A stretch of 64,000 nt of DNA, taken from the NCBI RefSeq assembly GCF_023195515.1, contig NZ_JALPKR020000002.1, positions 1,961,001-2,025,000 on the forward strand, given 5' to 3'. Position numbers and translations under genes: made by a program. This DNA is from Variovorax sp. S12S4. Lineage in GTDB: Bacteria; Pseudomonadota; Gammaproteobacteria; Burkholderiales; Burkholderiaceae_C. The notes under the pieces were generated by a model that made no database searches, was not told where the DNA came from, and was given only the letters and a program-made list of their open reading frames with translations. The first letter of the stretch is position 1; the number at the start of each line of letters is the position of its first letter. Below are positions 1 through 64,000 of the stretch, piece after piece.

Positions 1-27
1 TTGAGGACTGAGATGGGTCATTCAGTG

Positions 28-271
28 GGCGCACCCGCCGACGGGGTACCTTTCTCCGCGAATGTCCCCCGGCCTGCGGCCTCCTCCTTTATTTCGCTGC
101 GCAAGGCACCCCATCGACGTGTGCGTCTTAAGCGGCGGTCGTTGATCGGCGTTGCACGAGCAGCGTGCCCCAGTGCACAGGGCATCGGGTGCTCCGCGCA
201 GCGAAATAAAGGAGGAGCCGAAGGCGGGGGACATTCGCGGAGGGGGAGTACCCGGTGGCCTGTGCACGCGC
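28..271. repeat. Inverted-arm repeat element, copy A
   Basis: A non-coding stretch containing two long complementary arms, about 54-102 and 196-242. Each arm contains a CTCCGCGAATGTCCCC core and a CCTCCTTTATTTCGCTGCGC stretch, so the RNA could fold into a stem of almost 50 bp with a ~93-nt loop. A second copy in the opposite orientation lies at 18425-18690 and shares the arms, the flanking GGGTACC/GGCTACC-type edges and part of the loop. No transposase or open frame with a recognisable product is present. It ends just upstream of the ribosome binding site of the LysR gene at 317. It is a dispersed repeat of unknown function that I cannot assign to a named family. Confidence 0.75.
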
Positions 272-316
272 CCCGAACAGCAGCGCCAACAAAACCTCCA
301 AGGAGGTTAGGCAAAA

Positions 317-1201
317 GTGGCCCTCCAGCACATCCCACCCATCCAGTGCCTCCTGACCTTCGAAGCCGTGGCCAGGCTGCGAAATGCCGGACGAGCTGCG
401 GACGAACTGTGCGTCACGCCCAGCGCCGTGAGCCACCGCATCCGGCAACTCGAATCGCACGTCGGCTTCAAGCTCTTCGGGCGCAGCGACTTCAGCCTCA
501 CGGCCGATGGCGCCGCCTACCTTGCCAACGTGCGCACCGGCCTTGCGGCGCTGCAAGCCATGCCCACCGGCAATGCGGCGCAGCAGCGCGCCACCCGCCT
601 GCGCATTGCCGTCACGCCCACCTTCAGCCGTCAGTTCCTCATGCCGCGGCTCGAACTTTTCCGCAATATCTACCCGGACATCGAGCTCGTGCTGCAGGTG
701 TCCATTCCGCTGCTCGACGTGACCGCCGAGCAGGCCGATCTTGAAGTGCGCTACGGCACCGGTGCGTACGCCGATTGCGAACACCGCCTGCTGCTCGAAG
801 AAGAGGTGGTGCCCGCCTGCAGTCCGAGCTTCCTCAACGAGTTCGGGCCTTTCGACGGCTTTCGCACCGCCACCGAAATTGCGAGCGCGCGCCTCATTCG
901 CAGCCCGCTCGAGCCCTGGAGCACCTGGTTTGCAAGCTGCGGCATCGACCAGCCCGAACCGCACGTCGGCTCCCAGTTCAACGATCTGGGCCTGGTCTAC
1001 GACGCGGCCGCCAGCGGATTCGGCGTGGCGCTTGTGCGGCTGAAAATGGGCGCCGCATGGTTCGAGTCGGGCCGGCTGGTGCCCCTTTCAGACCGGCCCG
1101 TGCCCTCGCCGCACCGCCACACCATTTGCTGGCAGCCCGGCACGCTCGATCGCTGGGAATGCGCAGCCTTTGTCGACTGGCTGGCGCAAAGCCTGCGCTG
1201 A
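317..1201 (+). CDS. LysR-family transcriptional regulator, GcvA-like
   Basis: The protein has 294 aa. An N-terminal winged helix-turn-helix (about residues 27-46, AADELCVTPSAVSHRIRQLE) is followed by a periplasmic-binding-protein-like effector domain (about 90-290). The C-terminal layout resembles the GcvA/AmpR branch. The start is GTG, supported by a strong AGGAGGT at 301-307 nine bases upstream. It lies 136 bp upstream of glcD on the same strand, so it may regulate glycolate oxidase. E. coli uses the GntR-type GlcC for that job, so the link is only positional. The inducer cannot be read from the sequence. The inverted-repeat element directly upstream probably contains or replaces its promoter region. 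Confidence 0.9.
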   Translation: MALQHIPPIQCLLTFEAVARLRNAGRAADELCVTPSAVSHRIRQLESHVGFKLFGRSDFSLTADGAAYLANVRTGLAALQAMPTGNAAQQRATRLRIAVTPTFSRQFLMPRLELFRNIYPDIELVLQVSIPLLDVTAEQADLEVRYGTGAYADCEHRLLLEEEVVPACSPSFLNEFGPFDGFRTATEIASARLIRSPLEPWSTWFASCGIDQPEPHVGSQFNDLGLVYDAAASGFGVALVRLKMGAAWFESGRLVPLSDRPVPSPHRHTICWQPGTLDRWECAAFVDWLAQSLR

Positions 1202-1337
1202 AGAAAAATAAAAAGAAAAGGGCCGAGCGGCAAAGTTCTCTCAAGCGCCGCGCAAAAAGCTTCAACCCGGCGCCGCCGCATTTGCGTAGAGTGCGCTACA
1301 CCACGAGACACTCTGCCCGACTAAAGAGGCTTGCCGC

Positions 1338-2840
1338 ATGAACGCGCCGCTTACCCCTGCCCAGCACGATTCGCTGCAGAAATCCGAACGCCAGTCGCAG
1401 GTCGTGCGCGCCCTGCAGGCCCACCTGCCTGCGCATGCGCTCATCTGGCACGCCGAGGACACCACGCCCTACGAATGCGACGGCCTCACCGCCTACCGCC
1501 AGCGCCCGCTGGTGGTGGCACTGCCCGAAACCGAGGCCCAGGCGGCGGCCGTGCTCAAAACCTGCCACCAGCTCGGCGTGCCCGTGGTGGCACGCGGTGC
1601 CGGCACCGGACTCTCGGGCGGCGCCATGCCGCATGCGCTCGGGGTTACGCTCTCGCTCGCCAAGTTCAATCGCATCCTGAAGATCGACCCGGTGAGCCGA
1701 ACGGCCGTGGTGCAGTGCGGCGTGCGCAATCTCGCCATCAGCGAGGCGGCCGCGCCTTTCAACCTTTACTACGCGCCCGATCCTTCAAGCCAGATCGCCT
1801 GCACCATCGGCGGCAACGTGGCCGAGAACTCGGGCGGCGTGCACTGCCTGAAATACGGCCTCACGCTGCACAACGTGCTGCGCGTGCGCGGCTTCACCGC
1901 CGAGGGTGAAGCCATTGAATTCGGCGGCGAGGCGCTCGATGCACCGGGGCTCGACCTGCTTGCATTGATCATCGGCAGCGAAGGCATGCTGGCCGTGACC
2001 ACCGAGGTCACCGTCAAGCTCGTGCCCAAGCCGCAGCTCGCGCGCTGCATCATGGCCAGCTTCGACGATGTTCGCAAAGCCGGCGACGCGGTGGCGGCGG
2101 TGATTGCCGCCGGCATCATTCCCGCGGGGCTCGAGATGATGGACAAGCCCATGACCGCTGCGGTCGAGGACTTTGTGCGCGCGGGCTACGACCTGGACGC
2201 GGCGGCCATTCTGCTGTGCGAATCCGACGGCACGCCCGAAGAGGTGGAAGAAGAAATCGGCCGAATGACCGCGGTGCTGCGCGGTTGCGGCGCCACCGCC
2301 ATTGCGGTGAGCAACAGCGAAGAAGAGCGCATGAAATTCTGGAGCGGGCGCAAGAACGCCTTTCCGGCGTCGGGCCGCATCAGCCCCGACTACATGTGCC
2401 TCGATTCGACCATTCCGCGCAAGCGGCTCGCGGACATCCTGCTTGCCATCCAGGAGATGGAGAAAAAATACAGCCTGCGCTGCTGCAACGTGTTCCACGC
2501 GGGCGACGGCAACCTGCATCCGCTGGTGCTGTTCGATGCCAACGACCCCGACGAGCTGCATCGCTGCGAGCTTTTCGGCGCCGACATTCTCGAGACCAGC
2601 GTGGCCATGGGCGGCACCGTGTCGGGCGAGCACGGCGTGGGCGTCGAAAAGCTCAACAGCATGTGCGTGCAGTTCACAGCGGCCGAGAACGAGCAGATGT
2701 TCGGCGTCAAGCGCGCCTTCGATCCGGCCGGCCTGCTGAACCCCGGCAAGGTGATTCCCACGCTGCAGCGCTGCGCTGAATATGGCAAGCAGGTGGTGCG
2801 CGGCGGGCAACTGCCGCACCCCGACCTGCCGCGCTTCTGA
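1338..2840 (+). CDS. glcD: Glycolate oxidase, FAD-binding subunit GlcD
   Basis: The protein has 500 aa, normal for GlcD. It is the catalytic flavoprotein of membrane-associated glycolate dehydrogenase, oxidising glycolate (and D-lactate) to glyoxylate. Visible marks are a PCMH-type FAD-binding domain with the RGAGTGLSGG loop at residues 86-95, and a C-terminal FAD-oxidase domain with HAGDGNLHP and the SGEHGVG motif. It begins a three-gene operon with glcE 14 bp downstream and then glcF, the standard GlcDEF complex. The 136-bp space before it is AT-richer than its surroundings and may hold the promoter, but no site stands out. The family assignment is secure; glycolate rather than D-lactate as substrate is inferred from the complete DEF set. 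Confidence 0.95.
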   Translation: MNAPLTPAQHDSLQKSERQSQVVRALQAHLPAHALIWHAEDTTPYECDGLTAYRQRPLVVALPETEAQAAAVLKTCHQLGVPVVARGAGTGLSGGAMPHALGVTLSLAKFNRILKIDPVSRTAVVQCGVRNLAISEAAAPFNLYYAPDPSSQIACTIGGNVAENSGGVHCLKYGLTLHNVLRVRGFTAEGEAIEFGGEALDAPGLDLLALIIGSEGMLAVTTEVTVKLVPKPQLARCIMASFDDVRKAGDAVAAVIAAGIIPAGLEMMDKPMTAAVEDFVRAGYDLDAAAILLCESDGTPEEVEEEIGRMTAVLRGCGATAIAVSNSEEERMKFWSGRKNAFPASGRISPDYMCLDSTIPRKRLADILLAIQEMEKKYSLRCCNVFHAGDGNLHPLVLFDANDPDELHRCELFGADILETSVAMGGTVSGEHGVGVEKLNSMCVQFTAAENEQMFGVKRAFDPAGLLNPGKVIPTLQRCAEYGKQVVRGGQLPHPDLPRF

Positions 2841-2854
2841 AAAGAAAAGAGACC

Positions 2855-3960
2855 ATGGATCAAGCCCTCAGCCAAGTCGTCGAACGCATCCGCGCCGCAC
2901 TTGCCGACGCCGCGCCGCTGCGCATTCGCGGCGGTGGCACGAAAGACTTTCACGGTGAGTTGCTGCAAGGAGAAATCCTCGACACCACCGCCCTCGCTGG
3001 CATCACGAGCTACGAACCGAGCGAGCTGGTCGTTACCGTGCGCGCCGGCACGCCGCTTGCCGAACTCGAGGCCGTATTGGCGGAAAAGGGGCAATGCCTT
3101 CCTTTCGAGCCGCCGCACTTCGAAACCGGCGGCACCGTGGGCGGCATGGTCGCGGCCGGGCTCAGCGGCCCCGCACGCGCCAGCGTGGGCGCGGTGCGCG
3201 ACTACGTGCTCGGCGCCAAGCTCGTCAATGGCCGCGCCGAGCTGCTCACCTTCGGCGGGCAGGTCATGAAAAACGTGGCCGGCTACGACGTTTCGCGCGT
3301 GCTCGCGGGTTCGCTCGGCACGCTGGGCCTGATCGCGGAGGTCAGCCTCAAGGTGCTGCCCGTTGCTCCCGCCGAAGCCACGCTCGCGTTCGACTGCAGC
3401 CAGGCCGATGCCCTGCGCCTGCTCAACGAGTGGGGCGGCCGGCCGCTGCCGCTCAATGCGAGCTGCTGGTTGGAACACGCAGGCGTTGGCACTTTGTACC
3501 TGCGCCTGCGCGGCGCGGTGGCAGCGGTGGAAGCTGCTTGCGCTCACCTTGGTGGCGACAGGCAGGACAACGCTACTGCCGCGGCCATTTGGCAAATGCT
3601 GCGCGACCAGCAGCACCCCTGGTTTGTGGGTGATGAGGGCTCCACGGCGCTCTGGCGCCTGTCGGTGCCGCAGACCGCGCCGGTGCTCGCCATGGACGGC
3701 AGCGCGCCCTCGTCGAGTGGCACGGCGCACAGCGCTGGTACAAGGCGGCGCCGGAAGATGCCGCGCGCATTCGTGGCATTGCGCATGCGGCGGGAGGCCA
3801 CGCCACGCTGTTCAGGATGCCCGCTTCCCACACGACGGATGCAGCGGTTCCCCGCTTCGACGCCATGAGCGCCCCGGCCGTCCGCATCCATCGCGCGCTG
3901 ATGCAGGAGTTCGATCCGCAGCGCATCTTCAACCGCGGCCGGCTCCTCGCAGCCGAATAA
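2855..3960 (+). CDS. glcE: Glycolate oxidase FAD-binding subunit GlcE, frameshifted in this sequence
   Basis: The first ~285 codons read as a normal GlcE: a PCMH FAD domain with GGTVGGMVAAGLSGPAR and the MKNVAGYDVSR motif, the second flavin subunit of glycolate dehydrogenase. After codon ~285 the frame becomes nonsense and stops at 3868. The expected C-terminus (IHRALMQEFDPQRIF, then LLAAE and a stop at 3958-3960) lies in another frame. Adding one C to the CCC run at 3707-3709 joins the frames as GSAPLVEWHGAQRWYK. The gene is therefore either a true -1 mutant or, more likely given two similar events in rhs, a base-calling error. The restored protein would be 368 aa, close to the family norm. 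It sits between glcD and glcF. Confidence 0.88.
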
Positions 3961-3985
3961 AAAAACAAACGACGATCCACCCGCG

Positions 3986-5218
3986 ATGCAAACCGAACTC
4001 GCCCCCGAATTCCGCGGCACCGACGAAGGCCGCGAGGCCGAAGCCATTCTGCGCAAGTGCGTGCACTGCGGCTTCTGCACCGCCACCTGCCCCACCTATC
4101 AGCTGCTGGGCGACGAGCTCGATGGTCCGCGCGGCCGCATCTACCTGATCAAGCAGGTGCTCGAAGGCAAGGAACCCACGCGCAGCACGCAGCTGCACCT
4201 GGACCGTTGCCTGACCTGCCGCAACTGCGAAAGCACCTGCCCGAGCGGCGTGCAGTACGGCCACCTGGTCGACATCGGCCGCAAGATCGTCGACGAAAAA
4301 GTGCCACGACCGGCGATGGAGTCGGCCACGCGCTGGCTGCTGAAAGAAGGCCTGTCGTCGCCGCTTTTCGCGCCCGCGATGAAGCTCGGCCAGGCGGTGC
4401 GCGGGCTCTTGCCCGATGCGCTCAAGGCCAAGGTTCCAGCCAGGCAGGAAGCGGGCGCCTGGCCCACCGCCACGCACGCACGCAAGGTGCTCATGCTTGC
4501 GGGCTGCGTGCAACCGTCGATGATGCCCAACATCAACACCGCGACCGCACGCGTGCTCGATGCGGCGGGCATCCAGGCCGTGGTCGTGAAAGAGGCGGGC
4601 TGCTGCGGCGCCGTGAAGTTCCACCTCAACGACCAGGAAGGCGGCAGGGCGCAGATGCGCGCCAACATCGACGCCTGGTGGCCGCAGGTTGAACGCAACG
4701 AGATCGAAGCCATCGTGATGAATGCTTCGGGCTGCGGCGTCACCGTGCGCGAGTACGGCCACATCCTGCAGCACGACCCGGCCTATGCGGCCAGGGCGGC
4801 ACGCATCAGCCAGCTGACGCGCGACCTGAGCGAACTGCTGCCCGACCTGGTGCCGGCGCTGAAGGCGCGCGTGCGTGCCCCCGAGGGCGTGGTGGCCTAC
4901 CACCCGCCCTGCACGCTGCAGCATGGGCAGAAGCTGCGCGGCGGTGTCGAGACGCATCTGCGCGCGCTGGGCTTCGACGTGCGCGTGGCCATGAACGAAT
5001 CGCACCTGTGCTGCGGCTCGGCGGGCACGTATTCGGTGCTGCAGCCTGAACTGGCGTATCCGCTGCGCGACCGCAAGCTCGGCCATCTGCGGCAACTGCA
5101 GCCGAGCGTCATCGCCTCGGCCAACATCGGCTGCATCACGCACCTGCAAAGCGGCAGCCAGCAAACGCCCGTGCGCCACTGGGTGGAACTGCTGGACGCC
5201 GCGCTGGCGGCGGCCTGA
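3986..5218 (+). CDS. glcF: Glycolate oxidase iron-sulfur subunit GlcF
   Basis: The protein has 410 aa. It is the electron-transfer subunit passing electrons from the GlcD/GlcE flavins to the quinone pool. Two 4Fe-4S ferredoxin motifs are clear: C25-x2-C28-x2-C31-x3-C35 and C75-x2-C78-x2-C81-x3-C85. Two CCG-type cysteine-rich domains follow (motifs ending GCCGAV and LCCGSAG), as in heterodisulfide-reductase-like proteins. It is the last gene of glcDEF, 25 bp after the restored glcE stop. No clear Shine-Dalgarno precedes its ATG. Paralogues such as LldE/LutA are shorter and carry only the CCG part, which favours GlcF. Confidence 0.95.
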   Translation: MQTELAPEFRGTDEGREAEAILRKCVHCGFCTATCPTYQLLGDELDGPRGRIYLIKQVLEGKEPTRSTQLHLDRCLTCRNCESTCPSGVQYGHLVDIGRKIVDEKVPRPAMESATRWLLKEGLSSPLFAPAMKLGQAVRGLLPDALKAKVPARQEAGAWPTATHARKVLMLAGCVQPSMMPNINTATARVLDAAGIQAVVVKEAGCCGAVKFHLNDQEGGRAQMRANIDAWWPQVERNEIEAIVMNASGCGVTVREYGHILQHDPAYAARAARISQLTRDLSELLPDLVPALKARVRAPEGVVAYHPPCTLQHGQKLRGGVETHLRALGFDVRVAMNESHLCCGSAGTYSVLQPELAYPLRDRKLGHLRQLQPSVIASANIGCITHLQSGSQQTPVRHWVELLDAALAAA

Positions 5219-5310
5219 GATCGCACACCGAAGAGCGCTCTGGTCCGACTCGCCCGCAAGTCGCTTGCGCCGCATCATGGCGGCACCGATTCTTTCAAGG
5301 AGCAAGCCCC

Positions 5311-5742
5311 ATGTCTTCCGTTCAAGCTTTCATCGTCCAGGCGAACTTGCGGCGTGCCATGCTGGCCCTTGCCTGCGCAGTGGTTGCCGTTGGCGCGCAG
5401 GCCCAGTCGGCCATGCCGCAGTGGAAGGGGGAGGGCGCGGTGCGCTATGTGTGCGGCGGCATCGGTTCGGACGAATCGAACGCCATGCGCGCGGCCATGA
5501 AGGAGCATCCGCTGGCCCTGCTTTTTGCGCGTTCCGACGGCGCTTACCTCGCGGATGTGCAGGTCGACATCAAGGGTAGCGGCGGCGCGCCTTCGCTGGC
5601 ATTGCGCGCCAGCGGCCCGGTCTGCTTGGTCGATTTGCCGGCGGGCCGCTACACGGTCGATGTCGCCACGGCCGGCGGCAGCGTCCAGAGCCAGTCGGTG
5701 ACGGTGGGCGGCAGCCCCAAGACCGCCAGCTTCCGGTTCTGA
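5311..5742 (+). CDS. Small secreted protein, carboxypeptidase-regulatory-like fold (putative)
   Basis: The protein has 143 aa. An N-terminal signal peptide (hydrophobic about residues 15-28, cleavage near AQAQS) indicates export to the periplasm. The mature part ends in short beta-strand-like segments (GPVCLVDLPAGRYTVDVAT, then SVTVGG), typical of the carboxypeptidase regulatory/transthyretin-like beta sandwich. Two cysteines, near GGIG and in PVCLVD, could form a disulfide. An AAGGAG-like sequence precedes the ATG. It stands alone between glcF and the convergent peroxidase gene. No enzyme motif is visible and its role is unknown. Confidence 0.7.
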   Translation: MSSVQAFIVQANLRRAMLALACAVVAVGAQAQSAMPQWKGEGAVRYVCGGIGSDESNAMRAAMKEHPLALLFARSDGAYLADVQVDIKGSGGAPSLALRASGPVCLVDLPAGRYTVDVATAGGSVQSQSVTVGGSPKTASFRF

Positions 5743-5761
5743 CCGGGGTTCTTGCTGGGGC

Positions 5762-6250
5762 TCAGCCCGCCGCCAGCGCCGCCTCGATGTCAGGCATGAG
5801 CGAAGCGGGCGTGTCCAGCGGCGCATAGCGCTTTTGCACCTTGCCGTCGCGCCCCACCAAAAACTTGGTGAAGTTCCACTTGATGGCCGTGCTGCCCAGG
5901 AGGCCCGGCTTCTCCTTGGTGAGCCACTGGTAGAGCGGCGCGGCGTTGCTGCCGTTGACGTCGATCTTCTCCATCATCGGAAAACTCACGCCGTAGTTGG
6001 TGGTGCAGAAGGCGCCGATTTCCTCGTTGCTGCCCGGGTCTTGCGAGCCGAACTGGTTCGACGGAAAACCAAGCACCACCAGCCCCTGGGCCGCATACTT
6101 TTCGTGCAGCGCCTCGAGGCCCGCGAACTGAGGCGTGAAGCCGCACTTGCTGGCCGTGTTCACGATCAGCAGCACCTTGCCCCGGAAGTCGGAGAGCTTC
6201 ACGCTCTTGCCATCGATCTGCCTGGCTTCGAAGTCGTAAATGCCGGTCAT
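5762..6250 (-). CDS. Glutathione peroxidase family protein (thiol peroxidase)
   Basis: The protein has 162 aa, a thioredoxin-fold peroxidase that reduces hydroperoxides with thiol donors. The catalytic cysteine replaces selenocysteine in NTASKCGFTPQ (C36). The partner glutamine lies in FPSNQFGSQDPG and the tryptophan/asparagine pair in KWNFTKFLV, giving the standard GPx tetrad. Length and lack of a signal peptide match cytoplasmic BtuE/Gpo-type enzymes. It lies 8 bp downstream of the EamA transporter gene on the same strand, so the two are probably co-transcribed. Whether glutathione or thioredoxin is the real donor cannot be read from the sequence. Confidence 0.93.
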   Translation of the reverse strand: MTGIYDFEARQIDGKSVKLSDFRGKVLLIVNTASKCGFTPQFAGLEALHEKYAAQGLVVLGFPSNQFGSQDPGSNEEIGAFCTTNYGVSFPMMEKIDVNGSNAAPLYQWLTKEKPGLLGSTAIKWNFTKFLVGRDGKVQKRYAPLDTPASLMPDIEAALAAG

Positions 6251-6258
6251 GCGCTACC

Positions 6259-7152
6259 TCAGGTGGTGGAAGACGAAAGGCGATCATCGCCCTGTGCCGA
6301 CGTTCGCGCAAACGCCGACCACACGGCCGCCAGCACGATCAGCGCGCCGCCGGCCAGAATGCGCGGGCTCATGTCGGCGGCGCCCAGCGCCACCGACGAA
6401 ACGCTGGCGAACAGCACCTCCGACAGCATGATCACCGCCGTGGCGCTGGCCGCCAGCCGGGCCGCGCCGTACTGCAGGCAGAAGTTGGCCGCCACGAAGC
6501 CCACGCCCAGCAATGCGGCCCAGCCGATCCAGCCCGGCTGCACCGCGAGGGGCGACGCAAACGCACCAAGCAGGGTGCCCGCGGCCGCGGCAATGCCGGA
6601 CACCAGCGCGCAGCCGCAGAACATGGCCAGTGCGCGCGATTCACCGGGCGCGCCGTGCAGGTGGCGCAGCAGGATGTTGGTCACTGCAAAGCTGAAGCCG
6701 GCCGCCACGCCCAGCCAGTCCGGCAGGCTGGAAGGCACGGGCCAGTCGACGCCCGGCGCCTTGAGCACCACCACCACGCCGATGAGCGCCAGCGCCACGC
6801 GCGCAAGTGCGCCCGCCGTGGGCCGCTCGCCCAGCACGGCCCAGCCCAGCAGCACGCTCCACAGCGGCATCAGGTAGAAAAGCAGCACCACCCGCACCAC
6901 GTCGCCCTGCGTGACGGCCCAGTTGAAGCCCAGGTTGGTAAAGCCGGCCGCAAGACCCAGCGCCACCAGCATGGGAAACGCCGCAAAGCCGCGCCAGGCG
7001 TGGCGGCGAAAGAAGGCCATCGCGAGCGAAATCGCCACGTAGATGAGGCAGGTGGTCCACACCGGGTGCAGCCCATGGCTTTCGATGTGACGGAACGGAA
7101 ACCACGAAACGCCCCATACAAAGGCGTTGAAGATCAGTGCAAGCGCTGGCAT
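6259..7152 (-). CDS. EamA/DMT-superfamily transporter
   Basis: The protein has 297 aa with about ten hydrophobic segments arranged as two tandem EamA repeats, typical of drug/metabolite exporters such as RhtA or YddG. It starts MPALALIFNAFVWGVSWFPF, the usual first helix, and has the conserved small-residue and proline pattern in each repeat. It is a cytoplasmic-membrane protein that probably exports an amino acid or small metabolite, but specificity cannot be predicted. The next gene downstream encodes the glutathione peroxidase. A GC-rich hairpin-containing intergenic stretch separates its start from the upstream lplT-like gene. Confidence 0.88.
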   Translation of the reverse strand: MPALALIFNAFVWGVSWFPFRHIESHGLHPVWTTCLIYVAISLAMAFFRRHAWRGFAAFPMLVALGLAAGFTNLGFNWAVTQGDVVRVVLLFYLMPLWSVLLGWAVLGERPTAGALARVALALIGVVVVLKAPGVDWPVPSSLPDWLGVAAGFSFAVTNILLRHLHGAPGESRALAMFCGCALVSGIAAAAGTLLGAFASPLAVQPGWIGWAALLGVGFVAANFCLQYGAARLAASATAVIMLSEVLFASVSSVALGAADMSPRILAGGALIVLAAVWSAFARTSAQGDDRLSSSTT

Positions 7153-7262
7153 AGGGCGGAGTTATTCGTGGAACACCGTGGAACCGGCTTCGCCGGGCCA
7201 CCGGTGTTGCCCCCGGGTGAGGGGGGGCGAAGCGACACGAAGTGCGCGCAGCCTGGGGGAGG
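7153..7262. repeat. GC-rich hairpin-containing intergenic element
   Basis: This 110-bp gap holds a small perfect hairpin (CCGGC-TTC-GCCGG, 7184-7196) followed by C-rich and G-rich runs that can also pair, and then a GCGAAGCGACACGAAGTGCG stretch. It resembles the palindromic extragenic elements scattered between genes in many Comamonadaceae, but no second copy is present in this window, so the repeat status is inference. It could also act as a terminator or stabiliser for the upstream lplT-like transcript. Confidence 0.4.
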
Positions 7263-8567
7263 TCAATGATGCTTGTCGCTACGGGCGATGGCGAGCAGGT
7301 GCTCGACTTCTTCTGGGTATTTGCGCAGGTTGTGATGATGCCAGCGCTGGATGATCCACATGCAGCCCGCCACCACCCCGCCGAAGGCGCCGATGGCCGC
7401 ATAGGCCGACAGGCCCAGCCCGGTGCAGGCGCTGTAGAAGCCGCCGAGCAGCAGGATGCAGGCCTGCTCGTTGAAGTTCTGCACCGCAATGGAACGGCCC
7501 GCGCCCATCAGGTTGTGGCCGCGGTGCTGCAGCAGTGCGTTCATCGGCACCACCAGAAAGCCGCCCAGCCCGCCCAGCAGAATGAGGAACGGCACGGCGA
7601 TCCACACGTTGCCGATCAGGTTCATGCTGATCACCAGCAGGCCCATGGCAATGCCCATCGGGATCACGCGGGTGGCCATGTCCAGGCGCATGCGCATCGA
7701 CGCGACGATGGCGCCCACCGCCATGCCGATGGTCACCACGCCGGTGAGCGCCGTGGCTTGCGTGGTGTTGTAGTTGAGCGCGAGCGAGGCCCAGGCCAGC
7801 ACGATGTACTTGAGGTTGGCTCCGGCGCCCCAGAAGAGCGTGGTGGTGGCCAGCGAGATTTGCCCCAGCTTGTCGCGCCACAGGCGTGCGTTGCAGTGCC
7901 AGAAGTCAGGCAGCAGCGCCAGCATGTTGCGCGCGAGGCCGTGCTCCGGAATGGCGCGCAGCGGCCGCATTTCGACGCCGGTGTGCGGAATGCGCGTGTT
8001 GAACCAGGCCGCCAGCGCGTAGACGAAGATCAGCACCGCAATGGCCGCTTCGGCCGGCGAATCGATGCCGGTGTCGATCAGCGGCATGTCGAAGGACAGC
8101 AGCTGGGTGGACACCGCGTGCCCCACGAGCGAGCCGCCGAGCACGATGCCCAGCAGGATCGAGGCGATCGTGAGGCCTTCGATCCAACCGTTGGCTTTTA
8201 CCAACTGCGAGGCCGGCAGCAGCTCGGTCAGGATGCCGTACTTGGCCGGCGAATACGCTGCGGCGCCGAGCCCCACGATCGAATAGGAGAGCAGCGGGTG
8301 CGAGCCGAACAGCATCATCAGGCAGCCGACCACCTTGATCGCGTTGCTGATGAACATCACCCGCCCTTTGGGCAAGGCGTCGGCAAAGGCGCCCACCAGC
8401 GGCGCCAGCACCACATAGAAGACGGCGAAGATCGGCACCAGCGCCGCTCTCTGCCATTCGGCCGCTCCCGAGCTGCGCATGAGCTCGACCGCCACGACAA
8501 AGATCGCGTTGTCGGCCAGCGACGAAAAGAACTGGGCCGACATGATCGTGTAGAAACCGCGCTTCAT
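7263..8567 (-). CDS. lplT: MFS lysophospholipid transporter, LplT-like
   Basis: The protein has 434 aa when started at MKRGFYTIMSAQFFSSLADN; the open frame runs further upstream without resemblance. Twelve hydrophobic segments and the LplT signatures are visible: SLADNAIFVVA in helix 1 and AAYSPAKYGILTELLP near helix 4. The family flips lysophospholipids across the inner membrane for reacylation. In E. coli it is coupled to the acyltransferase Aas, which is not next to it here. The C-terminal tail is short and charged (HHHNLRKYPEEVEHLL). It is divergent from alr, with a 171-bp gap for both promoters. Confidence 0.88.
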   Translation of the reverse strand: MKRGFYTIMSAQFFSSLADNAIFVVAVELMRSSGAAEWQRAALVPIFAVFYVVLAPLVGAFADALPKGRVMFISNAIKVVGCLMMLFGSHPLLSYSIVGLGAAAYSPAKYGILTELLPASQLVKANGWIEGLTIASILLGIVLGGSLVGHAVSTQLLSFDMPLIDTGIDSPAEAAIAVLIFVYALAAWFNTRIPHTGVEMRPLRAIPEHGLARNMLALLPDFWHCNARLWRDKLGQISLATTTLFWGAGANLKYIVLAWASLALNYNTTQATALTGVVTIGMAVGAIVASMRMRLDMATRVIPMGIAMGLLVISMNLIGNVWIAVPFLILLGGLGGFLVVPMNALLQHRGHNLMGAGRSIAVQNFNEQACILLLGGFYSACTGLGLSAYAAIGAFGGVVAGCMWIIQRWHHHNLRKYPEEVEHLLAIARSDKHH

Positions 8568-8738
8568 CGATGGGCTGGCTGGCCAGTGGGGTGCTGGCAG
8601 TAGTGAGAAAGTGTCGCGTCTTTTTGGCGAATGGGCGGTTATAGCATGGGGGTACGACCGGGAAATCAGCGTTGCCACCCTGGACGTTTCTTCCCGGGAA
8701 GATGCTAAAACCCATCTATTCACCAATCGACGTCTTCC

Positions 8739-9836
8739 ATGCCGCGTCCCATCCTTGCCACCGTTCACACCGCCGCACTTCGCCACAACCTCGACCGCGT
8801 GCGCCGCGCCGCGGTCGATGCCCGCGTCTGGGCTGTGGTCAAAGCCAACGCCTATGGCCACGGCATCGAGCGGGTGTATGAAGGCCTTCGCGGCGCCGAC
8901 GGCTTTGCGCTGCTCGACCTGGCCGAAGCCGAACGGGTGCGCGCACTCGGCTGGCGCGGCCCCGTGCTGCTGCTCGAAGGCGTGTTCGACGCACGCGACC
9001 TGGAGCTGTGCTCGCGCCTCGACCTCTGGCACACGGTGCACTGCGACGAGCAGATCGACATGCTCGCGGCCCACAAGACGCTCAAGCCGCAGCGCGTGTT
9101 TCTCAAGATGAATTCCGGCATGAACCGCCTGGGCTTCGCGCCCGAGCGCTTCGGCTCGGCCTGGACGCGCCTCAACGCGCTGCCGCAGGTGGACGAGATT
9201 TCGCTGATGACGCATTTCAGCGACGCCGACGGTCCGCGCGGCATTGCGCACCAGCTCGAAGCTTTCGAGCGCGTCACGCGCGACCTGCCGGGCGAGCGCT
9301 CCATAGCGAACAGCGCCGCCACCTTGCGCCATGCCTCGCAGACCCGCGGCGACTGGGTGCGCCCCGGCATCGTGCTGTATGGCAGCGCACCCGACTTTCC
9401 GCAGCACGACACCGAGCATTGGCAGCTGCAGCCCACCATGACGCTGTCGACAAAACTGATCGGGGTTCAGCAGCTGAAGGCGGGCGACACCATCGGCTAC
9501 GGCTCCAACTTCACGGCCGACGGGCCGCTCACCATCGGTGTGGCAGCGGTTGGTTACGCCGACGGCTATCCGCGCCACTGCAACACCGGCACGCCGGTGC
9601 TGGTGAACGGCGTGCGCACTCGCATGGTGGGCCGCGTGAGCATGGACATGATCACCGTCGACCTCACGCCCGTGCCCGACGCGAAGTTCGGCGCCGAGGT
9701 CACGCTGTGGGGCCGTTCGGCCGCAACCGGCGCCGTGCTGCCCATCGATGAGGTCGCTCAGGCGGCCGGCACCGTCGGCTACGAACTCATGTGCGCGGTG
9801 GCGCCGCGCGTGCCGTTCGCTCCCGCCGACGAATGA
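8739..9836 (+). CDS. alr: Alanine racemase
   Basis: The protein has 365 aa, a PLP enzyme that interconverts L- and D-alanine for peptidoglycan. The PLP lysine is K35 in [11 protein letters not shown]. The catalytic tyrosine lies in TIGYGSNF, followed by the [13 protein letters not shown] signature, and the substrate-side [10 protein letters not shown] motif is also present. Length is normal for the family. Its stop overlaps the start of the following membrane-protein gene (ATGA), so the two are translated together. Whether it is the biosynthetic (Alr) or the catabolic (DadX) isozyme cannot be decided; no dadA is nearby. Confidence 0.96.
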
Positions 9837-10570
9837 AGGTTCTCTCCGACTGGCGCTCGGTGCGCCTGTGGGAAACGCAGCTCGAGCGCGACCTTCATCG
9901 CAACTACAGCCTGCGCACGCACGGCATCCTGATCGGCACCTTCACGCTGCTGCTGATGTGGGGCGTGTCGGCGGTGCAGATGCACGTGCTGGATGTGCAG
10001 TCTCTGGCCGTGCGCTATTTCCTCACGCTGGGCGTGGGATATCTCGGCTACCTGCTGGTGCTGCGCTGGTGGGCCAGGCGATTGGTCGAGGGACGCCGCG
10101 CCGACTTCGACGTCGATGCGCCCGACGTCGACCTTGGCGGCGGCTCCAACAATCATCCATCCGCAACCGGCACCGCCGAGGACGGCGGCGCGCTCTCCGA
10201 TGCCGCCAGCGGCGCGCTCGAGGTCGCGGGCGGGGCCGACGAAGGCGCCATCATCGTGGTGCCCGTGGTCGCCATCTTCCTGATCTGCGTGGCCGTCGTG
10301 CTCGGCGCCGGCTCGCTCGTGCTGCTTTACTTCAGCTGGGACGCGCTGCTGGCCGTGGCGATCGAACTGGCGTTCTCGTTCGTATCGGCCCGCGCCGCGG
10401 TGCGTGTGGCGCGCGAAGGCTGGCTGATGGCCGCCGTGCGGCTGACCTGGAAGCCGCTGCTCGGTGCCATGCTGTGCGCCGTGGTCCTGGGCGCGGCGCT
10501 CGACCGCTTCATGCCCGAGGTCGATTCGCTGCCCGAAGCAGTACGGGTGCTGCTGAAGAAAAAGAACTGA
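9833..10570 (+). CDS. Integral membrane protein of unknown function
   Basis: The protein has 245 aa and starts inside the alr stop (ATGA). Four to five hydrophobic segments are visible: about residues 30-50, 63-80, 141-165, 167-185 and 215-230. Between the second and third lies a polar, low-complexity loop (about 85-138) rich in Asp, Gly, Ser and Ala. The C-terminus is basic (LLKKKN). I do not recognise a family or a catalytic motif. Translational coupling with alr hints at a cell-envelope role, but that is inference. It converges on the PanE-like gene, with only 9 bp between the stops. Confidence 0.75.
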
Positions 10571-10579
10571 GGCGGCCGC

Positions 10580-11557
10580 TCAATACAGCCCGAGCTGCCG
10601 CATCCGGAGCCGCGCCAGTCCCAGCAGCGCGTCGGTGAACGGCGTGGCCACCGCGGTCAGTTCGCCCAGTTCTCGCACTACGGTCACCAGCGCATCGAGT
10701 TCCACCGATCGCCCGGCCTCCACGTCCTGCAGCATCGAGGTCTTGAACGCGCCGAGCTTCATCGTCACCGCATGCCGGTCTTCGGGGCTCTGCGTGATCT
10801 CGATGCCGATGCGGCGGCCGATTTCTTTCGCTTCGAGCATCACGGCCGAGATGAAGCCGCGCACGTAGTCGTCGCCCATGATCAGGTCGGTGGTGGTGCC
10901 CGTCAGCGCGCTGATGGGGTTCACCGTCATGTTGCCCCAGAGCTTGAACCACACGTCCTTCTGGATTTGCGGCGACAGCGTGGCGTCGAAGCCGCCGTTC
11001 TTGAGCAGCTCGACCAGCTTCTTCACGCGCGGCGTGGCTTCGCCCGAAGGTTCGCCCACGATCAGCCCATTGCCGAAGTGATGCCGCACCACTCCCGGCG
11101 CATCGAGCGAGCAGCTCGCGTGCACCACGCAGCCGATCACGTTGCGCGCGGGAATGGCCTTTGCAATCGCACCGTCCGGATCGACGGCTGCGAGGCGGTG
11201 GCCGGTGATGGCCCCGCCGAATCCGCCTTCGAGAAACCACCAGGGCACGCCGTTCATCGCGACCAGCACGATGGTGTCGGGCCCGATCAGCGGGCCGATG
11301 CGCTCGGCCACGCCGGCCAGCGCGGGCGCCTTCACGGCAATGACCACCAGGTCTTGCGTGCCGAGCGATTCCGGGTCGGCCACCGCGTTGACCGGCACGC
11401 GCGTGCGCACGTCGCCGCGCATCAATGAGAGGCCGCCCTGCTGCAGCGCCTCGAGCGTGGCGCCGCGCGCCACCACATTGAGCCGCTCGCCGGCCTGCGC
11501 GAGGCCGGCGCCGATCCATCCGCCGATTGCGCCGGCGCCGTAGATGCAAATCTTCAT
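10580..11557 (-). CDS. Ketopantoate reductase (PanE/ApbA)-family oxidoreductase
   Basis: The protein has 325 aa from MKICIYGAGAIGGWIGAGLA, the Rossmann NADPH-binding loop GAGAIGG at residues 7-13. The C-terminal all-helical ketopantoate-reductase domain includes the KDVWFKLWGNMTVNPISALTG region with its conserved lysine and asparagine. It reduces a 2-oxo acid with NAD(P)H. In this position, last in a long hpa-type catabolic operon, the substrate is more likely a pathway intermediate than ketopantoate. It follows the class II aldolase gene by 13 bp. Biosynthetic PanE is usually near panB/panC, which are absent here. Confidence 0.85.
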   Translation of the reverse strand: MKICIYGAGAIGGWIGAGLAQAGERLNVVARGATLEALQQGGLSLMRGDVRTRVPVNAVADPESLGTQDLVVIAVKAPALAGVAERIGPLIGPDTIVLVAMNGVPWWFLEGGFGGAITGHRLAAVDPDGAIAKAIPARNVIGCVVHASCSLDAPGVVRHHFGNGLIVGEPSGEATPRVKKLVELLKNGGFDATLSPQIQKDVWFKLWGNMTVNPISALTGTTTDLIMGDDYVRGFISAVMLEAKEIGRRIGIEITQSPEDRHAVTMKLGAFKTSMLQDVEAGRSVELDALVTVVRELGELTAVATPFTDALLGLARLRMRQLGLY

Positions 11558-11570
11558 GAAAAAGGCCGCC

Positions 11571-12365
11571 TCAGTTCTTGTAGCTCGGGTCGATGCGGTC
11601 GACCTGGCGCACCAGCGCATCGAACACGTCTTGCCCCGCGCCATGCTCGGGACTGAACTGCAGCGCATCGCGCGTGCAGCGCTCGGCGATTTCCTCGCTC
11701 ACGGGAATGGCTGCGCCCATCGAGAAGGTGGCCATCTGGACTTCGCAGGCGCGCTGCAGGGTCCACAGGATGGCGAAGGTCTGGGGCAGCGTTTGTCCCC
11801 AGGCCAGCAGGCCGTGGTTGCGCAGGATCACCGCGTTGCGGTTGCCGATGCTCTTCAGCAGGCGCGGACCTTCGTCGGCATGGATGGTGATGCCCTCGAA
11901 GTCGTGGTACGCCACCATGCCGTGCAATTGGGCGGTATAGAAATTGGTCTGCTGCAGGCCGCCCTGCAGGCAGGCCACGGCCACGCCTGCCGTGGTGTGC
12001 GTGTGCATCACGCAGTGGGCGCCGGGCAGGCCATCATGAATGGCGGCATGCACCGTGAAGCCGGCCGGGTTGACCGGGTAGGTGGAACCATCGAGCACCT
12101 TGCCCTGCAGGTCGATCTTCACCAGGTTGCTGGCCGTGACCTCGCTGTAGTGCAGCCCGAAGGGGTTGATGAGGAACTGCTTCTCTCCGCCCGTCACGCT
12201 GTCGGGCAGCCGCAGCGTGATGTGGTTGTAGATCATCTCGGTCCAGCCCAGCATCGCAAACACGCGATAGCAGGCCGCAAGCTGTTCGCGCGCGGCGCGC
12301 TCGTCCGGATGGATCGAGGGATGGACCAGCGCCGATGGCGCCGCGGGAGTGGAGAGTGTGTTCAT
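11571..12365 (-). CDS. Class II aldolase/adducin-family protein
   Basis: The protein has 264 aa. The aldolase-II zinc site is visible: the HTHTTAG motif and a later histidine in LRNHGLLAWG, with the MIYNHITLRLP phosphate/backbone motif near residue 45. Relatives include L-fuculose-phosphate aldolase and many non-phosphorylated 3-hydroxyacid decarboxylase or aldolase enzymes. It lies between a Bug binding protein and a PanE-like reductase at the distal end of the hpa operon, which suggests cleavage or decarboxylation of an organic acid. The true substrate is unknown. Confidence 0.87.
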   Translation of the reverse strand: MNTLSTPAAPSALVHPSIHPDERAAREQLAACYRVFAMLGWTEMIYNHITLRLPDSVTGGEKQFLINPFGLHYSEVTASNLVKIDLQGKVLDGSTYPVNPAGFTVHAAIHDGLPGAHCVMHTHTTAGVAVACLQGGLQQTNFYTAQLHGMVAYHDFEGITIHADEGPRLLKSIGNRNAVILRNHGLLAWGQTLPQTFAILWTLQRACEVQMATFSMGAAIPVSEEIAERCTRDALQFSPEHGAGQDVFDALVRQVDRIDPSYKN

Positions 12366-12383
12366 TGCAGTTCCTTCATACGG

Positions 12384-13373
12384 TTAGCCCTCTGCGGTGA
12401 AGCCGACTTCTTTCACGATCGGCGCCCACTTCGCGGTGTCTTTCTTGAGCAGGTCGGTCAGCTCGCCGGGCGTGGAAGACATGGCTTCCAGCCCGAAGTT
12501 GCCGAGCCCTTCGATCACGTCCTTGTGCGCCAGCGCGGTCTTCATGGATGCGTTCAGCCGCGCCACCACGTCCGGCGAGGCCTTGGCGGGCAGGAAGAAG
12601 GCGAACCATTCGCTGTGCGCCATGTCCTGGATGCCCTGCTCGCCGAAGGTGGGCACGTCGGGCGCGAAGCGGCTGCGCTTGAAGCCCGAAACGCCCAGGA
12701 CGCGCACCTTGCCCGAGGCCAGGTGCTGCGTGATGTCGCCGATGGGCCCGGACACGGCCGAGATGTTGCCGCCCAGCAGGTCGAGCATGGCCGGCTGCGT
12801 GCCGCGGTAGGCGGCATGCTTGAGCTCGACGCCGCCCTTCTTGCCCAGCAGCGCGCCGATGAAGTGCGGCGTGGAGCCCGCGGCGGGCGAGCCGAAATTG
12901 GCGCCGGTCGGGTTGGCCTTGGCCCAGGCCAGGAACTCGGGCACCGTCTTCACGCTGGCCGGCACCGAGGGGCCGACTGCAAAGCCGAAGTCGAAGATGC
13001 ACGCGATGCTGACCGGCGTGAGGTCGACCATCGGGTCGTACGGCAGCTTCTTGTAGATGTGCGGATAGATCGTGAGGATGGAAGTGGGCGTCTGCAGGAT
13101 GGTGGCGCCGTCGGCGGGCCGGCCCTTCACGTAGCTCACGGCGATCTGGCCGCCCGCGCCTGTGCGGTTTTCGACCACGGCTGACTTGGCGTAGTCGGGG
13201 CTGAGCTTCTGCGCAATGCGCCGGCAGGTGGTGTCCGAGGTGCCGCCGGCCGCAAAGCCGGTGACGATGGTGGCGGTTTCGAGCGAAGCTTGCGCGAAGG
13301 CGTGCTGGCCCAGGCTGGCGAGCAGCGCCGAGGCGCCGGTGGTCTGCAGCAACTGGCGGCGGGTGAATGTCAT
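12384..13373 (-). CDS. Tripartite tricarboxylate transporter receptor (Bug/TctC family)
   Basis: The protein has 329 aa, started at MTFTRRQLLQTTGA, which has a GGAG seven bases upstream; an earlier in-frame ATG (13412) lacks one. The twin-arginine-like signal (TRRQLLQ, cleavage near AFAQA) directs export. The mature protein has Bug landmarks: VTGFAAGGTSDTTCRRIA near the start, VVENRTGAGGQIA and the KLPYDPMVDLTPVS segment. It captures an organic acid in the periplasm. The membrane partners TctA/TctB are not in the window, as is common for the many orphan Bug genes of Comamonadaceae. It lies between the aldolase and dehydratase genes. Confidence 0.9.
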   Translation of the reverse strand: MTFTRRQLLQTTGASALLASLGQHAFAQASLETATIVTGFAAGGTSDTTCRRIAQKLSPDYAKSAVVENRTGAGGQIAVSYVKGRPADGATILQTPTSILTIYPHIYKKLPYDPMVDLTPVSIACIFDFGFAVGPSVPASVKTVPEFLAWAKANPTGANFGSPAAGSTPHFIGALLGKKGGVELKHAAYRGTQPAMLDLLGGNISAVSGPIGDITQHLASGKVRVLGVSGFKRSRFAPDVPTFGEQGIQDMAHSEWFAFFLPAKASPDVVARLNASMKTALAHKDVIEGLGNFGLEAMSSTPGELTDLLKKDTAKWAPIVKEVGFTAEG

Positions 13374-13408
13374 GGTCTGTCTCCGGGTGTTGGTGGTTGG
13401 TTGCGGGT

Positions 13409-15145
13409 TCACGACTCGTCGCGCAGCCAGGTGACTGCGCCCGAATGGGTCACTGCGCCCTGATGGGCGGGGCGCACGGTGAGCGCATATTTTTCCAGCA
13501 AGCCGCGGTGCGGGACCCCCGCGTTTACCTCACGTTCGGAGAGCCGGAGCGCAATTTCTTCCGCCGTGAGTTCCACCGAAATGCTGCGCGCATCGGCGCG
13601 CGCGTCGATGGCCACCACGTCGCCGTCGCGCAGCACCGCAATCGGACCGCCGTCGGCTGCTTCCGGGCCCGCATAGCCGATGCACAGACCCCGCGTGGCG
13701 CCGGAAAAGCGGCCGTCGGTCAATAGCGCCACCTTGTCGCCCATGCCCTGGCCATAGAGCAGGGCGGTAATGCCCAGCATCTCGCGCATGCCGGGGCTGC
13801 CCTTGGGGCCTTCGTTGCGGATCACGATCACGTCGCCGGGCTGGTAGCGGCGGTTCTGCACCGCCGCCTGGGCTTCTTCCTCGGAGTTGAAGACCCGCGC
13901 CGGGCCGCGGTGCACCAGCGTCTGCAGGCCCGCGGTCTTGAGCAGCGCGCCGTCGGGGCAGAGGTTGCCCTTGAGCACCGCCAGCCCGCCGTCGCGGGTG
14001 ATCGGGTTGCCGGCGTCGCGCACCACGCGGCCGTCGGGCACGGCGGCATCGGCCAGCTCTTCGGCCATGGTGCGGCCGGTGAAGGTGAGTGCGTCGCCGT
14101 GCAGAAAGCCTTGCTCCATGAGCGTGCGAAGAATGACGCCCGCGCCGCCGATGTAGAACACGTCTCGCGCCAGGTATTGGCCGCCCGGGCGCAGGTCGGC
14201 GATGAGCGGCGTGCGCGCGAAGATCTCGGCCACGTCGTCCAGGTGGAACTTGATGCCGGCCTCATGCGCAATGGCCGGCAGGTGCAGCGCGGCATTGGTC
14301 GAACCGCCCGTGGCCGAAACCACCGCGCAGGCGTTTTCGAGCGCCTTGCGCGTGACGATGTCGCGCGGCAGGGGGCTGTCGCCCATCACCGCCTTCATGA
14401 GGTTCTTCGCGGCGCGGCGCATCAAGGGCGCGCGTTCGCTGAACACCGCGGGCACCATGCTCGAGCCGATGGGCGCAAGCCCCAGCGCCTCGGACACCAT
14501 GCCCATGGTGTTGGCCGTGAACTGGCCCGCGCAGGCGCCCGCCGTGGGGAGGCAGGCGCGGCTCATGGCGTCGAGTTCGCCGTGGGTGGCGGTGCCGGCC
14601 AGCACCTTGCCGATGGTTTCGTACGTATCGACCACGTTGAGGTCGCGGCCATCCGGTCCCGGCATCTGCCCCGGCAGCGCCGAGCCGCCATGCACGAACA
14701 CGCTCGGCACGTTGCAGCGCACCATGCCCATCATCAAACCCGGCAGGTTCTTGTCGCAGGCACCGATGGCGAAGATGCCGTCCCACTGGTGGCCGCGCGT
14801 GGAGGCCTCGACGCTGTCGGCAATCAGCTCGCGCGAGATCAGCGAGAAGCGCATGCCCGAATGCGCCATGGTGAGCCCGTCGCTCACCGACACCACCGGG
14901 CATTCATGCGGCGTGCCGCCGCCGGCGTAGATGCCGGTCTTGGCGTGCTGCGCCTGCTCGCGCAGGTTGAGGTTGCACGGGCTCATTTCGCCGCCGGTGT
15001 GGAACACGCCGATGTGCGGACGTTCGATGTCCTCGTCGTCCTGGCCCAGCGCATGCAGAAAGCTGCGCGTGGTCGCGCGGATCGTGCCTTCGCGGATGGT
15101 GGCGGAGCGGAAGCGCTTGGGCTTGGGGTCGGTCGGGGAAGTCAT
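13409..15145 (-). CDS. IlvD/Edd-family dehydratase
   Basis: The protein has 578 aa. It belongs to the iron-sulfur dehydratases that include dihydroxy-acid dehydratase, phosphogluconate dehydratase and sugar-acid (arabonate, xylonate) dehydratases. Cluster cysteines are visible at C57 ([10 protein letters not shown]), C130 ([11 protein letters not shown]) and C205 ([15 protein letters not shown]), the [2Fe-2S] type arrangement. The catalytic-domain motif [19 protein letters not shown] is present near the C-terminus. Its position beside an HpaI-type aldolase rather than ilvBNC suggests dehydration of a polyhydroxy or sugar acid, or another catabolic diol acid. A valine/isoleucine role cannot be excluded. 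Confidence 0.85.
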
Positions 15146-15166
15146 GGCACGGGCAAGCGAAGGGTT

Positions 15167-16006
15167 TCAGTAGCCGTTGGGCGTGGCGGCGCCCGCGGCG
15201 TTCTTGTCGGTTTTGTCGTTCTTGTATTTGGCCGCCAGCTGCTTCGCCGCCGCCGTGAGCAAGATGGTGTCCACCCCCACGGCCACGAATTGCGCGCCGG
15301 CCGCCAGCCACTTGCGCGCCTGCTCCTCGGTCGTCGAGAGAATGCCCGGCGCCTTGCCGGCCTTGCGGATGCGCGCAATGGCGTCGGCGATCACGGCCTG
15401 CACCTCGGGGTGGTTCGGCTGGCCGACGAAGCCCATCGATGCCGACAGATCGGCCGGCCCGATGAACACGCCGTCCACGCCCGGCGTGGCCGCAATGGCG
15501 TCGAGGTTCTTCATGGCTTCGACCGTCTCGGCCTGCACCAGCAGGCAGGTCTGCGCGTTGGCTTCATGCAGGTAGCCGGGGTAGGCCTGCCAGCGCGAGG
15601 CGCGCGCCAGGGCGCTGCCCATGCCGCGAATGCCCTCGGGCGGGTAGCGCATGCCCCGCACCATGCGTGCGGCCTGTTCGGCGGTGTCGACCATGGGCAC
15701 CAGGATGGTTTGCGCGCCGATGTCTAGGTATTGCTTGAGCAGCGTGGTGTCGCCCACCGGAACGCGCACCACGGGGTGCGAGCGCTCCGACTCGGGCTGC
15801 GCCGACCACGTACTGGAGATGCCCTGCAGCTGCGCGAGCACCGAACGCACGTCGTTGGGCGCATGCTCGCCGTCGACCAGCAGCCAGTCGAAGCCGGTGC
15901 CGGCCAGGATCTCGGCCACGTAGCCATCGGCCAGGCCGACCCAGAGGCCGATTTTCTGTTCGCCGGCCTGCATGGCCTGCTTGAAGGTGTTGAGCGGTGT
16001 TTGCAT
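15167..16006 (-). CDS. hpaI: HpcH/HpaI-family aldolase (4-hydroxy-2-oxoheptane-1,7-dioate aldolase)
   Basis: The protein has 279 aa. It is a metal-dependent class II pyruvate aldolase that in the homoprotocatechuate pathway splits 4-hydroxy-2-oxoheptanedioate into pyruvate and succinate semialdehyde. Family marks are [16 protein letters not shown] near the N-terminus, [13 protein letters not shown], and [14 protein letters not shown] carrying the metal-site acid. It starts 9 bp after the hpaH stop, which fits the last step of that pathway. The C-terminal tail ([13 protein letters not shown]) is longer and more charged than in E. coli HpaI. Close relatives (GarL, RhmA) act on sugar-acid products, so the neighbouring IlvD-like gene leaves an alternative open. 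Confidence 0.88.
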
Positions 16007-16015
16007 GGAAGTCTT

Positions 16016-16819
16016 TCAAGCGAAACGAAAGGCGATGCTGCCGAGCGGGCCGTAGTCGGCGTGGAAGGTGTCACCCGGCAGGGCGGTGGTCGGTCGCGTG
16101 AACGAGCCGCCGAGCACCACTTCGCCGGCCTCGAGGTATTCGTCCCACGGCGCGAGCTTGTTGGCCAGCCAGGCCACGCCCGTGGCCGGATGGTTGAGCA
16201 CGGCCGCGGCCACGCCCGATTCCTCGATCACGCCGTTCTTGTAGAGCAGGGCGCTGACCCAGCGCAGATCGACCGCATCGGGCTTGACCGGGCGCCCGCC
16301 GAGCACGATGCCCGCATTGGCCGCGTTGTCGGCAATGGTGTCGAACACCTTGCGCGGCGCTTTTGTGTGGCGGTCGAACTGCTCGATGCGCGCGTCGATG
16401 ATCTCGATGGCGGGCACCACGTAGTCGGTGGCAGCCAGCACATCGAAGATGGTCACGTTCGGACCCTGCAGCTTCTTGCCGATAATGAAGGCCAGCTCCA
16501 CCTCGATGCGCGGCGCGATGAAGCGCTTGAAGGGAATGTCGCCGCCCTGCTCGAAAAACATGTCGTCGAGCAGCGTGCCGTAGTCGGGCTCGTCGATCTG
16601 GCTGGACAGCTGCATGGCGCGCGAGGTAAGGCCGATCTTGTGGCCCTTCACGGTGCGGCCTTCTGCAATCTTGGCCTTGACCCATTCGCGCGAGATGGCA
16701 TAGCCGTCTTCCACCGTCATCTCGGGAAAGCGCTTGGAGAAGTGCTCGACCTGCACGCGCGACTTCTCGCTCTCGTGCAACTCGGCCGCGAGCCTGGCGA
16801 TGGTGTCGGAAGTGAGCAT
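16016..16819 (-). CDS. hpaH: 2-oxo-hept-4-ene-1,7-dioate hydratase HpaH
   Basis: The protein has 267 aa, the usual HpaH length, starting [19 protein letters not shown]. An ATG 48 bp further upstream would add an unrelated stretch. It belongs to the MhpD/FAH-like hydratases that add water to 2-oxo-4-enedioic acids. The [12 protein letters not shown] motif, the acidic metal site around [10 protein letters not shown] and the [15 protein letters not shown]-terminal region are clear. It lies between hpaF and hpaI with very short spacers (4 and 9 bp), the order of reactions in the homoprotocatechuate pathway. Confidence 0.94.
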
Positions 16820-16823
16820 GACG

Positions 16824-17228
16824 TTATTTGTTGAAGAGGGGATGCAGGTTGCTGTGCTTGCCGTCATACACCTGACCCGGGCTTTCGTCGATCTGCAGCG
16901 TGATGCCGATGTGGCGCTTGTCGAAGATGGGCTCGAAATGCGCGCGAACGTCGGCCAACAGCTCGTCGCCGGCTTTTTTCTTCACGGCTTCGGAGCGCCC
17001 GCTCGCCATGCGGATGTTGAGGTACACGAAGGCGTAGTCGGCCTTGCCGTCGGCCACCGCATAGTGCGCCGCCGGGTACGCCAGCACGCGCGTTCCGCCA
17101 ATGGGAAACACCGGCTTGCCGGCCTCGTCCTGCTGCTTCAGCATGGTGTCGGCCAGCGTGCGGCAAAGCACTGACATATCGGTTTCGGCTTCGATGTTGG
17201 GTGTGTACAGAATGACGAGGTGCGGCAT
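16824..17228 (-). CDS. hpaF: 5-carboxymethyl-2-hydroxymuconate Delta-isomerase HpaF
   Basis: The protein has 134 aa, a small tautomerase-superfamily trimer. The proline directly after the initiator Met (MPHLVILY) is the expected catalytic Pro1. The family body (RIMASGRSE, then a C-terminal IGITLQIDE) is intact. It isomerises the dienoic acid formed by HpaE to the substrate of the HpaG decarboxylase. It sits 17 bp downstream of the ring-cleavage gene and 4 bp upstream of hpaH. Length and motifs leave little doubt about the family. Confidence 0.93.
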
Positions 17229-17245
17229 GCCGGTGTTCCGTTCAT

Positions 17246-18073
17246 TTATTCAATGGACATCGTCGCGGCGGTGCATGTCACCGCGAAGATGGGTATGGCC
17301 TTCATGTGCAGGATTTCGCCCTTGCCGCGCGCTGCGGCCGCCACGCTCAGAAAGGTGCGGATCTCGAAGCCGCCCTGGCCCGCTTCGCGGTAGGTGGCTT
17401 CGTCGTTGTAGTCGGCCTGCGAGAGCAAGGCTTCGCGGTCGTTGGCGCACCAGCGGCGCATGAACTCGGCGTCCCACTCGGCGTTCACCTTGCCCGAATC
17501 GGGCGTGGCGGGCCAGTGCGAAATGCCGCCGGTGCCCACCAGCGCAATGCGTTCGGGCGCCTTGTCGCAGGCACGGCGCAGTGCCTCGCCAAAGGCCCAG
17601 GCGCGGTGCAGCGGCGTGAGCGGCGGGCCCTGGCAGTTGATATTCACGGGGATGACCTTGGTGTCGAACTTCGGCGTGAGAAAGTGCAGCGGCACCATGA
17701 TGCCGTGGTCGAACTTCCATTCTTCCGCATAGGCCACATCCACCGTCTGCATCACTTCGCGGATCAGGCGCTGCGAAAGTGCGGCATCTCCCGGCACCTT
17801 CGTTTTCTCGATGCCGAGCCACTTCGGGTCTTCGATCGGCCCTTCGTAGCTGTCGGCCATGCCGATGGCGTAGGCGGGCATGTTGTTCATGAAAAAATTT
17901 GCGAAATGCTCGGCCGCGACAACGATCACGGCATTGGGCCTGGTCGCGCGCATGGCTTCGCCGAAGCGGTGAAACTGCGCGTGAAATTCGTCTTTCACGG
18001 CCGGATCGGCCAGGTGGGCGCGTCCGGTGATGCCGGGGGCGTGGCTGCAAACGCCTGCAAATACAAGACTCAT
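17246..18073 (-). CDS. Extradiol ring-cleavage dioxygenase, LigB-type catalytic subunit
   Basis: The protein has 275 aa, a class III non-heme Fe(II) extradiol dioxygenase. Candidate metal ligands H11 (CSHAPG), H56 (AAEHFANF) and E237 (GGFEIRTF), and a catalytic H186 (GGISHWPAT), line up with H12, H61, E242 and H195 of protocatechuate 4,5-dioxygenase LigB. Its ATG overlaps the stop of a LigA-like gene, so it is probably one half of a heteromeric enzyme. In this operon it takes the place of HpaD, so 3,4-dihydroxyphenylacetate is the inferred substrate. Another catechol cannot be excluded from sequence alone. Confidence 0.88.
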   Translation of the reverse strand: MSLVFAGVCSHAPGITGRAHLADPAVKDEFHAQFHRFGEAMRATRPNAVIVVAAEHFANFFMNNMPAYAIGMADSYEGPIEDPKWLGIEKTKVPGDAALSQRLIREVMQTVDVAYAEEWKFDHGIMVPLHFLTPKFDTKVIPVNINCQGPPLTPLHRAWAFGEALRRACDKAPERIALVGTGGISHWPATPDSGKVNAEWDAEFMRRWCANDREALLSQADYNDEATYREAGQGGFEIRTFLSVAAAARGKGEILHMKAIPIFAVTCTAATMSIE

Positions 18074-18405
18074 ACGCCTGCCACCTTTTCGTCTGTGCCC
18101 GTTATCATCGCGTAGATGCCTGCGCGCACGGGACCGTATTTGCGTACGCCTTCGCGCATGGCTTCGAGGTAGTCGGCCCATGCAATGCCCAAGAGCGGCG
18201 CGAAGTGCATGAGCAGTTGTCCGTTGCAGCCGAGCACGTAGAGCTTTCCGATGTCGCCTTTGTCTATGGCTTCACGCTCTTCTTCGTTGAAATCATAGGC
18301 TGCCAGCAAGGCTTTGCGCGTTTCGCCGGCTTCTGCGTAGCGGCGCTGCACGTCGGTGTCGCGGTTGAGGGCGAACAGGAATTTCTGCATGGCGTAGAGG
18401 CTCAT
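18070..18405 (-). CDS. LigA-type small subunit of extradiol dioxygenase
   Basis: The protein has 111 aa, mostly helical, starting MSLYAMQKFLFALNRDTDVQ. It matches the LigA pattern of the alpha subunit of protocatechuate 4,5-dioxygenase: LLAAYDFNEEEREAIDKGD followed by KLYVLGCNGQLLMHF. LigA (139 aa in Sphingobium) packs over the LigB active site and is needed for activity. Stop and LigB start overlap (ATGA), implying equal synthesis. The repeat element at 18425-18690 lies directly upstream, between this gene and hpaE. The assignment rests on pattern and context rather than a strong catalytic motif. Confidence 0.82.
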   Translation of the reverse strand: MSLYAMQKFLFALNRDTDVQRRYAEAGETRKALLAAYDFNEEEREAIDKGDIGKLYVLGCNGQLLMHFAPLLGIAWADYLEAMREGVRKYGPVRAGIYAMITGTDEKVAGV

Positions 18406-18424
18406 TGCGATTGCTCTGCGTTGT

Positions 18425-18690
18425 GGTTCAGGGCGTGTGCAAAGGCCACCGGATACTCCCCTCCGCGAATGTCCCCGGGGCTGCGCCCCTCCTCCTTTAT
18501 TTCGCTGCGCGGAGCACCCGATGCCCTGTGCACCTGGGCACGCTCTGGGTGTACCGCTGATCAACGACTGCCCTGAATCACGCACCCGCTGGCGGGGTGC
18601 CTTGCGCAGCGAAATAAAGGAGGAGGCCGCAGGCCGGGGGACATTCGCGGAGAAAGGTAGCCCGTCGGCGGGTGCGCACCCAGGACGGTA
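18425..18690. repeat. Inverted-arm repeat element, copy B
   Basis: Second copy of the element at 28-271, in the opposite orientation. Arms at about 18461-18510 and 18604-18652 are complementary over most of their length, and the outer flanks also match copy A. The loop carries the same ATGCCCTGTGCAC and GATCAACGAC-type segments. It fills nearly the whole gap between hpaE and the LigA-like gene inside a leftward operon, so an mRNA would carry a stem of almost 50 bp here. Whether it terminates, protects or is cut is unknown. Confidence 0.75.
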
Positions 18691-18703
18691 TTCCGATTGC
18701 ATC

Positions 18704-20167
18704 TCACACCCCCCAATGCGGAATATGGTGCGACCCCATCGACACCGCAACATTCTTCGGTTCGCAGAACACTTCATAGCTCCACGTACCGCCTTCGCGC
18801 CCCGTCCCAGAGGCCTTGGTGCCGCCAAAGGGTTGTCGAAGGTCTCGTACGTTCTGGCTGTTGACGAAGCACATGCCAGCCTCCACCGCAGCCGCCACGC
18901 GGTGCGCACGGCCGATGTTCTCGGTCCATACGTAGCTCGAGAGACCGTACTCGATGTCGTTGGCCAGGCGGATCGCATCGGCCTCGTCCTTGAACGGAAT
19001 CAGGCAGGCGACCGGGCCGAAGATTTCTTCTTGCGCAATCCGCATGCGGTTGTCGACGTCGGCGAAGACCGTGGGCATCACATAGTTGCCCTTCTTCACG
19101 CGGTCGGGCAGGTTGCTTGGAACCTCGAGTCCGCCGCACAAGAGCGTCGCGCCTTCCTTCGGGCCGAGCTCGATGTAGCTGCGCACCTTTGCCAGGTGGC
19201 CTTGTGAAATCATCGGGCCGACGATGGTCTTCTCGTCGAGCGGGTCGCCCACGGTGATGCGCTTCGCGCGTTCGGCAAACTTCGCTGCAAAGTCCGCATA
19301 GATCGACTGCTGCACCAGGATGCGCGAGCCGGCCGTGCAGCGCTCGCCGTTGTTGCTGAAGATCATGAACACCGCCGCGTCCAGCGCACGGTCGAGATCG
19401 GCGTCGTCGAAGATCACGAACGGGCTCTTGCCGCCCAGCTCCATGCTGAATTTCTTCAGGCCCGCGCTCTTCACGATGCGGTTGCCGGTGGCAGTGGAGC
19501 CGGTGAACGAGATTGCGCGCACATCGGGGTGCGCCACCAGCGGCTCGCCCGCTTCCTTGCCGTAGCCGTGCACCAGGTTCAGCACGCCCGCCGGAATGCC
19601 CGCTTCGAGCGCGAGCTCGCCCAGCCGCGCAGCCGTGAGCGGCGAGAGCTCGCTCATCTTCAGCACCGCGGTATTGCCGAAGGCGAGGCAGGGCGCGACT
19701 TTCCAGGTGGCCGTCATGAAGGGCACGTTCCACGGGCTGATGAGCGCGCACACGCCCACCGGGTGGAACAGCGTGTAGTTCAGGTGCGTGGGCGTGGGAT
19801 AGGTGTGGCCGTCGACGCGCGTGCACATCTCGGCAAAGTAGTAGAAGTTGTCGGCCGCACGCGGAATGAGCTGCTTGCCGGTTTGCGAGATGACCTGGCC
19901 GCAGTCGTTGGTCTCGGTCTGTGCGATCTCGGGCACGTGCCTGGCGATCAGATCGCCGAGCTTGCGCACCAGCTTTGCGCGCTCGGTCGCGGGCAGCCCG
20001 GCCCACTTGGGGAACGCTTCCTTGGCCGCAGCCACGGCCGCAATCACTTCGGCTTCGCCGCCCGACGCAACCTCGGCCAGCACCTCTTGCGTGGCGGGAT
20101 TGACGGTTTCGAAGTAGTCGGTGCCGGCAACGCTCTTGCCGCCGATGAGGTGATGGATCTGTTGCAT
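18704..20167 (-). CDS. hpaE: 5-carboxymethyl-2-hydroxymuconate semialdehyde dehydrogenase HpaE
   Basis: The protein has 487 aa, an NAD-dependent aldehyde dehydrogenase of the expected HpaE length, started at MQQIHHLIGGKSVAG behind an AGGGA; an upstream in-frame start adds an unrelated 21 residues. The catalytic cysteine is in NGERCTAGSR, the general-base glutamate in MELGGKSPFV and the NAD-site motif in FTGSTATGNRI. It oxidises the ring-cleavage product of homoprotocatechuate to 5-carboxymethyl-2-hydroxymuconate. The related HMS dehydrogenase (DmpC/XylG) is an alternative by sequence class, but the HpaF, HpaG and HpaH partners favour HpaE. Confidence 0.92.
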   Translation of the reverse strand: MQQIHHLIGGKSVAGTDYFETVNPATQEVLAEVASGGEAEVIAAVAAAKEAFPKWAGLPATERAKLVRKLGDLIARHVPEIAQTETNDCGQVISQTGKQLIPRAADNFYYFAEMCTRVDGHTYPTPTHLNYTLFHPVGVCALISPWNVPFMTATWKVAPCLAFGNTAVLKMSELSPLTAARLGELALEAGIPAGVLNLVHGYGKEAGEPLVAHPDVRAISFTGSTATGNRIVKSAGLKKFSMELGGKSPFVIFDDADLDRALDAAVFMIFSNNGERCTAGSRILVQQSIYADFAAKFAERAKRITVGDPLDEKTIVGPMISQGHLAKVRSYIELGPKEGATLLCGGLEVPSNLPDRVKKGNYVMPTVFADVDNRMRIAQEEIFGPVACLIPFKDEADAIRLANDIEYGLSSYVWTENIGRAHRVAAAVEAGMCFVNSQNVRDLRQPFGGTKASGTGREGGTWSYEVFCEPKNVAVSMGSHHIPHWGV

Positions 20168-20187
20168 GGGTTCCCTGCGAGGGTCGG

Positions 20188-21171
20188 TCAGTCGAGTTTG
20201 ATATCGCGCGCCTTGATCAAGGCGTGCCATTTCTTGCGCTCGGCGTCGACGAAGCGCGCCATCTCGGCGCCGTCGACGGGGCGTGCTTCCCAGCCGGCAT
20301 CGAAGAGCTTCTGGCGCACGCCGGCGTCGGCCATGGTCTTTTGCAGGTCGGCGCCGAGGCGGGCTTGCGCGTCCTTCGGCGTGGCGGCGGGCACCACGAG
20401 GCCCTGCCAGGTGTAGGCCTCGACGCCGGCGTAGCCCAGCTCCTTGGCGGTCGGCACATTGGGCAGCTGCGGAATGCGTTCGGCACCCATCGTGATGAGG
20501 GGCACCACCTTGCCGGCCTTGACCGCACTCACGCCGCTGGGCAGGTCGAGCATCATCAGCGGCACCTGGCCGCCCATCAAGTCTTGCAGGGCGGGTGCGC
20601 CGCCCTTGTAGGGCACGTGCAGCATCGAAACGCCGGCTTCACGTTGGAAGAGTTCCAGTGCCAGGTGGTGCGGGCTGCCGGCGCCCGGCGTGGCAATGCT
20701 GTATTTGCCCGGCGATGCCTTCAGCGCGGCGATCAGCGCCTTGGCATCGGCCAGGCCCGCATTGGGCGCGGCCGTGATGACCAGCGTCGAGCGGCCCATC
20801 ATGCCCACCATTGCGAAGTCTTTCTCCGCGTCGTAGGGCAGCTTCTTGTAGAGCGCGGGGTTGTACACCAGCACGCCGTTGTCGGCCGAAAACACGGTGT
20901 AGCCGTCGGCGGGCGAGCGCGCCACGTTCTCCGACGCGATGATGGCGCCCGCGCCAGGGCGGTTGTCCACCAGCACCGGCTGCCCCAACTGCTGCGAGAG
21001 TTGCGCGCCGGCGGTGCGCGCGAGAAAGTCGGTGCCGCCGCCCGCGGGATAGCCCACCACCCAGCGCACGGGCTTGGCGGGAAAGGCCTGTGCCTGCGCA
21101 TGGGGTGCGCTGGTGGCGGCGGCGAAAGCCACCAGGGCCGCTGCGAGCCCGAGCTTGTTCCTGATCGTCAT
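20188..21171 (-). CDS. Tripartite tricarboxylate transporter receptor (Bug/TctC family)
   Basis: The protein has 327 aa with a classical signal peptide (cleavage near HAQAQAF). Bug landmarks are FPAKPVRWVVGYPAGGGTDF at the mature N-terminus, the VDNRPGAGAIIASENVA segment and KLPYDAEKDFAMVGM. It probably binds an aromatic or dicarboxylic acid in the periplasm for this pathway. It is the second orphan Bug gene of the operon and lies between hpaG2 and hpaE. No TctA/TctB genes are present in the window, so the membrane partner is unknown or the protein serves as a sensor, as known for some Bug proteins. Confidence 0.9.
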   Translation of the reverse strand: MTIRNKLGLAAALVAFAAATSAPHAQAQAFPAKPVRWVVGYPAGGGTDFLARTAGAQLSQQLGQPVLVDNRPGAGAIIASENVARSPADGYTVFSADNGVLVYNPALYKKLPYDAEKDFAMVGMMGRSTLVITAAPNAGLADAKALIAALKASPGKYSIATPGAGSPHHLALELFQREAGVSMLHVPYKGGAPALQDLMGGQVPLMMLDLPSGVSAVKAGKVVPLITMGAERIPQLPNVPTAKELGYAGVEAYTWQGLVVPAATPKDAQARLGADLQKTMADAGVRQKLFDAGWEARPVDGAEMARFVDAERKKWHALIKARDIKLD

Positions 21172-21248
21172 GTGGTTTGTCTCTTCTGTAGTTGGTATGT
21201 GGGGCGAAGCAGGCGGCGCGTGCGGTGCGGCGCTAGGTGGCTAGGTAT

Positions 21249-22022
21249 TTAGGTACCGCCGGAAATGGTGTTGACCAGCGCGCCGATGCGCTCGATCTCG
21301 GTCATCACCACGTCGCCGGGCTTGCAGTCGACCACCCCGTCCGGCGTGCCGGTGAGGATCAGGTCGCCCGGCGAGAGCGTCATGAAGCGGCTGAAATACT
21401 CGATGAGGAACGGCGCATCGAAGATCATGTCGCGCGTGCTGCCTTGCTGCGTCACCGTGCCGTTCACCGTCGTCTTGAGCGCGAGCGCCATCGGGTCGGG
21501 CACGTCGGCCGCATCGACGAACCACGGGCCCAGCGGCGTGCAGGTGTCGCGGTTCTTCACGCGCAGGTTGGGGCGATACCAGTTCTCGAGATAGTCGCGA
21601 ATCGCATAGTCGTTGGCCACGGTGTAGCCGCCGATGAAGTCGTAGGCGTCATCGCGCCTCACGCTCTTCGCGGTCTTGCCGACCACGATGGCGAGCTCGC
21701 ATTCGTAGTGCATGAACTGCACGCCGCTCGGGCGGTGCGTGTGCTGGCGGTGGCCGATGAGCGTGCTCTGTCCCTTGACGAACACCAGCGGTTCCTCGGG
21801 CGCCTTGAACTCGAGCTCCTTCGCGTGATCGGCGTAGTTGAGGCCCAGCGCGAGGATGGTGCGGGGCCGCGCCGTGGGTGCGAGCGGCGGCAGCCAGGTG
21901 AGCCGCTCTTGCGGCACGATGCGGCCGTCGTCCAGGCGCACGGCCGCGTCGGACTGGCCGCCGAATTCGTGGGCGACACCGGTGTGCTCGCGGCCTTCGA
22001 AGATGACGCGTGCGTGCTTCAT
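21249..22022 (-). CDS. hpaG2: Homoprotocatechuate-pathway decarboxylase/isomerase, subunit HpaG2
   Basis: The protein has 257 aa, fumarylacetoacetate-hydrolase fold. Marks are GLNYADHAKE, the acidic metal ligands in MHYECELAIVVGK, and GTPDGVV near the C-terminus. In E. coli HpaG, two such domains are fused and decarboxylate 5-oxopent-3-ene-1,2,5-tricarboxylate and isomerise the product. Here they are two genes joined by an ATGA overlap. This one corresponds to the C-terminal half. It is followed by 77 bp before the Bug gene. Confidence 0.92.
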   Translation of the reverse strand: MKHARVIFEGREHTGVAHEFGGQSDAAVRLDDGRIVPQERLTWLPPLAPTARPRTILALGLNYADHAKELEFKAPEEPLVFVKGQSTLIGHRQHTHRPSGVQFMHYECELAIVVGKTAKSVRRDDAYDFIGGYTVANDYAIRDYLENWYRPNLRVKNRDTCTPLGPWFVDAADVPDPMALALKTTVNGTVTQQGSTRDMIFDAPFLIEYFSRFMTLSPGDLILTGTPDGVVDCKPGDVVMTEIERIGALVNTISGGT

Positions 22023-22654
22023 GCGGTGGTCTCCTGCACCAGCGTGTTGATCAATGTCTCGAAGCCAGGCGAAGAAATCTCGATGCGGTCGCCCGCGCGC
22101 GCCAGCGGCCGGCCGGCGTCGCAACCCAGCAGCAGCACATCGCCGTGCGCGAGCGTCATGAATTCGCCGACATCGGCAAGCAGTTGCTGCGCCGGCCGCA
22201 CGAGCTGCGAGAAGTCGATCGATTGCTTGAGCATGCCGTTGATACGCACCTCGACGCGAAAGTTTGCCGGGTCGGCCACTTCCTGCGCATCGCGCAGCGC
22301 CGGGCCGATGCCCAGGAAGCCATCGACGCACTTGAACTTCACCGGCGGGCGAAAGAAGCTCGCATGCGGGATCGACAGATCGTTCATCAGCACAAAGCCT
22401 TCGATATCGCTCTCGGCGTCGATCACCATGCCGATGCTCGCGCCGATCTCCACTTCGGGCACGGATGCAGGCACGGTGATCGCGCTGCCATGCGGACTCC
22501 AGGTGTTGGCGGTCTTCACATAGAGCACCGGCGCTTTCGGCGGCGCCTTGTATGGCGGCTGCGTCATCTGCGGCGCAAGCGCTTCCACCTCCGCGCGAAA
22601 GTTCAGCAGCGTGCCGTACACCGTGCCGGTGGGCAGGAAAGGAGAAGGGGTCAT
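22019..22654 (-). CDS. hpaG1: Homoprotocatechuate-pathway decarboxylase/isomerase, subunit HpaG1
   Basis: The protein has 211 aa, FAH-family, starting MTPSPFLPTGTVYGTLLNFR inside the hpaR stop (ATGA). VEIGASIGMVID and FLGIGPALRD mark the metal-binding and dimer region. It corresponds to the N-terminal half of fused HpaG enzymes and is expected to pair with the next gene product. Overlap at both ends (with hpaR and hpaG2) shows tight translational coupling. The FAH family is secure; the exact reaction comes from the operon context. Confidence 0.92.
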   Translation of the reverse strand: MTPSPFLPTGTVYGTLLNFRAEVEALAPQMTQPPYKAPPKAPVLYVKTANTWSPHGSAITVPASVPEVEIGASIGMVIDAESDIEGFVLMNDLSIPHASFFRPPVKFKCVDGFLGIGPALRDAQEVADPANFRVEVRINGMLKQSIDFSQLVRPAQQLLADVGEFMTLAHGDVLLLGCDAGRPLARAGDRIEISSPGFETLINTLVQETTA

Positions 22655-23085
22655 TCGGGCTGCTCCAGCGCGATCAGTTCGTCCAGCAGCCCATACAGCT
22701 GCGTCAGCTTGGTCTTGCCCAGCGACTGCTCCAGCCACTGGTAGTGCGCCTCGATGCTCGAGGACAGCTTTTTCACCAGCTTCATTCCATGCGCAGTGGC
22801 TTCGACGACGGTGCGGCGCTGGTCTTCGGGATCGCGGCTTCGGGCGATCAGGTTGTCGCGCTCCATGCGCGCGAGCACACCGGTGAGGCTGGGCCCAAGA
22901 ATGAACGCCTCGCGCGCCACGCGGCCGGTTTCCACCGCCCCGTGCTCGCCCAGCACGCGCAGCACGCGCCACTGCTGGTCGGACAGCGCGTGCTCGCGCA
23001 GGCTGGGCCGCGTGTGAGCCATGACGGCTTCACGGGCCTGCAGCAGCAGGCGCGGGAGGTTGCGGTGGGTGAAGGTGCTGGCCAA
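22651..23085 (-). CDS. hpaR: MarR-family repressor of the homoprotocatechuate operon, HpaR
   Basis: The protein has 144 aa. The LLLQAREAVMAHTRPSL start and the winged-helix core (QQWRVLRVLGEHG, ILGPSLTGVLARMERDNL) match HpaR of enterobacteria, a repressor released by 4-hydroxyphenylacetate or 3,4-dihydroxyphenylacetate. The most upstream usable start is a TTG with AGAGG nine bases before it. Unlike in E. coli, it is the first gene of the operon itself, with its stop overlapping hpaG1, so it probably represses its own transcription. A perfect 12-bp palindrome lies 25 bases upstream of the start. Confidence 0.92.
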   Translation of the reverse strand: MASTFTHRNLPRLLLQAREAVMAHTRPSLREHALSDQQWRVLRVLGEHGAVETGRVAREAFILGPSLTGVLARMERDNLIARSRDPEDQRRTVVEATAHGMKLVKKLSSSIEAHYQWLEQSLGKTKLTQLYGLLDELIALEQPE

Positions 23086-23109
23086 AAGCTCGTGCCTCTT
23101 TGAAATTAG

Positions 23110-23121
23110 TTAACATGTTAA
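23110..23121. promoter_or_regulatory. Candidate HpaR operator, perfect 12-bp palindrome
   Basis: TTAACATGTTAA is a perfect palindrome in an AT-rich patch of otherwise GC-rich DNA, 25 bp upstream of the hpaR start. MarR-family dimers bind such short AT-rich palindromes overlapping their own promoters. The position between the -10 region and the ribosome site of the leftward operon fits repression. Binding itself is inferred. Confidence 0.6.
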
Positions 23122-23346
23122 ATGAATGGCAAGAAAGCACGTCTGCGGGATAACCCTTGCGGGTCGTCGTCGGGTGCTCAGTCGATCGTTGTGCGCGAGG
23201 CGTGTATCGCCCCGCCGATTGTTCCGGCACGGTGGGCTCGAGGCCCTCGCTTTTCAGGTTTTGGGCGAAGCGCGGGCTGCGCCAGGATCGGGTGGCTGCC
23301 ATGCCCGGCAGAGGGCACGGCTCCACGGGTCGGATACGCTGTCTAG

Positions 23347-23673
23347 CTACCAGCCGGAGGGCTCCCCGTCTTCGTCATCAATCGACAGCGGGGTTCTGCT
23401 TCTGAGCCAGGAAAACAGGAGCTTCAGATCGTGTTCGATGCTGGGAGGGTGCGCCGAAATTTCCAGGAATGCCGGTGATTTCTCTTTGATGAATATGCGC
23501 ACATCGAATTGCCAACGGCCCTCCGAGACCCCGTCTTCCAGACCCCGCAGCCAGTATTCATCTTCATTGTTTTGCACATAGGTCGGGAGGGCTTTGATTT
23601 TTTCGATCAACGCCTCCTTTTGCTGGGCCACCCATGATGAATCCTTGAAATTTATATAGAACTCTGCAGCCAT
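23347..23673 (-). CDS. Small protein downstream of rhs, candidate immunity protein
   Basis: The protein has 108 aa, starting 9 bp after the rhs stop. It is soluble and acidic, with no signal or membrane segment. Notable features are an Arg/Trp-rich middle (EDEYWLRGLEDG, GRWQFDVRIFIKEK) and an acidic C-terminus (DDEDGEPSGW). The base composition is clearly less GC-rich than the neighbours, with tracts such as TTTATATAG at its start, matching the toxin tip of rhs. Position, size, acidity and composition are those expected of a cognate immunity protein. I do not recognise the family, so the role is inferred from context only. Confidence 0.65.
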   Translation of the reverse strand: MAAEFYINFKDSSWVAQQKEALIEKIKALPTYVQNNEDEYWLRGLEDGVSEGRWQFDVRIFIKEKSPAFLEISAHPPSIEHDLKLLFSWLRSRTPLSIDDEDGEPSGW

Positions 23674-23682
23674 GATTCCTGA

Positions 23683-24111
23683 TCAATCTCCATGGTTTCG
23701 CCCGGAAACAGCAGGGAAGTCCTGGGGATTTCTGATTCCGATGTGAGCTGGCCCCGAATGCGTGGATACCTGTGTCTTTCCATCGTCGGCCAGTTCGACA
23801 GTTCCCGCGTTGCCATGGCGGCCCAGCGATTTGTGGACATGCGCATTGTTGCCTGCCTTGTAGGGGCCCGTTGCGTTGTTCCCATAGGCGTGAATCTGCA
23901 CTTCAGATCCATCGGGGTGCTTCCATCTTTGGTTCTTCGGGTTCGCCGGATTGGTTCGCGTATAGCCTTGGCTCGTCAGAGTTCGCACAACCTGCGCAAC
24001 GGTTTTTCCCTTGAATCGGGGAAGTCCCGCCACATTGGGTGCACGAGCAAACCGCCCCCGTGCATCAATCCACTGGCCAGCGGAGTTCTGTCTCGTTGCG
24101 GGACCACAGCT
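23683..24111 (-). other. C-terminal toxin domain of Rhs, unclassified
   Basis: These are the 142 residues after the DPLGW cleavage motif. They are rich in Lys, His, Asn and Gly, without membrane segments, which favours a nuclease or other cytoplasmic enzyme. The central helix-strand-strand part (GKTVAQVVRTLTSQGYTR, then RWKHPDGSEVQIHAYG) is reminiscent of the small HicA/YcfA RNase fold, and a HVHK cluster follows. The catalytic residue is not certain. G+C is lower than in the rest of rhs, as usual for exchanged toxin tips. The family is not identified. Confidence 0.5.
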
Positions 24112-27100
24112 CCAGCCCAGTGGGTCGATCCAGCCGTTCGGATTGGACCCATACTGATAGAGATTGGTGCCGCCCTCCAGGCCGATCGGGTCCTGACTTG
24201 CAAAGCATCCTAAGTCGGGGTCGTAGTAGCGGAAGGTGTTGTAATGCAGTCCCGTCTCCGGGTCCAGGTACTGTCCCTGGTACCGGATGGGGTTCTCGGT
24301 CTGCAGGTGTTTCAGCGCATCGACGGCTCCCCAAGCTGCATAGCTCGCGGACCAGACGGTCTGGTTGTTGCGGTCCGTCAAGCGCGTGGGGCATCCGTTG
24401 GGATCGACGTGGTAGTTCAGGACTTGTACCGACTTTTCGTCTGGCACCAGAAGCGCAAGTGGGACGAAGGTGCCAGGGTAATGAACATACTCCCTTGCTT
24501 TTTGATGCAAGGCCCTGGGTTGAAGGGTGCGCCTGCTTGCGGCATTGAAGCGCACCACGTTGCCTGTTGCCGGCGCCTCGTCGGTTGTATGCGTCTCTTG
24601 CACTTCACTCGCCAACGTAGTCCCATCCCAGAAGAACCAGTGAGTGTGTGTGGCGCTGCGTTTGAAGACGCGCCTTCCTAGTGGGTCGTAGCCGTAGGTC
24701 GTGGCGTGTCCGTTCCTGCTGCTCCGCGCCAGCCGATGATTGGCGTCCCAGGTCAGTTCCATTTCGGCGGGTTGCGGATCGTGGGGGCGCTTTTGCGGAT
24801 CAGATCTCCCGCCCGGTCGAAAATATAGTGCACACCGTCATGGACGCCCTCGCGCGTCCATGACACGACTTCAGCGGCATCTTGCCCGCCGACTGCACGC
24901 TTCATCTGCACTTGTTTGACGCGTGTTTGAAGCCGATCGCCTGCGGGGTCGCTGAGAAAGCGCTCGACGCGACCCTTCGGATTGGTGTGCTCCAACAGCC
25001 GGCCCAGCACGTCATAGCGGTAGTCGTCGATGCCTTGCTGGCTGTCGCTGCGCCGCGTGAGGTTGCCGGCGCGGTCGTAGTCATAGCGGGTATCAAACAC
25101 GGGCCGGGCATCCGCGAACACTGCCTGGGCGGTGAGCAGGTCGCGCGCGTCGTAGTCGAACTGGCGTCGCATCCGCGGGTTGAGCTGCTCGTCTGTCGTC
25201 CGGCCCAATGCATCACGGGTGAAGACGATGGGCGTCTCGTCGTTGATGGTGATGCGCAGTACCTGATCGCGCAGATCAAAGGAGCAGGCCACGCGATTGC
25301 CGGCACTGGTCTCGCGCAAGATGCGATTGCCTGTTTCGTCGTAGTGGCTGACTACCTTGAATCCGTTGTGCACCTCCTCACGCAATCGCCCAATGGCATC
25401 GAAACGGCGCTTGATGTGGGCCGCGTTGTTGCGCATCTCTACCAACTGACCGAGGCGGTCGTATGCGAAGTGCTCCTGTACCTGCCGACCCGGTTGCAGC
25501 GCATCAGCAAGGGTCCTGCGCGTGATACGGCCCAGCTTGTCCGTATCGAAGGCAATGCGTTGGCCCAGTGGGTCGATGGTGGCGGCAAGACGTCCGGCCG
25601 CATCGTATTGATAGATGTTCGACTGCCCCCAGTAGTCGACCTCCTCGACGATGCGGCCCAGCGCGTCACGGCGTAGTTCGTAGCGTTCACCGCGCTGATT
25701 GGTCAGGCCTATGAGTTGCTCCTCTGTATCGTAGTGGTACTGCACCAGATGCCCGTCGGCCTGGATCCGTCTTTCGATGTGGCCGGTGCCCATGTACTGC
25801 ATGCGCGTTGCGGTGCCGGCCTCGTCTACGTAGTGAACGAGCCGGTCTTCACCGTCGTAGGCGCAGCCAATGCAAGAGCCGTCGGGCTGCTCGACCCTCA
25901 GCAGCCGCCCCTTGGCGTCGTAGTGATAGCGGGTCTTCCGTCCCAGCGCGTCGACCTGCACGGCCAGTCGCCCGAGTGCGTCATGTTCGAAGCGGCTGAC
26001 TTGGCCCAGCGGATCGGTCACTTCGTTCCACTGGCCATGTCTGTCGTAGCGCAGTTGAGTGATCGCGCCGCGCGCATTGGTGCGGCGAACCAGCTGGCCA
26101 TGGTGGTCGTGCTCGAAACGGGTCACTGCGCCCAGTGGATCGGTTTCGCTAAGCGCCAGACCGCGCGCGTCATAGTCGTATTTCCAGCGATGGCCCAGCG
26201 GGTCAATCACGGCGCGCGGCTCGTCTGCATCGTCATACTCGCTGACTACGGTGCTCCCGTCCGGCCGCTGCACCCCCAGCAGATTGCCTCGCACGTCATA
26301 CGTGAACTCCGTGCGCAAACCTCCGGGTGCGGTCACGGCCACGGTGCGTCCCACGTCGTCGTATTCAAAGGTGGTCACCCCGTCGAGCGGGTCGATCTCG
26401 GCCAGCGGCAGCCCGGCCTCGTCGAACTTGACCACCGTAAGGTGCCCCAGCGAGTTGGTGACTTCGGTCTGGCGCAGCACGGCGTTGTAGGCGAACCGGT
26501 AGTCGTGCAGCCCGCCGTCGCCCCAGGCGTGCACCACCCGCCATTGTTCGTCGTACGCGTAGTGAAACGACAGGCCCGTGCGATCCGTGTGGCGCGCCAT
26601 GCGGTGCTGCAGGTAGGCAAACTCGCGCGCCGCGCCCAGCGCATCGATGGCCGCCAGCAAATCTCCATCGAGGTGGCGGTAGCGCACCAGCGGATGGTCC
26701 TGTCCAGTGGCGGGGTCGCGCAGCGCCATGGACTCGATGTACCCCCGCGCGATCGCACCTCGATGCTGCGGCCCGGGAGGCCGTCAACGCCGCTCTCGGC
26801 GATACGCACCAGATCGCCGCCCTGGCGCGCGAAGCGCCAGTGGTTGCCGCAGGCATCCTCGATGCGCGTGATCGGCAGGGTCGCGGCCAGAAGCTCTCCC
26901 TTGGTCGACAGCGCATCCTCGAAGTGATAGCGCAGGCCGCTCTTGAATCGCACCACCAGTTCGCTGCCCTGGCGCATCAGTCGCGCGCCGTCGACCACGT
27001 CGAGCACCTGCTGTCCCTCCGACTGCGGCAACGCAGGGAACAGCGCGAATTCCTCCGGCCCCTGCAGGCTGATCAGTCCGTCGGCTTCGATCGCCAGGCG

Positions 27101-28015
27101 CACATCTGCCGGGGTTTGCCAGCCGTGGCCGCAATGGCCGGGAAGGGCGTGGTCGCGCGACGCGTAGATGCGTGTCCAGCTCAGCGGCAGCCGCCCCGGA
27201 ACGTGAAAGTCCTCGTGCGTCACCGAGACGCTGCCGTCGCGGATGTCCACCGGTTCGGCGCGCAGCACCTGGCACTTGAGAAAACCCGGCGGCATGTTCT
27301 TGAACACGCGCCGCGCAATGCGCGTGTAGGCGCGGCCCAGGGCCTTGAAGAGCCCGCGCTGGATCATTGCGCCCCACGAAATGGTGGGCGGCCCGCCCAC
27401 GAACACCTGCGGCGGAATGGCGATGTTGAAGGTGGTCGGCAGCATCAGGCTCAGCCGCAGGGGCTTGACCGCCTTCTTCTTGCGGAACGGCGGCACCATG
27501 CCCACGATGTTGCAGGCCAGCACCGGCATGCTGATGCGCGAAAAAGGCTCGCCGTCAGTCAGCACGGTGCGGCTACCCATGAAGAGCTCGTCGTCGAACT
27601 GCGGGCCGCCGGGCGCCTTGATTACCGGCACGGGCGCACCGATGAGGATGTGAAAGTCCACGCCACCCGTGCCGGCGTTGGCGCGGCGCACGCCCGCCAC
27701 CTCGACGGTGGCGCCGAGCGGCAAAGGAATGCTCGCGGGCATCTCGCCGCCGCCGGCCGGTGCGCCCGGAGGCGGCGGGACCGCGGGGGCCGCAGTGCCC
27801 TGGCCGATGGCGTCCAGACCGGCCTGCATGGCGCCGTCCACGGCGGCCATGCCTTTCACGATCGGGTTGTCCGGCGAAACCTGGATGGTCGGCAGGTAAT
27901 CGAACGGGTCCATCACGATGCCGATGTGCAGCGTGGGCCACACGCCGGGCGGTGCCAGGTAGGTGTGGGCGTCGATACCCAGCTGGGGGTCGAAGTGCTT
28001 GGCCGCGAAGAACAA
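23683..28015 (-). CDS. rhs: Rhs-family type VI effector with PAAR-like N-terminus; two frameshifts
   Basis: Read through two frameshifts, this is one protein of about 1444 aa. The N-terminal ~215 residues hold a PAAR-like domain (PASIPLPLGATVEVAG through MGSRTVLTDGEP). Many YD repeats follow, then the Rhs core end (YDPETGLHYN-type, YYDPDLGCFASQDPIGLEGG, closing DPLGW), where such proteins self-cleave. A variable C-terminal toxin of 142 aa completes it. The frame breaks at the C5 run 26742-26746 and at the G5 run 24783-24787; one extra base at each restores continuity (RGGYIESMALRD and KSAPHDPQPAEMEL). It starts with TTG after an AGAGAGAAG stretch. Downstream of vgrG and a linker gene, it is expected to ride the VgrG tip. 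Whether it is intact in the cell depends on checking those runs. Confidence 0.85.
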
Positions 28016-28033
28016 GGTGCTTCTCTCTCTGTC

Positions 28034-28068
28034 TGGCGTGTGGCGTGTGGCGTGTGGCGTGTGGCGGG
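28034..28068. repeat. Heptanucleotide tandem repeat upstream of rhs
   Basis: Four perfect copies of TGGCGTG (28034-28061) are followed by one degenerate copy (TGGCGGG). They lie in the 63-bp gap between the linker gene stop and the rhs TTG start, about 19-53 bases upstream of that start. Copy-number change by slippage would alter the spacing and leader structure of rhs. Confidence 0.8.
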
Positions 28069-28078
28069 CCGGCGCGGC

Positions 28079-29662
28079 TCAGGCTGCCTGGACGAAGGGC
28101 TGCGGATCTGGCAAGCGGGCGAACTCGGGCGGCTCCCGCCATTCGTCGATTCCCTGGTCCAGCGGATGGCTCACGTGCGGCAGTCCGCTCCAGGCAGGGT
28201 CCAGCCATTGGCGTCCCAGGGCAATGACCGTGCGGAACACGTCCTCGCTGCTCTGCACCCACTTTTCGCGCTCGCGCAGTTGGGTCTGGAACGCCTGCTC
28301 GTAGCGCTGCGCGAGCCGCGCCTCGATGGCGTCGATCGCAGGCCGCGGCGGCCGGTCGCCCAGCCGATGTCCCGCCAGGTCCGCTTCGACCAGGGCCGCG
28401 CGCGCATCGCGCTCGTAGCCGGTGGCGCAGCGCGCGATGTGCTCGCAGCGCTTGGGGTCCTGCATGACGAGCATCTCGTGCAGCAGCTGCGGCACGGTGC
28501 TTTGGGGGCGGTCGGCATCGGCCATGGTGCGCGCCTCGCGGACGCCGGCCAGTGCCGCAGCCCATGCCTTGTCGCGCTCGCCGGCGCTGCGCCAGGCCTG
28601 GGCAGCGGCGCGATGCCCTTCGACGGCGAACATGCTGTGCGGCACGCGGCGGGCCGCTTCGGCGGCTTGCTCGAAGGCAAGGGCGGCCTGCTTCATGTCG
28701 CCCGCCGCCGCACAGGCGCCGCCTTCGGCCATCCAGCCCTGCATGAGCAGCGTGGCACCCATCGGGTTGCCGGCTTGCGCTGCCTCTGCCGCCGCATCGC
28801 GGGCCCGTCGGTAGCGTGTGATCGAGGCGCCGAAGTCGCGCGCCTGCAGCCGGGCGCCGCCCACCATCATGTCGACCACCGCGCGCTGGTCGGCCCAGCC
28901 GTTGCGGGTGGCCAGCCGCAGGGCGCGCTCGCCCGCGGCTTCCACCCCGGCCGCGTCACCCTGGCGCAGCAGCGACAGCATGTCGGCATAGAGCTGCCGA
29001 AAAAGAGCCACGCCGCTGCCCCCGCCGCCGCTCTGGGCGGCGATCTCGCGCGCGGCGTCGAGGATGTCCAGCGGCGCATCGACCACTCGCATTGCGCCGG
29101 CATGCCGCTCCACCAGCGGCTGCCATGCGCGCGCGTCGCTGTCGTCCACCAGCACCAGCCGCAGCAGGCCGGCCTCCTGCTGCGGCATGGGCGTCTGCAT
29201 CGCCGCATCGAACCAGCGCTCGAAGCATTCGGCGCTGCTCACGCTGCCGGGCTGCAGCACGACCGACATGCGCTGGCAGCGCAGATGCCGTGCGAGCGAA
29301 CGGCCGGCTTCCATGAAGCCGGCGGCGCTGTCCCAGCCGGGCCTGGATTCTTCGTCCCAGGTTGCTGCGACGCCCTGTTTCACGAGTTGCGGGCGGTTGT
29401 GCCGGTAGGTGTCGACCAGCTGCTGCCGCAGCTCGCGGCTGTAGCGAAAGCCGGTCTCGAAGGCCGTGTCCAGCCGCAAAAACAGATCGGGCGTGCTGTA
29501 TTCGCTGTCGAGCATCTGGAGCGTGAAGAAGGCCTCCAGCATGCGTTGCGAGTCGGGCGGCACGCGCAGCACGATGGCGCGCAGGGCGGGGTCATCGGTG
29601 CGCTCCCACCACAGGTCATGCAGCTGGGCCATTCGCTTCTCGACGGGGTTGCGTGTCGACAC
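28079..29662 (-). CDS. TPR-like protein between vgrG and rhs, putative effector-loading adaptor
   Basis: The protein has 527 aa, soluble, no signal peptide, GTG start 7 bp after the vgrG stop. Its middle (about residues 225-420) is a series of Ala-rich helix pairs (AAGVEAAGERALRLATRNG, ASITRYRRARDAAAEAAQAG, QAALAFEQAAEAARR) that read as degenerate tetratricopeptide-like repeats. The N-terminus (KRMAQLHDLWWERTDDPALR) and C-terminus are conserved-looking but unknown to me. Genes in this position commonly encode adaptors that load Rhs effectors onto VgrG (DUF4123, DUF2169 or EagR types). I see none of those three domains, so the adaptor role is inference. Confidence 0.7.
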   Translation of the reverse strand: MSTRNPVEKRMAQLHDLWWERTDDPALRAIVLRVPPDSQRMLEAFFTLQMLDSEYSTPDLFLRLDTAFETGFRYSRELRQQLVDTYRHNRPQLVKQGVAATWDEESRPGWDSAAGFMEAGRSLARHLRCQRMSVVLQPGSVSSAECFERWFDAAMQTPMPQQEAGLLRLVLVDDSDARAWQPLVERHAGAMRVVDAPLDILDAAREIAAQSGGGGSGVALFRQLYADMLSLLRQGDAAGVEAAGERALRLATRNGWADQRAVVDMMVGGARLQARDFGASITRYRRARDAAAEAAQAGNPMGATLLMQGWMAEGGACAAAGDMKQAALAFEQAAEAARRVPHSMFAVEGHRAAAQAWRSAGERDKAWAAALAGVREARTMADADRPQSTVPQLLHEMLVMQDPKRCEHIARCATGYERDARAALVEADLAGHRLGDRPPRPAIDAIEARLAQRYEQAFQTQLREREKWVQSSEDVFRTVIALGRQWLDPAWSGLPHVSHPLDQGIDEWREPPEFARLPDPQPFVQAA

Positions 29663-29669
29663 GGCGGCC

Positions 29670-32054
29670 TCAGCAGTTCAGGAAGATCTTGGTGCCGTTG
29701 ACCGTGACGCCGGCGTCGTCGAGCATGAGGGTCGCGCTGCCGGCGCGCAGCACAATGCGCCCCGGCGTGACCTCCACCGTGGTGCCTTCAACGTTGAGCA
29801 CCACGCTGGTCGGGCTCGCATGCGTCATGGCGCCGGAGGAGAAAGTGTCCAGCGTGCCGCCCTCGGCGCTTACTCCGACGTTGTCCGACGCCACGGCGGA
29901 AAAGTCCCCGCCCTGCGCGAACAGCCCCACGTTCAGCGCGGCCGTTCCATAAATGTTGGCAGCCGAGCTGGTCACGGAAAAGTCGCCTTGCGAGGTGGCC
30001 GAGGCCGGCCCCGCCGGCACGTTCAGCGTCATCGCGTCGTTGTACGTTCCGCTGTGCGACTTGGCGGAAACCGTGTAGGCCTGCCCGATGGTGGTGGTCT
30101 GCCCGAGCGTGACGCTCCATGTGTCGGTGTCTTGCGCCGTGACGGTGCGGGCCTTCGTCACCGTCAGCGAATCGGTGCCCATGACCGACGTGCTCTGGTT
30201 GCCCGTGACGCTGGCGGTGCGGTTGGCCTTGGCGGTGTGGGTCTGGTCGCCCGTGACCGTGAGGGCCTCGGTGCCGATGATCGAGTGGCTGCGGTCCGAC
30301 TTGACGGTGACCGTCTCGTTGCCGTCCACCGTCTCCGTGCGCTTGCCGTGAACCGTGATCGTCTCGTCGCGGTCGACCGTTTCCGTGCGGTTGTTCTTGA
30401 TGTGGTTGGTTTCGTCGTGGTCGACGGTCTTTGTGCGGTCGCGGCCCACCGTGTGCACTTCGTCGTTCTCGACTTCGATCAGCTGGTCTTTTTCCGCATG
30501 CAGCCAAAGCTGCTCTTCGCCTTTCTTGTCCTCGAAGCGAAGGGCGTTCGCGTTCTCGCTGGTGCCGCCTTCGGAACTGCGGGACAGCAGGCCGCTTTGC
30601 GTGGCATTGCCCGGCAATTCCCACGGAGGCATGTTGTCCGCGTTGTACACGCGGCCGGTAATGATCGGCCGGTCCGGGTCGCCGTATTCGAAGTCGACCA
30701 CCACTTCCTGGCCGATGCGCGGAATCTGCATGCCGCCGAAGTTGGTGCCCGCCCATGGCGAGGACACCCGGACCCAGCACGAACTGTTTTCGTCCTTGGT
30801 GCAGTAGCGGTTCCAGTGGAAGCTGAGCTTTACGCGCCCGTACTGGTCGGTCCATATCTCACGGCCCGCGGGGCCTGTGACCACCGCCGTCTGCGGCCCG
30901 GCCGTCCGGGGTTTGGCCGAGTCGGGGTTCGGGCGGAAGATGTTGCTCGCGGGGATGACTTCGAACTCGACGTTGCACTGGAACTCCTCCTGCCCCGTCG
31001 TGTCGCCCGCCTCCTGCAGGAACAGGCGCGCCGCCGTGACGAGGTAGTCGGCGTTCGCGCTGTCCTGCGGATGATCGACCAGCGTGAAGCGATGGCCGGT
31101 CGCCACGCCCCGCAGGTTGCCCGCGCCGCTGGCCACCTGCCCAGGCGCGCCGGCTTCTTCCATTCGTGCACGCGCGAGCTGCTCGCCTTCGGATTCCACG
31201 ACATAGTTGCCGGGCCACGCGAACACCTCCCGCGTGCTGTGCTGCGTGCGCCGCGGCATGGCGCGGGTCTGCATGAGGTTCGCCTTCGGCCGTGTGAAGT
31301 CGAAGTCGCCCGTGACCCACCTGCCGCTTTGCAGGCCTTCGGCCAGCCGGAAGCGGTGGCAGTGCTCCTCGTTGGACGATGCCTCCATGGCACTGAAGGG
31401 AATCCGCTGGTAGCCGCCCGCGGGAAAAGGCCGGTGCGACTGCATGTCATCGACGATCACCATCGTGTGGCTGCCCTGGCCGTGCTCGAAGTAGTAGTAC
31501 AGCCCCCACTCGTGCAGCAGGCGGCTGACGAAGTCGTAGTCGGTCTCGCCGTACTGGACCACGAATTCGCGCGCGGGATAGCTGCCCGTGGTCCGCACCG
31601 AAAGCGGAAAGCCGTACGCGCCGAGCACTTCGTTGACGGTGTCGAGCACGCTGTTGTTCTGGAAGATCTTGAAGTCCCGCGTTCGCTGCGCCAAGCCCAG
31701 CCAGGGCTCGATGACGACTTCGTAGAGGGCGCGCTTGCCCTCCAGGCGCAGAAATCGGGCGCGTGTCACCAGGCCGGAGATGTGGCGCTCCTGGCCAGCC
31801 CCGCCGACGCGGCCGTCGAGCAGGATGTGAACGCTGAACTCCTCGCCGATCAGTGGCTTGAGCTTGACGTTCGCTGCCGAGCGGGCATCGATGTCCGCGG
31901 ACTCCGGCGTGATCAGCGTGATGGTGTAGCTGTAGGGGCGGCTGAGGGCTTCTTCTCCCTCCACCCGCATCGGCTCGAGTGCATCCATGCCTGCAAACGT
32001 GGGCATGGCATTGGACGTCGCGGCGAGCTTGCGCCCGCGATTGAAGACGGACAT
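29670..32054 (-). CDS. vgrG: Type VI secretion tip protein VgrG (TssI)
   Basis: The protein has 794 aa. It forms the trimeric spike on the Hcp tube of the type VI secretion system. The gp27-like base spans about residues 1-380 (SGLVTRARFLRLEG, FVSRLLHEWGLYYYFEH). The gp5 OB fold follows (DQYGRVKLSFHWNR, SSPWAGTNFGG, IPRIGQEVVVDFEYGDPDRP). A long Thr/Val/Asp repeat region comes next (TETVDRDETITVHGK-type units), forming the beta-helix needle, and the C-terminus ends in a DUF2345-like strand block. It is the first gene of a leftward unit with the linker and rhs. No tssA-M core genes are in the window, so this is an orphan effector island. No extra catalytic domain is evident at the C-terminus. 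Confidence 0.95.
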   Translation of the reverse strand: MSVFNRGRKLAATSNAMPTFAGMDALEPMRVEGEEALSRPYSYTITLITPESADIDARSAANVKLKPLIGEEFSVHILLDGRVGGAGQERHISGLVTRARFLRLEGKRALYEVVIEPWLGLAQRTRDFKIFQNNSVLDTVNEVLGAYGFPLSVRTTGSYPAREFVVQYGETDYDFVSRLLHEWGLYYYFEHGQGSHTMVIVDDMQSHRPFPAGGYQRIPFSAMEASSNEEHCHRFRLAEGLQSGRWVTGDFDFTRPKANLMQTRAMPRRTQHSTREVFAWPGNYVVESEGEQLARARMEEAGAPGQVASGAGNLRGVATGHRFTLVDHPQDSANADYLVTAARLFLQEAGDTTGQEEFQCNVEFEVIPASNIFRPNPDSAKPRTAGPQTAVVTGPAGREIWTDQYGRVKLSFHWNRYCTKDENSSCWVRVSSPWAGTNFGGMQIPRIGQEVVVDFEYGDPDRPIITGRVYNADNMPPWELPGNATQSGLLSRSSEGGTSENANALRFEDKKGEEQLWLHAEKDQLIEVENDEVHTVGRDRTKTVDHDETNHIKNNRTETVDRDETITVHGKRTETVDGNETVTVKSDRSHSIIGTEALTVTGDQTHTAKANRTASVTGNQSTSVMGTDSLTVTKARTVTAQDTDTWSVTLGQTTTIGQAYTVSAKSHSGTYNDAMTLNVPAGPASATSQGDFSVTSSAANIYGTAALNVGLFAQGGDFSAVASDNVGVSAEGGTLDTFSSGAMTHASPTSVVLNVEGTTVEVTPGRIVLRAGSATLMLDDAGVTVNGTKIFLNC

Positions 32055-32299
32055 GACGTTGAGACTCCCTGAATGGGCCCGGGCGGATGCGCCAAGGACC
32101 GAAGCCCCGCTCTTGTTCCGAGCGCATTTCGAAAAGTCCCGGCAACGCGAAGCGGACCGGCGTTTTCGAGCATTGCGCCGAATGGGCGGGTGCTCGCAGA
32201 TGCTATCGCGGCCTCTCCCGGTTTCGCAAGGCAGTCATTTTTATGACATTTCCCCTGGCTGGCGGACATTGCGCATGCCGTGCCTCCCTACACTTCGGC

Positions 32300-33688
32300 A
32301 TGGCCAAGGAAAAATCTCTCTTCGTCTGCAGTGAATGCGGCGGCACCAGCCCCAAGTGGCTCGGCAAATGCCCGAGCTGCGGCGCCTGGAACACACTCAT
32401 CGAGCAAGTAGCGGGCAGCAGCGGCCCGGCCAACAACCGCTTCGGCACGCAATACGCCGCGCTCGCGGGCGTGTCCGAACTCGCAACCCTCTCTGAAATA
32501 GAAGCGACCGACGTCGCGCGCACGCCCACCGGCCTCGACGAACTCGACCGCGTGCTGGGCGGCGGCATCGTCTCGGGCGGTGTCACGCTCATCGGCGGTG
32601 ACCCGGGCATCGGCAAATCGACGCTGCTGCTGCAGGCGGTCGATGCGCTGCAGCGCGCGGGGCAGAACGCGCTCTATGTCACGGGCGAGGAAAGCGGCTC
32701 GCAGGTGGCGCTGCGCTCCAAGCGGCTCGGGCTCGACCACTCGCAGGTGCAGGTGCTGGCCGAAATTCAGCTCGAGAAGATCATTGCCACGCTCGACGCC
32801 AACCGGCCCGCCATCGCGGTGATCGATTCGATCCAGACGGTGTATTCCGACCAGCTCACCTCCGCCCCCGGCTCGGTGGCGCAGGTGCGCGAATGCGCGG
32901 CCCACCTCACGCGCTTCGCCAAGACCAGCGGCACGGCGGTGGTGCTGGTGGGCCACGTCACCAAGGAGGGCGCGCTCGCGGGCCCGCGCGTGCTCGAGCA
33001 CATGGTCGACACGGTGCTGTACTTCGAGGGAGACACGCATTCGAGCTTTCGTCTCGTGCGGGCCATCAAGAATCGCTTTGGCGCGGTGAACGAAATCGGC
33101 GTGTTCGCCATGACCGAGCGCGGCCTCAAGGGCGTGGCCAACCCGAGCGCGATCTTCCTGAGCCAGCATGCCGAGCCGGTGCCCGGCAGCGTGGTGCTGG
33201 TCACGCTTGAAGGCACACGGCCGATGCTGGTCGAGATTCAGGCGCTGGTCGACAACGGCGGGCCGAGCCCGCGCCGCCTTTCGGTGGGCCTGGACCGCGA
33301 CCGGCTCGCGATGCTGCTTGCCGTGCTGCACCGCCATGCCGGCGTGGCCTGCATGGACCAGGATGTGTTCGTCAACGCAGTGGGCGGCGTGCGCATCAGC
33401 GAACCGGCGGCCGACCTGGCCGTGATGCTTGCCATTACTTCGAGCCTGCGCGGCAAGCCGCTGCCCAAGGGGTTCATCGCGTTTGGCGAAGTGGGCTTGG
33501 CGGGCGAAGTGCGCCCCGCGCCGCGTGGACAGGAGCGCCTGCGCGAAGCGGCCAAGCTGGGCTTCAGCGTGGCCGTGGTGCCCAAGGCGAATGCGCCGCG
33601 CAAGGGCACGAAGGAGATCGAAGGCCTGACCATTCACGCCGTCGAACGCATCGAAGAGGCGATGGACGTAGTCCGCCGCCTCGATTGA
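32300..33688 (+). CDS. radA: DNA repair protein RadA (Sms)
   Basis: The protein has 462 aa, a RecA-like helicase/ATPase that extends heteroduplex during recombination. It begins with the zinc finger CSECG...CPSCG (residues ~10-27), then Walker A GGDPGIGKST, the RadA-specific KNRFG motif and a C-terminal Lon-protease-like domain with the NAVGGVRISEP and GEVGLAGEVRPA stretches. Length is standard. The ATG at MAKEKSLFVCSECGG is chosen because the upstream extension of the frame is unrelated. It is divergent from vgrG with a 245-bp gap in which I see no clear site. Confidence 0.97.
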   Translation: MAKEKSLFVCSECGGTSPKWLGKCPSCGAWNTLIEQVAGSSGPANNRFGTQYAALAGVSELATLSEIEATDVARTPTGLDELDRVLGGGIVSGGVTLIGGDPGIGKSTLLLQAVDALQRAGQNALYVTGEESGSQVALRSKRLGLDHSQVQVLAEIQLEKIIATLDANRPAIAVIDSIQTVYSDQLTSAPGSVAQVRECAAHLTRFAKTSGTAVVLVGHVTKEGALAGPRVLEHMVDTVLYFEGDTHSSFRLVRAIKNRFGAVNEIGVFAMTERGLKGVANPSAIFLSQHAEPVPGSVVLVTLEGTRPMLVEIQALVDNGGPSPRRLSVGLDRDRLAMLLAVLHRHAGVACMDQDVFVNAVGGVRISEPAADLAVMLAITSSLRGKPLPKGFIAFGEVGLAGEVRPAPRGQERLREAAKLGFSVAVVPKANAPRKGTKEIEGLTIHAVERIEEAMDVVRRLD

Positions 33689-33696
33689 TCGTCAGG

Positions 33697-33731
33697 GAAA
33701 AAATGCCCGGCGCGCCAGTGACGCGCCGGGC
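33697..33731 (-). terminator. Rho-independent terminator
   Basis: A 10-bp perfect stem (33705-33714 with 33722-33731, GCCCGGCGCG and its complement) with a 7-base loop is followed on the minus strand by a six-T run (33698-33703). The orientation ends the leftward lipoprotein gene. The stem can also slow rightward radA transcription. Confidence 0.8.
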
Positions 33732-33739
33732 CACCCTCC

Positions 33740-34195
33740 CTACCCCCCGATGTGCATCGTGAACGCCGGTCCGCCGTTGAGCACGCATTGGCCGCTGCCC
33801 AACGTGGCCGAGTTCATCGTGTACTGGCAACTCAGGTTGCCGCCGCGATTGCCGCTGGCATTCGCCAGGCCGGCACCTCGCGAGCCCGCAACCCGGGTCG
33901 CCTCTCCCTGAAACTGCTCATTGCCGATCACCGTATTGAAGCGTCCGCGTCCGTTCATGTCGTTGGTCACAGTGCCTGCAATGGTTCCGTAGCGCGCCGC
34001 TTCGGCGTTCGACGGATACAACCGCGCACTGAAGCTTTGCGCCACCGGGCCCGGTGCGACGGCATAGGCCTGCGAAGGCGGCGCCGCGGGAGCGGGTTGT
34101 CCGAGCGGCACCACGTAGCAACCGCTGAGGGCGGTGGCCGTGAGTGCGGCGCAAAGGCTGAGACGAACGAATGTGACGGATCGGGGAATGCTCAT
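33740..34195 (-). CDS. Small lipoprotein of unknown function
   Basis: The protein has 151 aa. The signal peptide ends in a lipobox (ATALSGC, lipid-modified Cys at ~26), so it is a lipid-anchored envelope protein. A Pro/Ala-rich spacer (PLGQPAPAAPPSQA) precedes a Gly/Asn-rich domain with motifs GTIAGTVTNDMNGRG and GNLSCQYTMNS, and two further cysteines that may pair. The start is at MSIPRSVTF; an upstream in-frame start adds residues that do not resemble a signal sequence. It is monocistronic with a strong terminator just after the stop. No function is recognised. Confidence 0.75.
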   Translation of the reverse strand: MSIPRSVTFVRLSLCAALTATALSGCYVVPLGQPAPAAPPSQAYAVAPGPVAQSFSARLYPSNAEAARYGTIAGTVTNDMNGRGRFNTVIGNEQFQGEATRVAGSRGAGLANASGNRGGNLSCQYTMNSATLGSGQCVLNGGPAFTMHIGG

Positions 34196-34420
34196 ACGCT
34201 TTTCAGTGGCCCGGGCTGATGCCCGTGAGATGAAATGTGCCGCCCGGAGCCCCCGCGCCATGTGCTTTTCAGGGCGAGTACCGCGCCGCGCGCCCGGCGG
34301 TAGCCACGGCCGCTACTGCCGCCGGCCTTGCCAGTGCGGCAAAAATCGCCCCCGATTCATATGCGTACTTTCGAATGACGCCCGCGGGGCTCAGGCCGCC
34401 GCGCGGCGACAATGCGCGCC

Positions 34421-34855
34421 ATGAATTTCCAGAAATTGCTGGTGCCCGTGGGCGCCATCGTCCTTCTAGGGCTGGCTTGGCGCAGCGGCGGATGGGGCGG
34501 CGTCGCCCTGGCGGGCGGCGTGATCGTGATGTTCCTGCTGATGCACTTCACCCGCGCCATGCAGGTGCTCAAGCGCGCGGCCGATCGCCCGGTAGGCTAT
34601 GTCGCAAGCTCGGTGATGCTCAACGCCAAGCTCAAGAAGGGCGTGACGCTGATGCACGTGATTGCGATGACGCGCGCGCTTGGCGAACTGCGCTCGCCGC
34701 AGGACGAGCAGCCCGAGCTTTATCGGTGGACCGATACGGGCGGCTCGTACGTCGACGCCGTGTTCAACGGCGGCAAGCTGCAAAGCTGGACGCTGATACG
34801 CCCTGAAGCGGAGCCCGACGCCGCTCCGCCTTCCGAAGAAAACACGGCGGGCTGA
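34421..34855 (+). CDS. Small membrane-anchored protein of unknown function
   Basis: The protein has 144 aa from MNFQKLLVPVG; an ATG three codons earlier (34412) is equally possible and neither has a clear ribosome site. Two hydrophobic segments (about 6-20 and 26-45) form an N-terminal hairpin in the membrane. A soluble domain follows, with KLKKGVTLMHVIAMTRALGE and YRWTDTGGSYVDAVFNGGKL. Proteins of this kind are sometimes labelled glycerate kinase in databases, which the sequence does not support. It converges on rdgC, with 22 bp between the two stops. Confidence 0.7.
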   Translation: MNFQKLLVPVGAIVLLGLAWRSGGWGGVALAGGVIVMFLLMHFTRAMQVLKRAADRPVGYVASSVMLNAKLKKGVTLMHVIAMTRALGELRSPQDEQPELYRWTDTGGSYVDAVFNGGKLQSWTLIRPEAEPDAAPPSEENTAG

Positions 34856-34877
34856 GCCGCCGCGCGGCGCCGTCGGG

Positions 34878-35876
34878 TCAGAAGGGCGCGTCTTCCTCGA
34901 CCTCGGCATCCGCCGGGGTGGTGGTCGTGGGCGCCTCCGCAGCAGCCTTGGGGGCTGCATCGGTCGGCGCGCCGCTGAAGGCCGCTTCGCCGCCCAGCGC
35001 GTCGAGCAGCGCCGGCACCAGTTGGCCGAGCTCGCCGGTGGCAATGGCCACGTCGGCATCGAAGTTGTCTTCCTTCTTGCCGCCCGAGGCACCGTCGCCC
35101 GTGCCTTCGAGGAACACGATCTTGCGGATCAGCATGCCGTGCGTCAGCTCGAAGGACACGCGGTCGTCCCAGGTGAGCGCCAGGCGCGTGGGGCGCTTGC
35201 CGTCGGTGATGTGCTTTTGCACTTCCTCGATGTCGAGCGGATGCTTGGCGTAGCGCACCACGGCCTTGGAATCGTCCGAAGCCTTGAGCTCGCACTCGCG
35301 GTCGATGGTGAAGCCGGCCGGCGGCTCCTGCGTGAGCAGCCAGTTGGCCATGGCGGCGGCGGGCTCGATCTGCGTGTTGATGAGGGCCACGGCAAAGCCG
35401 TCGAGCGACTTCACGAGGCTGGTCACCACTTCGTCGGCGCGGGCGGCATTGGCGCTGTTGATCACGAGGCGGCGCTCGGCCTGGTCGATCCACACGGCCA
35501 CGCGCGCGCTGCGCGTGAAGGCCATGGGCAGCAGCTCGAGGGTGATGTCTTCCTTGAGCTCTTTCTTTTCCTTCTTGCCGGGCTTGCGGCCGGTGGTGGC
35601 TTCGATCTGCGCGCAGCGCTCGTCGAGCTTGCGGCGCACCACGGAGCCGGGCACCTGCTTGCTCTCGATCATGTACTCGACCAGCCACTGGCCGCCGATG
35701 GATTCGACCAGCGGGCCGTTGGCTTCGCCGCGGGGCTCCACCCAGCCGGCAGATTTTTCCTGCGAAGGGCCGCAGGGTTCGAAGCGCTGCTTGCCGAGGC
35801 CTTCTTCGATCTCGGTCAGTGTTTGGGACCAGGCAGGTTCGATGCGATAGACGATGACGTTCTTGAATACGGACAC
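34878..35876 (-). CDS. rdgC: Recombination-associated protein RdgC
   Basis: The protein has 332 aa. RdgC forms a ring-shaped dimer on double-stranded DNA and modulates RecA. The N-terminus VFKNVIVYRIEPAW and the central LPMAFTRSARVAVWID region are typical. The start is GTG with AAGGG six bases upstream; no ATG is available near it. The C-terminal tail is acidic and Ala/Thr-rich (EVEEDAPF), longer than in E. coli RdgC (303 aa). It is divergent from ilvE. Confidence 0.92.
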   Translation of the reverse strand: MSVFKNVIVYRIEPAWSQTLTEIEEGLGKQRFEPCGPSQEKSAGWVEPRGEANGPLVESIGGQWLVEYMIESKQVPGSVVRRKLDERCAQIEATTGRKPGKKEKKELKEDITLELLPMAFTRSARVAVWIDQAERRLVINSANAARADEVVTSLVKSLDGFAVALINTQIEPAAAMANWLLTQEPPAGFTIDRECELKASDDSKAVVRYAKHPLDIEEVQKHITDGKRPTRLALTWDDRVSFELTHGMLIRKIVFLEGTGDGASGGKKEDNFDADVAIATGELGQLVPALLDALGGEAAFSGAPTDAAPKAAAEAPTTTTPADAEVEEDAPF

Positions 35877-36008
35877 GGAAACCCTTTTTCCACTGGTTTG
35901 GACAACCCGCCATTGTCGGGCACCCCGTTCCGCCGGGCGCCGTAAAATCGAAAGCTTTTGCGACTCCCGGGTCGCTCCCCACACAGCTGCCCCCAAAGGA
36001 ATCAGGAA

Positions 36009-36959
36009 ATGAGCTCGATCCCCCCCTCGCTGGACGACCGTGACGGCAAGATCTGGATGGACGGCGAACTCGTGGACTGGCGCGACGCCAAGATCCACGT
36101 GCTGAGCCACACGCTGCACTACGGCTGCGGCGCCTTCGAGGGCGTGCGCGCCTACAAGACGGCAGAAGGCACGGCCATCTTCCGCCTGGCCGAGCACACC
36201 GAGCGGCTTTTCAACAGCGCCAAGATCCTGCGCATGAAGATCCCCTTCTCGCAAGAGCAGCTCAATGAGGCCCAGAAGCAGGTCGTGCGCGAGAACAAGC
36301 TCGAAAGCTGCTACCTGCGCCCGCTGATCTGGATCGGCTCCGAAAAGCTCGGCGTGAGTCCCAAGGGCAACAAGGTGCACGCCATGGTGGCGGCCTGGTC
36401 CTGGGGCGCCTACCTGGGCGAAGAGGGCATGAAGCGCGGCATTCGCGTGAAGACCTCCAGCTACACCCGCCACCACGTCAACATCACGATGACGCAGGCC
36501 AAGACGGTGAGCAACTACACCAACTCCATCCTCGCCAACATGGAAGCGCTGGACGACGGCTACGACGAGGCGCTGCTGCTCGACGCGAACGGCTTCGTCT
36601 CCGAAGGCGCGGGCGAGAACATCTTCGTGGTGAAGGGCGGCGTGGTCTACACGCCCGACCTGTCGGCCGGCGCGCTGAACGGCATCACCCGCAACACGAT
36701 CCTGCATGTGTGCAAGGACCTGGGGCTCGAGCTGGTGCAAAAGCGCATCACGCGCGACGAGGTCTACATTGCCGACGAAGCCTTCTTCACCGGCACCGCG
36801 GCCGAAGTGACGCCCATCCGCGAACTCGACCGCGTGGAAATCGGCAACCGCGGCGACGGCGGCTCGCGCGGCCCGATCACCGAGAAGATCCAGACGGCTT
36901 TCTTCGACATCGTGAACGGCAAGAACCCCAAGTACGCCCACTGGCTCACGAAGGTCTGA
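36009..36959 (+). CDS. ilvE: Branched-chain amino acid aminotransferase
   Basis: The protein has 316 aa, PLP fold type IV, the last step of Val/Leu/Ile synthesis. The PLP lysine is in MTQAKTVSNYTNSILA. SHTLHYGCGAFEGVRAY and the LDANGFVSEGAGENIFVV signature are present. AAGGA lies ten bases before the chosen ATG; an earlier in-frame start adds an unrelated leader. It is followed 5 bp later by a small zinc-finger gene, a pairing that suggests one transcript. The enzyme is well conserved and the assignment is firm. Confidence 0.96.
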   Translation: MSSIPPSLDDRDGKIWMDGELVDWRDAKIHVLSHTLHYGCGAFEGVRAYKTAEGTAIFRLAEHTERLFNSAKILRMKIPFSQEQLNEAQKQVVRENKLESCYLRPLIWIGSEKLGVSPKGNKVHAMVAAWSWGAYLGEEGMKRGIRVKTSSYTRHHVNITMTQAKTVSNYTNSILANMEALDDGYDEALLLDANGFVSEGAGENIFVVKGGVVYTPDLSAGALNGITRNTILHVCKDLGLELVQKRITRDEVYIADEAFFTGTAAEVTPIRELDRVEIGNRGDGGSRGPITEKIQTAFFDIVNGKNPKYAHWLTKV

Positions 36960-36964
36960 GAAAC

Positions 36965-37174
36965 ATGTCTACCAACGCAGTCGTCGAACTCCTGGCCAAG
37001 GAGCTCAACCACCAGGGCGGCGTGTTCTGCCCCAGCCCCAAGGCCGACATGAAGCTCTGGAACACCCATCCCAAGGTGTACCTCGACGTGGCGCGCACCG
37101 GCGAGGCCAAGTGCCCGTACTGCGGCACCGTCTACCGCCTGAAGGCGGGCGAGACGGTGTCGTCGCGGCACTGA
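36965..37174 (+). CDS. Zinc-finger (zf-CHCC type) small protein
   Basis: The protein has 69 aa. Potential zinc ligands are a Cys in GGVFCPSP, a His in WNTHPKVYLD and the pair CPYCGTVY, the arrangement of zf-CHCC proteins related to the NDUFS6 subunit of complex I. Proteins of this kind are widespread in betaproteobacteria, often next to ilvE. The function in bacteria is unclear; a role in Fe-S or respiratory complex assembly is a guess. It starts 5 bp after ilvE. Confidence 0.88.
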   Translation: MSTNAVVELLAKELNHQGGVFCPSPKADMKLWNTHPKVYLDVARTGEAKCPYCGTVYRLKAGETVSSRH

Positions 37175-37213
37175 GCGGAGCCAGCCGCTACCGGGTAGCT
37201 ATCCGATAGCGAT

Positions 37214-38470
37214 CTAGCTGGAAGCGGGAGCCTCGGGCACCGCTGCCATGCGGCTTCCCGGCAACAAGTCGTTCCAGGGCTGGACGCTTCGGGGTTCCTG
37301 CGCAAGCCGCAGGTACACCATTGCAATCCACAGCAGCGCCAGGCCGATCTGCGCGTCGCGCACGGCGGAGTTCACGCTGGACGCGATCAGCGCAATCAGC
37401 GTGGCCGCCAACGCGTAGCGGCCCGCAATGTCGGGCCGTTTCCATGCCTGCCAGACAGCGCCGACCATGATCACCAGCAGGCTCAGCAAGGCCGGCAGGC
37501 CGCCCTGCGCGCCGACCCACAGGAAGTCGTTGTGCGGCATGTTTGAATCCGCAAACATCGCCGGTCCGCGCTTGTGCCACTGGCTGGTCCAGCCGCCGAT
37601 GCCCCATCCGGTGAGCGGCCGGTCGGCAATCATGAGGCCGGTGTCGCGGTACATGTAGTAGCGGATGACCCAGCTGCCCTTGAAGACCGCGCCGGCCTGC
37701 GCCTTTTCGATTTCCTCGATGCCGGTCTCGACCTTGTGCTGCAGCTGCGGCAACTGGTAGAGCGCGGCGGCCAGCACCACGGCGCCCAGCACCAGCGAGC
37801 TCACCAGCATCTTCAGGTGGCTGCGCCATTGGTGGATGCACACCACCGGAATCACCAGCATCAGCGCGAGCACCGAGGTGCGGGAGGTGAGCGGCAGCGC
37901 CACCACCAGGCCCAGGCCGAGCACCAGCACAAAGGCGGGAACGGCGCGCAGCGGCTTGTGCGCGGCGATCTGCGCAATGCCCCAGACCGCGGCCGTGGAC
38001 GCCACCACGCTGAACAGCAGCGCGTTGCTGATCGACTTGTTGCCCACCTCCATGACCACCGCGCGCAGCGGCGACCAGATCGGAAAGCCCGTGGCGTAGA
38101 ACGCGACGATCAGCACGATGTTCAGCGCCGCGATCAGCAGGAAGCCGCGCAGCGCCCAGATCGCTTCTTCGCGCGTGAGCGCCATCGCCATCAATATCGT
38201 GATACCGATGCGCAGGCCGTGGAACAGGTTGGAGCCGGTCTCGGGGTAGTGCGGCCCGATGGCCAGCACGACGAAAGTCCACCCCAGGTACGCCACCAGC
38301 GGCCACCACAGCGGGTTGGCGCGCAGCCGCTCATAGCGCTCGCGGTAGCTGCCGGCCACCAGCATGGTGGCGAGCAGCAGCAAGGCCGAAAGGTAGGTGA
38401 CGCCGACGGGCAGGAACACCACCAGCCCCCAGAACGCGGCCGCGGGCCTGACGATGTGCGATCTCTGCAT
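37214..38470 (-). CDS. O-antigen ligase/Wzy-like polytopic membrane protein
   Basis: The protein has 418 aa with about eleven hydrophobic segments. The large periplasmic loop after residue ~220 carries the pattern IADRPLTGWGIGGW followed by NMPHNDFLWVGAQGG, which is the conserved signature of the Wzy_C/O-antigen ligase family (WaaL, PglL and relatives). It would transfer a polysaccharide or glycan chain to lipid A-core or another acceptor at the periplasmic face. No glycosyltransferase genes surround it, so its acceptor is unknown. It lies 71 bp downstream of the histidine kinase gene; a GC-rich potential hairpin fills the gap. Confidence 0.85.
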   Translation of the reverse strand: MQRSHIVRPAAAFWGLVVFLPVGVTYLSALLLLATMLVAGSYRERYERLRANPLWWPLVAYLGWTFVVLAIGPHYPETGSNLFHGLRIGITILMAMALTREEAIWALRGFLLIAALNIVLIVAFYATGFPIWSPLRAVVMEVGNKSISNALLFSVVASTAAVWGIAQIAAHKPLRAVPAFVLVLGLGLVVALPLTSRTSVLALMLVIPVVCIHQWRSHLKMLVSSLVLGAVVLAAALYQLPQLQHKVETGIEEIEKAQAGAVFKGSWVIRYYMYRDTGLMIADRPLTGWGIGGWTSQWHKRGPAMFADSNMPHNDFLWVGAQGGLPALLSLLVIMVGAVWQAWKRPDIAGRYALAATLIALIASSVNSAVRDAQIGLALLWIAMVYLRLAQEPRSVQPWNDLLPGSRMAAVPEAPASS

Positions 38471-38541
38471 AGGGGCGGGATTTTAGGTGGGGCCGGGTGG
38501 CCCCGACCTGACTGGCCCCGGCCCGCCGCCGGGAGGCGGAT

Positions 38542-39741
38542 TCAATGCGCGGGTGCGCCCGCCGGCAGGCGGATCACGAAGCTCGCGCCGCCTTCGGGAC
38601 CCTCTTCGCAGCGCACGCTGCCGCCATGCCGCTCGGCAATCGACTTCACCAGCGCCAGCCCCAGGCCGACGCCGCCGTTGCGCTCGCTGGCGCCGGGCAG
38701 CCGGTAAAAGGGCTCGAAGATGCGTTCGCGCAGGGCTGGCGGCACGCCGGGGCCGCGGTCGGTAACGCGCACCGTCGCAAAGCCGTTGGCGCTGCCGAGC
38801 TCCACCCTGATGTCGCCGTTGCCATAGCGGCGGGCGTTTTCGAGCAGGTTGCGGATCGCCCGGCGCAGCAGGCGCGACACGCCGGGCACGGTAAGCCTGG
38901 CGTTGTCGGTGCCTTCGACCAGGTCGAGTTCGGCATTCACCTGCGAGCACTCCTCGGCCGCGAGCCCGGTCAGGTCGACCGCCTCGATGGTGCCCATGTC
39001 GGCCTCGCTCGCATCGAGCCGGCTGGCCAGCAGGATCTCGTCGATGAGCTGGTCGAGCTCGCCGATGTTGCGCGAGATTTCGTCGCGCGCCGCGGGGCTC
39101 GGGCGGTCGCCCATCAGTTCCAGCCCCATGCGGATGCGGGTGAGCGGCGAGCGCAGCTCGTGCGATGCATTGGCCAGCAGCGATTTGTGCGAGCGCACCA
39201 GTTTTTCGATGCGTTCGGCCGATGCGTTGAAACGTTTGGAGAGATCAGCCACTTCGTCCTGCCCTTCTTCGATCACGCGCACCGAAAGGTCGCCTTCGCC
39301 CCAGCGCTGCACACCGCGCTGCAGCGTCTCCAGCCGTTGCGTAAGGCGCCGCACGATGGGGTACACGCCCAGCGCCACGGCAATGCCCACGAGCGCAATC
39401 ATCCAGCCCAAGCCGAAAGGCGTGCGCCAGGGCGCGAACCCGCCGGTGCCGGTGGGCCGGTCGCGCGGCGCCACGCGCAGCGTGATGGCCTTGCCGTCGC
39501 TCAGCGTCACATCGAACTCCAGCCCCTGGCCCGGCACGCGCAGGGCCTTGCCGCTGCCGATGGTGCGGTCTTGCGCATCGAGCACCACCACGTTGCGCGG
39601 CACCGGGGCGAGGCGCTCGCGCTCGGCCTCCGCGGCTTCGCGCACGATCCAGTTGGCCATGAGCGTGAGGATGACGACGCCGCCCACCACCGCGAGCCAG
39701 ATGCGGACGTAGAGGTGCCGGGAGTACAGGCTGCGCAGCAT
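38542..39741 (-). CDS. Sensor histidine kinase (EnvZ/RstB/CpxA type)
   Basis: The protein has 399 aa. Topology is: transmembrane segment 1 (about 13-30), a periplasmic sensor domain of ~80 residues, transmembrane segment 2 (about 110-130), a HAMP domain (about 130-185), a dimerisation domain with the phosphorylated H194 in NASHELRSPLTRIRM, and an ATPase domain with N, G1 and G2 boxes (NLLENARRYG, DRGPGVP, GVGLGLALVKSI). It starts 7 bp after the response-regulator stop. It is the last of five tightly spaced genes that begin with a ketosynthase. The signal sensed is unknown. Confidence 0.94.
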   Translation of the reverse strand: MLRSLYSRHLYVRIWLAVVGGVVILTLMANWIVREAAEAERERLAPVPRNVVVLDAQDRTIGSGKALRVPGQGLEFDVTLSDGKAITLRVAPRDRPTGTGGFAPWRTPFGLGWMIALVGIAVALGVYPIVRRLTQRLETLQRGVQRWGEGDLSVRVIEEGQDEVADLSKRFNASAERIEKLVRSHKSLLANASHELRSPLTRIRMGLELMGDRPSPAARDEISRNIGELDQLIDEILLASRLDASEADMGTIEAVDLTGLAAEECSQVNAELDLVEGTDNARLTVPGVSRLLRRAIRNLLENARRYGNGDIRVELGSANGFATVRVTDRGPGVPPALRERIFEPFYRLPGASERNGGVGLGLALVKSIAERHGGSVRCEEGPEGGASFVIRLPAGAPAH

Positions 39742-39748
39742 CGGCCGG

Positions 39749-40471
39749 TCAGTCCTGCTGCTTGGCGAATACGTAGCCCACGCCGCGCACGGTAAGAATG
39801 CGCTTCGGGTTCTTGGCGTCGACCTCGATGGCCGCGCGGATGCGGCCCATGTGCACGTCGATCGAGCGGTCGAAGGCTTCGAGCTCTCGGCCGCGCACGG
39901 CTTCCATGATCTGGTCGCGCGTAAGCACGCGGCCCGCGCGCTCGGCCATGGCCACCAGCAGGTCGAACTGGTAGGAGGTGAGGTCGGCCACCGCGCCGCC
40001 CACGGACACGGTGCGCGCGTTGCGATCGATCTCGAGCGTGCCGAAGCGCATCACCGTGCTGGCTTCGGTGTCGGCGTTGTTCTCGCTGCGGCGGCGCAGC
40101 ACCGCGCGGATGCGCGCCAGCAGCTCGCGTGGCTCGAAAGGCTTGGGCAGGTAGTCGTCGGCGCCGATCTCCAGGCCGATGATGCGGTCCATGGGGTCGC
40201 CCTTGGCGGTGAGCATGAGCACCGACACCTTCGAAGCCGGAGCGGGCAGCGAGCGGATGCGGCGGCAGATTTCAAGGCCGTCGGTGTCGGGCAGCATCAG
40301 GTCGAGGATCACCAGGTCGGGCGCGTGCTGCTGCAGCTGCTCGAGGCCGCTGGCGCCATCGCCGGCATGGGTGAAGAGAAAACCCGACTGCGTCAGGTAT
40401 TCGCCCACCATCTGCGCCAGGCGGGCGTCGTCTTCGATCATCAGGAGTTGGGGGGTGCTCATGCGCTTCAT
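39749..40471 (-). CDS. OmpR-family response regulator
   Basis: The protein has 240 aa. The receiver domain has the acidic pair E13/D14/D15, the phosphoacceptor D57 in VILDLMLPD and the conserved Lys in YLPKPFEPREL. A winged-helix DNA-binding domain follows (SYQFDLLVAMAERAGRVLTRDQI, ending RILTVRGVGYVF). With the ATG at 40471, the start overlaps the stop of the halogenase-like gene (ATGA); a second ATG at 40462 is possible. The kinase gene follows. The closest named relatives are RstA/CpxR. Targets are unknown, but the operon itself is an obvious candidate. Confidence 0.94.
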   Translation of the reverse strand: MKRMSTPQLLMIEDDARLAQMVGEYLTQSGFLFTHAGDGASGLEQLQQHAPDLVILDLMLPDTDGLEICRRIRSLPAPASKVSVLMLTAKGDPMDRIIGLEIGADDYLPKPFEPRELLARIRAVLRRRSENNADTEASTVMRFGTLEIDRNARTVSVGGAVADLTSYQFDLLVAMAERAGRVLTRDQIMEAVRGRELEAFDRSIDVHMGRIRAAIEVDAKNPKRILTVRGVGYVFAKQQD

Positions 40472-42174
40472 GGTCGTGCACGGGGGGCAACGGGGCTTGA
40501 ACGCTCCGTAAAGTTGGGTAAACGCGGCTCCCGATGGTCAACCGGAAGCGCTGCGAAAAGCATAGCGCCGCTTTCCGCGCGTGCGGGCGGCGACGACATG
40601 TTTTCTTCGAGGAGAGAGGGCAGGGGGCAATCGCCCAGGTCCGTATTGTCGGCCCGCGCCCGCTCGAGAATTTCGCGTGCGAGCTGCCGCAGCTGCGCCG
40701 TGGAGGCCCGGATGCGCGCCTTGAACCCGGCATCGTCCAGCCGCGGGTCCTTCAGGCTCCGGTTGAGTTCGGCGAACCACGGCATTGCGGCCTGGTCGAG
40801 CAGCACCGGGGCGTTGCGCCTGGCGCTTGCCGCAGACCATGCGCGCAGCAGCTGCTGGACCGCCAGGTTCAGGCGCTGGCAATGCTGCAGTTCTTCCTTC
40901 AGGCTGCCGAGCAGCATCAGGTCGGTGAGCCGCTGCTGGAAGAAGATCTGCGACAGCACGCCCCAGTAGTAGGCGTAGTCCCAGATCACCTTCACCGGCA
41001 GCACCTCGGGGTCGCCGAACAGCGGGTACTGGTCCTGGTAGAGCGCCAGCGTGCTCTCGTAGAACGAGTGGTAGATCTGGTCGTACAGCTGCGCGCGCGC
41101 CTCCACCGAACGGCCCGCGCGGTCGTGCGCCACCAGGTCGGTGATGTAGGTGTTGCTCATCGCGATGAAGTCGCTGCCCGGCGAATAGAACGGGTCGAGA
41201 AACAACCCCGCCTCACCCGTCAGCGCCCACCGCTGGCCCGAGAACACCTGCTTGCAGCCGTGCGAGAAGTGCTTGAGAAAGGCGAAGTCCTGCAGCAGGT
41301 GCCGCTTGCCGTCGAGCGCTTCATACAGCCGCGGCTGGTAGGTGGCAAACCATTGCATCGCCTTCTCGAAGGTGTCGATGGTGTCCAGCGGATGCAGCTT
41401 GGGGTCCGCCACGATGCCCACCGAGTGCGAGCCCGAGGCCAGCGGAATCAGCCAGGCCCAGTACCCGGCGCCGCACAGGTGATTGGTCGAAAGCCAGCGC
41501 GCGCGGGGATCGCAGCGCGCCTGCCAGTCGGCGTTGTCGCTCCAGTCGTCGATGGCAATGCGCTCGCCGATGCGAAACCACACCGCGTTGACGTCATGCG
41601 CGTTGGGCTCGGCCAACCCCAGCTTGCGCTTGAGCAGCCCGGCCCGCCCGCAGGCATCGATGATCCAGCGCGCCTCGGCGCTGCGCGTCTGGTCGCCGCG
41701 CGTCCATTCGATGCGATGCGGCGCCTTGGCATCCGAGGCCAGTTCGACGCGGCGCACCAGCGAGGCATCGTCGAAGCGCACGCCGCGCCGAACGGCCTCC
41801 TGGGCAAGATAGTTCTCGAAGATGCCGCGGTCGATCTGGTAGCTGGGCACCGCCAGGTAGCGGCTCGCGCCGATCTCGGTGACCTGGTCGATGTCGCGTC
41901 GGCCCTCGCTGAAGAAAAAGCGAAAGCCGAACTTGCGCAATTGCGCGCTGTCCATGTGCGGCTTGAGGCCGAGCACCGTGTCGAAGTAGTGCGCGCCGAT
42001 TTCCACCGACGATTCGCCCACCTTGTGGGCCGCGTGCGGCACCGGGTGCTTGCGGCGCTCCAGCACCAGCACGTCGATGTTGTCGAAGCGCTGCTTGAGC
42101 TGCAGCGCCAGCGTGAGGCCCGCGAGCCCGCCGCCCATGATCACTGCGTCACATGTATGCGCAGTGCCGGTCAT
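40468..42174 (-). CDS. FAD-dependent halogenase-like oxidoreductase
   Basis: The protein has 568 aa. The FAD-binding GxGxxG-type loop is GGGLAG (14-19). The flavin halogenase signature WxWxIP appears as WAWLIP (239-244), and a lysine (K81, RKFGFRF) sits where halogenases keep the catalytic Lys. GEAGLFLDPFYSPGSDF is the second FAD motif. Such proteins accompany ketosynthases in aryl-polyene/xanthomonadin-type pigment clusters, where they modify the aryl head group or act on carrier-bound substrates. It starts 6 bp after the chain-length-factor stop and overlaps the response regulator gene. Halogenation is likely but a monooxygenase role is not excluded. Confidence 0.82.
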   Translation of the reverse strand: MTGTAHTCDAVIMGGGLAGLTLALQLKQRFDNIDVLVLERRKHPVPHAAHKVGESSVEIGAHYFDTVLGLKPHMDSAQLRKFGFRFFFSEGRRDIDQVTEIGASRYLAVPSYQIDRGIFENYLAQEAVRRGVRFDDASLVRRVELASDAKAPHRIEWTRGDQTRSAEARWIIDACGRAGLLKRKLGLAEPNAHDVNAVWFRIGERIAIDDWSDNADWQARCDPRARWLSTNHLCGAGYWAWLIPLASGSHSVGIVADPKLHPLDTIDTFEKAMQWFATYQPRLYEALDGKRHLLQDFAFLKHFSHGCKQVFSGQRWALTGEAGLFLDPFYSPGSDFIAMSNTYITDLVAHDRAGRSVEARAQLYDQIYHSFYESTLALYQDQYPLFGDPEVLPVKVIWDYAYYWGVLSQIFFQQRLTDLMLLGSLKEELQHCQRLNLAVQQLLRAWSAASARRNAPVLLDQAAMPWFAELNRSLKDPRLDDAGFKARIRASTAQLRQLAREILERARADNTDLGDCPLPSLLEENMSSPPARAESGAMLFAALPVDHREPRLPNFTERSSPVAPRARP

Positions 42175-42180
42175 GGAACT

Positions 42181-43023
42181 TCAGTCCCGGACCCGCTGCA
42201 GTTGCAGCCGCAGCGCCAGGGTGGAAGAAAGCGGCAGGTCCAGCGGCCCGGGCGGGTCGTCATCCGCCACGCGCGCCAGCGATTCGAACAGGCCGAGCGC
42301 ATGCGCCATCGGGTTGATGTGCACCAGTGTCTTGGCGGCGTCGGAAATCGGCGCCGGCGCGCTGCCGTCGCCGATCTCCGTCGACCAGTCGAAAGATGCC
42401 ACGGTGCGCTCGGTGCGCTCGGGCGCAATCACCAGCGCCACGGCCAGCAGGCCCTGGCTGTCGGTCACCGACGTCAGCGCGCCCACGGTGGGCGTGTCGT
42501 AGCCCACCAGCAGCACCGGCGAGTGGTCGGCCGCGCACTGCACCGCCGCTTCGAGCAGGCCGGCGGCGAAGCTGTTCTCGTAGGCCGACACCGAGTTGCT
42601 GGCCGCCATGCAGCCGGTGCCGATGGTCCAGTAGCCCACGGCCGCGTTGTGCACCGAGTTGTGAAAGCGCGTGGGCGATAGCACCGTGGAGTCGGTGGCG
42701 AGCGTGCTGCACATGTAGTCGTTGATCGAAAGATCGCCGTGCGCCGAGACGAACACGCAGGGCACGTCGGCTGCATTGCGGCCCGCGCCCGCCATCGAGG
42801 CGGCGGCCACCTCGAGCGCGAGGGCCACGGTGTCGGGCGCGCGGCGGCGTTCGGCGGGGGCCAGCACCTGCGGCGACGGGCGCTTGGCGGGCGGGTCGGT
42901 GAGCGTGCCTTCGCCGCGGAAGGCAGCGCGGGCGGCCTCCCAGCCTGGCAGCGTGGGCGTCCAGAAGGCGGGGCCTTCGATGTAGAGGGTGGGCGGCTTC
43001 GGAGCCTGGTTCGCGGCTGTCAT
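42181..43023 (-). CDS. Beta-ketoacyl synthase chain-length-factor-like protein
   Basis: The protein has 280 aa, shorter than a full ketosynthase. It resembles the N-terminal thiolase half found in the chain-length-factor family of aryl-polyene systems: FVSAHGDLSINDYMCSTLA, RFHNSVHNAAVGYW and TGCMAASNSVSAYENSFAAG. The second half with the two catalytic histidines is missing, so it should act as a partner of the ketosynthase encoded just upstream, whose stop overlaps its ATG. Together they would extend a polyene chain of set length. The exact product is unknown. Confidence 0.85.
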   Translation of the reverse strand: MTAANQAPKPPTLYIEGPAFWTPTLPGWEAARAAFRGEGTLTDPPAKRPSPQVLAPAERRRAPDTVALALEVAAASMAGAGRNAADVPCVFVSAHGDLSINDYMCSTLATDSTVLSPTRFHNSVHNAAVGYWTIGTGCMAASNSVSAYENSFAAGLLEAAVQCAADHSPVLLVGYDTPTVGALTSVTDSQGLLAVALVIAPERTERTVASFDWSTEIGDGSAPAPISDAAKTLVHINPMAHALGLFESLARVADDDPPGPLDLPLSSTLALRLQLQRVRD

Positions 43024-44222
43024 TGAACAGCCTTGCCGAACACCAGCGAGCAGTTGTTGCCGCCGAAACCGAAGGAGTTGGTCAGCGCGTAGCGAACCTC
43101 GCCGTGCGCGGGCTCCAGCTTGATCTGCGGCCCGAAGCCCGTGTCGAGTTCGTTCGTGTTCACGGTGCCGGGCATCAGCCCGCGTTCGATGGCCAGCAGG
43201 CTGATCACCGATTCGACGATGCCCGCCGCGCCCAGCGTGTGGCCCATGAAGCCCTTGGTCGAACTGGCATGCGTGGTGGCCGGAAAGCGGCGCGCCACCA
43301 GCGCGCCTTCGACTTCGTCGTTCTTCTGGCTCGCCGTGCCGTGCATGTTGATGTAGTCGATGGCGTCGGGTGCCAGGCCCGCGCGCGCCAGCGCCTCGTC
43401 AAGCGCGCGTTCGGCGCCCAGGCCTTCGGGGTGCGGCGTCGACATGTGGTGCGCATCGCTGGCTTCACCGTAGCCGAGGAGGCGCAGCGGCGCGGCTGCG
43501 TCGTCCTGCACGCGCTCCACCAGCGCAAAGCCGGCCGCCTCGCCCAGGCTGATGCCCTTGCGGCCGGCGTCGAAAGGCCGGCACGGCTCGCTCGACACCA
43601 GTTCGAGCGAGTTGAAGCCGAACAGCACGCTGCCGCACAGCGTGTCGACGCCGCCCACCACGGCGGCATCGGCCAGCCCGAGGCGGATCAGCCGCTCGGC
43701 CGAGGCGAACACCTTGGCGCTCGACGAACAGGCGGTGGAAATCGTCTCGCTGGGGCCGGTGAGTCCGAGCACCTGCTGCACGAACATGGCCAGCGAGTGC
43801 GGCGTGTGCACCGCCGGGCGTCGCTGGTTCACGGGAAAGAGCCCGTCGGCGTCGAGCTGGGTGTAGGCCAGTTCGGTTTCGCCGATGCTGGATGTGGAGG
43901 TGCCCAGGATCAGCGCGATGCGCGAAGGCCCGTACTTGGCCCGCGCGGCTGCCACGGCTTCGGGAAACCCGTCGGCATGCAGGCCCAGCCAGGCGAGCCG
44001 GTTGTTGCGGCAGTCCCAGGGGGCGAGGTCTTCGGGCAGGCGAATGTCTTCGAGCCCGTCGACCCGGCCGATCCAGGTGGGCAGCGGCGCATCGCCGAAA
44101 TCGTTGGCGCGCAAGCCGCTGCGCGAATGCGCAAGCGCCTCGGCGAGCGGCTCCTTGCCGACACCGACGGCCGAAGTGGCCGTGAAGGCGCTGATCTGAA
44201 GGGGAGAAATGCGGGGCGGCAC
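43020..44222 (-). CDS. Beta-ketoacyl-ACP synthase (FabF-like, aryl-polyene type)
   Basis: The protein has 400 aa. The complete Cys-His-His triad is visible: C165 in ISTACSSSAK, the histidine in INMHGTASQKNDEVE and that in KGFMGHTLGAAG. It condenses malonyl-ACP onto an acyl chain. Partnering with a chain-length factor and a flavin enzyme points to a type II polyketide of the aryl-polyene class rather than primary fatty acid synthesis. It is the first gene of a five-gene leftward unit; the 124 bp before it, up to the convergently placed AmpG end, may hold the promoter. No ACP, dehydratase or ketoreductase genes are in the window. Confidence 0.88.
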   Translation of the reverse strand: MPPRISPLQISAFTATSAVGVGKEPLAEALAHSRSGLRANDFGDAPLPTWIGRVDGLEDIRLPEDLAPWDCRNNRLAWLGLHADGFPEAVAAARAKYGPSRIALILGTSTSSIGETELAYTQLDADGLFPVNQRRPAVHTPHSLAMFVQQVLGLTGPSETISTACSSSAKVFASAERLIRLGLADAAVVGGVDTLCGSVLFGFNSLELVSSEPCRPFDAGRKGISLGEAAGFALVERVQDDAAAPLRLLGYGEASDAHHMSTPHPEGLGAERALDEALARAGLAPDAIDYINMHGTASQKNDEVEGALVARRFPATTHASSTKGFMGHTLGAAGIVESVISLLAIERGLMPGTVNTNELDTGFGPQIKLEPAHGEVRYALTNSFGFGGNNCSLVFGKAVQ

Positions 44223-44346
44223 GTTGCTTGTGGGTTTCGGGCGAAGGTAATCGCTTTGAAAGCGATGCGAAAGGTAACCGGAAAGTGAAAGCCTAACAGT
44301 TGTGCGGGGCCCCCAGCGTCAGCTGTTTTCCTATAGGGCCCGTGCT

Positions 44347-45714
44347 CTATTGACGCTCGGCAGGGGCTATGGTCGTGGTGATTCGGGCAGCCAAGGCCAC
44401 CAGCAGCAGCACCGGCACCCCCAGCAGGGCGGTGGCGGTAAAGAACGGGGCGTAGCCGTAGGCATCGACAAAAACACCCGAGTAGCCGGCAATGAACTTC
44501 GGCAGCAGCAGCATCAACGAGCTGAACAGGGCGTATTGCGTGGCGGAGTAGCTGATGTTCGTCAGGCTGGAGAGATAGGCAATGAACGCCGCCGAGGCGA
44601 TGCCGCCAGCCAGGTTGTCGGCCGACACCACCGCGATCAGCGCCGTAAGGTCGTGTCCGCGCGAGGCCAGCCAGGCAAAGAGCAGGTTGCTCGCGGCGCT
44701 GAGCACCGCGCCCAGCATCAGCACGCGCATCACGCCCAGGCGCATCGACAGCACGCCGCCGACAAAGGCGCCGGCCAGCGTCATGACCACGCCGTAGATC
44801 TTGCTGACCGTGGCTACTTCGTCCTTGGTAAAGCCCATGTCCACGTAGAACGGATTGGCCATGATGCCCATCACCACGTCGCTGATGCGGTAGATGGCAA
44901 TCAGCGCGAGGATCAGCGCGGCTTGCCACTTGTAGCGGCGAATGAAGTCGGCAAAGGGCTCGATCAGCACGCCCTGCAGCCACTCGGCCGCGTTCTTGGC
45001 CTTGGGCAGCACGCGCCGCGCGGGCTCGGGCGAGAGCAGCACCGTGAGCACGCCGACCGCCATCGAGGCGGCCATGACCAGGTAGGCCGTTTTCCAGGCG
45101 CCGTTCTGGTACGCCCCAGCACCCGTGACGCCGGCCACCGGTGCGACTTCGGCCCAGGCCGCGACCCACAGCACGCCGGCGCCGGCCCAGATCATTGCAA
45201 GGCGGTAGCCCGTTTGATAGGCGGCCGCGAGCGCGGCCTGCTTGCGGGTTTCGGCCGATTCGATGCGGAAGGCGTCGAGCGCGATGTCTTGCGTGGCCGA
45301 GCCGAAGGCCACCAGCAGCGCACACCAGATCAGCGGCTGGAGCCCCTGGCGCGGATCGTTCAGTGCCATGCCGACCAGCCCCGCGATCACCAGCCCCTGC
45401 GCCAGCAGCAGCCAGCCGCGCCGGCGGCCGAGCAGCGTGGTCAGGGGCGGCAGCGGCAGCCGGTCGACCAGCGGCGCCCAGACCCATTTGAAGCCGTAGG
45501 CCAGGCCCACCCAGCTCAGGTAGCCGATGGTGGTGCGGTCGATGCCGGCCTCGCGCAGCCGGAAGCTCAGCGTGCCCAGCACCAGCAGCAGCGGCAGGCC
45601 GGCCGAAAAGCCGAGCGCCAGCATGCGCAGGGTGGCAGGCTCGAGATAGACCTTCAGCGCGTCGCGCCAGGGCAGGGAAGAGGCGGAGGAGGTTTCGGCG
45701 GGCTGGGCAGACAT
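44347..45714 (-). CDS. ampG: AmpG-like MFS transporter (muropeptide permease)
   Basis: The protein has 455 aa from MSAQPAETSS (an earlier ATG at 45732 is possible), with twelve or more hydrophobic segments. AmpG-like motifs are LGFSAGLPLLLVLGTLSFRLRE in the first helix, YGFKWVWAPLVDRLP and GSATQDIALDAFRIE. AmpG carries anhydro-muropeptides into the cytoplasm for cell-wall recycling and, in some species, beta-lactamase induction. It is divergent from the M48 protease gene. Some AmpG-family members serve siderophore or polyene clusters, but no such link can be shown here. Confidence 0.87.
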   Translation of the reverse strand: MSAQPAETSSASSLPWRDALKVYLEPATLRMLALGFSAGLPLLLVLGTLSFRLREAGIDRTTIGYLSWVGLAYGFKWVWAPLVDRLPLPPLTTLLGRRRGWLLLAQGLVIAGLVGMALNDPRQGLQPLIWCALLVAFGSATQDIALDAFRIESAETRKQAALAAAYQTGYRLAMIWAGAGVLWVAAWAEVAPVAGVTGAGAYQNGAWKTAYLVMAASMAVGVLTVLLSPEPARRVLPKAKNAAEWLQGVLIEPFADFIRRYKWQAALILALIAIYRISDVVMGIMANPFYVDMGFTKDEVATVSKIYGVVMTLAGAFVGGVLSMRLGVMRVLMLGAVLSAASNLLFAWLASRGHDLTALIAVVSADNLAGGIASAAFIAYLSSLTNISYSATQYALFSSLMLLLPKFIAGYSGVFVDAYGYAPFFTATALLGVPVLLLVALAARITTTIAPAERQ

Positions 45715-45790
45715 GAACCCCGGATTGTCCATGAGGGCGCGGCATGCGCCGAGCCGTCTTTTTGTCGGCAATTGTTCCTATGATCCGCGC

Positions 45791-46657
45791 ATGTGCACAC
45801 GATGCGAGCTCCTTCTTCCTTCCACGGCTTCTTCAGTCTCCCGCTCCTCGGCCTGGCAGCCGCGGCGGGCCTTCCTGCTGGCCGCGGCGGGTGCGGCGTT
45901 TGGCGGGCCGGCGTTGGCGCAGGTCAACGTGGGCAACGCCTCCGTGGCGCGCAACCTGGTGCCGGCGGACCGGATCGAGGCCGCCGGCGTCCAGCAATAT
46001 GGGCAGCTGCTCGCGCAGGCGCGCACCAAGGGGGCGCTGGCGGGCGACGGCAACGCCCAGCTGCAAAGGCTGCGCACCATTGCCAACCGCCTGATTCCGT
46101 TCGCCACGCCCTGGAACACACGGGCGCGCGATTGGAAATGGGAGGTCAACCTCATCGGCAGCAAGCAGATCAACGCCTTCTGCATGCCCGGCGGCAAGAT
46201 CGCCTTCTTCACCGGCATCCTCGAGCAACTCAAGCTCAATGACGACGAGGTGGCAATGGTGATGGGCCACGAAATGGCCCATGCGCTGCGCGAGCATGCG
46301 CGTGCCCGCCTGGCCAAGAGCGCCGGCACCGGCGCTGCGCTTTCCATCGGTGCGCAGCTGCTGGGCCTGGGCCAGATGGGCGACCTGGCGGCCCGCGCCG
46401 GCACGCAGTTGATCACCCTCAAGTTCAGCCGCAGCGATGAGACCGAGGCCGACCTCGTCGGCCTGGAGCTGGCGGCGCGCGCCGGCTACGACCCGCAGGC
46501 CTCGGTGTCGCTCTGGAAGAAGATGGCCACGGCGTCGAAAAACCAGGGTGGGCTGAGTTTTCTGTCGACCCACCCGAGCGGGCCGGACCGGATCCAGAAG
46601 CTCGAAGCCAACCTGCCGAAGGTGGAAAAGCTTTACAGGGAAGCCAAGCGCAGCTGA
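45791..46657 (+). CDS. M48-family metalloprotease, exported
   Basis: The protein has 288 aa. A twin-arginine-like signal (QPRRAFLLAAAGAAFGG, cleavage near ALAQV) sends it to the periplasm. The zinc site is HEMAH in VMGHEMAHALREHAR, with the distal glutamate in DETEADLVGLELAARAGY. This is the Oma1/LoiP/YcaL-type single-domain M48 peptidase. These proteases handle damaged outer-membrane or envelope proteins. It ends with STHPSGPDRIQKLE, a typical M48 tail. It is followed by a terminator hairpin. Confidence 0.92.
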   Translation: MCTRCELLLPSTASSVSRSSAWQPRRAFLLAAAGAAFGGPALAQVNVGNASVARNLVPADRIEAAGVQQYGQLLAQARTKGALAGDGNAQLQRLRTIANRLIPFATPWNTRARDWKWEVNLIGSKQINAFCMPGGKIAFFTGILEQLKLNDDEVAMVMGHEMAHALREHARARLAKSAGTGAALSIGAQLLGLGQMGDLAARAGTQLITLKFSRSDETEADLVGLELAARAGYDPQASVSLWKKMATASKNQGGLSFLSTHPSGPDRIQKLEANLPKVEKLYREAKRS

Positions 46658-46701
46658 GGTATCGCCCTGTCCCTGGCAAAGGGCGGCTGGCGTGTATTAC
46701 T

Positions 46702-46722
46702 CCCTCTCCCTCTGGGAGAGGG
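46702..46722 (+). terminator. Hairpin terminator-like element
   Basis: A perfect 9-bp stem CCCTCTCCC/GGGAGAGGG with a TCT loop lies 45 bp after the M48 protease stop. No T-run follows, so it may be a Rho-assisted or RNA-stabilising hairpin. A short GGGG-CAAAA-CCCC hairpin comes directly after it. Confidence 0.55.
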
Positions 46723-46769
46723 GCAAAACCCCTGAACAAAATCTGCTGAAGAGCGACTTCCGATCGCTC

Positions 46770-46785
46770 TGGCACATTGCTTGCA
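46770..46785 (+). promoter_or_regulatory. Sigma-54 (RpoN) promoter of the atzF operon
   Basis: TGGCACATTGCTTGCA matches the -24/-12 consensus TGGCACG-N4-TTGCW at every position but the variable seventh. The predicted start of transcription is near 46796, leaving a leader of about 23 nt before the atzF ATG at 46819. Sigma-54 control fits use of a poor nitrogen source under NtrC-type activation. A similar element is found at 51600. Confidence 0.8.
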
Positions 46786-46791
46786 TCTCAT

Positions 46792-46803
46792 CTTGTACAC
46801 AAG
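46792..46803. promoter_or_regulatory. Palindrome over predicted start site, candidate GntR operator
   Basis: CTTGTACACAAG has 5-bp arms around a 2-bp centre and begins 8 bp after the -12 element, covering the predicted transcription start. A related palindrome has identical placement at 51622. The shape (TTGT-N2-ACAA) is in the style of FCD-type GntR operators. The GntR gene at 58044 is the natural candidate to bind it. Confidence 0.6.
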
Positions 46804-46818
46804 TTTGGATGCTTTGAA

Positions 46819-48528
46819 ATGGTGCATGAAGAAAACGGATCGGCCGCAGCGGCGTGGATCGCGCGCTTCCCTCGGCCCGTACCCGGCGCGGCCCCAGGTA
46901 ACAGCCCGCTCGCCGGCCTGCGCTTCGCAGTCAAGGACAACATCGACGTGGCCGGCGTGCCCACCACGGCCGCCTGTCCGGCCTTCGACCGCAAGCCCAC
47001 CGCGCACGCGGCCGTGGTGCAGAAGCTGCTCGATGCCGGTGCATCGCTGCTCGGCAAGACCAATCTCGACCAGTTCGCCTGCGGCCTGAACGGCACGCGC
47101 TCTCCTTATGGCGAAGTGCCCAATGCCTTCGACGCGCGTTACGTCTCGGGCGGCTCCAGCTCGGGCTCGGCCTATGTGGTGGCCGCGGGCGAGGTCGATT
47201 TCGCGCTCGGCACCGACACGGCCGGCTCGGGCCGCGTGCCCGCCGGGCTCAACAACATCGTCGGCATCAAGCCCTCGCGCGGCCTGCTGAGTGCCTTCGG
47301 CGTGGTGCCCGCGGCGCAGAGCGCGGACTGCGTGTCGATCTTTGCGCGCACCGTGGCGCTGGCCGTCGATGTGCTTCTGGCGGCCACCGGGCCCGACGCG
47401 CGCGACCCTTATTCGCGGGAACTTGCACTGCGCAGCGACCCGTTTCCGCCGGCTTTCCGTTTCGGCGTACCCGACACGCTGAGCTTCTTCGGCGATGCAG
47501 AAGCCGAAAAGGCCTTCCGCGACGCACAGGCGCGGCTCGTCGCGCTTGGCGGCATGCCTGTGACGATTCCCTTCGCCCCGCTCGCCGAGGCCGCCGCGCT
47601 GCTCTATGAAAGCGCATTGGTGGCCGAGCGCTATGCCGCCGTGCGCGAGTTCTTCGATGCGCACGGCTCCCAGGTGATCGAACCGGTGCGCGGCATTCTC
47701 GAGAGCGGCCGCGGCTACAGCGCCGCCGATGTGTTCGAGGCGCAGACAAGACTGCGCGCACTCGCACAACAGGCCGAACCCATGTGGCGCGGCATCGACG
47801 TGCTGCTGGTGCCGACCGCGCCCACGCACTACACGCGCGACCAGATGCGCGCCGACCCGGTCGTGCTCAACCGCAACCTTGGCGCGTACACCAACTTCGT
47901 CAACCTGCTGGACTACGCCGCCATCTCGGTGCCGAGTTCGTTGCGCGCCGATGGCCTGCCGTTCGGCGTCACGCTGATCGGGCCGTGCGGCAGCGACCTT
48001 GCGCTGGCCGACCTGGGCCAGCGCTACCACCACGCCACAGGGCTGCCGCAGGGCGCCACCGGCTTGCCGCTGCCCGAGGCGCGCGCCATTCCGGGCTTGG
48101 GCGTTTCGCAAGCGCAGACCATGCCCATCGCCGTCGTCGGCGCGCACCTTTCGGGCATGCCGCTGAACAGCCAGCTCACCGAGCGCGGCGCCACGCTGCT
48201 GCGTGCCACGACCACCGCGCCGCGCTACCGGCTTCATGCATTGCCGGGCACCGTGCCGCCCAAGCCGGGGCTGCAGCGCAGCGCAGGCGGCGGCAGCGCC
48301 ATCGCGCTCGAAGTGTGGTCGGTTCCGGTTGCGCAGGTCGGCAGCTTCCTGGCCCTGATCCCGCCTCCGCTGGGGCTCGGCAGCGTGGAGCTTGCCGACG
48401 GCAGTTGGGTGCACGGCTTCATCTGCGAAGGCCACGCGCTGGCCGACGCCGAAGACGTGAGCCACCACGGCGGCTGGCGTGCCTACATCGCGAGCCGCAC
48501 CGTTTCTTCCCAAGCCATTCCAACCTGA
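46819..48528 (+). CDS. atzF: Allophanate hydrolase
   Basis: The protein has 569 aa from MVHEENGSAAAAW. It is an amidase-signature enzyme that splits allophanate into two ammonia and two CO2. The Ser-cisSer-Lys triad is visible: K39 (RFAVKDNIDVAG), the serine cluster 113-115 (VSGGSSSGSA) and S137 (GTDTAGSGRVP). A C-terminal domain of ~120 aa (from about PIAVVGAHLSGMPLN) is characteristic of AtzF and urea-amidolyase DUR2-type proteins and absent from plain amidases. It heads a unit with an ABC importer and an AtzH-like gene, under a sigma-54 promoter. Allophanate would come from biuret via the hydrolase at 54798. Confidence 0.92.
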   Translation: MVHEENGSAAAAWIARFPRPVPGAAPGNSPLAGLRFAVKDNIDVAGVPTTAACPAFDRKPTAHAAVVQKLLDAGASLLGKTNLDQFACGLNGTRSPYGEVPNAFDARYVSGGSSSGSAYVVAAGEVDFALGTDTAGSGRVPAGLNNIVGIKPSRGLLSAFGVVPAAQSADCVSIFARTVALAVDVLLAATGPDARDPYSRELALRSDPFPPAFRFGVPDTLSFFGDAEAEKAFRDAQARLVALGGMPVTIPFAPLAEAAALLYESALVAERYAAVREFFDAHGSQVIEPVRGILESGRGYSAADVFEAQTRLRALAQQAEPMWRGIDVLLVPTAPTHYTRDQMRADPVVLNRNLGAYTNFVNLLDYAAISVPSSLRADGLPFGVTLIGPCGSDLALADLGQRYHHATGLPQGATGLPLPEARAIPGLGVSQAQTMPIAVVGAHLSGMPLNSQLTERGATLLRATTTAPRYRLHALPGTVPPKPGLQRSAGGGSAIALEVWSVPVAQVGSFLALIPPPLGLGSVELADGSWVHGFICEGHALADAEDVSHHGGWRAYIASRTVSSQAIPT

Positions 48529-48545
48529 CCGATCGAGGAGTCTTC

Positions 48546-49550
48546 ATGAGCATCCCTGAAAAATTGCCCGCCGCCGCGTCCCGCCGCCATGTGCTGCAGG
48601 CCGGTGCAGCGGGGCTGGCCGTACTTGCCGCACCCGCCATCGTGCGCGCGCAAGCCGCACCGAAGATCCGCATCGGCTTCTGGCCCGTGGCCGCGGGCCT
48701 GCCCTTCTTTGCCGCGGTGGACCGCGGCTATTTCAAGGAAGCGGGCCTCGACGTGGAGCCGCTCAAGTTCGCGGGTGCGCAGCAGGTCATGGAAGGCATG
48801 CTGGCGGGCCGCTGCGACGGCAGCTCCAACGGCACGGGCTCGGCCAATCTCGCCATCGGTGAGATCGCGCAGCCGGGGCTCTTCAAGATCTTCTGCACCA
48901 ACCCGAGCAACGCCAAGTTCGTGCTCGACGAATTCATCGTCGCCAAGGACAGCCCGATCAAGACCATGGCCGAGCTCGCCGGCAAGAAGATCGCGTCCGG
49001 CCCCGGCATCCAGAACGTGACCCTGTGCAAGACCATGCTCGAACGCGCTGGCGCCAAGGGTGCCACGGTGAGCGAGCTTCCCATCGGCCAGCACGTGGCC
49101 GCGCTCGTCGCGGGGCAGGTCGACGCCTGCTACACGCTGGAGCCGACCGGCACCGTCGGCCGCATGAACGGCACCACGCGCGTCATCGAGGCCGGCGTGG
49201 TCGCCAAGTACATCCTGGGTGATCCGATGGCGCCGTGGCATGGCGGCGCCGCCAGCCTCACCAGCGAGTTCATCAAGAAGAACCCCGAAGTGGCCAGGAA
49301 GTACATCGCCGCCTATGCGCGCGGCGTCGAGCTGGTGCGCACCAAGCCCGACGATGCCCGCCAGCACATGAAGGGCTACACCGCCATCGAGGGCAAGCTC
49401 ACGGCCGAAGTGCCGCTCGCCTCCTACATGCTCTACAACGAGTTCAAGCCCAGCGACGTGGCGTACTTCCAGAAGTTCTACGACCTGTTCACCGAAAAAG
49501 GCATCTTCGAGAAGAAGGTGCTGGTGGACGGCCTGCTCTACAAGGCATGA
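48546..49550 (+). CDS. ABC transporter substrate-binding protein (NMT1/SsuA/ThiY type)
   Basis: The protein has 334 aa with a twin-arginine-like signal (SRRHVLQAGAAGLAVLA, cleavage near VRAQA). The mature N-terminus KIRIGFWPVAAGLPFFAAVDRGYFKEAGLDV is typical of nitrate/taurine/pyrimidine-type binding proteins. It supplies the permease and ATPase encoded next, with its stop overlapping the permease ATG. The ligand is probably a small nitrogen compound such as a ureide or a pyrimidine/triazine derivative, judged only from the operon. It starts 17 bp after atzF. Confidence 0.88.
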   Translation: MSIPEKLPAAASRRHVLQAGAAGLAVLAAPAIVRAQAAPKIRIGFWPVAAGLPFFAAVDRGYFKEAGLDVEPLKFAGAQQVMEGMLAGRCDGSSNGTGSANLAIGEIAQPGLFKIFCTNPSNAKFVLDEFIVAKDSPIKTMAELAGKKIASGPGIQNVTLCKTMLERAGAKGATVSELPIGQHVAALVAGQVDACYTLEPTGTVGRMNGTTRVIEAGVVAKYILGDPMAPWHGGAASLTSEFIKKNPEVARKYIAAYARGVELVRTKPDDARQHMKGYTAIEGKLTAEVPLASYMLYNEFKPSDVAYFQKFYDLFTEKGIFEKKVLVDGLLYKA

Positions 49551-50386
49551 CCATGGCCGAAGCAAGCACGACCACGGCCGCGCCGTGGACGCCGCCGGCC
49601 ACCGGCGCCACGGCAGCGGCCCTGCCCAAGCCGCCACTGCGCGACCGGCTGCTGCCCTTCATCGGACCCGTGGTGCTGTTCATCGTGTGGGACCTGGCGG
49701 TGCGGCTCGGTTTCATCAAGCCGATCCTGCTGCCCACGCCCGCGGACACCGTTGCGGCGCTGATCACCGGGCTCGCGGGCGGGCCGCTGCTCACCGACTT
49801 TGCGATGACCGTGTGGCGCACGCTGCAGGCCTTTCTGATTGCGGCGGTGGTCGGCGTGCCGCTGGGCGTGCTGCTCGGCAGCAACGAGAAGGCTTACCGC
49901 AGCGTCGAATTCCTGATCGACTTCTTCCGCTCCACACCTTCGTCCGCGCTGATTCCGTTGTTCCTGCTGATCTTCGGCGTGTCCGACGTCAACAAGGTGG
50001 CCATCGCAGCTTTCGGCGCGCTGCTGATCGTCGTGTTCAACAGCGCCTACGGCGTCATCAATGCGCGCAAGCAGCGCGTGATGGCGGCACGCGTCATGGG
50101 CGCCTCGCGCTGGCAGATCTTCAAGGACGTGCTGGTGTGGGAAAGCCTGCAGCCCAGCTTCGTGGGCCTGCGCTCAGCGGTGTCGATGGCCTTGGTGATC
50201 GTCATCGTGGCCGAGATGTTCATCGGCTCCGACACCGGCCTTGGCCACCGCATCATCGATGCGCAGCAGGTGCTCAACGTGAAGAGCATGTATGCGGCCA
50301 TTCTTGCCGCCGGTGCGCTGGGCTATGCGCTCAACATTCTTTTTCTTGTGGCCGAGCGCCGCATCGTGCACTGGAGCGGTCGATGA
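49547..50386 (+). CDS. ABC transporter permease (SsuC/TauC type)
   Basis: The protein has 279 aa, six hydrophobic segments, with the coupling-loop motif AARVMGASRWQIFKDVLVWESLQP (EAA-like). A polar Ala/Thr/Pro-rich stretch precedes the first helix. The ATG overlaps the binding-protein stop; an in-frame ATG two codons later is equally possible. It forms the membrane channel of the importer with the next gene's ATPase, whose start again overlaps. Confidence 0.9.
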   Translation: MTMAEASTTTAAPWTPPATGATAAALPKPPLRDRLLPFIGPVVLFIVWDLAVRLGFIKPILLPTPADTVAALITGLAGGPLLTDFAMTVWRTLQAFLIAAVVGVPLGVLLGSNEKAYRSVEFLIDFFRSTPSSALIPLFLLIFGVSDVNKVAIAAFGALLIVVFNSAYGVINARKQRVMAARVMGASRWQIFKDVLVWESLQPSFVGLRSAVSMALVIVIVAEMFIGSDTGLGHRIIDAQQVLNVKSMYAAILAAGALGYALNILFLVAERRIVHWSGR

Positions 50387-51216
50387 AAGTGACACCCGAC
50401 ATCGTCGTCAACGGCCCGGTGTATGCCGACGTGCCAAAGCCCGTGTTCAAGCCGGGCCCGGCCGGCACGCACATCACCATTCGCGGCCTGACCAAGTACT
50501 TTGCGGGCTGGCCCCTGTACGAGAACTTCGACCTCGACATACCCAAGCACAAGATTGTCTCGGTGTTCGGCCCGAACGGCTGCGGCAAGTCCACGCTCAT
50601 CAACATGATCGCCGGGCTCATTCCCATCGATGCGGGCGAAATCCTGTTCGACGGCAAGCAGCGCAAGGACACCAAGATCGGCTACGTGTTCCAGAACTAC
50701 CGCGAGGCGATGTTCCCGTGGATGCGCACCATCGACAACATCGCCTATCCGCTGAAGCTCGAAGGGCGCAGCAAGGCCGAGGTCGACCGGCGCATGGAAG
50801 AGCTGGTGGCGTCGTTCGACGTCAAGTTCGACCTGAAGCGCTTTCCGTACGAACTCTCCGGCGGCCAGCAGCAGACCGCGTCGATCATGCGGGCGCTCGC
50901 GCCCAACCCTGAGGTGCTGTTTCTCGACGAGCCGTTTTCCGCGCTCGACTTCGAGATGACGCTCTTCATCCGCGAGAAGCTGCAGGAGGTGTTCATTCAG
51001 ACCGGCACCACCATGCTGCTGGTATCGCACGACCTCGAAGAGGCCGTGTACCTGGCCGACGAGGTGCTGCTCTTGACAAAGCGGCCCACCAAGGTGGCCG
51101 AGATCCTGCGGTACGGCGATGCACGGCCGCGCACGGTCGAGACGCTGAGCACCGAGAGCTTTGTCGCAATGAAGAAGCTCAGCCTCGACATCTTTCAACG
51201 CGAGGTTCGCAGATGA
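50383..51216 (+). CDS. ABC transporter ATP-binding protein (SsuB/TauB type)
   Basis: The protein has 277 aa. Walker A is GPNGCGKST, the signature LSGGQQQ, Walker [13 protein letters not shown] and the switch histidine in [11 protein letters not shown] ~30-residue extension precedes the core. It powers the importer encoded with the two genes upstream. Overlaps (ATGA) at both ends bind it to the permease and to the AtzH-like gene. Confidence 0.93.
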
Positions 51217-51593
51217 CCCTGGAAATCAATATCCCCGAAGTGCTTGCCGAAGTGACCGAAGTGTTCGCGCGGTATGAAGAAGCACTGCTCACCAACCGCC
51301 GTGATGTGCTCGACGAGCTGTTCTGGAACAGCCCGCACACGCTGCGCTACGGCTACGCCGAGAACCACTACGGTCATGCGGCCATCAGCGCCTTTCGCGC
51401 ATCGCTGCCGGTGCAGAGCCCGCCGCGCGAGCTGCTGCGCACCGTCATCACCACCTACGGCCGCGACCTTGCGACCGCCAATGCCGAGTTCCGCCGCGAA
51501 GGCAGCGGCCAGACCGGCCGCCAGAGCCAGACCTGGCTGCGCACCGCCGATGGCTGGCGCGTGGCCGCCGCGCACGTGAGCCTCATCGGCTGA
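51213..51593 (+). CDS. AtzH/HpxZ-like NTF2-fold protein
   Basis: The protein has 126 aa. The pattern [21 protein letters not shown], then [22 protein letters not shown] and a final [18 protein letters not shown] is that of the DUF3225 proteins. These include HpxZ of oxalurate catabolism and AtzH, which helps cyanurate/biuret breakdown in Pseudomonas sp. ADP by removing dicarboxyurea-type side products. The gene is the last of the atzF unit (ATGA overlap) and lies just before the second sigma-54 promoter. No atzE or atzG genes are nearby. The fold assignment is good; the exact reaction is inferred. Confidence 0.82.
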
Positions 51594-51599
51594 ACACGC

Positions 51600-51615
51600 A
51601 GGCACATTTTTTGCA
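51600..51615 (+). promoter_or_regulatory. Sigma-54 (RpoN) promoter of the second biuret unit
   Basis: AGGCACATTTTTTGCA matches the -24/-12 consensus with GG and GC at the required spacing; only the first base differs from TGGCAC. The predicted start lies near 51626. It begins 7 bp after the AtzH-like gene stop and 32 bp before the next ATG. It closely resembles the element at 46770. Confidence 0.75.
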
Positions 51616-51621
51616 CCCTAC

Positions 51622-51633
51622 CTTGTATCCAAG
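51622..51633. promoter_or_regulatory. Palindrome over predicted start site, second candidate GntR operator
   Basis: CTTGTATCCAAG, an imperfect palindrome related to the one at 46792, starts at the same distance (8 bp) after the -12 element and covers the predicted transcription start. Conservation of sequence and spacing at two promoters of one locus supports a shared regulator. Confidence 0.6.
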
Positions 51634-51646
51634 ACCGGAGAACGCC

Positions 51647-52765
51647 ATGACCAGCCCCTTGAATCGCCGCGAGTCCCTCAAATCCCTGGCCGCGCTCGGC
51701 GCCGCCGGCACCCTTGGAGGCTGGAGCGCCCTTGCCGGCGCACAGGCCAAGCCGCTGACCGTCGGCGTGATCTACGTCGGCGCGCGCGACGACTACGGCT
51801 ACAACCAGGCGCACGCCATGGCCGCGGCCGAGGTCAAGAAGCTGCCTGGAGTGAAGGTGGTCGAAGAAGAGAACGTGCCCGAGACCGCCGCCGTGCAGAA
51901 GACCATGGCCGGCATGATCTCGCAAGACGGCGCCAAGCTGCTGTTTCCCACGTCGTTCGGCTACTTCGATCCGCACATCCTTGCCGTGGCGCCCAAGAAC
52001 CCCGACGTGCGCTTCTCGCACTGCGGCGGTCTCTGGACCGAGGGCAAGCACCCGAAGAACGCGGGCAGCTTCTTCGGCTACATCGACGAGTGCCAGTTCC
52101 TGAACGGCGTGATCGCCGCGCACATGACCAAGAGCAACAAGATCGCCTTCGTCGCCGCCAAGCCCATTCCGCAGGTGCTGCGCAACATCAACGCCTTTAC
52201 GCTCGGCGCGCGCTCGGTCAAGCCGAACATCACCTGCAGCGTGATCTTCACGGGCGACTGGTCCATGGCGGTGAAGGAAGCTGAGGCCACCAATAGCCTG
52301 GCCGACCAGGGCTGCGACGTGTTCACCATGCACGTCGACGGCCCCAAGGTGGTGGTCGAGACGGCCGCCAAGCGCGGCAAGATGGTTTGCGGCTACCACG
52401 CGAGCCAGGCCAAGCTCGCGCCCAATGCGTACCTCACCGGTGCCGAGTGGAACTGGCTCACGGCCTACAAGGCGGCCATCGAGGCCGCGCAAGCCGGCAA
52501 GCCGCACCCCAACTTTTTGCGCGGCGGCCTGAAGGAAGGCTACGTGAAGATGTCGGCCTACGGCCCCATGGTGCCGGACGCCGCGAAGAAGCAGGCCGAC
52601 GACATCAAGGCCAGGATGATTGCCGGCACCTTCGACATCTTCAAGGACGGCATCAAGGACAACAAGGGCGCCGTCGTGGTGCCGGCCGGCAAGGTGCTGA
52701 AGCAGACCGACCTGGAGCTGGAAAAGATGAATTACCTGGTCGAAGGCGTCATCGGCTCGGCCTGA
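51647..52765 (+). CDS. BMP-family ABC transporter substrate-binding protein
   Basis: The protein has 372 aa with a twin-arginine-like signal (RRESLKSLAALGAAG, cleavage near AGAQA). LTVGVIYVGARDDYGYNQAH and the later GYHASQAKLAPNAYLTGAEWNW match the BmpA/PnrA family of purine-nucleoside binding proteins and their relatives for ureides and nucleobases. There is no lipobox, so it is a free periplasmic protein. It heads the second biuret unit with two permeases and a double ATPase. The ligand is probably biuret or a related ureide; that is inference from context. Confidence 0.88.
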   Translation: MTSPLNRRESLKSLAALGAAGTLGGWSALAGAQAKPLTVGVIYVGARDDYGYNQAHAMAAAEVKKLPGVKVVEEENVPETAAVQKTMAGMISQDGAKLLFPTSFGYFDPHILAVAPKNPDVRFSHCGGLWTEGKHPKNAGSFFGYIDECQFLNGVIAAHMTKSNKIAFVAAKPIPQVLRNINAFTLGARSVKPNITCSVIFTGDWSMAVKEAEATNSLADQGCDVFTMHVDGPKVVVETAAKRGKMVCGYHASQAKLAPNAYLTGAEWNWLTAYKAAIEAAQAGKPHPNFLRGGLKEGYVKMSAYGPMVPDAAKKQADDIKARMIAGTFDIFKDGIKDNKGAVVVPAGKVLKQTDLELEKMNYLVEGVIGSA

Positions 52766-52783
52766 TCCGGGTTCATCCTCACC

Positions 52784-53872
52784 ATGCGCCACGCGCTCAA
52801 GGAATTCGCCCTGCCGGTGTTCGCCATTGCGGCGGCGCTGCTGTTGTTCGGCGTGCTGGTGGCCTTTGCCGGGGTCGATCCGGTGGAGGTCTGGGCGACG
52901 CTGTTCAAGGGCGCGTTCGGCGACTGGTTCTCGTGGCAGAACACCTTGCAGCGCGCCGCGCCGCTGATGCTCACGGCCCTGTGCGTGGCTCTGCCGGCGC
53001 GGGCGGGGCTCATCGTCATCGGCGGGGAGGGCGCGCTGGTGCTGGGCGGTCTGGCCTCGGCCGCGCTCGCGCATGCGCTGCCGCTTCCCGGCAACGTGCT
53101 GGGCACGGTGGTGGTCTGCCTCGCCGGCGCGGTGGCCGGTGCGCTGTGGATCGCCCTTGCGGGCTGGCTGCGCCAGTACCGCGGCATCAACGAAACCATC
53201 AGCAGCCTGCTGCTGGCCTACATCGCGATCGGCATCTTCAAGCACCTGGTCGAAGGGCCGCTGCGTGATCCGGCGAGCCTCAACAAGCCGTCGACCTATG
53301 CGCTCGATGCCGCCTTGCTGATCGGCGGCATCGGCGGCTCCGACGTGCACTGGGGCTTCATGATCGGCGTGGTCGCCTGTCTTGGGCTCGCGTGGTGGCT
53401 GCGCGCCACCGCCTCGGGTTTTTCGGTGCGCGTGGTGGGCGGCAATCCGCGCACCGCGCAGCTTGTGGGCCTGCCGGCCACGCGGCTCATTCTCGGCGCC
53501 TGCGGGCTCGGCGGCGCCTGCGCGGGGCTCGCGGGTGCGGTCGAGGTGGCGGCGGTGCACACCAACGCCAACGCCTCGCTGATCGCGGGCTACGGTTATG
53601 CGGGCATCCTCGTGTCGTTCATTGCGCGGCACAACCCGGTGGCCATCGTGCCGGTTGCCATTCTCTTCGGCGGCTTCGGTGCGGCCGGCAGCCTGCTGCA
53701 GCGCCGTCTCGGGCTGCCCGATGCGTCGGTGCTGGTGCTGCAGGGCATTGCGTTCGTGCTCATTCTCGCGAGCGAGGGGCTGCGCATGGTCGACTGGAAG
53801 GCGTTGATGAGCCGAAGGGCCGCGCCCAAGGCGAATGCTGGTGCAGCACGTGCCGCGGAGGCGGCCCAATGA
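52784..53872 (+). CDS. ABC transporter permease (BMP/nucleoside type), first
   Basis: The protein has 362 aa with eight to ten hydrophobic segments. PLMLTALCVALPARAGLIVIGGEGALVLGG and YRGINETISSLLLAYIAIG are the usual marks of YufP/BmpC-type permeases of the branched-chain permease superfamily. It pairs with the next permease, whose start overlaps its stop. Cytoplasmic-membrane location. Confidence 0.9.
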   Translation: MRHALKEFALPVFAIAAALLLFGVLVAFAGVDPVEVWATLFKGAFGDWFSWQNTLQRAAPLMLTALCVALPARAGLIVIGGEGALVLGGLASAALAHALPLPGNVLGTVVVCLAGAVAGALWIALAGWLRQYRGINETISSLLLAYIAIGIFKHLVEGPLRDPASLNKPSTYALDAALLIGGIGGSDVHWGFMIGVVACLGLAWWLRATASGFSVRVVGGNPRTAQLVGLPATRLILGACGLGGACAGLAGAVEVAAVHTNANASLIAGYGYAGILVSFIARHNPVAIVPVAILFGGFGAAGSLLQRRLGLPDASVLVLQGIAFVLILASEGLRMVDWKALMSRRAAPKANAGAARAAEAAQ

Positions 53873-54792
53873 CCGCGGACCAGTGGATCGCCCTCGTGGC
53901 CGGCATCGTCGGCGGCGCCTTGCGCGTCGGCGCGCCATTTCTGTTCGTGAGCCTGGGCGAATGCCTCACCGAAAAATCGGGCCGCATCAACCTCGGGCTC
54001 GAAGGCGTGCTGGTGCTCTCGGCCATGGCGGCCTTCGGCGGCGCGTATCTCACCGATTCGGCATGGCTCGGCGTGCTCATCGGCGCGGTGGCGGGCGCGC
54101 TGCTCGCGCTGCTGCACGGCCTGCTGTGTTCGCTCGATCGCGTCAATGACGTGGCGACCGGCATCGCACTCATGCTGCTCGGCACCGGCCTGGCGTTTTA
54201 CCTGGGCAAGCCGCTCATCCAGCCGCAGGCGCCGCAGATTCCCGCGATACCCCTCGGCTTCTGGAGCGACAACCCGGTGGTGAGCTCCGCCTTGCAGCTG
54301 AACGCGCTGGTGCCCGTGGGCGTGGTGCTGGCCGTGCTGCTCTGGTGGGGCTTTGCGCGGACACGCGCCGGCTTGCTGGTGCGCATGGCTGGCGATTCGG
54401 CGCAGGCCACACGGGCGCTCGGCTATTCGGTGTCCGGCCTGCGCATTGCAGCGACCACAGCGGGCGGCTTCATCGCGGGGCTCGGCGGCGCATCGCTCAC
54501 GCTGTTCTATCCGGGCAGTTGGAACGAAGGAATCTCGAGCGGCCAGGGCCTCATTGCCGTCGCGCTCGTGATCTTCGCGCGCTGGAGCCCGCTGCGCTGC
54601 GTGGGTGCTGCGTTTCTCTTCGGCGGGGCGGGGGCTATCGGTCCCGCGCTGCAGTCCATCGGCATCGGCTGGGGCTATCACTTGTTCAACACCGTGCCCT
54701 ACGTGCTCACGCTGGTCATTCTTGTGCTCACCTGCAGGCCCGGCAGCACGGCACTCGGCAGCCCCGGCGAACTTTCATCGACAAGGAACTGA
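53869..54792 (+). CDS. ABC transporter permease (BMP/nucleoside type), second
   Basis: The protein has 307 aa. [29 protein letters not shown] near the N-terminus and [18 protein letters not shown] are characteristic of the YufQ/BmpD-type partner permease. Eight or so hydrophobic segments. ATGA overlap with the first permease, 5 bp before the biuret hydrolase gene. It forms the heterodimeric channel of the importer. Confidence 0.9.
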
Positions 54793-54797
54793 ACGCC

Positions 54798-55499
54798 ATG
54801 ACAACAACAACTGGCCGCCACGTAGAGGCCGAGCCCTATGCCTGGCCCTACAACGGCGCGCTGCGGCCCGACAACACCGCGCTGATCGTGATCGACATGC
54901 AGACCGACTTCTGCGGCAAGGGCGGCTACGTCGACGTGATGGGTTACGACCTCTCGCTGGTGCAGGCACCGATCCAGCCGATCGCGCGCGCGCTCGCGGC
55001 GCTGCGGCCGCTGGGCTTTCACGTCATTCACACGCGCGAAGGCCACCGGCCCGACCTGGCGGACCTGCCCGCCAACAAGCGCTGGCGTTCGCGCCAGATT
55101 GGCGCTGGCGGCGTGGGCATTGGCGACGACGGGCCGTGCGGACGCATCCTGGTGCGCGGCGAGCCGGGATGGGAGATCATTCCCGAACTGGCACCGCTCG
55201 CCGATGAGGCTGTGATCGACAAGCCCGGCAAGGGCTCGTTCTACGCCACCGATCTCGAGCTGATCTTGCGCACGCGCGGCATCGAGAACCTCATCCTCGC
55301 GGGCATCACCACCGACGTGTGCGTGCACACCACCATGCGCGATGCCAACGACCGCGGCTTCGAATGCCTGCTGCTGTCCGATTGCACCGCTGCCACCGAC
55401 CACGGCAACCACCTGGCGGCGCTGAAGATGATCACGATGCAGGGTGGCGTGTTCGGCGCCCACGCCACCTCGCAGGCGCTGCTGGCCGCGCTGGACTGA
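54798..55499 (+). CDS. biuH: Biuret amidohydrolase-like cysteine hydrolase (isochorismatase fold)
   Basis: The protein has 233 aa. It hydrolyses biuret to allophanate and ammonia, the step before AtzF. The Asp-Lys-Cys triad is D37 (VIDMQTDF), K142 (DKPGKGSF) and C175 (TTDVCVHT), with K145 and Q215 also in place. These positions coincide, as far as I recall them, with the residues described for BiuH of Rhizobium leguminosarum. The gene sits within the transporter unit between permease and ATPase genes. Other members of the fold (ureidoacrylate hydrolase, nicotinamidase) are less likely given the allophanate hydrolase next door. Confidence 0.85.
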
Positions 55500-55510
55500 C
55501 GAACGAACGC

Positions 55511-57106
55511 ATGGCCGACACGTTCCACGCCATCGGCGCACTGCCTGCGGGCAGCGGCGCCCTCGCGCTCGACACCTACGAATTGACCAAGCGCTTCGGC
55601 GCCTTCACCGCGATGGAGCGCGTGACGATGCGCGTCGAGCCTGGCACGGTGCATGCGCTGCTCGGCGAGAACGGCGCGGGCAAGAGCACGCTGGTGAAAT
55701 GCGTCGCGGGCTTCCAGCGCGCGGAAGAAGGCAGCATCCTGATCGACGGCCGCGAGCAGGACATTGCCAACCCCATCGTGGCGCGCGCGCTCGGCATCGG
55801 CATGGTGTACCAGCACTTCACGCTCGCGCCGGGCATGACCGTGGCCGAGAACCTGCTGCTCGCAGGCGGCAAGACGCCGGCACTGATCGACTGGAAGGCG
55901 AAGCGGGCCGAACTCAAGGCCTTTCTGGCGACCACGCCCTTCAGCCTCGACCTCGATGTGCGGCCATCAGAGCTTGCGGCGGGCGAAAAGCAGAAGCTCG
56001 AACTGCTGAAGCAGCTCTACCTGAAGCCGCGCCTGCTGATCCTCGACGAACCGACCTCGGTGCTCACGCCGCAGGAGGCCGACGAGGTGCTCGGCCACGT
56101 GCGCGAATTCGCGCGAAGCGGCTTGTGCACCGTGCTCATCATCACGCACAAGTTTCGCGAAGTGATGGCCTATGCCGACAGTGTGACGGTGCTGCGCCGC
56201 GGCAAGGCGGTGCACCACTGCCGCGTGGCGGACACGAGCCCTGCGCAATTGGCACAGGCCATGATGGGCGGCCAGGCTGCGATGTCGTCCGCGCCGGCTG
56301 CATTGCCTGCTGCCAGAAAGACCGTGCCCGAGGCGGCGCCCGTCGCATTGAGGGTCGAAGGCCTCAAGGCGCAGGGTGACCGTGGCACGCTGGCACTGCA
56401 CGATCTGAGCCTTTCCGTGCGCGCGGGCGAAATCCTCGGCGTGGCGGGCGTCTCGGGCAACGGGCAGCGCGAGCTGGTCGAGGCCCTGGTCGGGCAGCGC
56501 CCGCGGCTGGCCGGCCGCGTGACGGTCATGGGCCAGCCCTACAGCGCACGCCGGAGCGAGAACCGCAGTCTCAAGGTGCGCAGCCTGCCCGAGGAGCCGC
56601 TGCGCAACGCTTGCGTGGGCGACCTCAGCGTGGCGGAGAACATGGCACTGCGCGATTTCGACCGGCCGCCTTTGTCGCGCGGCGGCGTGTTGAACTTTCC
56701 CTTCTGGCGCAATCGGGCGCGCGATTGGATTGCCGAATACGGCGTCAAAACGCAAGGCGAGGGTGCGCCGATTCGCAGCCTCTCCGGCGGCAACGTGCAG
56801 CGCGCGGTGCTGGCGCGCGAACTCGCGGGCGACATCAATGTGCTGATCGCGGCCAATCCCGTGTTCGGCCTCGACTTCGCTGCGGTTGCCGAGATCCACG
56901 AACGCATCGTGCAGGTGCGCGAGAAGGGCGGGGCGGTGCTGCTCATCAGCGAAGACCTCGACGAACTGCTGGAGTTGGCCGACCGCATCGTCGTGATGAG
57001 CGAGGGTCAGATCGTGTTCGAGACTTCAGCGGCGGGCGCCGAACGGCATGTGATCGGGGCACACATGGGTGGCGGGCATCATGAACCTTTGAAGGCTGTG
57101 GCATGA
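55511..57106 (+). CDS. ABC transporter ATP-binding protein with two ATPase domains (BMP type)
   Basis: The protein has 531 aa. The first domain has Walker [10 protein letters not shown], signature ELAAGEKQ, Walker [13 protein letters not shown] and the TH switch (IITHKFREV). The second (from about residue 280) has a degenerate Walker [11 protein letters not shown], signature LSGGNVQRA and Walker B-like [12 protein letters not shown], as is usual for the non-hydrolysing half in the RbsA/YufO family. It drives the BMP importer encoded upstream. A long palindromic element follows before the next gene. Confidence 0.92.
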
Positions 57107-57128
57107 GTGCCCTGCTTTCCGTGGGGAG

Positions 57129-57311
57129 GCCGCCCGGTGTGCGGTGCGGCACGGTCGACCCCACTATGCCGGCCGCTTCGCGGCTCCCCTGCGGTGCTCG
57201 CGTTTCGCGGGGTCTCGCAGAACTCGCTTCGCTCAAACAGCTGCGAGCCCTGATCCGCGAAACGCTGCGCTCCTCGGGGCACAGAGGGGCCGCCCGCCCC
57301 GCACCGCAAAC
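57129..57311. repeat. Long imperfect palindrome inside the biuret operon
   Basis: This non-coding stretch fills most of the 269-bp gap between the ATPase gene and the second hydrolase. Nested complementary arms are visible: GCGTTTCGCGG (57200-57210) with CCGCGAAACGC (57255-57265), CTCGCAG (57214-57220) with CTGCGAG (57241-57247), and an outer pair near 57138-57149 and 57299-57311. The loop is CTCGCTTCGCTCAAACAG-like. It differs in sequence from the 28/18425 element. An open frame crosses it but has no protein-like features. It may be a mobile extragenic palindrome or an RNA-processing site. Confidence 0.65.
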
Positions 57312-57375
57312 CGGGCTTCGAGGTGGGGTGTTTGCCCCTGGTGCGCTCGAGCCCTCTGAACAAGCGAGCAACAAC

Positions 57376-58047
57376 ATGCGCATAGAAGAAGCCATTCCCT
57401 TCCCCTACGAGTTCGAGATAAAAAACACTGCGCTGGTCCTCATCGACATGCAGCGCGACTTCATCGAACCTGGCGGCTTCGGCGAAACGCTGGGCAACGA
57501 TGTTTCGTTGTTGGAAGCGATCGTTCCTGCCACGAAGGTAGCGCTGTGGGCCTGGAGAGAAGCCGGCGGCCTCGTGGTGCACACCCGGGAGGCGCACAAG
57601 CCTGACCTCTCCGATTGCCCGCCTGCCAAACGCAACCGCGGCAACCCGGCATTGCGCATCGGCGACGAAGGCCCGATGGGCCGCATCCTTGTGGCGGGCG
57701 AACCGGGCAACCAGATCATCGACGCGCTGGCTCCGATCGAAGGCGAAATCGTCATCGACAAGCCCGGCAAGGGCGCGTTCTACGCTACCGGCCTGCATGA
57801 ATTGCTGCAAGCGCGCGGCATCACGCACCTGCTGTTCGGCGGGGTGACCACAGAAGTGTGCGTGCAGACCAGCATGCGCGAAGCCAACGACCGTGGCTAC
57901 GACTGCCTTCTGCTCGAGGATTGCACCGAGAGCTACTTTCCGGCCTTCAAGGCGGCCACGCTCGACATGGTTCGCGCCCAGGGCGGCATCATCGGCTGGA
58001 CGGCATCGAGCGCGGCGCTGCTGGCTGTGCTTCGCGGTGGGCAATGA
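57376..58047 (+). CDS. Second isochorismatase-fold cysteine hydrolase, candidate triuret or biuret hydrolase
   Basis: The protein has 223 aa, started at [14 protein letters not shown]; longer in-frame starts would run through the palindrome. The triad is complete: D28 (LIDMQRDF), the Lys in [11 protein letters not shown] and the Cys in [10 protein letters not shown]. It is clearly a paralogue of the biuret hydrolase at 54798, sharing the DKPGKG-FYAT and MR-ANDRG segments. Triuret-degrading organisms pair a triuret hydrolase (TrtA) with BiuH, so this is a candidate for that role; a second ureide amidase is the alternative. Its stop overlaps the GntR gene start. Confidence 0.75.
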
Positions 58048-58817
58048 CAGCGACTAATATTCCCCACGTGTCTACTGTTCGTTCCCGCCCCGCCTCGCCC
58101 GTATCCGCCGTCCCCGCCGCCGGCGAAGCCGTTTTTCGCACCCGCGCGGACGAGGTGTACGCGCAGCTCAAGCGCGACGTGGCCGATTTCATCCTCGTGC
58201 CGGGCGACCGCTTTACCGAGAACGAGATCAGCGAGCGGCTCGGCGTCTCGCGCACGCCCGTGCGGCAGGCGCTGTTCCGCCTGCAGCAGGAAGGGTTCGT
58301 CGAGGTGCTGTTTCGCAGCGGCTGGCGCGTGCTGCCGTTCGACTTCGACCAGTTCGAGCAGCTTTACGACCTGCGCATGGTGCTGGAGACCACCGCCGTG
58401 CATCGCCTGTGCGAAGCCGACCGCCGCGTCGACCGGAGCCTGCTCGACGCGCTGGCCGACATCTGGCTCGTGCCGGTCGCCCAGCGCAGCAGCGACACCG
58501 CGCAGGTGGCGCAATGGGACGAGGCTTTTCACTGTGCGCTGGTGGCTGCCGCGGGCAACGCCGAGATGGCGCGCGTCCACGGTGACGTGACCGACCGCAT
58601 CCGCATCATTCGCCGCCTCGACTTCACGCAGCAGCCACGCATCGATGCCACCTATGACGAGCACGGCAAGATCCTGAAGGCCGTGCGCGCCAACCGCGGC
58701 GATCAGGCCGCAATGCTGCTGCGCGCGCACATCGAGACCAGCCAGGCGGAAGTGCGCAAGATCACGCTGCACCAGGTGCACCTGGCGCGGCACGCTGGAA
58801 AGACGGCACCGCGCTGA
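58044..58817 (+). CDS. GntR-family (FCD) transcriptional regulator
   Basis: The protein has 257 aa. The winged helix at about residues 55-85 ([24 protein letters not shown]) is followed by the FCD ligand domain with its metal-site pattern (acid and histidines: [14 protein letters not shown], later [10 protein letters not shown] and LLRAHIETS). Its ATG overlaps the preceding hydrolase stop, so it belongs to the biuret unit. It is the obvious candidate repressor for the two palindromes at 46792 and 51622. The inducer could be biuret, allophanate or another intermediate. Confidence 0.92.
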
Positions 58818-58830
58818 GCGGCGGCCTTCG

Positions 58831-59634
58831 CTACAGCGTGAAGTCGTAGTCCACCGTGATCGGCGCGTGGTCGCTGAACTTGATGGTCTTGTAGATCTGC
58901 TCGTTGCGCGCCAGGGCGCCGAGCGCCGGCGTGGCCAGGTGGTAGTCCAGCCGCCATCCCACGTTGTTGGCGTAGGCCTGGCCGCGGTTGCTCCACCAGG
59001 TGTAGGCCTCGGCCGTGGTGTCGGGCTTGAGCATGCGGTAGACGTCCACCAGGCCCGCGCCGTCGGTGCCGGCGTCGAGCAGACGGGTCATCCAGGCACG
59101 CTCCTCGGGCAGGAAGCCGCTGTTTTTCTGGTTGCCGCGCCAGTTCTTGAGGTCGATTTCCTTGTGCGCGATGTTGATGTCGCCGCAGAGGATGAACTCG
59201 CGCTCCTTCTTGAGCGCGACGAGGTGCGGGAAGAATCCCTTCAGGAAGCGGAACTTGGCCTCCTGGCGCTCTTCGCCCGAGCTGCCGCTCGGAAAGTAGC
59301 AGCTGATGATCGAGAGCTTGCGCTTTGGGGTGTCGAAGCGCAGTTCGAGATACCGGCCTTCGGCATCGAATTCGGTGTCGCCCCAGCCCACGACCACGGC
59401 GCTTGGCGCGTGCTTGGTGTAGATGGCGGTGCCGGCATAGCCTTTTTTCTCGGCAAAGTGGAAATGGCCCTTGAGCCCGGCCATTTCTTCGAACCGGCCT
59501 TCGATGTCGCTTGCCTGCACCCGGATCTCCTGCATGCAAATACAATCCGGCGCAAGTTCGGCCACCCAGTCCGCCACCCCCTTCGTGGCGGCCGAACGCA
59601 GGCCATTGAGATTGAGGCTGGTCAGTTTGAACAC
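58831..59634 (-). CDS. xth: Exodeoxyribonuclease III (ExoA/Xth family)
   Basis: The protein has 267 aa, an AP endonuclease and 3'-5' exonuclease of base-excision repair. Catalytic motifs LTSLNLNGLRSA, CMQEIRV, the SGSSGEERQEAKFRF region, GDINIAHKEIDLKN, WRLDYHLAT and the final SDHAPITVDYDF are all present. The start is GTG (GTG TTC AAA CTG). It is divergent from pyrE with only 12 bp between the two start codons, so the promoters must lie inside each other's coding sequence. It converges on the GntR gene. Confidence 0.94.
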   Translation of the reverse strand: MFKLTSLNLNGLRSAATKGVADWVAELAPDCICMQEIRVQASDIEGRFEEMAGLKGHFHFAEKKGYAGTAIYTKHAPSAVVVGWGDTEFDAEGRYLELRFDTPKRKLSIISCYFPSGSSGEERQEAKFRFLKGFFPHLVALKKEREFILCGDINIAHKEIDLKNWRGNQKNSGFLPEERAWMTRLLDAGTDGAGLVDVYRMLKPDTTAEAYTWWSNRGQAYANNVGWRLDYHLATPALGALARNEQIYKTIKFSDHAPITVDYDFTL

Positions 59635-59646
59635 AAGGAAATTCCG

Positions 59647-60330
59647 ATGGCTGTAGATGGTGTGGAAAGCAGTGCGGTGGCGCAGGATTTCGTCCAGTTC
59701 GCACTCGACGCAGGCGTGCTGCGCTTCGGCGAGTTCAAGACCAAGGCCGGCCGCCTGAGCCCCTACTTCTTCAATTCGGGCCTCTTCGACGACGGCGCCA
59801 AGATCGCGCGTCTCGCCGGATTCTATGCAGACCGGCTGATCGAAAGCGGTGTCGAGTTCGACATGATCTTCGGCCCCGCCTACAAGGGCATTCCGCTGGG
59901 CGCCACGGTGGCGGCCGAACTGGCTCGGCGCGGCCGCAACTATCCCTTTGCCTACAACCGCAAGGAAGCCAAGGCCCATGGCGAGGGCGGCAACCTGGTC
60001 GGTGCGCCGCTCAAGGGCCGCGTGCTCATCGTCGACGACGTGATGTCGGCCGGCACCGCGGTGCGCGAATCGATTGCGGCCATCGAAGCCGCCGGCGCCA
60101 CACCGCACGCGGTATCGATTGCGCTCGACCGGCAGGAGAAAGCCACCGAAAACGGCGTGGACGTGGACCACAGCGCCGTGCAGTACGTGCGCAACCAGCT
60201 GGGCCTGCAGGTGGTGGCCATCGCCACGCTCGACGACCTGCTGAACTACCTGTCGGGCAACGCCGCCGCCGACCTGGGTGCGCATCGCGAGCGCGTTCTC
60301 GCCTACCGCGCCCGCTACGGCGCCATTTGA
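59647..60330 (+). CDS. pyrE: Orotate phosphoribosyltransferase
   Basis: The protein has 227 aa. It joins orotate and PRPP to form orotidine monophosphate in pyrimidine synthesis. The PRPP-binding motif is VLIVDDVMSAGTAVRES, and the orotate loop region YNRKEAKAHGEGGNLVG is intact. A C-terminal extension of ~15 aa (GAHRERVLAYRARYGAI) is usual in betaproteobacteria. It is followed 10 bp later by a DUF4124-type gene. Confidence 0.97.
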   Translation: MAVDGVESSAVAQDFVQFALDAGVLRFGEFKTKAGRLSPYFFNSGLFDDGAKIARLAGFYADRLIESGVEFDMIFGPAYKGIPLGATVAAELARRGRNYPFAYNRKEAKAHGEGGNLVGAPLKGRVLIVDDVMSAGTAVRESIAAIEAAGATPHAVSIALDRQEKATENGVDVDHSAVQYVRNQLGLQVVAIATLDDLLNYLSGNAAADLGAHRERVLAYRARYGAI

Positions 60331-60340
60331 GGCCACTCCC

Positions 60341-61030
60341 ATGCCCGTGCGCAAGCTCGATCAGCCGGCCCGCCCTCTCGCCACGCCGGTGCTGCCGCTG
60401 CTGCTGCCGCTGATGGCGGCGCTGTTGCCCATGGCGGCGCCGGCGCAGCCCGCGCCGGCACCGGCCGCCATCTATTCGTGCACCGACGCCCGCGGCCGCA
60501 CGCTCACGGCCGACCGGCCGATTGCCGAATGCATCGACCGCGAGCAGCGCGAACTGAGCCCGAGCGGCACCACGCGCCGCAAGATCGAGCCGACCTACAC
60601 CGCGCGCGAACTGGCCGAGCGCGAAGACCGGGCCCGCGAGGCCGCGCTGCAGGCCGCGCGCCTGATCGACGAGCGCCGGCGGGAGCGTGCATTGCTGGTG
60701 CGCTACCCCAACGTGACCGTGCACGAGCGGGAGCGCAAGGAAGCCCTGGTGCAGATCGATGCGGTGATCCAGGCCGCGCAGAAGCGCCTGGCCGAACTTG
60801 CCGAAGACCGCAAGAAGATCGACGAGGAGCTCGAGTTCTACAAGCACGACGTCAGCAAGGCGCCGGGCGCGGTGCGCCGCAAGCTCGAAGACAACGCGCA
60901 GAGCGTGGCGGTGCAGAACCGCTTCATCGGCGAGCAGGAAGACGAGAAGAAGCGCGTGAACGCGCGCTTCGACGAAGAGCGCGCGCGCCTCAAGCAGATC
61001 TGGTCGCCCCAGAACGGCGGCGGCAAGTAG
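60341..61030 (+). CDS. DUF4124-type secreted coiled-coil protein
   Basis: The protein has 229 aa with a long signal sequence (hydrophobic about residues 14-34, cleavage near APAQP). A short DUF4124-like segment IYSCTDARGRTLTADRPI follows. The rest is a highly charged helical region (about 85-220: EREDRAREAALQAARLIDE to KKRVNARFDEERARLKQ) that is probably coiled coil. It is a periplasmic protein of unknown function, likely co-transcribed with pyrE, and converges on gatB. Confidence 0.82.
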   Translation: MPVRKLDQPARPLATPVLPLLLPLMAALLPMAAPAQPAPAPAAIYSCTDARGRTLTADRPIAECIDREQRELSPSGTTRRKIEPTYTARELAEREDRAREAALQAARLIDERRRERALLVRYPNVTVHERERKEALVQIDAVIQAAQKRLAELAEDRKKIDEELEFYKHDVSKAPGAVRRKLEDNAQSVAVQNRFIGEQEDEKKRVNARFDEERARLKQIWSPQNGGGK

Positions 61031-61051
61031 CCTCGCCGCCGGAGGGGCCGG

Positions 61052-62542
61052 TCAGGCCAGCTTGGCCTTGAGCAGTTCGGTGACCTGGGCGGGGTTCGCC
61101 TTGCCGCCGCTCGCCTTCATCACCTGGCCCACGAGGCCGTTCAAGGCCTTTTCCTTGCCAGAGCGGTACTCGTCGACGTTCTTCTGGTTCTTGGCAATCA
61201 CCTCGTCCAGGATCTTGTCGAGCGCGCCGGTGTCGTTCATCGGCTTCAGGTCCTTGGCCTCGATGATGGCGTCGACGTCGCTGCCGTCGCCCGTCCAGAG
61301 CGCATCGAACACCTGGCGCGCCGCGTTGTTGGGCAGCGTGCCGTCGGCAACGCGTTGCACTAGCTGGGCCAACTGCTGCGCCGAAACCGGTGCGGCCTCG
61401 ATGCCGATTTCCTGTGCGTTCAGGCGGCGCGCCATTTCGCCGGTGATCCAGTTGCTTGCAAGCTTGGGGGTTGCTCCGGCCTTTACCGCGTCGTCGAAGT
61501 AGCGCGCGAGCGCCGGGCTCTGCGTGAGCTGCGCCGCGTCGTATTCGGACATGCCGTGGTCGCGCACATAGCGCTCGGCCATGGCGCGCGGCAGCTCGGG
61601 CATGGTGGCACGCACCCGCTCGATCCAGTCGGCTGCGATCACCAGCGGCGGCAGGTCCGGATCGGGGAAGTAGCGGTAGTCGGCCGAGTCTTCCTTGGCG
61701 CGCATCGCACGCGTCTCGCCCGTGTCGGGGTTGAACAGCACGGTGGCCTGTTCGATCTTGCGGCCGTCTTCGATCTCCTCGATCTGCCAGCGGATCTCGT
61801 AGTCGATGGCCTGCTGCATGAACTTGAAGCTGTTCAGGTTCTTGATTTCGCGCCGCGTGCCGAGCTTTTCGCCGGGCCTGCGCACCGACACGTTGGCGTC
61901 GCAGCGGAAGCTGCCTTCCTGCATGTTGCCGTCGCAGATGCCGATCCACGTGACGATCTTGTGCAGCTCGCGCGCATAGGCCACGGCCTCGGCGGTGGAG
62001 CGCATGTCGGGCTCGGTCACGATTTCGAGCAGCGGCGTGCCGGCGCGGTTCAGGTCGATGCCGCTCTGGCCGATGAAGTCTTCGTGCAGCGACTTGCCCG
62101 CGTCTTCCTCGAGGTGGGCGCGCACCAGGCGCACCGTCTTCTTTTCTTCGCCCAGGAAGAACGACACCGAACCGCCTTGCACCACCGGAATCTCGAACTG
62201 GCTGATCTGGTAGCCCTTGGGGAGGTCGGGGTAGAAGTAGTTCTTGCGCGCGAACACGCTGCGCGGCGCAATGTGCGAGCCGAGCGCCAGGCCCAGCTTG
62301 ATGGCGCGTTCGACCGCGCCCTTGTTCATCACGGGCAGCGTGCCGGGCAGCGCCAGGTCCACTGCGCAGGCCTGCGTGTTGGGCTCGGCGCCAAAGGCGG
62401 TGGAGGCGCGGCTGAAGATCTTGCTGTTCGTCGACAGCTGCGCATGCGTCTCGAAGCCGATGATGACTTCATAGCCGCGCACCAGCGGACCGGTCGGGCG
62501 GCCTTGTTGTTGTGCTTCGAAGGTGTTCACTGTCTCGCTCAT
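61052..62542 (-). CDS. gatB: Aspartyl/glutamyl-tRNA(Asn/Gln) amidotransferase subunit B
   Basis: The protein has 496 aa, started at [12 protein letters not shown]; an upstream in-frame start adds an unrelated leader. GatB activates the tRNA-bound Glu/Asp for transamidation. [15 protein letters not shown], the [15 protein letters not shown] motif, the EDAGKS metal-site segment and the C-terminal YqeY-like tail domain are evident. It lies 1 bp downstream of the gatA stop, the usual gatCAB order. Confidence 0.97.
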
Positions 62543-62543
62543 T

Positions 62544-64000
62544 TCAGAAGCCCTCCGGCGTGCGCATGTGCCAGTCGGTGGCTTGCTGGAAGCGGTGCGC
62601 TGCACCGAGCAGCTTCGCTTCGCCGAAGTAGTTGCCGATCAGCTGCAGGCCGACGGGCATGCCCGGCTTGCCGATGCCCTGCTTCGAGCCTTGCATGCCG
62701 CTGTCATCGAAGCCCGCGGGCACGCTCATGCCGGGCAGGCCGGCCAGCGACGCAGGCAGCGTGAAGATGTCGGCCAGGTAATCGGCCACCGGATCGTCGC
62801 CATGCTCGCCGATTTTCCAGGCGGTGGTCGGCGCGGCAGGGCCGGCGATCACGTCGCACTGCTTGAAGGCCTGCTGGAAGTCGTCGGCGATCATGCGGCG
62901 CACCTTTTGCGCCTGCAGGTAGTAGGCGTCGTAGTAGCCGTGCGAGAGCACGTAGGTGCCGATCATGATGCGGCGCTTCACCTCGTCGCCGAAGCCTTCG
63001 GCGCGCGTGCGCTCGTACATGTCGCCCAGGTCCTTGTACTGCTTGGCGCGGTGGCCGAACTTCACGCCGTCGAAGCGGCTCAGGTTGCTCGACGCCTCGG
63101 CCGCGGCCAGGATGTAGTACACCGGGATCGACAGTTCGGTGCGCGGCAGGCTCACTTCGACGCGCTTTGCGCCGAGCTTCTCGTATTGCGCGAGCGCCGC
63201 ATCGACGGCGGCGCGCACGCCGGGCGCCACGCCTTCGCCGAAGAACTCCTTCGGCACGCCGATGCGCAGGCCCTCGAGCGAGTCGTTCAGCGAGCGGCTG
63301 AAGTCTTCGGCGGGCTTGTCGAGCGAGGTGGAGTCGCGGTCCAGGTCGGGGCCGCAGAACGCCGACAGCAGCAGCGCGCAGTCTTCGGCCGAGCGGGCCA
63401 TGGGGCCGGCCTGGTCGAGGCTCGATGCGAACGCCACCATGCCGTAGCGCGAGGCGCGGCCGTACGTGGGCTTGATGCCGGTAATGCCGCAGAACGAGGC
63501 CGGCTGGCGGATCGAGCCGCCGGTGTCGGTGCCGGTGGCCGCGGGGGCCAGGCGTGCCGCCACGGCCGCCGCGCTGGCGCCGGACGAGCCGCCCGGAATG
63601 CGCTCGCGGTTCCAGGGGTTTTGCACCGGCACGGCCTTGTCGTGGCCCACGGCGGGCACGGCGACGTTCTCGTTGGCCGAGCCCATGGCGAATTCGTCGC
63701 AGCTCAGCTTGCCGAGCGTGACCGCGCCGGCCTCGGCCAGGCGGCGCACCACGGTGGCATCGAAGGGTGAGCGGTAGCCCGCGAGCATCTTCGAGCCGGC
63801 GGTGGTGGCGAAATCGGTGGTAACGAAGATGTCCTTGTGCGCAATCGGCACGCCGGCCAGCGCCGGGGCATTGCCGGCGGCAAGCTGCACGTCGGCCGCG
63901 CGGGCCTGCGCCAGCGTGACTTCCTCGTTCACATCCACGAAGGTGCCGAGCGATTCGTGGGCCTTCATGCGGCCCAGGAAAACCTGGGAGGCCTCGACGG
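62544..64000 (-). CDS. gatA: Aspartyl/glutamyl-tRNA(Asn/Gln) amidotransferase subunit A (5' end outside window)
   Basis: About 485 residues are visible and the frame is open to the window edge, so the N-terminal few residues and start codon are missing. GatA is the amidase-signature subunit that frees ammonia from glutamine. The triad is seen as the Lys in [11 protein letters not shown], the serine pair in [10 protein letters not shown] and the nucleophile in [13 protein letters not shown]. It ends at the usual point (HMRTPEGF) directly before gatB. gatC is expected just beyond 64000. Confidence 0.96.

Follow-up and report, generated by a model that had tools for sequence, protein, structure and literature searches.

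Putative GntR operators over the predicted start sites of two sigma-54-type promoters at a triuret, biuret and allophanate locus of Variovorax sp. S12S4

The locus and its paired promoter modules

The window, by which we mean the whole 64,000-nt stretch analysed here from the 5.97-Mb genome of Variovorax sp. S12S4, contains two operons. One carries atzF and a NitT-type transporter, and the other carries a BMP-family transporter, biuH, a trtA-like gene and gntR (Table 1). From their gene content, both operons appear to serve the breakdown of triuret, biuret and allophanate. The pathway set of TrtA, BiuH and AtzF seems complete here, with TrtA assigned through its nearest solved relative; the trtA-like protein scores under the BiuH cut-off (262 vs 370). 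Both Pfam domains of the GntR regulator score above cut-off (PF00392, 62.1 bits; PF07729, 69.6 bits), with no Pfam match to UTRA at E 1e-5, and a Pfam scan of all 12 genes at 46819-58817 found neither a LysR-type regulator nor atzD.

Table 1. Promoter elements and genes of the two operons, in window coordinates
Feature	Position	Strand	Basis or remark
Promoter A, sigma-54 core TGGCAC-N5-TTGCA (-24/-12)	46770..46785	+	Read in sequence; GG-N10-GC; conserved upstream of atzF
Operator A, CTTGTACACAAG (putative)	46792..46803	+	Predicted -4 to +8; register +8 from -12 C
Predicted transcription start A	46796	+	From sigma-54 geometry, 12 bases past -12 C
atzF, allophanate hydrolase	46819..48528	+	TIGR02713 742 bits (cut-off 511); PF01425, PF21986
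NitT/SsuA-type ABC substrate-binding protein	48546..49550	+	PF09084
ABC permease (NitT-type transporter operon)	49547..50386	+	PF00528
ABC ATPase (NitT-type transporter operon)	50383..51216	+	PF00005
AtzH-like / HpxZ protein	51213..51593	+	PF11533; NF033625 190 bits (cut-off 135)
Promoter B, sigma-54 core AGGCAC-N5-TTGCA	51600..51615	+	Read in sequence; comparison with genome and relatives
Operator B, CTTGTATCCAAG (putative)	51622..51633	+	Predicted -4 to +8; register +8 from -12 C
Predicted transcription start B	51626	+	From sigma-54 geometry
BMP-family ABC substrate-binding protein (bmp)	51647..52765	+	PF02608
BMP transporter ABC permease 1	52784..53872	+	PF02653; conserved order
BMP transporter ABC permease 2	53869..54792	+	PF02653; conserved order
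biuH, biuret hydrolase	54798..55499	+	NF050097 415.5 bits (cut-off 370); best solved relative 6AZO, a BiuH structure
BMP transporter ATPase, two ABC domains	55511..57106	+	PF00005, 2 stretches
trtA-like triuret hydrolase	57376..58047	+	Best solved relatives 6XIX and 6XJ4, TrtA structures
GntR regulator with FCD domain (FadR-type)	58044..58817	+	PF00392, PF07729; orthologues track module; proposed ligand of both operators

An initial annotation had described two 33-bp modules, at 46771-46803 and 51601-51633, with about three quarters of their bases equal. Both are present and agree at 25/33 bases. The promoter motif had been written GGCAC-N6-TTGCA; the gap is five bases rather than six, and the GG-N10-GC core is as described. 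In both modules the palindrome starts 8 bases past the -12 C, again as described, and both palindromes are imperfect forms of the CTTGTA..CAAG type.

The bare resemblance of the two 33-mers was rejected as evidence, since ungapped identity at this level is commonplace: the window holds 333 pairs of 33-base windows at exactly 25/33 and another 175 above it, with overlapping shifts counted separately. Nor does the sigma-54 core by itself depart much from chance in the window (2 matches at no more than one mismatch, vs 3.1 expected). The exact pattern GGCACN5TTGCAN6CTTGTANNCAAG has two matches in the genome, which are these two modules, and its reversed control has none. What stands above chance is the structured combination and not raw similarity, a point that conservation among related genomes settles.

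At no more than one mismatch, the CTTGTATACAAG palindrome occurs in just one other place genome-wide. That copy lies 54 bases ahead of a symporter ORF (PF00375), after which comes a further GntR+FCD ORF. We rejected this place as a further target. Given that context and the absence of a GG-N10-GC core, it is more likely the own site of the neighbouring GntR+FCD protein. We also rejected, by inference, an RNA hairpin in the leader: with the predicted start falling within the palindrome, a transcript would include only part of it. No sigma-70-like site was found in 46600-51700, where 0.3 would be expected by chance, and this result has little weight.

Conservation, register and association with the GntR gene

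The initial annotation had proposed searching for the module across Variovorax genomes. Among 100 genomes of the genus, with up to two mismatches accepted, the module was found in 79 and its reversed control in none. An orthologue of the GntR gene is present in 82. Both occur in 78 genomes and neither in 17; the five discordant genomes comprise four with GntR only and one with the module only (Fisher p 1.5e-14, a value that ignores phylogeny and linkage).

The wider comparison drew on the window and on 120 loci chosen because of GntR or biuH; of the 89 match places listed outside the genus, 60 were fetched as family loci. A search anchored on the palindrome, which did not presuppose a sigma-54 site, covered 80 GntR loci (1.54 Mb) and found 84 exact copies of CTTGN4CAAG, 68 of them within 300 bp upstream of atzF or bmp. 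A sigma-54 core accompanies 60 of these 68 at exactly +8 and 65 at some offset, against a background of 0.0040 per position. Among the full set of 120 loci and the window, 109 promoters, located in 80 of the loci and in the window, have a CTTGTATACAAG-like palindrome at or just downstream of the GG-N10-GC core; these non-duplicate rows (L136, which duplicates L108, is excluded) comprise 96 distinct sequences. The GG and GC are fixed by construction, the spacer varies, and a T precedes the -12 GC in 109/109. Elsewhere, such a palindrome accompanies 2 of 1051 sigma-54-like sites. In an alignment of 15 of 45 sequences, one from another genus, the sigma-54 boxes are conserved, the flanks have diverged, and no conserved sequence is seen upstream of -24.

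By our criterion, 13 of the 80 GntR-selected loci yielded no promoter row. Of these, L069 is a short contig, the stretch between the boxes is gone from L021, and the palindromes of L022 and L023 are degraded; L076 and L077 have an exact palindrome and no core that scored, and the remaining seven are homologues at greater distance (best stretch 48-62%). No promoter B was seen ahead of bmp in L021, L026 or L040, and in L036 the sigma-54 core is retained and the operator is gone.

The register of the window, with the palindrome at offset 8 and over the predicted start, is kept in 84 of the 109 rows, and in four the palindrome is at offset 0, touching the -12 box. Registers of the same class group together on the GntR tree (21 changes vs 40.7 in shuffles); taken singly, classes 14-19 and 0-7 cluster weakly, with 33 and 8 of 500 shuffles equally low. 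Registers 0 and +10 to +12 occupy separate GntR clades, which argues that promoter and operator are separate elements.

Genomes with biuH allow the palindrome to be compared with and without GntR. At the family level, GntR is present in 71 of 73 biuH genomes, and a biuH match at E 1e-70 is lacking in 18 of 89 genomes with GntR. In all six biuH genomes that gave no match to GntR, the palindrome is absent from the biuH stretch. The four of these with a readable bmp promoter retain the sigma-54 core, and three of the four share a genus with two genomes that are positive for both GntR and the palindrome. At the order level, with groupings chosen after the data were seen, the palindrome occurs in 12/15 GntR-positive stretches from 14 genomes (G628 contributes two; L131 and L137 were accepted at two mismatches) and in 0/6 without GntR (p 0.0015); the three positive stretches without it are L111, L114 and L134. 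L116, whose GntR is on a different contig, was nevertheless counted as GntR-positive, since this contig shows the same gene order as the sister genome G628. The comparison excluded biuH clusters with GntR elsewhere in the genome (L102, L105, L117, L127), contig ends (L106, L133), loci with a different GntR at 32-36% (L121-L124), L126 and L128, and distant GntR homologues outside atz clusters (L138-L140). Counting L138-L140 as misses gives p 0.014, and demanding in addition no more than one mismatch gives p 0.024. An alternative count, with GntR of at least 47% anywhere in the biuH genome, gives 9/15 biuH clusters vs 0/6 (p 0.019; the cut G544 excluded).

A proposed switch and its alternatives

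Based on these comparisons, which strongly support the initial proposal of a sigma-54 promoter with a GntR-type operator over its start site, we think it probable that both promoters have their start covered by an operator of the GntR/FCD protein whose gene closes the second operon, and that this protein represses both operons. The predicted binding of the palindrome by this GntR is supported by their co-occurrence, by the absence of the palindrome near biuH where no GntR was detected, and by the clustering of registers. We suspect that RpoN-RNA polymerase occupies the -24/-12 boxes and that ATP-dependent melting would be driven by an enhancer-binding protein that is active when nitrogen is scarce, with NtrC as the most likely candidate, while GntR at about -4 to +8 would keep the start region double-stranded or block the polymerase. 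A ureide metabolite could release GntR from the operator, and the two operons would then be induced jointly; GntR would also restrain its own synthesis. With a sigma-54 promoter and a probable GntR site over its start, each operon is expected to require both a shortage of nitrogen and the right compound before it is switched on. Many genomes with GntR lack biuH, so an intermediate below biuret is the probable inducer.

That the modules arose by coincidence, or are copies of a shared repeat with no regulatory role, has in our view a next to negligible probability. Similarity of 25/33 is by itself common in the window, but the full module is unique to this pair in the genome and conserved across genera, and both the palindrome-anchored search and the promoter rows speak against chance. 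An unlikely alternative keeps the sigma-54 promoters and assigns the palindrome to some other regulator with its gene elsewhere. Such a regulator would fit the single module-only genome of the genus, G049 (88% complete, 720 contigs), and L117, where a two-mismatch palindrome at +6 has no local GntR and the same genome has GntR on another contig. However, the biuH genomes without a detected GntR also lack the palindrome there, the register classes follow the GntR tree, and the only other such palindrome in the genome precedes a symporter gene and then another GntR+FCD gene. Still less probable, in our view, is a GntR that binds the palindrome and mainly activates, or helps or bends the polymerase, instead of repressing. 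GntR proteins can activate, but a site over the predicted start (84/109) or touching the -12 box (4/109) is in a position for occlusion or for a block to melting.

The second input is a separate matter. The genome encodes RpoN (2 copies) and NtrC, along with several weaker NtrC-family matches, and NtrC is a plausible activator that would make nitrogen starvation the input. NtrC-like dyads are not enriched (18/92 at no more than one mismatch, vs 22% of 362 coding controls); a cruder shuffle control had hinted at enrichment (11/65 vs 2.6), and the coding-region control removed it. This search covered the NtrC-type dyad alone, and sites could be distant or dispensable. It is somewhat unlikely, though far from negligible, that sigma-54 and GntR repression operate with a different enhancer-binding protein, so that the second input is not nitrogen starvation. 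This possibility is a variant of the GntR-repressed switch and compatible with its GntR part. Besides the missing NtrC-like enhancer and the weaker NtrC-family matches, it could draw on the better, not worse, growth on biuret reported for an ntrC mutant of Burkholderia cenocepacia, a strain that may or may not have this cluster (PMC5491218). Against it, the pathway yields ammonia, and the available parts of two papers describe the atz operons of Pseudomonas sp. ADP as depending on sigma-54 and responding to nitrogen starvation with induction (PMC6834077) and place atzF among predicted NtrC regulons in Rhizobiales (PMC5343134). Of the AND logic initially proposed, the GntR-type operator over a sigma-54 start is strongly supported, and nitrogen starvation acting through NtrC is plausible only, with no NtrC-like enhancer enriched or conserved.

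Related systems and the operator series

FadR-type (FCD) regulators, which are usually described at sigma-70 promoters, resemble the protein considered here in their Pfam GntR and FCD domains and in having a short palindromic operator. The effector domain of HutC, another GntR protein, is UTRA, and AtzR is a LysR-type regulator. The initial annotation called an operator in this position rarely documented, which is fair, although precedent exists: the region protected by HutC overlaps the hutU sigma-54 site (PMC12977541). GntR repressors overlapping sigma-54 promoters are already known, and this module would add to them. Control of hutU in Pseudomonas likewise combines a substrate with nutrient state, through CbrB/NtrC, as far as the accessible text goes (PMC12977541, PMC8871633). 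The HutC operator is TGTA-N2-TACA, a pattern that CTTGTACACAAG and CTTGTATCCAAG do not fit, and the consensus CTTGTATACAAG has no such 2-base gap; here the GntR has an FCD domain, the site stays in register over the start, and an upstream NtrC site is not seen.

Similarly, the atz operons of Pseudomonas sp. ADP, in the available description, have sigma-54 promoters that respond to nitrogen starvation and a pathway compound, include atzF and atzH, and comprise a second operon with an ABC transporter (PMC6834077); an AtzE-like gene, shared with them, occurs in many of our related loci. In contrast, the regulator here is GntR/FCD, and the cluster has biuret and triuret hydrolases instead of atzD. 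Clusters of trtA-biuH-atzF with the same enzymes are described in Herbaspirillum, Rhizobium and ammonia oxidisers, with gntR named beside them in a synteny figure legend and no mention of sigma-54 promoters or operators in the available text (PMC7948467, PMC12625717); the term GntR is absent from the main text of PMC7948467. This module is likewise unreported in the accessible literature on GntR/sigma-54, allophanate hydrolase, biuret, RpoN/NtrC and AtzR, a scope that takes in few subscription journals, and matches to the string TTGTATACAAG were unrelated by title. A thesis (Tassoulas 2019) appears, from its citation, to touch on triuret regulation.

The literature searched gave no regulatory site for the triuret/biuret/allophanate pathway, and the module supplies a testable regulator and operator for it; triuret is an impurity in urea fertiliser, according to the accessible text of PMC7948467. 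The registers found across genera also form a ready natural library for asking which step of a sigma-54 polymerase a repressor can stop. Such a polymerase waits as a stable closed complex. We speculate, tentatively and with more doubt than confidence, that one GntR lineage shifted its operator stepwise (touching -12; over the start; +10 to +12; +14 to +19), yielding a natural series of sigma-54 repressor switches in which the repressor either competes with sigma-54 or clamps the start region once a closed complex is bound. The activator would then have no dedicated enhancer, so that specificity would come from the repressor.

Two matching promoters and their operons

We conclude that the predicted dual-input promoter module, a sigma-54 core (-24/-12) with a putative GntR operator over the predicted start, is real and conserved. 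The initial annotation had put identity between the two modules at about three quarters, and 25 of 33 bases are equal; its placing of the palindrome 8 bases past the -12 C was measured in both, and its six-base spacer between GGCAC and TTGCA is corrected to five. Many pairs of 33-mers in the window are this similar (333 at exactly 25/33, 175 above), and the frequency of the sigma-54 core by itself is near chance there. The full module pattern occurs at only 2 places in the 5.97-Mb genome, both in the window, with 0 in the reversed control.

Features of the two modules and operons (window coordinates)
Feature	Position	Strand	Description
Module A	46771-46803		GGCAC-ATTGC-TTGCA-TCTCAT-CTTGTACACAAG, read from the sequence
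Predicted leader A	46796-46819		about 20 bases
Module B	51601-51633		GGCAC-ATTTT-TTGCA-CCCTAC-CTTGTATCCAAG, read from the sequence
Predicted leader B	51626-51647		about 20 bases
Gene row	46819-58817	+	12 genes
Operon A	46819-51593	+	atzF (TIGR02713), NitT-type ABC transporter, AtzH/HpxZ-like protein
Operon B		+	BMP-type ABC transporter, biuH, second isochorismatase-like hydrolase, GntR+FCD regulator

At one mismatch or fewer, the palindrome alone has one further genomic place (G000:C2:455251, L141:2252). This copy, CTTGCATACAAG, has no GG-N10-GC core. A dicarboxylate symporter ORF lies 54 bases downstream of it, and behind that comes a second GntR+FCD ORF, which probably forms a separate GntR-operator pair with the palindrome.

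Gene spacing suggests that each operon is one transcription unit. The biuret hydrolase gene biuH matches NF050097 above the cut-off; the second isochorismatase-like hydrolase falls under it, and the solved structures closest to it are those of TrtA (triuret hydrolase) from Herbaspirillum. Among the best 80 of 194 relatives of the GntR protein from the named collection, the top matches are mostly from Variovorax. Between the BMP-transporter ATPase gene and trtA, positions 57107-57375 are a dispersed repeat inside the gene row, with 11 more partial matches in the same genome at 81-94% identity; it may affect trtA-gntR expression.

Co-occurrence of module and regulator

The search across Variovorax that the initial annotation had proposed found the module in 79 of 100 genomes at up to 2 mismatches (reversed control 0), and a GntR orthologue is present in 82 (E <=1e-40). 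Both occur in 78 genomes, the module only in 1 (G049, 88% complete), GntR only in 4 and neither in 17 (Fisher p 1.5e-14, relatedness and operon linkage ignored). Among the four with GntR only, G003 (L021) has, upstream of atzF, what appears to be a natural short deletion of the -12-to-operator stretch: the deletion lies between two CTTG copies, the -12 GC is gone, and the -12 region is fused with the operator. Both promoters of G099 (L022) have a degraded palindrome; G009 (L023) has one before bmp, the BMP-family substrate-binding gene, and its atzF side lies beyond the contig; and the G068 assembly is 58% complete. Upstream of bmp in L022, L023 and L036, the operator is degraded or lost, with the sigma-54 core retained and GntR present.

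At the family level, 89 of 299 genomes have a GntR homologue (E 1e-50). We fetched 80 loci (20 from the genus; the other 60 drawn from the 89 match places that lie outside it) and sought the palindrome alone. Exact CTTGN4CAAG has 84 sites in 1.54 Mb, 68 of them at most 300 bp ahead of atzF or bmp. A GG-N10-GC core has its -12 C exactly 8 bases before the palindrome at 60 of these 68 sites, and 65 have such a core when any offset of 0-12 is accepted (background 0.0040 per position). In a second search, which covered 120 loci in addition to the window, the core was scored and the palindrome allowed up to 2 mismatches at offsets 0-19; it gave 109 non-duplicate promoters (96 distinct sequences) in 80 loci plus the window. 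Other sigma-54-like sites carry such a palindrome in 2 of 1051 cases. At least one such promoter is present in 67 of the 80 loci L021-L100, all picked for GntR, and none in 13.

Genomes with biuH and no GntR serve as natural controls. biuH occurs in 31 of 300 order-level genomes (E 1e-70); 29 were fetched, comprising 27 biuH genomes outside the family and two family genomes without an earlier GntR match. At E 1e-30, GntR was undetected in eight of the 29; two of these are interrupted by contig ends, and the other six are 89-99% complete. No palindrome was found in the 20-kb biuH stretches of these six. The sigma-54 core is retained in all four GntR-less genomes whose bmp promoter can be read (L103, L104, L115 and L120, scoring 5, 5, 6 and 7 of 7), three of which share a genus with the GntR-bearing L101 and L107, where the palindrome is at +8. 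In contrast, 12 of 15 GntR-bearing order-level stretches, from 14 genomes, have the palindrome beside the core (two at 2 mismatches), and three (L111, L114, L134) do not; p for the contrast is 0.0015 to 0.024, depending on row counting. Where clusters carry a different, divergent GntR, GTTG..CAAG or GTTG..CAAC variants are found in L122 and L124, also at +8, and none were seen in L121 and L123.

Candidate inputs and precedents

We tallied genes in the 73 GntR stretches that reach 19 kb or more: atzF is present in 71, atzH in 67, trtA in 62, an AtzE-like amidase (defined as matching AtzF at under 48% identity) in 60 and biuH in 53. Operon A of the window has no AtzE-like gene. Of the 20 stretches without biuH, 11 also have no trtA, and more distant genes may be missed; genome-wide, a biuH match is missing from 18 of the 89 family genomes that carry GntR. 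GntR is present in 71 of 73 biuH genomes. Since GntR-bearing genomes often have no biuH, we consider a shared intermediate below biuret the more likely ligand.

For the activator, the genome encodes two RpoN genes and one NtrC above the curated cut-off. Of 45 promoters, 15 were aligned (14 from the genus, including the window, and 1 from another genus), and their conservation ends at -24. NtrC-like dyads are not above the coding control (18/92 vs 22% of 362), and the best in the window have 3 and 2 mismatches. At PatzR of Pseudomonas ADP, NtrC activates without an upstream site.

The literature on the role of NtrC in this pathway is mixed. In Rhizobiales, atzF is assigned to NtrC regulons (PMC5343134); in B. 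cenocepacia, 95% of counted NtrC-affected genes are also sigma-54 regulated, and an ntrC mutant grows better on biuret (PMC5491218). As for precedents, the region protected by the GntR repressor HutC overlaps the sigma-54 site at hutU, and HutC interacts with NtrC control (PMC12977541, PMC8871633). In the atz operons of Pseudomonas ADP, sigma-54 and nitrogen starvation are combined with AtzR (PMC6834077). The regulatory logic already known in these two systems resembles that of the present modules. A figure legend of PMC12625717 names a gntR gene next to trtA-biuH-atzF clusters, and we found no description in the literature searched of a regulator of this type with this pathway and start-site register. 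The logic of the module is familiar, and its setting is new.

Variation in operator register

The offset from the -12 C to the palindrome is 8 in 84 of 109 promoter rows; the other 25 have offsets of 0, 3, 5, 6, 7, 10, 11, 12, 14, 16, 17 or 19. Offset classes cluster on the GntR tree of 101 rows, with 21 changes vs 40.7 in shuffles and 0 of 200 shuffles as low, a clustering to which near-copies among the rows add. All four offset-0 rows fall in a single starred clade, which has 7 rows, and a second starred clade, of 12, holds eight of the nine rows with offsets 10-12; classes 0-7 and 14-19, each alone, are weakly clustered. Because the offset classes vary and cluster on the tree, the sigma-54 core and the operator can shift relative to each other. 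Despite these shifts, the predicted operator remains at or just downstream of -12, and its positions across sigma-54 promoters are a useful natural series. Upstream of atzF in L112 and L119, the operator, CTTGTATTCAAG, is at offset 16 and lies inside a longer dyad with TTCAA..TTGAA flanks.
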